From: a virus
Virus record (IMG/VR): IMGVR_UViG_3300040808_000113
Location: 1 to 22,570 of that record
Length of the DNA: 22,570 nt
Direction: 5' to 3' (one strand)
How positions within the stretch are numbered: position 1 is the first letter of the stretch; each line of letters begins with the position of its first letter. Of this stretch, positions 1-22,570 are shown one piece after another. The position numbers and the translations under genes are program-made. Below the pieces are notes generated by a model that had not been told where the DNA came from, did no database searches, and saw only the letters and a program-made list of their open reading frames with translations.

Positions 1-45
1 GACTCGAAAGTCCTTCAGGACCCTCGATTGATCATTAGTAGTCAT
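1..45 (-). CDS. terL: Large terminase subunit (DNA packaging ATPase/nuclease), first 15 codons only
   Basis: Only the N-terminus is in the window: an ATG at 45 opens a frame reading MTTNDQSRVLKDFRV to the window edge. The call rests on position, because in T7 the large terminase (gp19) directly follows the small terminase (gp18), and on the general look of the peptide. The ATPase and nuclease motifs would lie outside. The start is six bases past the small-terminase stop. The only Shine-Dalgarno-like bases (GGAAG) lie inside the end of that gene, rather far from the ATG, so translation is probably coupled. Identity is an inference from synteny. Confidence 0.6.
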   Translation of the reverse strand, partial: MTTNDQSRVLKDFRV

Positions 46-51
46 GAATGA

Positions 52-318
52 TTAGTTAGTCTTCCGTAGTGGGTAGATGTTTTCGTCTTCGTCAAACTCT
101 GGAAGATCCGCAAGGCTTGCTAAGGGGGAACCCTCTACTGCAATAGCCTCTATCTTGTTGTCTTTTAGGAACTGTCTGGCGACGTTTAAGATTGCAGCCG
201 GAGGCGGTATAGATTCTCCGGTATCCTTGTCTGCATAAGGTCGAGTAATGGCATCCTTGAGGACATTAGCCAAGGTTCCGTGTAACTCACCTAGTTGTTG
301 TTCTTCAGCTTTCTTCAC
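52..318 (-). CDS. terS: Small terminase subunit (T7 gp18-like DNA maturase A)
   Basis: This 88-aa soluble protein matches T7 gp18 in size (about 89 aa) and place, just before the large terminase. It should form the ring that recognises concatemeric DNA and hands it to the large subunit. The middle segment PPPAAILNVARQFLKDNK (residues 38-55) recalls the 'prolines, then NAxxxFLxxN' helix of phage small terminases. The acidic C-terminus DEDENIYPL resembles the DDDIYTL end of gp18 as I recall it. The start codon is GTG at 318, overlapping the upstream holin stop as GTGA. A GGGAG ribosome site at 326-330 sits at normal distance and decides this start. No membrane segment is seen. Confidence 0.8.
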   Translation of the reverse strand: MKKAEEQQLGELHGTLANVLKDAITRPYADKDTGESIPPPAAILNVARQFLKDNKIEAIAVEGSPLASLADLPEFDEDENIYPLRKTN

Positions 319-716
319 TTAGTAACTCCCTTCATCTTCTCAAAGGTTCGTAGACCTGCCATGCCAAGCATAGCAAAAGTTAACTCCATGAGTCCTTCGG
401 TGCTAATACTTGGAGGGACTACGTTGAGATGATTTATAGCAATTACCCATTTGACCATTTCATTGCCGACAAACTGCCAACCTAAGCCAAAAGCACAAAG
501 CCAACCTATAGCAGGTCTCCAGCCAGCCACGAAGACTGACTTGTGTTGTGCCTCAGCAATGTTGGTTTGAAGTTGAGCCATGTTAGCTGCATTAGCAGCC
601 TCTACTAGCTTCATCTCCATTTCAGCCTTGGCTTTTGCCGCCGCGTCTTTGTCAGGAATAAATTGGTCCACAATATCGAGGGCCTTAGGTAATAAGGCAG
701 ATAGTAGTGGTAACAT
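315..716 (-). CDS. Holin of the three-transmembrane (GTA holin) family
   Basis: This 133-aa protein has a hydrophobic N-terminus (residues 1-20), an Ala/Glu/Lys-rich helical stretch (25-58), then the signature of the 'Holin of 3TMs, for gene-transfer release' family. That signature is VFVAGWRPAIGWLC followed by FGLGWQFV at about residues 61-83, a second hydrophobic helix (106-124), and the closing GLRTFEKMKG. Holins of this type insert in the inner membrane and time lysis. The gene lies immediately upstream of the small terminase, as holin gp17.5 does in T7. The ATG at 716 has an AGGA ribosome site a few bases upstream. It is the strongest holin candidate of the four membrane proteins encoded here. 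Which of them actually makes the hole is not shown by sequence. Confidence 0.8.
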   Translation of the reverse strand: MLPLLSALLPKALDIVDQFIPDKDAAAKAKAEMEMKLVEAANAANMAQLQTNIAEAQHKSVFVAGWRPAIGWLCAFGLGWQFVGNEMVKWVIAINHLNVVPPSISTEGLMELTFAMLGMAGLRTFEKMKGVTK

Positions 717-725
717 AAAGTAGTC

Positions 726-914
726 CTATAGTTTTGTTATTAGAGAGACGCTAAGACCAACTATGAGAATTGTAGATCCCATAATCATAGCCTCTAGTCT
801 CCATAAGCGTTTCTCAAGTGCGTTTAGTTTTTCTTGTACAGAAGCATAGCGGACTGCACATTCTCGCTCATGAGCATCGAGTTGTGATTGAGTATCGTTA
901 ATCTTTGCGTTCAT
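726..914 (-). CDS. Small coiled-coil protein with C-terminal membrane anchor (XhlA-like architecture)
   Basis: This 62-aa protein has a charged heptad-like helix (about residues 8-42, including ERECAVRYASVQEKL and NALEKRLWRLE) and one C-terminal membrane helix (residues 43-60, IMGSTILIVGLSVSLI). This cytoplasmic coiled coil plus tail anchor is the layout of haemolysin XhlA-type proteins, which accompany holins in other phages. Homology is an inference from architecture alone. The start overlaps the last codons of the 54-aa gene upstream, and ten bases separate its stop from the holin ATG, so it is translated with the lysis cluster. It could be an antiholin or holin regulator. No catalytic residues are expected or seen. 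Confidence 0.6.
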   Translation of the reverse strand: MNAKINDTQSQLDAHERECAVRYASVQEKLNALEKRLWRLEAMIMGSTILIVGLSVSLITKL

Positions 915-1062
915 TGTTTTTATTAAATAAAGAAAATAAAGTTTCTACTTTGGATTCGAGTACCTTTACACGCACAGTTATTTCAGCACGAAAGGCAACG
1001 CCTATAGCCCCAACAGCAATAAGGCCCGATATTACGGGCCAAAGTTCGAGGAATCCTTCCAT
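898..1062 (-). CDS. 54-aa membrane protein of the lysis cluster (short gene read by hand)
   Basis: An ATG at 1062 with a near-perfect ribosome site (AAAGGAGC, eight bases upstream) opens a 54-codon frame ending in TAA at 898-900. The product starts MEGFLELWPVISGL, has one membrane helix (about residues 5-24), then a basic and heptad-rich tail (RAEITVRVKVLESKVETL) ending in a charged hydrophilic stretch. Its stop overlaps the start region of the next gene by 17 bases, and its ribosome site begins at the stop codon of the preceding gene. Size, anchor and tail resemble T7-type class II holins and small spanin or antiholin partners. I do not recognise a specific family. The strong ribosome site and tight packing argue that the gene is real. 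Confidence 0.7.
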   Translation of the reverse strand: MEGFLELWPVISGLIAVGAIGVAFRAEITVRVKVLESKVETLFSLFNKNNERKD

Positions 1063-1077
1063 TTAAATTTTGCTCCT

Positions 1078-1347
1078 TTAAGGGTTACTCTGCTTCTCCT
1101 CGACTAATTTAAGTCGAACGTGTAAGTCAGTTAGGCGTTCAACTAATTCCTCCTTCAACTCGCTCCGAGCTTCTCGGTTGCCAGGTGAGGGGATGATGGT
1201 TCCATTGGGGGTAATGAGTAACATCATGTTACCCTTGAGACTGTTTATTTCTAACTGCAAATGATTAATTGAGGAAATTAACCACCACATTGCTGCTAGT
1301 AGGACTGGTAATAGTGATCCGGTTATTTTCCCTATATCAATATTCAT
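1078..1347 (-). CDS. Small N-terminally anchored coiled-coil protein of the lysis cluster
   Basis: This 89-aa protein has one membrane helix near the N-terminus (about residues 11-27, [17 protein letters not shown]). A helix with leucine spacing follows (28-42), then a short Pro/Gly/Asn-rich linker (46-57) and a charged coiled coil (about 58-85). It starts at ATG 1347, overlapping the stop of the 55-aa gene upstream as ATGA. No convincing independent ribosome site is visible, so expression is probably coupled. The anchor-plus-coil layout would suit an inner-membrane spanin-like or holin-accessory protein, but no spanin or lipoprotein motif is present and I do not recognise the family. It begins a run of four tiny membrane-protein genes leading to the three-helix holin. 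Confidence 0.6.
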
Positions 1348-1511
1348 GAGTCGGCTGGCTCAGGCGTATTGCCCTCAGCCAACCACTCTAAGTATTCTTG
1401 ATAGTCTCTGTTTGCTTCGTCAAATGGAATAGAAGCATTGTCTGCTATTCTTAGTATTGAACTAATAGTATTTCCTGTTACTGGATGTACATCTTCAACT
1501 AATTTATACAT
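1344..1511 (-). CDS. 55-aa acidic protein at the end of the fiber cassette (short gene read by hand)
   Basis: An ATG at 1511 directly follows the stop of the 342-aa fiber gene (TAAATG) and has a GGAG ribosome site eight bases upstream inside that gene's last codons. The 55-aa product begins [20 protein letters not shown] and ends in a helix, [21 protein letters not shown] recall this C-terminal style ([18 protein letters not shown]) from small proteins encoded next to tail fibers in many phages, where they are often presumed to be assembly partners. That is recollection, not a search. The stop overlaps the next start as ATGA. No membrane segment is present. The likely role is chaperone or accessory for the preceding fiber. 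The function is not proven. Confidence 0.7.
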
Positions 1512-2540
1512 TTATAACTCCGCATCTGCCGAACAAATACCAAGAGTTCCACCAGAGGTATTGCTCCAACCAAAAGAAGCCCAAGCATTACCAGCAGTAT
1601 AAATAGTTGCGCCATAAGTCCCCCTCATTAAGCCTGTCCCCTCATATAACCCAGCAATCGTTGGTTGACTTCTCATTTGAACTTTATATTGCCAATTTAC
1701 ATAATTATATGCAGCACCATAACTACTCCAAATAGCTTCGTTTGAGTATTCTGCTCCATCTATAAATTGGTAATACCTCTGACACAACAACAACTCAGTA
1801 CCATAAGGTCTATGCTCAAACTCAGTAGCTGACTCACCGGCTTCAAACTGAATTAAAGTAATATCAAAATTGCCAGCTTGGTTTCCTATTGAGCTTGCAC
1901 GAGAGTCATAAGCAGAACCTGAGCTAAGCCATAAGTAAAGTTCTAAATAACTGGTATTTGTTGATGGATCAATAGTTTTTCCTGAAATACTAGGAAGAGT
2001 TAGTGTGACCGAAAACTTTTGCCACGAAGTAGACAAAGTAACTGAGTCAGAATCTGCGGTTACAACACGACTACTTGCACTACCACCAGTTCCAAAACTT
2101 TGGTTTAGTTCTATTGCTATTTTATTTCCAGAAACTGAACTTTTAGCCCAGAATGAAAGAGTACAAGTTTGACCGGCAAATGTTCTAACGTCTTCTATGT
2201 GTTGCGCTAGAATTACATAGTCACTAGTTCCAGAGTTTGAGGAAACTGTATTCCTTAGATAAAACTCAGGCTCTCCAGTAACATCTGTTTGTCCTAAAGT
2301 AAACGATTGTTGACTAACATCTACAGTAGGTCCACTTAGAAAATATTTCCATCTATCCAATGCCGGATATGTATTGTTTGAAATTCCAGTTGCACTAGTA
2401 CCACGCTGTGCAATCTGCATCGCACCATTAATGATCCTGTTCTTGCCTACTGTGTTGTAAGCATTAGGCGTAGTGCCATTGATCGATGTAGTGCTACCAC
2501 CGTTAGCATCTGTAATTGCGTTGACTGCAATGGTACTCAT
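1512..2540 (-). CDS. Tail fiber / receptor-binding protein with jelly-roll-like carbohydrate-binding region
   Basis: This is the largest accessory fiber gene (342 aa). It starts with the cassette leader MSTIAVNAITDANGG, followed by KNRIINGAMQIAQRGTS (residues 33-49), a segment widely seen at the start of phage fiber and neck-appendage domains. Residues about 120-240 (CTLSFWAKSSVSG, SWQKFSVTLTLP, LELYLWLSSGS, FDITLIQFEAGESATEFEHRPYG) have the alternating pattern of a beta-sandwich carbohydrate-binding domain. This region ends in the FExRPYGxELxLCQRYY motif common in such fibers. The last 90 residues are aromatic and Gly-rich and probably form the tip. An AAAGG ribosome site precedes the ATG. 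Its product is likely surface exposed on the virion and binds host polysaccharide. Start and end are tightly abutted by small partner genes. Confidence 0.75.
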   Translation of the reverse strand: MSTIAVNAITDANGGSTTSINGTTPNAYNTVGKNRIINGAMQIAQRGTSATGISNNTYPALDRWKYFLSGPTVDVSQQSFTLGQTDVTGEPEFYLRNTVSSNSGTSDYVILAQHIEDVRTFAGQTCTLSFWAKSSVSGNKIAIELNQSFGTGGSASSRVVTADSDSVTLSTSWQKFSVTLTLPSISGKTIDPSTNTSYLELYLWLSSGSAYDSRASSIGNQAGNFDITLIQFEAGESATEFEHRPYGTELLLCQRYYQFIDGAEYSNEAIWSSYGAAYNYVNWQYKVQMRSQPTIAGLYEGTGLMRGTYGATIYTAGNAWASFGWSNTSGGTLGICSADAEL

Positions 2541-2542
2541 AA

Positions 2543-2809
2543 TTAACCTTTTGGATATTTGTCTTTAACTGCTTGAATCTGTGCAGCCATGTCAGCAGGA
2601 AATACTCCCGCATGAAACAAGGCATCTAACTGGTCACCAATAGCTGGATACTCTAATGCTCTACTAAACTTGTATGCGTCTGGATCAACCCAAGCATTGA
2701 CCGCATCCATGTCAATTTCTACTTTGTTTCCATTAGCATCCATAGCCCCAGCAGTATCATCAATAGACACAACGTTAGAATATAATGCGTAAATAGCTTT
2801 ATGATTCAT
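2543..2809 (-). CDS. 88-aa fiber-partner protein, copy 2
   Basis: This protein is paralogous to the 88-aa protein at 4612-4878. Both share the opening MNHxAIYALYxNV, the segment (D)xDAVNAWVxPxxY (about residues 33-47), YPxIxxQLD (about 55-63) and a C-terminal (A)VKxxxPK helix. The YP-I-QLD plus terminal VKxxYPK pattern is one I associate with small proteins encoded beside phage fibers and base-plate parts. An assembly or adaptor role is an inference. It starts at ATG 2809 inside the end of the 204-aa fiber gene (ATGA overlap). The ribosome site GGAG is embedded in the codons for that gene's last residues, MEIAG. No catalytic or membrane features are seen. Confidence 0.7.
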   Translation of the reverse strand: MNHKAIYALYSNVVSIDDTAGAMDANGNKVEIDMDAVNAWVDPDAYKFSRALEYPAIGDQLDALFHAGVFPADMAAQIQAVKDKYPKG

Positions 2810-3420
2810 CCTGCTATCTCCATTGCTGTAATTGTAGAAACAGAAGTTCCAAATTTATCTGTAGTTCCACCTAAACGATCTCTGTTTATATAAAACGGAT
2901 AAGACGTTCCATACGGAGCAATCCCGTAAATTTTATAAGTTATAGAAGATGTAGTAGAAGGTGAATCTAAATAAATTATATTAGGATGCCAATGAGGATA
3001 AGCATAACTATCTGAAAACACATAACTTGTTGCTTGTTGTAGACTTCCTATTGCATCACCGTATAATATATAAGTAGAATCTCTTGCTAATCTAAAACCA
3101 GCACTGTAGCCAGCAGCAGAAGCAGTAACACTTAAATTGTAAGATATTAAAATTTTACTGTTAGTAGATGAAGGTGTGATACTAACATTTAAACCAGTAA
3201 TTTCTGTCCAGCTAGCCGCACCACTACTAAAGATATCGGTTTTAGCAGTATTAACAACTTGCAACACACTACCAGCAGGAAAGTCTGATTGGTTTCCTGT
3301 AGTTAATACTGTACCAGCAGCATCAGGAAGATTAAATGTTCTGTCAGTATTGCTATTCGGGGCAGCAATAGTGAAATTACCAGTCCCGTTAGCATTGCCC
3401 TGAATAACGACTTTAGACAT
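2806..3420 (-). CDS. Tail fiber tip module, 204 aa (paralogue of the 177-aa protein)
   Basis: The N-terminus carries SKVVIQGNANGTGNFTIAAP and TFNLPDAAGTVLTTGN (residues 2-43), a Gly/Asn-rich beta segment typical of phage fiber attachment regions. The rest is beta-rich and ends STITAMEIAG. It shares scattered landmarks with the 177-aa protein at 4875-5408: VLQ near the start of the domain, SITPSSTNS (DITPASSNS there), LDSPSTTSSITY (FDSPSTTSQITY there), and the MEIAG end. The two are therefore divergent copies of one receptor-binding head with different surface loops and different N-terminal leaders. The ATG at 3420 abuts the preceding TAA, with a GGAG ribosome site upstream. The receptor cannot be named. 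Confidence 0.75.
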   Translation of the reverse strand: MSKVVIQGNANGTGNFTIAAPNSNTDRTFNLPDAAGTVLTTGNQSDFPAGSVLQVVNTAKTDIFSSGAASWTEITGLNVSITPSSTNSKILISYNLSVTASAAGYSAGFRLARDSTYILYGDAIGSLQQATSYVFSDSYAYPHWHPNIIYLDSPSTTSSITYKIYGIAPYGTSYPFYINRDRLGGTTDKFGTSVSTITAMEIAG

Positions 3421-3660
3421 TTACATATTCTCCACAACATTACGCAACTCTACTTCATTAATAGCTGCATCAATATCTGTTTGTACTGTTTCGTACTTAG
3501 CTCTTATAGCTACCCTAGACTCTTCAGCAGCAGTAGCGTCAGCACCAGGAATCTGTTTAGCAATCACATCATCGTGTGGCTTAAACTCTTCCTCACGCTT
3601 AGCTCTACGCATGTCGTGAGCAATGTCTTTAGCTTTAGTTAGGTTTACAGTAATAGGCAT
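3421..3660 (-). CDS. 79-aa basic/acidic helical fiber-cassette protein, probable assembly partner
   Basis: The product, starting MPITVNLTKAKDIAHDMRRAK, is short, soluble and strongly helical. It has a basic N-terminal helix (residues 8-20) and a long helix over the second half containing YETVQTDIDAAINEVELRNVV. I recall similar small proteins (an N-terminal 'ITVNLxKAKxI' followed by charged helices) near phage fiber genes, with no proven function. A start 15 bases further upstream is possible. I choose ATG 3660 because it overlaps the previous stop as TAATG and has a GGGAG ribosome site at normal spacing. The stop abuts the ATG of the 204-aa fiber gene. Confidence 0.65.
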   Translation of the reverse strand: MPITVNLTKAKDIAHDMRRAKREEEFKPHDDVIAKQIPGADATAAEESRVAIRAKYETVQTDIDAAINEVELRNVVENM

Positions 3661-3848
3661 TATGCGTACTCCCAAGCATTTCTAAAAGTTCTATCCCCAG
3701 GAATGTCAGTAACATCTACAATCTGATACTCTTTACCAGCAGGTACATCCTTAGCAGCAATCTGCTCAATAGTTAAACCACTGTTAGGTGCTGGTACAAT
3801 CACTGCTACACCACCGTCATCTGTAGGATAAATAATTCTCTTGTCCAT
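3660..3848 (-). CDS. 62-aa fiber-cassette protein with DRTFRNAW motif
   Basis: This short soluble protein begins MDKRIIYPTDDGGVAVIVPA and ends GDRTFRNAWEYA. The two halves (an N-terminal beta stretch, and the terminal DRTFRNAW) resemble small conserved proteins that I recall beside tail-fiber genes of phages. The name or function of that family is not established by anything here. GAGGA six bases before the ATG is a good ribosome site. The gene follows the 136-aa fiber module by nine bases and overlaps the next gene as TAATG, so it belongs to the same translational chain. A chaperone or adaptor role is an inference from its neighbours. Confidence 0.65.
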   Translation of the reverse strand: MDKRIIYPTDDGGVAVIVPAPNSGLTIEQIAAKDVPAGKEYQIVDVTDIPGDRTFRNAWEYA

Positions 3849-3857
3849 AATTTCCTC

Positions 3858-4268
3858 TTATCTAAGAACTATTATTGATATAAAAGATACATCATAACGT
3901 ACTGTAGTATTTCCAAAACCAGCATTAATTCTAAAACTTGTTGTTGTCATAGCTTCAGAATCTAAAGTTGAACTGGTATACGCACTCCGAAGTGACACGG
4001 CTGCAGGTTGACCAGACGTTAATGAACCAGCATTACACATATGAGCTAAACTATAGTTAGCGTTAGGCATTGCATTAGTAAAGTTAACTGTGTAATCACC
4101 AGTACCGTTATCAGTAATACTACCTACGTTAAATGAATCTCTAATAGCAACTGTTCCAGTACCATCAAAGTTTACCCAAGCCTTTGCAGAACCATTAATG
4201 ACATTAGTGACATCAGTAGACTCTGATCCGTCTCTGCTTGCTATTGTGTCTAGTTTAAGTGTACTCAT
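3858..4268 (-). CDS. Tail fiber tip module, 136 aa (paralogue of the 113-aa protein)
   Basis: It begins with the cassette leader MSTLKLDTIASRDG, then a short link (STDVTNVINGSA) and a beta domain. The domain carries KAWVNFDGTGTVAIRDSFNV, SITDNGTGDYTVNFTNAM and the terminal VSFISIIVLR. The KAWVNFDGTxT...SITDxGxGxYTVNFTNA block is shared with the 113-aa protein next door, so the two genes are tandem copies of one small receptor-binding or fiber-tip domain. I recall the same block from many marine phage fibers. An AGGT ribosome site precedes ATG 4268. Only five bases separate it from the upstream gene. Confidence 0.75.
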   Translation of the reverse strand: MSTLKLDTIASRDGSESTDVTNVINGSAKAWVNFDGTGTVAIRDSFNVGSITDNGTGDYTVNFTNAMPNANYSLAHMCNAGSLTSGQPAAVSLRSAYTSSTLDSEAMTTTSFRINAGFGNTTVRYDVSFISIIVLR

Positions 4269-4273
4269 TTGGT

Positions 4274-4615
4274 TTACCTAAATATAGCAACTGAATTGTA
4301 TGGAAGATCAGCAAAACCTCCAGCATAAGTAATTACTTTTACAGATGTAGTAGTAGGTGCAGTTACATTTGAGTAATTAGAAAGACCATATCCATTAGAA
4401 CTAGTACCGCACACTGAATAATCTACATCTTCCAGAGCATTTGTAAAGTTTACTGTGTAGATTCCAACTCCTCCATCAGTAATACTACTTACATTTCCAG
4501 ACGATCTAATCATATTAGCTGCTGTTTGTGTGCCATCAAAATTCACCCACGCCTTGCATAGGTACATCTCAACAGCATTGGTGTCTTGTATTGTGTCTAC
4601 CTTCAGTGTACTCAT
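4274..4615 (-). CDS. Tail fiber tip module, 113 aa (paralogue of the 136-aa protein)
   Basis: It has the leader MSTLKVDTIQDTNAVEMYL, then the shared block KAWVNFDGTQTAANMIRSSG and SITDGGVGIYTVNFTNALED, followed by a variable beta region and the end SVAIFR. It is shorter than its neighbour because the region between leader and domain is reduced and loops after TNA differ. It probably trimerises as a fiber end. It starts at ATG 4615, overlapping the stop of the 88-aa gene as ATGA with only a weak ribosome site, so coupling is likely. The receptor is unknown. Confidence 0.72.
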   Translation of the reverse strand: MSTLKVDTIQDTNAVEMYLCKAWVNFDGTQTAANMIRSSGNVSSITDGGVGIYTVNFTNALEDVDYSVCGTSSNGYGLSNYSNVTAPTTTSVKVITYAGGFADLPYNSVAIFR

Positions 4616-4878
4616 GGCTTAGGATGCTCCGTCTTTACAGCCTCAATAGCGTCTTTCCAAGTAGTTGTACCATTGACACTATCCCAATACTGCATATCAA
4701 GTTGTTCTTGGATTGATGGATAAGCAACTCGTCTGTCTCTGGCGTATTGCTCTGGACTAACCCAAGCGTTAACTGCATCAGCGTCAATAGTTACTTCATT
4801 ACCGTCAGCATCGTATGGAGTATCAACAATAATACGTTTAACATTAGGATAAAGTGCATAAATAGCTTCGTGATTCAT
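4612..4878 (-). CDS. 88-aa fiber-partner protein, copy 1
   Basis: This is the first of two paralogues in the window (the other is at 2543-2809), both exactly 88 aa. It opens MNHEAIYALYPNVKRIIVDT, carries DADAVNAWVSPEQYARDRR (about residues 33-51) and YPSIQEQLDMQYWD (about 54-67), and ends in VKTEHPKP. The two copies agree best at the start, the AVNAWV segment and the C-terminal half. The family looks like the small proteins that accompany fiber genes, and a chaperone or connector function is an inference. The ribosome site GGAG lies within the MEIAG-coding end of the upstream fiber gene. The start overlaps that gene's stop as ATGA. Confidence 0.7.
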   Translation of the reverse strand: MNHEAIYALYPNVKRIIVDTPYDADGNEVTIDADAVNAWVSPEQYARDRRVAYPSIQEQLDMQYWDSVNGTTTWKDAIEAVKTEHPKP

Positions 4879-5408
4879 CCGGCAATCTCCATAACTACAA
4901 ATGTTGAAACACCTCTTTCAGACGATGTTGTATCAATATCATCTTCAGTTCTGTTTGTAAAAAGCGTAGTGTTTGCGTAAACATTGTCAAAATTAACAGT
5001 GTAAGTTATTTGCGATGTAGTAGAAGGAGAATCAAAATACATTGCGTTACATGACTCCAAAGTGCTTGCAGAGTTAATATGAAAACTAATAGCTAACGGA
5101 GCAACCATTGATCCTCTATTTCCAACTCCACTTGGTCTTAATGCAGTTCCTGATCTTCTAAAATAAAGACCAGAGTTGTAAGGAATATTTGTATCACCAC
5201 ATTCTCCGCACCACTGAGCTAATAATAAAAATGTGCTATTTGAAGAAGCTGGTGTGATGTCTATTTCTAAATCTGGAATATAAACATCTGAGCCAGCAGT
5301 TATATACTGAGAACTTGGTGTTTCATTTCTAACGTGTTGAATTTGTAATACTCTGTTGTTAGTAACACCAGCAGTGTTGGCTATATTGTCAACCTTTAGT
5401 GTACTCAT
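4875..5408 (-). CDS. Tail fiber tip module, 177 aa (paralogue of the 204-aa protein)
   Basis: It begins with the cassette leader MSTLKVDNIANTAGVTNNRV and continues as a beta-rich domain with VLQIQHV (about residues 20-26), DLEIDITPASSNSTFLLL, FDSPSTTSQITYTVNF and the end STFVVMEIAG. The 204-aa protein at 2806-3420 has the same landmarks in the same order. An unusual pair of cysteines (WCGECG, about residues 67-72) is absent from that copy. It starts at ATG 5408 in an ATGA overlap with the preceding small tip gene, with GGGTGAT as a weak ribosome site. Its product is likely displayed at the virion tail and contacts the host. Confidence 0.74.
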   Translation of the reverse strand: MSTLKVDNIANTAGVTNNRVLQIQHVRNETPSSQYITAGSDVYIPDLEIDITPASSNSTFLLLAQWCGECGDTNIPYNSGLYFRRSGTALRPSGVGNRGSMVAPLAISFHINSASTLESCNAMYFDSPSTTSQITYTVNFDNVYANTTLFTNRTEDDIDTTSSERGVSTFVVMEIAG

Positions 5409-5605
5409 AAGATCACCCAGTTCCCACCTGATGCAACAGTCACTGTCACACCTGAACTAATAGTTATGTCACCAATACTTGCTGCATTGCGTGTAGCAGC
5501 TACTGTGTGATCTGCATCAATAGTCTGGTCATTCTCAAAGAACGCTGAAGTGTTGTACACCCCAGGGGTTTGTATTCCCGTATCTCCATTTAAAATCATT
5601 GCCAT
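5405..5605 (-). CDS. 66-aa protein made of the gp17-like fiber's C-terminal tip domain
   Basis: The product (MAMILNGDTGIQTPGVYNTS...) consists of a short lead-in plus a domain matching the last 47 residues of the upstream fiber. FFENDQTIDADHTV here corresponds to FYENGQTITTSYTL there, and SGVTVTVASGGNWVIL to SGVSVTIPSGSRWVVL. It is therefore a free-standing copy of a tip domain. A start five codons upstream (5620) is possible. I prefer ATG 5605, which overlaps the fiber stop as TAATG with GGTGG as ribosome site. It may cap or exchange with the fiber tip, or be a small trimeric needle. The role is an inference. Confidence 0.65.
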   Translation of the reverse strand: MAMILNGDTGIQTPGVYNTSAFFENDQTIDADHTVAATRNAASIGDITISSGVTVTVASGGNWVIL

Positions 5606-6969
5606 TAGAGCACCACCCATCTTGAGCCACTTGGAATTGTCACGGACACGCCACTGTTAACTGTGAGTGGACCCGTACTCATCGCATTTGTACTAGTTGT
5701 TAATGTGTAACTTGTTGTGATGGTTTGACCGTTTTCATAAAACACTTGGTCACCACCACCTCCTGTCGCGCCCCCGCTACCACCTCCGATAGCTCCCCAA
5801 GCAGACCCGTCGTAACCTTCAAACGAAGTGTCGGTAGAGTTAAATCGGATATATCCGGCAGATGGAGCCGCATCACGTTCACCTGTAGTCCCCGTTGGTA
5901 GGACCGCAGCCCCCGTAGAACTTGTTTTACTGACAACTGTAGACGCATCCACAGTGACGTTGGCCCAGGTAGAGCCATCATAAATACGCACCCTGTTTGA
6001 CGTTGTGTTGAAATACCAGTCACCTGCGGTGAGGGCATCCCCATCACGGTCAAGCGTAGGGTCCGAACTTTGTGCTCCTAGATACACATCCTCAAATTCA
6101 TCGAGGGCCAACTCAGCCGCAGCTTGAGCGGTTTGTGCAGCAGTAGCTGAAGATGCCGCCGAGCTTGCACTAGTCGACGCATTAGTTGCTGAAGTTGATG
6201 CACTTGATGCACTGTTTGAAGCATCAGTTGCGGAGCTTGCAGCGTTAGTCTCAGACGTTGATGCGCTAGTCGCACTATTGGCGGCACTAGTTGCACTGTT
6301 GGACGCTGCGGTTGCTGAAGATGCCGCGTTGGTTTCTGAGGTTGCGGCATTAGTTGCACTTAACGCTGCCGCAGTTTCGGAACTAGCAACCGTAGACTCT
6401 GAAGCCGCTGCCGCAGTGGCAGAATTAGAAGCTGCGGTCGCTGAAGTTGCTGCTGCGGTTGCTGAGGTTGACGCACTAGTGGCTGAAGATGCCGCAGCTG
6501 TTGCTGAGTTACTAGCACTCGTAACCGCACTTGAATATGTACTTTCGACCCAAGTCTTTGTTGCCGCATCTTGGGCATTGACCGGATCCCCTACATTAAT
6601 GATCCGACGGTTATCTGCATCATACTGCCCCGTAGCATCTTGAATAATAGCTTGCTCTAGCTCATCCGCAGATTCTTGAGACGTGTATAAATTATATAAC
6701 GCTAAGAGGTCGAGATCGCTCTCAAGCAATGCCGACCCATCCGTAAAGTCAACTAGGGTGGACCCCCGAGGGGTTGTCCTCCTAATCTCAATCGTTGAGT
6801 CAGCCGCTGGTGCAGCGTCAAGCTGAACCGTACTGCTACTCAGGAACGAGAAGTCTACTGCTACCCCTTCGACCTTTACCGAAATATGATCTTCATCAAT
6901 ATACGGGAAGGAGAAAGCATAGTTAGTAGTGGACCCGTCACCTGTATAAAATATGTAACTATAAGCCAC
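5605..6969 (-). CDS. Tail fiber protein with T7 gp17-type N-terminal attachment domain
   Basis: This is the main fiber gene (454 aa; T7 gp17 is about 553). Residues 1-140 match the T7 tail fiber N-terminal domain that docks the fiber to the tail (FYTGDGSTTNYAFSFPYI, IEIRRTTP, VDFTDGSALLESDLDL, then QDAATKTWV). Residues 155-280 are 18 consecutive heptads of the type S-(A/E)-T-x-A-x-x, forming a long trimeric shaft. Residues 300-395 hold two short beta motifs (GDWYFNTTSNRVRIYDGSTW and YIRFNSTDTSFEGYDGSAW), followed by a Gly-rich hinge and a tip domain (408-454). The start is GTG at 6969, with a GGAG ribosome site eight bases upstream. The gene sits directly after an intrinsic terminator hairpin. 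Confidence 0.9.
   Translation of the reverse strand: MAYSYIFYTGDGSTTNYAFSFPYIDEDHISVKVEGVAVDFSFLSSSTVQLDAAPAADSTIEIRRTTPRGSTLVDFTDGSALLESDLDLLALYNLYTSQESADELEQAIIQDATGQYDADNRRIINVGDPVNAQDAATKTWVESTYSSAVTSASNSATAAASSATSASTSATAAATSATAASNSATAAAASESTVASSETAAALSATNAATSETNAASSATAASNSATSAANSATSASTSETNAASSATDASNSASSASTSATNASTSASSAASSATAAQTAQAAAELALDEFEDVYLGAQSSDPTLDRDGDALTAGDWYFNTTSNRVRIYDGSTWANVTVDASTVVSKTSSTGAAVLPTGTTGERDAAPSAGYIRFNSTDTSFEGYDGSAWGAIGGGSGGATGGGGDQVFYENGQTITTSYTLTTSTNAMSTGPLTVNSGVSVTIPSGSRWVVL
6130..6507 (-). repeat. 18 coding heptad repeats (21 bp each) in the fiber shaft
   Basis: Codons 155-280 of the gp17-like fiber form 18 uninterrupted seven-residue units of pattern S-(A/E/S)-x-x-A-x-x, for example SATAASN, SETNAAS and SATSAST. 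Each is a degenerate 21-bp unit. Codon choice varies between units, so the DNA repeat is weaker than the protein repeat. Such Ala/Ser/Thr heptads are known from phage fiber shafts and set fiber length. The array is coding and not a CRISPR. Confidence 0.85.
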
Positions 6970-6981
6970 TTAGTGTTCTCC

Positions 6982-7009
6982 AAAAGAAAACCCCAGGGGT
7001 TACCTGGGG
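6982..7009 (-). terminator. Intrinsic terminator between gp16-like and fiber genes
   Basis: On the minus strand a 7-bp GC stem, CCCCAGG / CCTGGGG (7003-7009 with 6991-6997), with loop TAACC, is followed at once by TTTTCTTTT. It lies ten bases past the stop of the gp16-like gene. The U-tract runs straight into the GGAG ribosome site of the fiber gene, so it could partly end late transcripts or mark a processed 5' end. Whether it stops host or phage polymerase is not shown. Confidence 0.75.
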
Positions 7010-7019
7010 GTTCATTTGA

Positions 7020-10000
7020 TTAGTAAGATTTGAAGTTTTTAATAGGATCTTCTACCGCTTTTATGTCTTGTTGGACTTGTTTATTTATTAACTCTTGGTT
7101 CTCAGATAAGAGAATATCTAAGGCACTTTTCTGAAAGTCGTTAATAATGCTTCTTATTTCATCTACAACAAGTCCTTTTTCTTTGCGGGTTCCAGAAGGT
7201 AATCCACTTTTTAGAATTGGATATAAGATATCAGCCACATTGAATTCGGCATAGATTTCGTTATATCGATCATAAAGTGTTTGTTTACCATCCGATGTCA
7301 TCACAGTCCTGAAATCCATATTTGGAATATCAGGATGTTTTACAACCGGACGAATAGTGAGATCCGCAGTTTTCGACAAGTCATCTAAAGCTGACAACAC
7401 AAACAACGTTTCTTCAGACCTACCCTTAGCTCTATCTTCAATAGAATTTGTTGAAAAGAAATCGAGGATTGCCCCTGATGGATCGAGCATTGTAGATGTT
7501 GGTGTGCTTTGTCTGCGATTACCTAACACATCGTAAGAATATGATGTCTTAATTTCATGCCCATCAATATTTAATGCTGATTGTATAGGTTGTATGAAAG
7601 TTGTCTCTAATAGCTGATAAAAGTTTTTAGGATCTCGCATGTACGGATCATTTTCTCTAGCTACTTTCCTAATCGTGTTAGGAACTGCAAGATTCATTTT
7701 ATCTCGAAGCAATCTTAAGATAGCATCATCACTACTTTCAGGATCCATTAAGATTGATCCAAACTGAGTTAATTGATTAATACCTTCAAACAAACCTGCA
7801 TCTTTAACCGCTCTCGCTAGAGCAACCATAGCTACAGAAATGTTGTTAGCGTATTTCTCATACTCAGCATCATCAATAAATTCCCCTTGTGCTCTTCTAA
7901 GGTCTAGCATTTTCATGCCATCAAAAGCGTTGCTCAAGATCTTAAATGGTGTTGCGACAGGATCGAAATTTCGATACGACCACGTTGAGCCATCATCAAA
8001 CTTAATTGTATATGGCTGTGGTTTATCAGTATCTCTCCGGTTTTTAATTTGATCGTAGTTAGAGTATTCACCTCCACTAGTTAATTCACCGTTAGAATAT
8101 TTTACAAAGAAATATCCAGCTAACGCTTGAGACATTAACGCCTCACCTCTAGCTCTGGTTTGTCTTTGCAATCCGTTTTTACCGCTAAGATCGTCTAAAA
8201 ACTTTGGTGCTAAAAGCTGTATACCTGGCGTTAATCGAAATCCTTCTTCAAACACTCGAATTGGTGTTCGTAAAAACAATTGGCCAGTAGCAATCTTAAA
8301 CCAACCATTTTCTTTAAAGAATGTATTAACACCTTTCGCCGCTGTAGATGCAGCACCTTCTCCGGTAAAGTCTCTCTTGTAAAGCACATCTCTAACAAAG
8401 TTTAAGGCTTCTTCATCCTGACCACGGCGAAATAGACTTGCATCTTTTTTATAACCTAATTTAGTCAGAATACCTTTATCAGCCGCTAACTGTGTTTCTA
8501 CCCAGTTAAACAGCTTGTCACCCGTATATCCTTTATTTAAACCTTTGGATATTATTGGGTTGATTAAGTCATCTCCGGTAGTTCCGGCAAATGACTTTTC
8601 CATTGCTTCTTCTGTTGCTTTACGGACAAAGCTATCAAACTCTTTACCTTTAAGTCCTTTTTCAGAGGCCTCAATTGCAGCTTTACCTGCGGCACGTCCT
8701 GACACAAATGACGCATAATTAATCTGCGACATGAACTCATCGGTTGAGTTAAGTAGTCTAGGGAATAATCGTAAGGCTCCACCAAACGTACCTTGCCATG
8801 CAGACCCACCTTCCAAGATACGATTACTATCTCTAGTAAGTAAGGCTTGCTCATACTTAAATGCTTCTAATGATGCCTTTAATGCAAACTTAGCATTAAG
8901 GCCCATAGCCTTATATGCAGCATATGCTTCAACTCTAGTTGCTTTGTTAAGTGGATTATTTAACAACGCTTTCATACCTGGAATAAGTAGAGTTTTAGTT
9001 CCAGATGGGATGGTATTCATAATTAATGTTTTGAAACTGAACACATTTGATATCGCCGCTTCCGTGGCTTTAGCAATAATCCCTGATTTTTCTGGAGCTA
9101 ATTTCTTCTCAATGTTTTCGACAAGTCTGTTTCGTTGTGCCGTTAACTTAGCTGCCTCATCAAATTTACCTGCTTTAATCGCTTGGTTGATCATTGGGTT
9201 ATATTGTTTATTAATCCCAATAACCTGACTGTTGTTGATTAACTTATCGGCTTGCTTAAGATAGATTGCCCTAGCTTCATCAATAGTTACCCCAGTCTCA
9301 TCTGCAATTTGTTTTGGAGTTTTGATGCCTCCATCACTGTTAAGAAGACGTTCTTGACGCAATCTCATAGAATAGCCTGGCTGACCACCAATTGCTTCAT
9401 CAGCCTTTGTCAGCATAATGATGCGGTCATCTAGCTCTTCAAGCTCTTTACGTTTGGCGATTGCCTCAGTCATCTTCGTGGCATCGTCATCTAACTTGTT
9501 TAGGTTTTCAATTCCCCGTGCATATTGAATTCGCAATTCGTCGAGGTGCTGGAACACAGCCGCCGCAACAACATCCATACTTTCAGGATCGAGGACACGT
9601 CCCGCTACATCCATTGTGTCAGACGCAACAATCTTTTGTAGAACATCGTCTAGCGTTTGATTATCTAGTGATCTTAATTGATCCGCTACCTGAAGACCCT
9701 CTGCTAAGTTTTCGCTCAGGCTTCTTGGTCGATTAGATAAGGATGTATTCTTATCCGGTACATCTAACAAAGGGCCTTTTTTCTTAGGCTTTACAGTTGG
9801 CGTTGTAACTGTTTGCGAGGCTTGACTACTTAAATAAGGTTGATTACTGGGTAATGATGTATCTGGGACAGTGCCAACATTCTTTACGTTACTGGCAGTA
9901 TTAATAATGCCGCCAAAAGCAAAGTCTGCACTAGTGCCTAAAATTAATCCTCCGCCCAACCCGATGCCCGTTTTCTTAGCGGAGCGACCATAGTCAAATT

Positions 10001-10970
10001 CCTCAAGCCTACCCGCAGATATCTCAATGTTTTGACGCATGGCATCATCAGTGAATGTTAAGATGCCACCTTCTAGTGCCGCAGGTAATCCTGAGCGTCC
10101 TAAGGACTGCACTAATTTTGCTTTAAGTGTAGCTTTAGCGGCTGACTTAGTAGCAAACTTTCCCCAGAAACCCGCACCTACTGTGGCAATCCCTGCGTAA
10201 GTCGTTGGATCTAGAGCAAGACCAGATGCAAATCGAGTAAACCCTTCCCATGAATAATTTACTTCATCATAGGTATCCATCATCCACAAGAACGCTTCTT
10301 TAGTTTCTTGGTCAGCTTGGAGTACATATGAGGTAACATATGCCATTGCAGGAAGGTTATAGTTAAACCAACCCATCAAATCTTTACCGTATTCCGCAAG
10401 TGATGCGTCATCTTCGTCGTTAAATTTTCCTTGATTTAACATTGAATAGACACGATCAGAGGCGGCAATCCAGTCTCGATCAGTTTCTAAACTTGCCGGA
10501 TCAATATTTTTTCGCACAACCGCAAACGGCTTGTATTCTAAATACTCCGGTAAATTTTCTTTAAATGGCGCATCAATGGTAACAGGTTCAATTTCAAGTT
10601 CGTTGACATTGGGCTGTGTGATTTCTGGATCTGTTTCTGACGGCATCTCCATATCAACAGCGTTCGGTACTTGGGCCTCAGGTTTAACCGGATTTGTCTT
10701 TAATTCTTCTGGTAAAGATGGCTCAATGACTGAGGGGTTTACTACGTCAACGTTAGGTTGTTCTACGTTAGGATTAACCTGAACTTGATTTACGTTTTGA
10801 GTTGGGACGGTTATGTCCCGTTTAATTACGTTTGTAGATAAATCTGGTGATTGAGGGGCAGGACTATTGTTTTGATTAGCTGCCTTTAAATCGTCCTCCC
10901 ACCAGTTGTCTTGGGGTTTTTGTTTGGCTGCTTTTAGATCAGCATCCCACCAGTTTTCATTTTCAGCCAT
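7020..10970 (-). CDS. T7 gp16-like internal virion (ejection) protein lacking a recognisable transglycosylase domain
   Basis: At 1316 aa this is nearly the length of T7 gp16 (1318) and sits in its place, between the gp15-like and fiber genes. Such proteins leave the head at infection and form the trans-envelope DNA conduit. Two tandem motifs open it: NWWDADLKAAKQ (residues 6-17) and NWWEDDLKAANQ (22-33). A Pro/Asn/Val-rich low-complexity stretch follows (about 40-130), then a long mostly helical body with Ala/Gly-rich helices around 255-360 and coiled segments. The N-terminal soluble lytic transglycosylase domain of T7 gp16 is not visible: I find no equivalent of its catalytic region before the low-complexity stretch. 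The ATG at 10970 has only a poor ribosome site (AAAGT), so coupling to the upstream gene is likely. Confidence 0.85.
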   Translation of the reverse strand: MAENENWWDADLKAAKQKPQDNWWEDDLKAANQNNSPAPQSPDLSTNVIKRDITVPTQNVNQVQVNPNVEQPNVDVVNPSVIEPSLPEELKTNPVKPEAQVPNAVDMEMPSETDPEITQPNVNELEIEPVTIDAPFKENLPEYLEYKPFAVVRKNIDPASLETDRDWIAASDRVYSMLNQGKFNDEDDASLAEYGKDLMGWFNYNLPAMAYVTSYVLQADQETKEAFLWMMDTYDEVNYSWEGFTRFASGLALDPTTYAGIATVGAGFWGKFATKSAAKATLKAKLVQSLGRSGLPAALEGGILTFTDDAMRQNIEISAGRLEEFDYGRSAKKTGIGLGGGLILGTSADFAFGGIINTASNVKNVGTVPDTSLPSNQPYLSSQASQTVTTPTVKPKKKGPLLDVPDKNTSLSNRPRSLSENLAEGLQVADQLRSLDNQTLDDVLQKIVASDTMDVAGRVLDPESMDVVAAAVFQHLDELRIQYARGIENLNKLDDDATKMTEAIAKRKELEELDDRIIMLTKADEAIGGQPGYSMRLRQERLLNSDGGIKTPKQIADETGVTIDEARAIYLKQADKLINNSQVIGINKQYNPMINQAIKAGKFDEAAKLTAQRNRLVENIEKKLAPEKSGIIAKATEAAISNVFSFKTLIMNTIPSGTKTLLIPGMKALLNNPLNKATRVEAYAAYKAMGLNAKFALKASLEAFKYEQALLTRDSNRILEGGSAWQGTFGGALRLFPRLLNSTDEFMSQINYASFVSGRAAGKAAIEASEKGLKGKEFDSFVRKATEEAMEKSFAGTTGDDLINPIISKGLNKGYTGDKLFNWVETQLAADKGILTKLGYKKDASLFRRGQDEEALNFVRDVLYKRDFTGEGAASTAAKGVNTFFKENGWFKIATGQLFLRTPIRVFEEGFRLTPGIQLLAPKFLDDLSGKNGLQRQTRARGEALMSQALAGYFFVKYSNGELTSGGEYSNYDQIKNRRDTDKPQPYTIKFDDGSTWSYRNFDPVATPFKILSNAFDGMKMLDLRRAQGEFIDDAEYEKYANNISVAMVALARAVKDAGLFEGINQLTQFGSILMDPESSDDAILRLLRDKMNLAVPNTIRKVARENDPYMRDPKNFYQLLETTFIQPIQSALNIDGHEIKTSYSYDVLGNRRQSTPTSTMLDPSGAILDFFSTNSIEDRAKGRSEETLFVLSALDDLSKTADLTIRPVVKHPDIPNMDFRTVMTSDGKQTLYDRYNEIYAEFNVADILYPILKSGLPSGTRKEKGLVVDEIRSIINDFQKSALDILLSENQELINKQVQQDIKAVEDPIKNFKSY

Positions 10971-10976
10971 ATGTGT

Positions 10977-12689
10977 TTACTTTAATTTTTGGACTATTTC
11001 CCCCGAACCTGGGACGATGTAATATTCATTTATTGGAATATTTTCATAATCTTCCCGTGATGTGGGGGTATGTGGCTTATCTATTGATCCTAGGCCTTTA
11101 TTGATCTCTTTAAGATCCGGAGCGGGTTTTTCTAAAGATTTTTTTAGTACCTCTCCTTTGTTTCTTATATCTAAGAACGGCGTTAATTCTTCAACTGCAT
11201 ATTCAGATGCTTCATACGCCAACGCTTCTTTAACCGAAGCTGGAGGTTCTTGACCATTGTTTTGCTTAACCCATTCACGATACGATTGCCGATATCGTAT
11301 TTTAAATTTTCTACTTGCTCGTGATTGTGCTCTCACACCCTCTCCAGTAAATGGAAATGCGTCTCGGTCTCGTAGAGTTTGAATAACGCCTAGGACTCCT
11401 TCCTTGTACACATCATCAACAGCCTTATCGTTTATAAGATAATTATCTTCAAGAAGGCTATCCATGTCCTCTAATAATTTAGCTTTGTCCGCAGGCGTTA
11501 AATTTGATTCATCTAAAATAACTTCTTGTGCCGTGGCGCGGCTCATCGACGGTCCATTGCTTAATCTGTTTCGAATGTTTGATGCAGTGGTTTTACTCGT
11601 CACCTCATCAACATTTGTTTTGTTCAGAAACTCTCGAACATACTCTGACAATTCTGGAAGATTCTGTGCCGCATAATAATTACTTAATTCAATAATTTTT
11701 GGACCAGATAAGCCTCCCTCCGCGTCATTAAACTGCTGAAGGACAGAAACCTTCTCGGTCCGGATCGTTTCTTTTCTAGCTAATTCTCGTTGGGAGTTTT
11801 GAAAGTTATAAAGAGATATGTTGTTAGACGTTATCGTGTTTTTCAACTTATCTCGATTAGTTTTAATTTCATTATTTAACGCCCAATTAGGGATGCTATC
11901 GAGGATACTTGTATCACCAAACTCTAAAGCCTTTTGAGCAAACTCCTCATAAATAGCTTCTTTTCGCTCTACTGGATTAAGCCCATACCATTTACCAAAT
12001 GTGTCATCTAACGACTTAAGATCCTCAGCATTTATCTCAAATGACCGCGTGTTATTAGAACCACTACGCACTTCTTTAATTAACGCACCAACATCTTCTC
12101 TAAATGACTCGGTATTTTTAGTTTTAATAAATGTTGCTCTTTCTGCTGACCAGTTCTGCTCGTACTGAGCGATCAGAGACTGCATACCCGTAGCCAATCC
12201 ACCAATGTAAAACTCATTGTCTTCTGATGTGGTCGCTAGGATATTATTCTGTGCTTCGTCGAGAGTGGCCTTGAGTTTATTTTTATCTAACCGGATATTG
12301 TCATTTGCAAGAATCTGTTCAATCGTCGGCTGAAGAAGTTCTCTCCCCTTTTGCTTTCCTACAGTCTCTTGTACTTTGTACATCACAGACGGGACAAGCT
12401 CTGGGTGCAACTCTCCAATCTGAGCTTTTGTTACATCACCCTCTTTGATGCTATTGCTAACTGACGATACATAGAAATCTAACTTTTCTTCTTGTAACGC
12501 AGTCTTCTTTGCAACTTCTTTGAGACGGTATGCCTCAAGATTATCCGAGGCTACACCTAAGGACTGCGCTAGGGCGGTCGCGGCGGTAGCTTGTGCGGCA
12601 GATTGGCGAACTGTGGTTCTCTGCGGTGCGGCTGAGGTTTGAAACCCTGTGCCACTCCGTTGGTACTGCACTTGTTGTCTTCGCGCCAT
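10977..12689 (-). CDS. T7 gp15-like internal virion (ejection) protein
   Basis: This 570-aa, strongly helical and charged protein follows the gp14-like gene with a TAATG overlap and precedes the gp16-like gene. That is the place of T7 gp15, which forms the periplasmic part of the ejectosome. It starts MARRQQVQYQRSGTGFQTS and then has an Ala/Thr/Gln-rich helix (about 25-65, QSAAQATAATALAQSLG). This N-terminal layout recurs in internal core proteins of T7-like phages. The remainder is long helices with no enzyme motif. It is clearly shorter than T7 gp15 (about 747 aa), so part of the body is reduced. The assignment rests mainly on order, start style and composition. Stop and next start are six bases apart. 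Confidence 0.75.
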   Translation of the reverse strand: MARRQQVQYQRSGTGFQTSAAPQRTTVRQSAAQATAATALAQSLGVASDNLEAYRLKEVAKKTALQEEKLDFYVSSVSNSIKEGDVTKAQIGELHPELVPSVMYKVQETVGKQKGRELLQPTIEQILANDNIRLDKNKLKATLDEAQNNILATTSEDNEFYIGGLATGMQSLIAQYEQNWSAERATFIKTKNTESFREDVGALIKEVRSGSNNTRSFEINAEDLKSLDDTFGKWYGLNPVERKEAIYEEFAQKALEFGDTSILDSIPNWALNNEIKTNRDKLKNTITSNNISLYNFQNSQRELARKETIRTEKVSVLQQFNDAEGGLSGPKIIELSNYYAAQNLPELSEYVREFLNKTNVDEVTSKTTASNIRNRLSNGPSMSRATAQEVILDESNLTPADKAKLLEDMDSLLEDNYLINDKAVDDVYKEGVLGVIQTLRDRDAFPFTGEGVRAQSRASRKFKIRYRQSYREWVKQNNGQEPPASVKEALAYEASEYAVEELTPFLDIRNKGEVLKKSLEKPAPDLKEINKGLGSIDKPHTPTSREDYENIPINEYYIVPGSGEIVQKLK

Positions 12690-13195
12690 TACTTGTTACC
12701 CCATGTATCGTTAGCAGTCGTCCCAATTCTTAATGCCGCACCAAGATAATCTGGTCGAACAGGGGACTTGTAAGAGTTAACATTTGATATTGTTGTGAAT
12801 CTGTTATTAGCAGCCTGAGCCTGTAACGCCTGGTCTTGCCTTAAATAATTAACATCAGCAGTCATGTTATCGCGACCTGCTTTAGCCTCAATGTCAGCCA
12901 ACAGTGCATCCACGGATAGCCCAGCTATGCCTGCTTCTCCGGCGGCTACTCGTGCCGTAGCTTTAGCCCGTTCTGCTGCTCGATTATTTTCGAGCTTTTG
13001 CTCTGCTGTGTTCTGTGCTTCTTGTACACGGGTGGTGTTAATCTGAGCTTGGTTATATCGCTCTGCTTGCATATCAGCTTGATACTGCCGATCATTTAGT
13101 CGCCGCTGTTGTTTATAGGCTGCGTTCTGTGCCTGGACCTGCATTACGGTAGAACCAATACTGGCAATCGCCAGCATAGTTGTCATCTCGCACAT
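12689..13195 (-). CDS. T7 gp14-like internal virion protein B
   Basis: This 168-aa protein (T7 gp14 is about 196) begins MCEMTTMLAIASIGSTVMQV, a short hydrophobic helix after an MC start that is typical of gp14 homologues. A long Gln/Ala/Arg/Asn-rich helix follows (about 22-85), then AAGEAGIAGLSVDALLADIE (84-103) and a Gln/Ala coil. gp14 is ejected first and forms the outer-membrane channel in T7, consistent with the hydrophobic start and helical body. It is flanked by gp13-like and gp15-like genes exactly as in T7. A GAAGAGA sequence upstream of the ATG serves as a modest ribosome site. Confidence 0.82.
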   Translation of the reverse strand: MCEMTTMLAIASIGSTVMQVQAQNAAYKQQRRLNDRQYQADMQAERYNQAQINTTRVQEAQNTAEQKLENNRAAERAKATARVAAGEAGIAGLSVDALLADIEAKAGRDNMTADVNYLRQDQALQAQAANNRFTTISNVNSYKSPVRPDYLGAALRIGTTANDTWGNK

Positions 13196-13197
13196 AA

Positions 13198-13671
13198 TTA
13201 TCTCTTCATATAAAATTTGTGAAATGGCTCTCCATCAATTCCATGTGGAGTTGGCTCACAAATTGTAAAACCAAGCCATTTAAGCCAATGAATATGTTTT
13301 GTATTACCTGCCCAAACATAGTTCTCTAGATACCCGTAGTTATCTAACATCTTCTCTGTTATCCCTCGGCATTGAACTACGAACTCCCTTTTGAAATTCG
13401 TGAGTAAATCTGAGGCCAACATCCAAGGGGATCCGAAGACACCGCGATGTCCACCACAGCCGTACATAAGAATAATTTGATTGTTAATCCATGCAGAATA
13501 GCAGGAGTCAGAGAGGGCAAAAGCATATAGCAAGGAGACCTCAGGATCTAAACCAGTTCCGTGGTTTATTTCTTGGAGATCAGCCTCGCGTAAATGCTTT
13601 GCTAATAAAATACAGTCCTTCTTACTGGCCTGTTTAACTCTTGGCCTAGACTGCTTTACTACGTTTGACAT
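13198..13671 (-). CDS. T7 gp13-like protein (GNAT-fold-type virion morphogenesis protein)
   Basis: The C-terminal half carries EKMLDNYGYLENYVWAGNTK followed by HIHWLKWLGF (about residues 103-132). As I recall it, this matches the YVWVGNTSHIRFLKTIG segment of T7 gp13. Position between tail tube B and gp14 agrees. The layout of a helix, NxxHIxxLxxLGF and a short C-terminal strand is that of acetyltransferase-like folds, though acetyl transfer by this family is not established. A GTG at 13692 would extend the product by seven residues. I choose ATG 13671 because GGGAAGGA lies just upstream. The resulting 157-aa protein overlaps the end of tail tube B by 26 bases. The N-terminal 20 residues are basic. 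Confidence 0.82.
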   Translation of the reverse strand: MSNVVKQSRPRVKQASKKDCILLAKHLREADLQEINHGTGLDPEVSLLYAFALSDSCYSAWINNQIILMYGCGGHRGVFGSPWMLASDLLTNFKREFVVQCRGITEKMLDNYGYLENYVWAGNTKHIHWLKWLGFTICEPTPHGIDGEPFHKFYMKR

Positions 13672-16000
13672 ACATTCCTTCCCAGTCGGCACTCAAAAGA
13701 GCCGAGGGCAATGGGGTATCGTTTGTTACTTGAATTGAAACCTCAGTGTTCTTGGCTAAGACAGGAAACTTAAACAACCCAGTTTCCAACGCTATGTCAC
13801 CAATAGTTGAACTTGAGAGACCCACGGTCTTTCCTGAGAAAATATATTCGTAGCTCGATCTACCCGTAGGTGTCACGATAGCCTTAAAGTATCCGGTATC
13901 AGAAAAGTTTAACTGTAGGTTTCTAACTTGAAGTCGACCTGTAGTATCAGCTTTTTGAGCATTGCCAGAAGCAGTTCTAACCACAATAGGACTAAACGTA
14001 TATGAGTGTGAATATTTACGTCCTAGGATTATATCATTGCCCGAGAAGTCACCTTCTATCCGACCTCCGGCTGCTACTTGCTCCACATCAACTAGAATAC
14101 CTTCGTTAAGTGTTTGGTCCTTAGCCACTACTGCTTGCCACTCACCATCTGTCAAATCACATGGAAGATCAGCTAAAGCGATGTTGCTATAAGTTCCATC
14201 AAAGGTAATGTCAGCACCACTAATAATGACCTTGCGATCCAAGTGAACCGTGTATGGCTCTTCATCCCAAATGTCATCGATAGCCACTGAGAGTTTTTCT
14301 AGATATACCCCATCAGATCTCTGGATAACCAAGAACATATCTGACAAGATAAAGTCTACGTTTAAGATTTCATCTCCAGCATCCAAGGTCCACTTAGACC
14401 AGGCACTTTGCAACTTCTCATTGTTTGACCAGTAAAAGTTATATATGTACATCGAACTTGGATCATCTGGCGTTAACACTGCCAAGATATCGTTGTTCAA
14501 TCCGGCGGCAATCTTAGTAACACCTGCGGGGATGTAGCTAGGAACATGTGAGGTAACATCAGCCGCATCGTTTGTTCCGGCTACTTCGTCAATCGTAAAG
14601 TATTCTCTAAGTCCAGAATACTCACCTTTATCAACCGCAAAGTAAATGTTGTTACCAAAGCCAACTGGGGCTGCTGTAACGTTAGCCTCAAACTCCGTTG
14701 ATTGTTTAACCGCAACGGTCTGGGGTGTCAGAATATCTTGCTGTGTATCTACAATAAACTGTGTTTGTGCAGAGAATAACAGAAGCTGCCGGTTGTATGG
14801 AATTGCATGGACAAGCGTTGACACTTTCGTGTGACTAGCCTGTACATCAATCGGTGCAGAATCAAGTAACTCAGTGACCGTCTTACGGTAGAAGTTAAAG
14901 AACTCTCCGGCCTCAGACATGATCACACCTTCGTCTGAGAGGAAACCTAAGCGGTTCCTGTAGAAAAAGATGTCGTTAATCTTACTGCCAACAAAGGATG
15001 GATCTGGGTTAAGATTAAGGTCCCCTACGGTTCTATCATCCCATGTAGCCTCTTCAAATGTGAATGTTCCATCCGCATTACGAACAAGCTGATGAGGCAT
15101 TGTACTAGCCTCAAAACCTAGGAATTCATCTGGAGCAATGGTTTCAACCCAAGCTCCAGTTCCACTGCCATCAAATTTTACCCAGAAATTATCAAAGCCA
15201 AAGTTCTTATCTCCAATGACCTCAATTTTAAATCCGTCTCTTCCCTGAGCGGGGAGGTCACTAAATTTTTGGATTTGTCCTTTCAGAGCAGTCATTGCCC
15301 CATTGTTAAATCCATCTTCTGCTCGTATTAAAAAATCACCACTCGTTTTAGAGATGTAGATTGTTGATCCTGTTCGGATCACTGTATATCCGGATAAACT
15401 ACTTAGACCATTTGAAACCAACTGAGTGGCAATATAGTCTGTGTTGATATTTGCGGTATGTGAAGAGTTAGACCCATCTGGAGTAGTATAAGACGAGACC
15501 GTAGTGTTATTAATAATGACTTTATAGGTCTGACCGTAGTTACCTACTTTCACGTTAATTAACGCTTCAGCAGCCCTATCTGCTGACTTATCAGCACGTT
15601 GTGTAACAGTCGTGTTTTTATTAACAATGAATGTATAGTCAGCCACCGTAACGGCTCGGAATGATGTAGACGGACTAGCTGAATCTAAGTAAGTTGTGCC
15701 ATCGGGAAACGACACAGTTTTTTCAGTTCCGGCTAAATCAAAAACTTTTAAATTACCATCGGTAATAATGACAACGTATTGCTCGGTCGGATCTCGATTA
15801 ATAGTGTGTAAATAAGCGTCACCTAAAGATCCTGACAAAATCTTTTTTAAATGTTTTGTTGGCGGTCGTTTCCTCAGCCCCTGAGAAGTTGTACTTAGCC
15901 CGTTAGTTTGCTCCTCGGCTTGAGAGGAAAGGCGTAGCGTAAACGGCTGCTGAGAAACTCCATTGACCAGATTTGGTATGGATGAAGAAACTAAAGGCAT
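13646..16000 (-). CDS. Tail tubular protein B (T7 gp12-like nozzle)
   Basis: This 784-aa protein (T7 gp12 is about 794) begins MPLVSSSIPNLVNGVSQQP, the conserved start of gp12 homologues. It continues with the typical LRLSSQAEEQTNGLSTTSQG and RKRPPTKHL segments (about 24-52). A beta-rich body follows, with FFYRNRLGFLSDEGVIMSE (about residues 347-365) and landmarks such as RQLLLFSAQTQFIVD. gp12 forms the nozzle at the tip of the stubby tail and carries the fibers with gp11. It follows tail tube A by four bases and starts at ATG 16000 with a weak GGTA ribosome site. It overlaps the gp13-like gene. No truncation is seen. Confidence 0.93.
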   Translation of the reverse strand: MPLVSSSIPNLVNGVSQQPFTLRLSSQAEEQTNGLSTTSQGLRKRPPTKHLKKILSGSLGDAYLHTINRDPTEQYVVIITDGNLKVFDLAGTEKTVSFPDGTTYLDSASPSTSFRAVTVADYTFIVNKNTTVTQRADKSADRAAEALINVKVGNYGQTYKVIINNTTVSSYTTPDGSNSSHTANINTDYIATQLVSNGLSSLSGYTVIRTGSTIYISKTSGDFLIRAEDGFNNGAMTALKGQIQKFSDLPAQGRDGFKIEVIGDKNFGFDNFWVKFDGSGTGAWVETIAPDEFLGFEASTMPHQLVRNADGTFTFEEATWDDRTVGDLNLNPDPSFVGSKINDIFFYRNRLGFLSDEGVIMSEAGEFFNFYRKTVTELLDSAPIDVQASHTKVSTLVHAIPYNRQLLLFSAQTQFIVDTQQDILTPQTVAVKQSTEFEANVTAAPVGFGNNIYFAVDKGEYSGLREYFTIDEVAGTNDAADVTSHVPSYIPAGVTKIAAGLNNDILAVLTPDDPSSMYIYNFYWSNNEKLQSAWSKWTLDAGDEILNVDFILSDMFLVIQRSDGVYLEKLSVAIDDIWDEEPYTVHLDRKVIISGADITFDGTYSNIALADLPCDLTDGEWQAVVAKDQTLNEGILVDVEQVAAGGRIEGDFSGNDIILGRKYSHSYTFSPIVVRTASGNAQKADTTGRLQVRNLQLNFSDTGYFKAIVTPTGRSSYEYIFSGKTVGLSSSTIGDIALETGLFKFPVLAKNTEVSIQVTNDTPLPSALLSADWEGMYVKRSKAV

Positions 16001-16004
16001 ATGA

Positions 16005-16598
16005 TCAGTACCGTTGGATTGCTCTCATGACAGAATAATTACCAGTGAGAATGTTGTAATCTCCGGTAATACCTTCGGCTTTCTTTAAGCCAATCAAAGC
16101 ATCTTGTTCATCTTCACGAGAAAATTGGTATAAAGCGTCAGACCCTACAGTCCTCGCTTGGAAAACTCTAGCTGACCTAACAGTAATATAGTGTCGTGCA
16201 GATTCTGGTAGATCTGTAAATGGTAACAAAATTACCATATCGACCTTAACCGAATCTTCAAATTCGTAAGTATGATTTTTACGATCATACAATCGAGTTC
16301 CTCTTTGCGCTACATCGAGGTCGCGATCTTCGTCAACTGTATCAACTCTAATACAGTTTGTTGGTAATGAAATTTCGTTTGTAAAAGCCGCTGGAGTTAG
16401 CGTAAGAGATTTATCTGTATTGAAGTGCCATCCCTTTGATTGGACCGCACGATTGACTTCGGATAGGGTACTTTGGGCTGTAACTGCGTCAGCCACCGCT
16501 GCCCCCGCCGAGAGTGATGAGATAGGCGATTCACCTATCACCAATAACATGGTGTTCACAGCCTCCAATTCGGAGGTCGGTGTTGTTACAGTAGCCAT
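16005..16598 (-). CDS. Tail tubular protein A (T7 gp11-like adaptor/gatekeeper)
   Basis: This 197-aa protein matches T7 gp11 (196 aa) in size and place. Its N-terminal helix TSELEAVNTMLLVIGESPIS (residues 8-27) and the following SEVNRAVQSKGWHFNTD (about 47-63) are the signature of the gp11/gp4-type adaptor family. LPFTDLPESARHYITVRSAR (about 125-144) and the C-terminal helices complete it. The ring joins portal to nozzle and is the docking site for fibers. The ATG at 16598 follows the capsid terminator, with a TTTGGAT ribosome site downstream of the hairpin's U-tract, so it is read by transcripts passing or starting beyond the terminator. Confidence 0.93.
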   Translation of the reverse strand: MATVTTPTSELEAVNTMLLVIGESPISSLSAGAAVADAVTAQSTLSEVNRAVQSKGWHFNTDKSLTLTPAAFTNEISLPTNCIRVDTVDEDRDLDVAQRGTRLYDRKNHTYEFEDSVKVDMVILLPFTDLPESARHYITVRSARVFQARTVGSDALYQFSREDEQDALIGLKKAEGITGDYNILTGNYSVMRAIQRY

Positions 16599-16611
16599 TT
16601 AATATCCAAAT

Positions 16612-16646
16612 AAAAAATAGGGATCCCTGATTTCTCAGAGACCCCT
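16612..16646 (-). terminator. Strong intrinsic terminator after the major capsid gene
   Basis: On the minus strand a fully paired 12-bp stem (16635-16646 with 16619-16630, two G-U wobbles) closes a GAAA tetraloop and is followed by ATTTTTTA. It lies 13 bases past the capsid stop. This is the position of the T7 late terminator T-phi, which limits read-through and gives the capsid message in excess over tail genes. Of the terminator hairpins in the window, this is the best. Confidence 0.88.
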
Positions 16647-16659
16647 AGGGTTACATCAA

Positions 16660-17610
16660 TTAAACTGCGCCAGTTGCCAATTCAATAGAACACTCTGGAC
16701 GGAGAATTCCGTGACCCATAGCGTACTTAGCAACCATTAGCGTACCTTGACGGCGAATGTCGTACTCAGACTCCATTGCGAGATCAAGCAGCTTAACCGT
16801 ACCAATTGCTTCTTTCTGAACAACAAGACCGACAGTAGTTGTTGCATCAACAGCATACTGAGTGTCAGAGTCACCAGCGAGAACGCCAGAAGACACGTTA
16901 GTTGAAGGAATGTGATTGGTAGGAACGATGGTCAGACCAGCGATGCGGAAGACTTTACCGTCTGAGTATGCACCAGAACCACCCCAGTCTTTGTTCAAGA
17001 CATCAGTATTCTGAGTAAGCGCATAATACTGTGCAGGACGGACGAAAGCGTAGCGATCGTTTTCAGGTACATCTTTTTCATCAAAAGTCTGAGCAGCTTC
17101 AAACAGCGCAGCAATAAGCGTAGCAGTTGTAGAAGCCATTGTTGCATCCGTAATACGAGAGCCTCCATTACCGCCAGTAACGGTAGCAGAAGCCCGAGCA
17201 GCAAGGACAGCAGTGTTGAACAAGTGCTTATCAGCAGTGTTCGCAAGAGCTTCACCCAGCTTACGGCTGTAGTTAGCACGGACATCATAATGATTCTTAG
17301 CCTCGTCAATATTAGCAATAAATGTGTGAGCGATGAGTAGATCATCAATTGTGATTACTCGCTCTGCGTGGTTCATTGCTGTACCAACGATTTCAGAACC
17401 AGGTGTGTGGTACTCAGCAGAGAAGTTACCCGTTACTGGGAACTGTGCTGACTTACCAGAAGCGATGGTTCGCACCATGTGCTTATCCATCATTACGTTC
17501 TTTTCAGCAAATGCAGTGAGAACCTCACCAGCAAATACTTTTAGAAACAAACTATCTACGTCTCCGGCTCCATTAACTTGTCCGAGACGAGATACAGTAG
17601 CGTTAGCCAT
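16660..17610 (-). CDS. Major capsid protein (T7 gp10-like)
   Basis: This 316-aa HK97-fold-type protein of the T7 group (gp10A is 345 aa) begins MANATVSRLGQVNGAGDVDS. It has FLKVFAGEVLTAFAEKNVMM (23-42), RTIASGKSAQFPVTGNFSAE (47-66), and HAERVITIDDLLIAHTFI plus DIRRQGTLMVAKYAMGHGIL near the end. All are typical landmarks of podovirus capsid proteins. It forms the shell around the scaffold. AAGGA seven bases before ATG 17610 is a clear ribosome site, and the long structured leader upstream plus a strong terminator downstream frame it as its own transcription unit. I see no sign of a frameshifted longer form: only 13 bases separate stop and terminator. Confidence 0.94.
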   Translation of the reverse strand: MANATVSRLGQVNGAGDVDSLFLKVFAGEVLTAFAEKNVMMDKHMVRTIASGKSAQFPVTGNFSAEYHTPGSEIVGTAMNHAERVITIDDLLIAHTFIANIDEAKNHYDVRANYSRKLGEALANTADKHLFNTAVLAARASATVTGGNGGSRITDATMASTTATLIAALFEAAQTFDEKDVPENDRYAFVRPAQYYALTQNTDVLNKDWGGSGAYSDGKVFRIAGLTIVPTNHIPSTNVSSGVLAGDSDTQYAVDATTTVGLVVQKEAIGTVKLLDLAMESEYDIRRQGTLMVAKYAMGHGILRPECSIELATGAV

Positions 17611-17778
17611 GTTTACATCCTTGTGAATGAGATAAAAAGATAATGCTTTCGATACTCACGCACACAGACACAACAGGATTATCCTCCGCAGAGGGTCAAG
17701 TAGTTGTGTGGTAGTTCAGTAAGCGTCACCACCGCGTAGAGACGCAGTGTGGTGGAAGGCCCCACAAGGGGGCCATCT
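17611..17778 (-). other. Structured untranslated leader of the capsid gene
   Basis: This is the longest gap without a gene in the window (168 nt). Read on the minus strand from the scaffold stop, it holds three elements. A GGCCCC/GGGGCC hairpin (17758-17774, loop CTTGT) has no U-tract. A two-part stem follows (17727-17732 with 17749-17754, and 17734-17737 with 17742-17745). A small CCTC/GAGG hairpin lies at 17683-17694. The rest runs to the capsid ribosome site without other signals. In T7 the same junction carries the strongest late promoter and RNA-processing sites, so a promoter and/or a stabilising 5' structure is expected here. The sequence alone does not prove either. Confidence 0.6.
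17676..17704 (-). promoter_or_regulatory. Candidate late promoter upstream of the capsid gene
   Basis: The minus-strand stretch CTTGACCCTCTGCGGAGG followed by ATAATCC is the most promoter-like piece of the capsid leader. It contains TTGACC and GATAAT hexamers, but only ten bases apart, which is wrong for a sigma70 promoter. A single-subunit phage polymerase promoter of about 20 bases could include it. I found no second copy by eye elsewhere in the window. The candidate rests mostly on position. Confidence 0.2.
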
Positions 17779-18570
17779 TTAGAGGATGTTAGAGCGACTT
17801 AACTTCTGTTGAACCCTAGCTCGAAACGCCGGATCACTTTTGTACTCAGGGGTACTCATGTCCTTAGTTAACTGAGCGACAGACTCATAGGAATCACCTG
17901 CGCTTGGACCTGCAGTGTTCCCTCGAAGTAGGTTTGGCTCATTAGGTCTAGCTGCGGAGAACTTTTGATATACACCCGCGACTGCTAACCTAGCTTGCTC
18001 AATATCGCCTGAGTCGACTGCACGGTTGTAAACTGAGATTTCATTTTCGCTGAGGTTGCTTGTGGCCCACTCAACCATTTCTGAAAACCCATCATTACCA
18101 CCAGCAATAGACATCACATCGGACTCGTATTGGGCCGCTAGAGCCTGTTGACCATCAATGTATTGGTCCACGATGTTCCGAGTTATTCCTGCTTTTTCTA
18201 ACTTCTCATACGAGTCTTGAGATAATTCACCTTTCTCACTGAACTCGGATGAGAATTCTTGAAGGTCTAACCCACGAGAGTCTAATTCCTGAGCAACATC
18301 ATTGTCAGATGGTTGTGCAGCTTTAGACTCATTTTGAGTAGTTTCTTTAGGTTGACCTAATTTTGACTCTAGTTCGGAGTAGGCTTTCGCCAGATCTTCG
18401 GCACTATTGAACTTTTCTGGGAGCCACTCAGGACGGTCATCTACATTAAGCGAACCAGTATCCTGATCCACAGGAGCTTCAGACGCAGCCTCAGCCTTGG
18501 CAACCATTGCTTCAACATGTTTCGGATCTTCCGTTTCCTGATTTCCAGGAACAATTACTTTATCGACCAT
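17779..18570 (-). CDS. Capsid assembly scaffolding protein (T7 gp9-like)
   Basis: This 263-aa, acidic, helix-rich protein lies directly before the capsid gene, with no membrane or enzyme features. Residues about 45-73 (DDRPEWLPEKFNSAEDLAKA and the following YSELESKLG) are the usual N-terminal signature of podovirus scaffolds. The middle is Glu/Ser/Gln-rich. The C-terminus (TPEYKSDPAFRARVQQKLSR, about 240-259) is a basic amphipathic helix of the kind that binds the capsid protein. Scaffold directs procapsid assembly on the portal and then exits. It is somewhat shorter than T7 gp9 (about 307). ATG 18570 abuts the stop of a 55-aa gene as TAAATG, and its own ribosome site is poor, suggesting coupling. 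Confidence 0.9.
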   Translation of the reverse strand: MVDKVIVPGNQETEDPKHVEAMVAKAEAASEAPVDQDTGSLNVDDRPEWLPEKFNSAEDLAKAYSELESKLGQPKETTQNESKAAQPSDNDVAQELDSRGLDLQEFSSEFSEKGELSQDSYEKLEKAGITRNIVDQYIDGQQALAAQYESDVMSIAGGNDGFSEMVEWATSNLSENEISVYNRAVDSGDIEQARLAVAGVYQKFSAARPNEPNLLRGNTAGPSAGDSYESVAQLTKDMSTPEYKSDPAFRARVQQKLSRSNIL

Positions 18571-18738
18571 TTAGAACCATTCTACCGTTAGACCAAAACT
18601 AGTCTTGTATGTCCCAGGTTTGGTCCTGTTTTGATTTACCTTTGGCTCTTCTTTAGATTCAGCCTGAGGCTCCTCCTGTTTAGAGGTTACCTCAGGTGTC
18701 TCTTCAGCTTGAGCCGTAGGCTTCTTAGCCTTCGGCAT
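18571..18738 (-). CDS. 55-aa charged protein between portal and scaffold (short gene read by hand)
   Basis: An ATG at 18738, inside the last codons of the portal gene, is preceded at normal spacing by GGAAGG and opens a 55-codon frame that ends exactly where the scaffold ATG begins (TAAATG). The product starts MPKAKKPTAQAEETPEV and has a Lys/Glu/Gln/Pro-rich, probably disordered middle. It ends with an ordered-looking strand pair, GTYKTSFGLTVEWF (residues 42-55). The stop and start abutment, the ribosome site and the distinct C-terminus argue for a real gene. I do not know a function. A small virion or head-assembly protein is a guess from position. Confidence 0.72.
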   Translation of the reverse strand: MPKAKKPTAQAEETPEVTSKQEEPQAESKEEPKVNQNRTKPGTYKTSFGLTVEWF

Positions 18739-20347
18739 TGCTTATACCTTCCATTGCTTGTTGAATCATCTCTGGGTCAATCGAGGAAGGATCAAGGGTG
18801 TTACCTTGTGCCATACTCTCTTTTGCCATACCGCCCATAGCGTTAATGGCTGGCCCAGTACCTTTATCAACAACAGTATCCATCATAGCCTGTTGTTGCA
18901 TTGCTTGCATTTCAGCTTGAATATCCTCTTGAGATTTTACTAGTCCCTTCATGTCAATGCCTAAGGCAGCCCCTGTGCGGAGCAGAGCATCGGACTTGTT
19001 GATTTCCGGAGGAAGCTGGGCAATGCCAGCAGCAGATTCAAAGAACATCTGGAGTTTATTAAGATCGTTACCTCGACCAAGTGCCTCCAAGCCAGTAACA
19101 ATGACTGGTTGAACAACACCATCCGGTAGAGTTGGCAATCTCTTTTGTCGCTCCATCTGGAACATCAACCGCTTTACTAGCGGTAGCTGAAATTCCTGAC
19201 TAAGAATTGAGTAAATGCCCCCCAGAGCCGACTCTAATTCGTTAGCCATATACCGTATTTCTTCAGCAGTAACCCTTTCACCACTGCGTTGAACCGCAGA
19301 GTTTAAGAGAAATGCAAAAGAAAGACGCTCGTTAATCTGACTGACTGTCTCTAAAGAAACTCTGAAGTCATTATATTTTTGTAATTGGATAGTGGATACG
19401 TCAGTAGCCATTCCCTCTACAAAAGCTCCATTGTCTGACTCAGCTAGTTCTGCCATATCGGTAACGCCATTGGGATTTACCAAAAACAGGACTTTAGATG
19501 CAGCAGCAGATCCTTCAACGATTGATTGAGTGAGTCCCTCAAGTGACTTTAAGTCACCTAGATACTCTTCTACATAGCCTCGACCATAGTCTTCACCATC
19601 AATCTTGGTGAATCTCACGGGGATCCACGGACTTTTATCGAGAGGATAGGAACCTTCAGTGCCAGGCAATCGTATGCCTTTTACTTCTTGGTATACCTTC
19701 CATTTGTTGTCATCACGATAAACGTGAGTAAACAAATCTACATTTTTATTTCTTGAGCTTGTGTCTTCGTTGGTTTTACCAACAATCAGTTCTTTTACAT
19801 CATCCTCAAGTGTCTCAATGGAAACACTCTCTTTAGTGATAATTTCAAGAACATTGCCCATCGGGTCACGACGAACAACAAATCTGTCTAAACGGAATAC
19901 CCGTACACCACCTTCATTTGGCAGGTATAACAGGACATTTCCCGTAACTAGAAGCTGTTTAAGAGCTTCAAACCCTCCGACCCGCAACGCAGACGCTTCG
20001 ATCTCATTCATGATTGATCGCTCAATACGATTCAATCCTTCTTCTACCTTAGCTCTCATGCCCTGTTGCTGGGTCAATTCTTCGAGAGCAAAGTCGTCAA
20101 TACTTAATCTGAAGAATGGAGCGTTCGGAGGAAGGAGCGCGATGAGGAGCTTAGAGGCTAAATTATTTACACCTCTAGCTCCAATCCCTTGCCACGGTGT
20201 CAATAAACGACTATGGCTTGAGTGAGTATCTCGCGTCAAAAGGGACGGGATGGTTATCTCCGCACAGTCTCTAGCCCTATCTAGAAAAGGCTGTCGCCTT
20301 GTCTCTAGCTGGGCATAGACAGCAGAGCATGTCATATTGTAATCCAT
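18725..20347 (-). CDS. Portal protein / head-tail connector (T7 gp8-like)
   Basis: This 540-aa protein (T7 gp8 is 536) belongs to the head-to-tail connecting family. It begins MDYNMTCSAVYAQLETRRQP with the PFLDRARDCAEITIPSLL segment (about 19-36). LLTPWQGIGARGVNNLASKL (48-67) and LLIALLPPNAPFFRL follow, then the body with ERVTAEEIRYMANELESALG (about 363-382), all classic portal landmarks. The last 60 residues are Gln/Met-rich helix (AEMQAMQQQAMM). It forms the dodecameric ring at one vertex through which DNA passes. An AAGGAA ribosome site precedes ATG 20347. A second in-frame ATG four codons later is less well placed. Confidence 0.95.
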   Translation of the reverse strand: MDYNMTCSAVYAQLETRRQPFLDRARDCAEITIPSLLTRDTHSSHSRLLTPWQGIGARGVNNLASKLLIALLPPNAPFFRLSIDDFALEELTQQQGMRAKVEEGLNRIERSIMNEIEASALRVGGFEALKQLLVTGNVLLYLPNEGGVRVFRLDRFVVRRDPMGNVLEIITKESVSIETLEDDVKELIVGKTNEDTSSRNKNVDLFTHVYRDDNKWKVYQEVKGIRLPGTEGSYPLDKSPWIPVRFTKIDGEDYGRGYVEEYLGDLKSLEGLTQSIVEGSAAASKVLFLVNPNGVTDMAELAESDNGAFVEGMATDVSTIQLQKYNDFRVSLETVSQINERLSFAFLLNSAVQRSGERVTAEEIRYMANELESALGGIYSILSQEFQLPLVKRLMFQMERQKRLPTLPDGVVQPVIVTGLEALGRGNDLNKLQMFFESAAGIAQLPPEINKSDALLRTGAALGIDMKGLVKSQEDIQAEMQAMQQQAMMDTVVDKGTGPAINAMGGMAKESMAQGNTLDPSSIDPEMIQQAMEGISNAEG

Positions 20348-20359
20348 CCCCTACTTTCC

Positions 20360-20590
20360 TTATGTTGTCGGAATGTTGAGTCCCGTACCTTCGGTAGTTG
20401 TTGAGCTTGCATCAGCTAAGTCAATGCGTAGCTTTTTGCGACCCCGACGACGACCCATTGGATCCTTTGGCCCATCCTCATCCACAAACTTCTTTAGCTC
20501 TGGAATAGGAGCCGCAGGTGCTGGTGGTGGCGGTGGTGCTGGGGGTGGTGGCATGGGGGGTGTTTTAGGTTTTAATGGACCTGCACACAT
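20360..20590 (-). CDS. Proline-rich small virion protein (T7 gp6.7/gp7.3-like)
   Basis: This 76-aa protein begins MCAGPLKPKTPPMPPP, contains a run of prolines and alanines to about residue 30, then KKFVDEDGPKDPMG. It ends with a basic patch GRRRGRKKLRIDLADA and the tail GTGLNIPTT. As I recall them, T7 gp6.7 also opens MCxxPKxKTPxM, and gp6.7 and gp7.3 have a GRKK-type basic patch with a Gly/Asn-rich end. Both are small virion proteins encoded just upstream of the T7 portal gene. Position here is the same, 12 bases before the portal ATG. GGAG lies about ten bases upstream of the start. Homology is plausible but rests on short motifs. Confidence 0.65.
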   Translation of the reverse strand: MCAGPLKPKTPPMPPPPAPPPPPAPAAPIPELKKFVDEDGPKDPMGRRRGRKKLRIDLADASSTTTEGTGLNIPTT

Positions 20591-20591
20591 A

Positions 20592-20798
20592 TTATTTAGT
20601 CTCCAAAATGTTTTTATTTTGATTATTGAAAGTGCTTCTCAAAAAACGAATGACGGAGATTTGCCCCTGCTTAAACCTAATATCATCTACCGAGTCACTA
20701 AACTCTGGCATCAAATCTGGGAATCGAGTCTCTAGTTCATCCAGTAATTCTTTAGGAACAACTGGAAATTTACGAGAGGCACTAGTGGTTTTCACCAT
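20592..20798 (-). CDS. 68-aa conserved-type small phage protein, function unknown
   Basis: This soluble, helical protein starts MVKTTSASRKFPVVPKELLD. The core is ELETRFPDLMPEFSDSVDDI (about 21-40), followed by RFKQGQISVIRFLRSTFNNQ. The RFKQGQxxVIRFLR pattern is one I associate with a small conserved protein upstream of the portal gene in marine podoviruses, with no assigned function. An excellent AGGAG ribosome site precedes ATG 20798. It lies between the nucleotide reductase (26 bases away) and the proline-rich gene (one base away), so it is probably co-translated with the virion set. I see no DNA-binding or catalytic motif. Confidence 0.65.
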   Translation of the reverse strand: MVKTTSASRKFPVVPKELLDELETRFPDLMPEFSDSVDDIRFKQGQISVIRFLRSTFNNQNKNILETK

Positions 20799-20823
20799 TT
20801 AGTTCTCCTATTAAGCAAGGTAA

Positions 20824-22570
20824 TTATTTGATTGGACAAGCACCTGTGGCACATTCGTCCTGTTCAATCTCAATTAATGAGTTGGCTTCGTCTAAAGAAA
20901 TAGGCTGTAAATTAGCCACATATGCGTCATATGCTTCTTTAGTTACAACTTCTTGCGGTAGGTAAAGATAGCCTAAGTCTTTAGCTGACTTAGTTGGATC
21001 AGCCCGAAACAAGAAACTAACACCAACATAGTTATCCCAATTATCTAGCAACCAGTCGATGATCTCTGGCACTTCGTCAGCAGAATAACTAATTGTTGCC
21101 GATACGTTTTGCTGACACCAAGACTTCATCAGCATCTTGTATCTTTCTAGCTGCACTATCGCTGACTCTAGGTTAACCTCAATTTCCATCCCGTCCTTTT
21201 CAACACGCTCAAACGGTACGTCTGACCATTGAACAGGGAAGGTGATCAACACCGCTTCGGGATCAGTAGGGTTATCAATTACTTTGTAGCCAGAAGATCG
21301 GCACAAGGGAACCAACGGATCGTGCTTAGAGAAGTTAACGTTATTGAAGATGTACTTACCTAATGGCTTGTGCACACCCTCACAGGTATCCATAATTTTA
21401 CTTACTGTCCCACTAGGCTTGATTGTCGTGACGTTCTTTGGTCGAGGTAAGCCAAGCTCATCAGCCATGCTATATGCACCAGCGGTAGCTGTACGCTTAA
21501 GATCCTCATAATCATACGCTGACAAATCAGGACGACGCACAACACCTGTAATGCCAACTCCACATAGCCGGAGAAATTCATTATTGAGATGCCATGCTTC
21601 TTGTAATATGCCATCCCGTAGATCAACACAGGTTTGTCTGTAGTTTGCTCTAGCTGCTATCTCAACTGCACGTCTTAATGCAAATGAATTTCCTTTGAAT
21701 TTACCAACATCTACTTCCGATAAATTACAGAAACTGCGGTTTCCTAATAAAATTTCAGCACACGGATTTACGCCTTTGAACCACGGCGCACGTCGAGATG
21801 CGACTTCAGCATTAATAAAGCCTGGTTCAGATCCTCCAGACTCGACCATCATATGAAAGATGTTTTCTAATTCTTCACGGCTTGGCTTTTGTTTAAACAA
21901 CAATGAATTGTTTGACTGTGCTCGTTGGATGTTTTCTTCCCAATAATTTTTCTTAGCTACTGCAAACTCTTCCCACTCATCTTCGCCGTAGTTAAACAAA
22001 GCAATCTCAGCAGAACGACGCGAGGATAAGACTGTACCTAACCAATTCACAATATCGAGGATGTCTATCCGCTGAAGTAAACTTCCGGCTCGCTTATTTA
22101 AGATTTCTGCAATAGCGGTATAGGCTTTTGCAATAGACTCGTCTCCAGATGAGATCCACCCATAACCCTTCAGTCGATCTCCGGCGGGTCTTATCTCTGA
22201 GAAATCAAGGACAAGTTCTTCAGCAGAATACGGATGCGCCAATAGCTTACCAACTGACTTTGCCCACGCTTCCGCAGAGTCACCAACCTTTATAGTCCAC
22301 ACACCTTTGTGAAACTTTTCAGAGTTGTCTTGTTTACCACCCTTAGCAGTTCTTGTAGATCTAACTACGCGGATATTCTTTATTGGCTTACGAAACCCAG
22401 TAAGTGCTCCAATGATAGGCCGGAAGCCAACACCACATCCTTGTAGCAACAGCCATAAAACATCCACAACATCCTGTACTGTTTCTACATGAGTGAATGA
22501 ACAATTAAATTGTGAGGCTTCTCTACTTTTAGCTACGTCTGTGCCACCGAGCCACAGCGTCCTACCCGCT
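20824..22570 (-). CDS. nrdJ: Class II (adenosylcobalamin-dependent) ribonucleoside-triphosphate reductase, 5' end outside window
   Basis: 581 codons are visible and the frame stays open to the window edge, so the N-terminus is missing. It makes deoxynucleotides for phage replication using a B12 radical. The catalytic set of monomeric RTPR is present. NPCAE (near 21760) gives the Asn, radical Cys and Glu at the N-x-C-x-E spacing. A second Cys lies 11 residues on, in SFCNLSEV. The partner redox Cys is in SQFNCSF near 22503. The C-terminal CATGAC pair, spaced as C-x4-C, is the re-reducing thiol pair. KPSGTVSKIMD (near 21400) is the family's phosphate-binding loop. The first and second Cys are closer together than in the Lactobacillus enzyme, so an internal segment is shorter. 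No inactivating change is visible. Confidence 0.93.
   Translation of the reverse strand, partial: AGRTLWLGGTDVAKSREASQFNCSFTHVETVQDVVDVLWLLLQGCGVGFRPIIGALTGFRKPIKNIRVVRSTRTAKGGKQDNSEKFHKGVWTIKVGDSAEAWAKSVGKLLAHPYSAEELVLDFSEIRPAGDRLKGYGWISSGDESIAKAYTAIAEILNKRAGSLLQRIDILDIVNWLGTVLSSRRSAEIALFNYGEDEWEEFAVAKKNYWEENIQRAQSNNSLLFKQKPSREELENIFHMMVESGGSEPGFINAEVASRRAPWFKGVNPCAEILLGNRSFCNLSEVDVGKFKGNSFALRRAVEIAARANYRQTCVDLRDGILQEAWHLNNEFLRLCGVGITGVVRRPDLSAYDYEDLKRTATAGAYSMADELGLPRPKNVTTIKPSGTVSKIMDTCEGVHKPLGKYIFNNVNFSKHDPLVPLCRSSGYKVIDNPTDPEAVLITFPVQWSDVPFERVEKDGMEIEVNLESAIVQLERYKMLMKSWCQQNVSATISYSADEVPEIIDWLLDNWDNYVGVSFLFRADPTKSAKDLGYLYLPQEVVTKEAYDAYVANLQPISLDEANSLIEIEQDECATGACPIK

Follow-up and report, generated by a model that had tools for sequence, protein, structure and literature searches.

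Genes of the tip cassette

The window (the entire stretch of 22,570 nucleotides that was analysed) comes from an aquatic, T7-like virus in which a cassette of tip genes lies directly after the tail-fibre gene (Table 1). Downstream of the gp17-type fibre are five standalone tip proteins (177, 113, 136, 204 and 342 aa) and a 66-aa protein that duplicates the tip module at the fibre's C-terminus; small partner proteins of 88, 62, 79, 88 and 55 aa are interleaved with the tips. Gene calls are mechanical throughout. An initial annotation of the window had listed these open reading frames and described their starts and stops as overlapping or abutting. All are present at the sizes it gave, all on the minus strand, and the coordinates place intergenic spacing between -4 and +9 nt, with several 4-nt overlaps. 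For the 66-aa frame an alternative start at 5620 is possible, which would give 71 aa.

Table 1. Features of the cassette and the preceding fibre gene, in order of transcription.
Feature	Position	Strand	Evidence
gp17-like tail fibre, 454 aa; N-terminal virion anchor and C-terminal "T" tip module (residues ~409-454; iterative HMM)	5605..6969	-	PF03906, E 1.5e-43; tail fibre PHROGs
Standalone T tip module, 66 aa, MAMILNGDTG leader	5405..5605	-	Homologous to C-terminus of 454-aa fibre, Z 15; phrog_36881
C tip 1, 177 aa, TNF/C1q-like head, MSTLKVD leader	4875..5408	-	phrog_6942 tail fibre C-terminus; family of C tip 2
Partner a 1, 88 aa, probable chaperone of TNF-like head	4612..4878	-	C tip precedes a; relatives match PF16778, XkdW
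D tip 1, 113 aa, MSTLKVD leader	4274..4615	-	phrog_11355 tail fibre
D tip 2, 136 aa, MSTLKLD leader, variable C-terminal half	3858..4268	-	phrog_11355, E 3e-23
Partner b, 62 aa, N-terminal half of D-class partner	3660..3848	-	D tip precedes b, 58/63
Partner c, 79 aa, C-terminal half of D-class partner	3421..3660	-	b-c fused in 34 proteins elsewhere
C tip 2, 204 aa, TNF/C1q-like head, MSKVVIQG leader	2806..3420	-	AlphaFold pLDDT 89.8; PLTL Z 14.4; match to orf22 C-terminus (9EFK)
Partner a 2, 88 aa	2543..2809	-	Paralogue of a 1, Z 29
E tip, 342 aa, MSTIAVN leader, C-terminal ADAEL	1512..2540	-	phrog_4492 tail fibre C-terminus, E 5e-68
Partner e of E tip, 55 aa	1344..1511	-	E tip precedes e, 91/92

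Three paralogous pairs had been proposed within the cassette, and all three stand when scored against composition shuffles: 88/88 (Z 29), 113/136 (Z 20) and 177/204 (Z 14). Homology between the 177- and 204-aa proteins is confined to the heads; their leaders differ. A fourth pair, absent from the initial annotation, consists of the 66-aa protein and the C-terminal tip of the 454-aa fibre (Z 15 against composition shuffles). Conservation along the columns of D tip 2 is high at residues ~30-70 and low beyond.

On the best reading the cassette encodes three types of head: C, with a TNF/C1q-like lectin fold, D, and E, which is carbohydrate-binding-module-like. An AlphaFold model of the 204-aa C tip (monomer; pLDDT 89.8) matches the TNF-like lectin PLTL with Z 14.4 and an rmsd of 1.9 over 125 residues, BC2L-C with Z 13.5 and C1q with Z ~9, and the protein is thus predicted to adopt the TNF/C1q jelly-roll; folds that were neither fibre nor lectin, which would have counted against the initial annotation, are not what the model gives for this protein. 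The C1q profile PF00386 matches three of the 70 C-family members, and the C profile itself matches the C-terminus of orf22 (658 aa) in 9EFK (18 chains) with E 3e-30. The designation of E follows the names given to its relatives and is putative; E proteins typically carry an AEL/DSEL-type C-terminal ending (82 of 103, versus 0 of 3176 other proteins). At its cut-off, Pfam returned no match for the window's own tips or partners, and a sequence search of the PDB gave none for E and only chance-level matches for D and T. The tips presumably form trimers.

Order of tips and partners across loci

Families were built by iterative HMMs seeded from the window's own proteins and followed through 193 non-redundant loci, which are partly related and not phylogenetically independent. 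Over these loci the order of tip and partner, which the initial annotation had proposed comparing among relatives, is strict: every class of tip is followed directly 3' by a partner of its own, a after C, b plus c after D and e after E. A C tip stands immediately before 109 of 119 a genes (72 of the 109 junctions are 4-nt overlaps), an E tip before 91 of 92 e genes and a D tip before 58 of 63 b genes. In 34 proteins b and c form a single frame, preceded by a D tip in 33.

The partner is kept beside the tip even where tip and long fibre are fused. PF03906 fibres that end in E and have e as the following gene occur at one locus (L160) and in Pseudomonas putida KT2440 phage Kaagvere, whose partner gene (Kaagvere_00042) encodes 123 aa; C ends a gp17-like fibre of 730 aa, followed by a (L043); and D ends proteins of 447 to 1429 aa, followed by b and c. 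Among the "long" E genes, some of 430-470 aa may encode standalone tips whose leader is extended. Where the head has been replaced and only the C leader kept, the neighbour is unclassified (not a) in seven of nine cases, versus an a neighbour for 106 of 138 TNF heads (Fisher p 2e-5, a versus unclassified). Head and partner are replaced together.

The whole block also recurs intact at other loci and is thus not a chance string of reading frames. Full or partial versions occur in phages with unrelated structural genes, the eleven-gene order being identical in some. Cassette proteins are up to 92% identical to those of three loci (L013, L106 and L089), whereas no match, or one of 22%, was obtained for the upstream structural genes. 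The T-ended gene of L106 and L089 encodes only 168-169 aa and matches the fibre of the window in the T module only. The presence of the same set in otherwise unrelated viruses suggests a shared kit for host recognition. When the first 12 kb of the window were searched at nucleotide level against the phage collection, no match was obtained. Bacterial genomes yielded three loci only, so no host is proposed. Some phages carry just one or two tips. Among cultured phages, P-SSP7 has the series C193-C198-C191-a96-C213 downstream of its gp17, and MEP402 has C-a-C-a-E-e.

These data bear on the notion that unrelated genes of tail-fibre type merely piled up in a hypervariable region and share no assembly logic. 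Islands for host recognition in marine phages are indeed rich in C1q, carbohydrate-binding and fibre genes (PMC3909814), but the strict order of tip and partner, a common leader limited to the first residues (below), class-specific C-termini and an identical eleven-gene order amid unrelated structural genes make such a pile-up very improbable. The pairing rules were the ground for rejecting random accumulation. The proposal that the cassette is an expandable array of receptor-binding heads with dedicated partners is, by contrast, well supported by the TNF-like lectin fold, tail-fibre PHROG matches, class-matched partner genes, the occurrence of tips on gp17-type shafts elsewhere and the co-replacement of head and partner.

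Proposed function of the partners and attachment of the tips

The explanation we favor, with a probability of about 0.72, is that the cassette is an array of separate short receptor-binding tips, each class with a Tfa-type chaperone, probably docked on the fibre. Each tip class would be translated together with its own chaperone, and the finished tips would probably dock, by way of their common N-terminal leader, at the gp17-type fibre's T-module end; a phage so equipped would carry several adhesins.

As judged from sequence, the partners are most likely putative folding chaperones rather than part of the display. Their genes lie directly 3' of the tip or fused fibre, the position of a Tfa-type gene, and a-family members match PF16778 (Phage_tail_APC) and PF09636 (XkdW); PF16778 is also matched in RN05-S. 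No Pfam chaperone profile was reached by the window's own 88-, 62-, 79- and 55-aa proteins, and none was matched by the b-c fusions, one member of which weakly matches phrog_4912 (tail fibre assembly). Neither Foldseek nor VIA-align found a convincing PDB fold match for a model of the 88-aa partner a, a result that does not show a new fold. We infer chaperone activity on a known fibre-chaperone plan, in which a tip-class-specific N-terminal part would be joined to an exchangeable C-terminal part; a would contain the latter, c would be the same part encoded separately, and the short e would lack it. Each partner would probably act on the C-terminal end specific to its tip class (MEIAG, FR or AEL). 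Partners could instead remain permanently on the tips as caps or co-adhesins, tip and partner together making a two-component receptor-binding head: TfaMu stays on its fibre, the A5/V22 chaperones have been proposed as transient caps (PMC10579305), and the partners are translationally coupled to the tips. Yet Pam3 gp25 went undetected in virions by mass spectrometry (PMC9608196), V22 gp27 is absent from the mature fibre (PMC7289586), and proteins of such small size, most of them better conserved than the heads, are ill-suited to a receptor-facing part; we therefore regard permanent caps as unlikely.

For docking, the relevant feature is the leader. Residues 2-12 are similar across the otherwise non-homologous C, D and E tips (mean BLOSUM62 0 to +4, versus about -5 to -10 for other genes), and residues 30-41 show no similarity across the classes. 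This is the short conserved N-terminal peptide on secondary proteins that characterizes anchor-branched systems. A permutation test for phage-specific leaders gave a modest result (8 of 2000). Because non-homologous tips share a leader, and because arrays usually follow a fibre that ends in the same tip module, docking on the T-module end of the upstream fibre is plausible: the T module lies upstream of 96 of 110 standalone arrays and near only two of 24 long tip genes. On the 454-aa fibre Pfam, taken to E 1, found PF03906 only; published fragments of the T4gp10-like docking domain are short. The earlier suggestion of a cassette branched on a single fibre base thus gains indirect support only, from the shared leader and the tip-module gene upstream.

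The leader could alternatively serve trimerisation rather than docking, the tips sitting elsewhere, for example on the tail hub or capsid. The 14 of 110 standalone arrays that have no T module upstream, and the short T-ended genes of L106 and L089, fit this arrangement; the fusion of C and E tips to gp17-type shafts elsewhere, together with the distribution of the T module, speaks against it and leaves it rather unlikely. Nor need docked tips be displayed side by side. If each fibre end took one tip, the outcome would be a mixed particle population without branching; most tips share a leader and could compete for one site, and phages with one or two tips exist. The coexistence in the window of two leader types, MST and MSKVVIQG, hints weakly at two or more sites, and we consider such alternation doubtful. 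We infer both docking on the T end and simultaneous display of the tips. A broader extension, that the T-module end is the hub of a general mobile plug-in adhesin system on which several tip trimers dock by the common leader, each matured by a tip-specific chaperone, to give multi-headed fibres across short- and long-tailed aquatic phages, is offered tentatively.

Relation to known systems

A close parallel in plan is Pam3, whose TNF-like fibre gp24 forms a 3:3 complex with its chaperone gp25 (PMC9608196). Both systems combine a TNF-like head with a chaperone, a putative one in the cassette, and gp25 likewise has an N-terminal domain that varies and a conserved, helical C-terminal one; the likeness is one of fold and chaperone plan. 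Pam3, however, has a single fibre and a single chaperone, no array, and a fibre that docks through a long helical bundle. In the anchor-branched systems of G7C, KP32 and KP34 (PMC6872550), as here, the first protein carries the virion anchor (PF03906-type in KP34) and later proteins only a short conserved N-terminal peptide, which in those systems serves for docking (MALxxLV in KP34). They differ in having a T4gp10-like docking domain, not seen here by Pfam, and depolymerase spikes, and in comprising one or a few proteins without class-matched partners. The V22/A5 module of Alteromonas phages also sets a chaperone downstream of a fibre and is common to distant marine phage families (PMC7289586, PMC10579305), but it is a single pair whose chaperone is related to DUF4376 proteins.

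Marine metaviromic islands hold similar gene types: C1q-like, carbohydrate-binding, XkdW and tail-fibre assembly genes. The available part of that source places them in under-recruiting islands of marine phages, among them relatives of pelagiphages, and treats them as variable gene content, describing no pairing rules, leader or T module (PMC3909814). The initial annotation had called the cassette the best candidate in the window for an undescribed system, a term that goes too far. Its components are published (PMC9608196 for the TNF-like fibre with chaperone; PMC3909814 for the island genes), and fibre-chaperone pairs and branched fibres are already known; what appears new is the class-matched array with its rules, shared leader and mobile cassette.

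Host recognition by abundant uncultured aquatic phages is poorly known, and most such genes are annotated "hypothetical protein". The pairing rules make tips and probable chaperones recognizable from where they lie and from their C-terminal signature. They connect many small orphan genes with host recognition and show a receptor-binding cassette in phages whose structural genes are unrelated. Whether a phage carries one adhesin or many becomes directly testable in cultured relatives such as P-SSP7, MEP402 and Kaagvere.

Composition of the cassette and nature of its partners

The 22.6-kb virus record carries a T7-like structural region on its minus strand, in which every cassette open reading frame listed in the initial annotation was found, with -4 to +9 nt between neighbours. 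All three pairs of paralogues claimed there (177/204, 113/136 and 88/88 aa) proved real on sequence comparison, and there is a fourth: the 66-aa protein resembles the C-terminus of the 454-aa fibre, the two having in common a module of ~46 residues (T). The same fibre bears the T7 anchor PF03906. In PHROGs, the 177- and 204-aa proteins (C tips) match phrog_6942 at its C-terminus, the proteins of 113 and 136 aa (D tips) match phrog_11355, and that of 342 aa (E tip) matches phrog_4492, again at the C-terminus; all three are tail fibre families. The small partners in the window (a, 88 aa, two copies; b, 62 aa; c, 79 aa; e, 55 aa) matched only PHROGs families of unknown function, or none. We consider the cassette to be a receptor-binding tip array with class-specific chaperones (probability about 0.85).

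Members of the a family match both PF16778 Phage_tail_APC (best 2e-15) and PF09636 XkdW (best 1e-17). In Synechococcus phage RN05-S the gene after a C tip encodes an a-type protein whose C-terminal half carries PF16778, and the C-terminal part of the long e proteins (loci L182 and L135) is, judged by eye, APC-like. These a/RN05-S and long e proteins share the plan of Mu Tfa and Pam3 gp25, in which a variable N-terminal domain sits on the fibre and the C-terminal domain is conserved and helical (PMC9608196). The 88-aa partner was modelled with confidence (pLDDT 96); comparison of its fold gave no match. C-termini of the AEL/DSEL type occur in 82 of 103 E proteins and in 0 of 3176 other proteins, and class-specific tip C-termini are also present in C (MEIA-type) and D (FR); it is plausible that the tip C-terminus is the site recognised by the chaperone.

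The head of the 204-aa C tip is a TNF/C1q-like jelly roll in the predicted structure (pLDDT 89.8), the nearest folds being those of PLTL (Z 14.4, rmsd 1.9 over 125) and BC2L-C (Z 13.5), both TNF-like lectins of bacteria. With E 3e-30, a C profile also matches the C-terminus of orf22, a protein of 658 aa in solved structure 9EFK. The structure of a TNF-like fibre and its chaperone has been determined (PMC9608196), distant Alteromonas phages share a published fibre-chaperone module (PMC10579305), and marine phage metaviromic islands are reported to contain genes of the C1q, XkdW, carbohydrate-binding and tail fibre assembly kinds (PMC3909814). For the class-matched array, the common leader and the T module, we found no description in the open-licence literature, which does not prove that none exists.

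Features noted in the window and in tip arrays of other loci
Sequence	Position	Feature
Window	1078-1347	89-aa gene directly past the cassette; one hydrophobic N-terminal segment
Window	13198-13692	164-aa ORF, acetyltransferase-like by eye; flanked by the gene for the 784-aa tail protein and by internal virion protein genes
Window	20824-22569	Partial ORF off the window end; by eye resembles B12-dependent ribonucleotide reductase
L082	7992-8516	One 175-aa ORF uniting an a-class partner and a D tip; fusion or frameshift
L201	about 8867 on	By eye HNH-type ORF directly after a 213-aa C tip
L001 (MEP301)	5854-6435	Annotated putative endonuclease just ahead of a C tip

Pairing of tips and partners

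Four seeds were used to draw loci from a viral collection, giving 193 non-redundant loci; gene order was read after the families had been rebuilt through iterative HMM searching. Across the 193 loci, a stands directly after C in 109 of 119 cases, e directly after E in 91 of 92, b directly after D in 58 of 63 and the fused bc directly after D in 33 of 34. Loci differ in how many modules they carry and in which ones (e.g., C-a-C-a-E-e, D-D-D-b-c, or T-C-a-D-D-b-c-C-a-E-e, which is the order in the window). Since b and c form a single ORF in 34 proteins, the 62- and 79-aa proteins are, judging by sequence, two halves of one partner. Three loci (L109, L133 and L148) hold two tip arrays in succession, each with its own T-ended gene at the head.

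Tips also occur as the ends of longer proteins. An 1149-aa protein joining a gp17-type anchor part to E (L160; PF03906 detected) is followed by e, a gp17-like 730-aa fibre with a C end (L043) by a, and proteins of 447 to 1429 aa that end in D by b and c; in P. putida phage Kaagvere, a 681-aa PF03906 fibre with an E end precedes a 123-aa protein whose start is e. Where the leader (the short N-terminal stretch) of a C tip is kept and its head replaced, the next gene lies outside the known classes in 7 of 9 cases, whereas after TNF-head C tips it is a in 106 of 138 (a versus unclassified neighbour, p 2e-5; at least one of the seven unclassified neighbours is itself an APC-type protein, under the threshold used for a). 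The fusions and the neighbours of replaced heads together argue that the partner tracks the head rather than the leader or shaft. In L089 and L178 a different 86-aa partner (MADYTVTLTDAEDK...) follows 202-205-aa tips with a replaced head; it has no match in Pfam and may represent a fourth partner class.

Leader and T module

Leaders (residues 2-12) are alike across C, D and E tips, with a mean BLOSUM62 of about 0 to +4, compared with about -3 to -6 between tips and T proteins and -5 to -10 between tips and the remaining genes; at residues 30-41 no such likeness exists between C, D and E tips. Within loci, cross-class leader similarity slightly exceeds permutation (8/2000). Of 110 arrays of at least two standalone tips, 96 have a T-ended gene no more than three genes upstream; for long tip genes one is nearby in 2 of 24. 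Leader likeness and the T gene upstream of standalone arrays suggest the T end of the fibre as attachment point, with the leader as the plug, and we give even odds to docking of the tips at the gp17-type fibre's T end. The G7C, KP32 and KP34 systems use short docking peptides that resemble the tip leader (PMC6872550), but their docking domain is T4gp10-like, and none was found here at Pfam level. Simultaneous display of several tips is judged somewhat less likely than not.

Recurrence of the cassette in other viruses

The eleven-gene order of the window recurs in L041, which is gp17-type and has the second C head and its partner replaced; in L013, whose portal and head genes belong to another type and whose fibre lacks the gp17-anchor label; and in L106, which is of a different virion type. 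A lambda-type J gene in L270 is directly followed by a T-ended gene plus a D-D-D-b-c array. Between the window and L041, L013, L106 and L089, identity is 87-92% for b, 70-82% for c and up to 89% for a; tips are mostly 37-72% identical over the aligned part, and upstream structural genes show no match, or 22% identity. Over its first 49-51 residues, leader included, the 204-aa tip keeps 69-82% identity to its counterparts in L041 and L089, whose heads do not align with it. Endonuclease-like genes lie within tip arrays of L201 and L001, and swapping could be driven by homing endonucleases. The 89-aa gene shows 51-56% identity in L013, L022, L041 and L180, where most other genes differ, and so it may travel together with the cassette.
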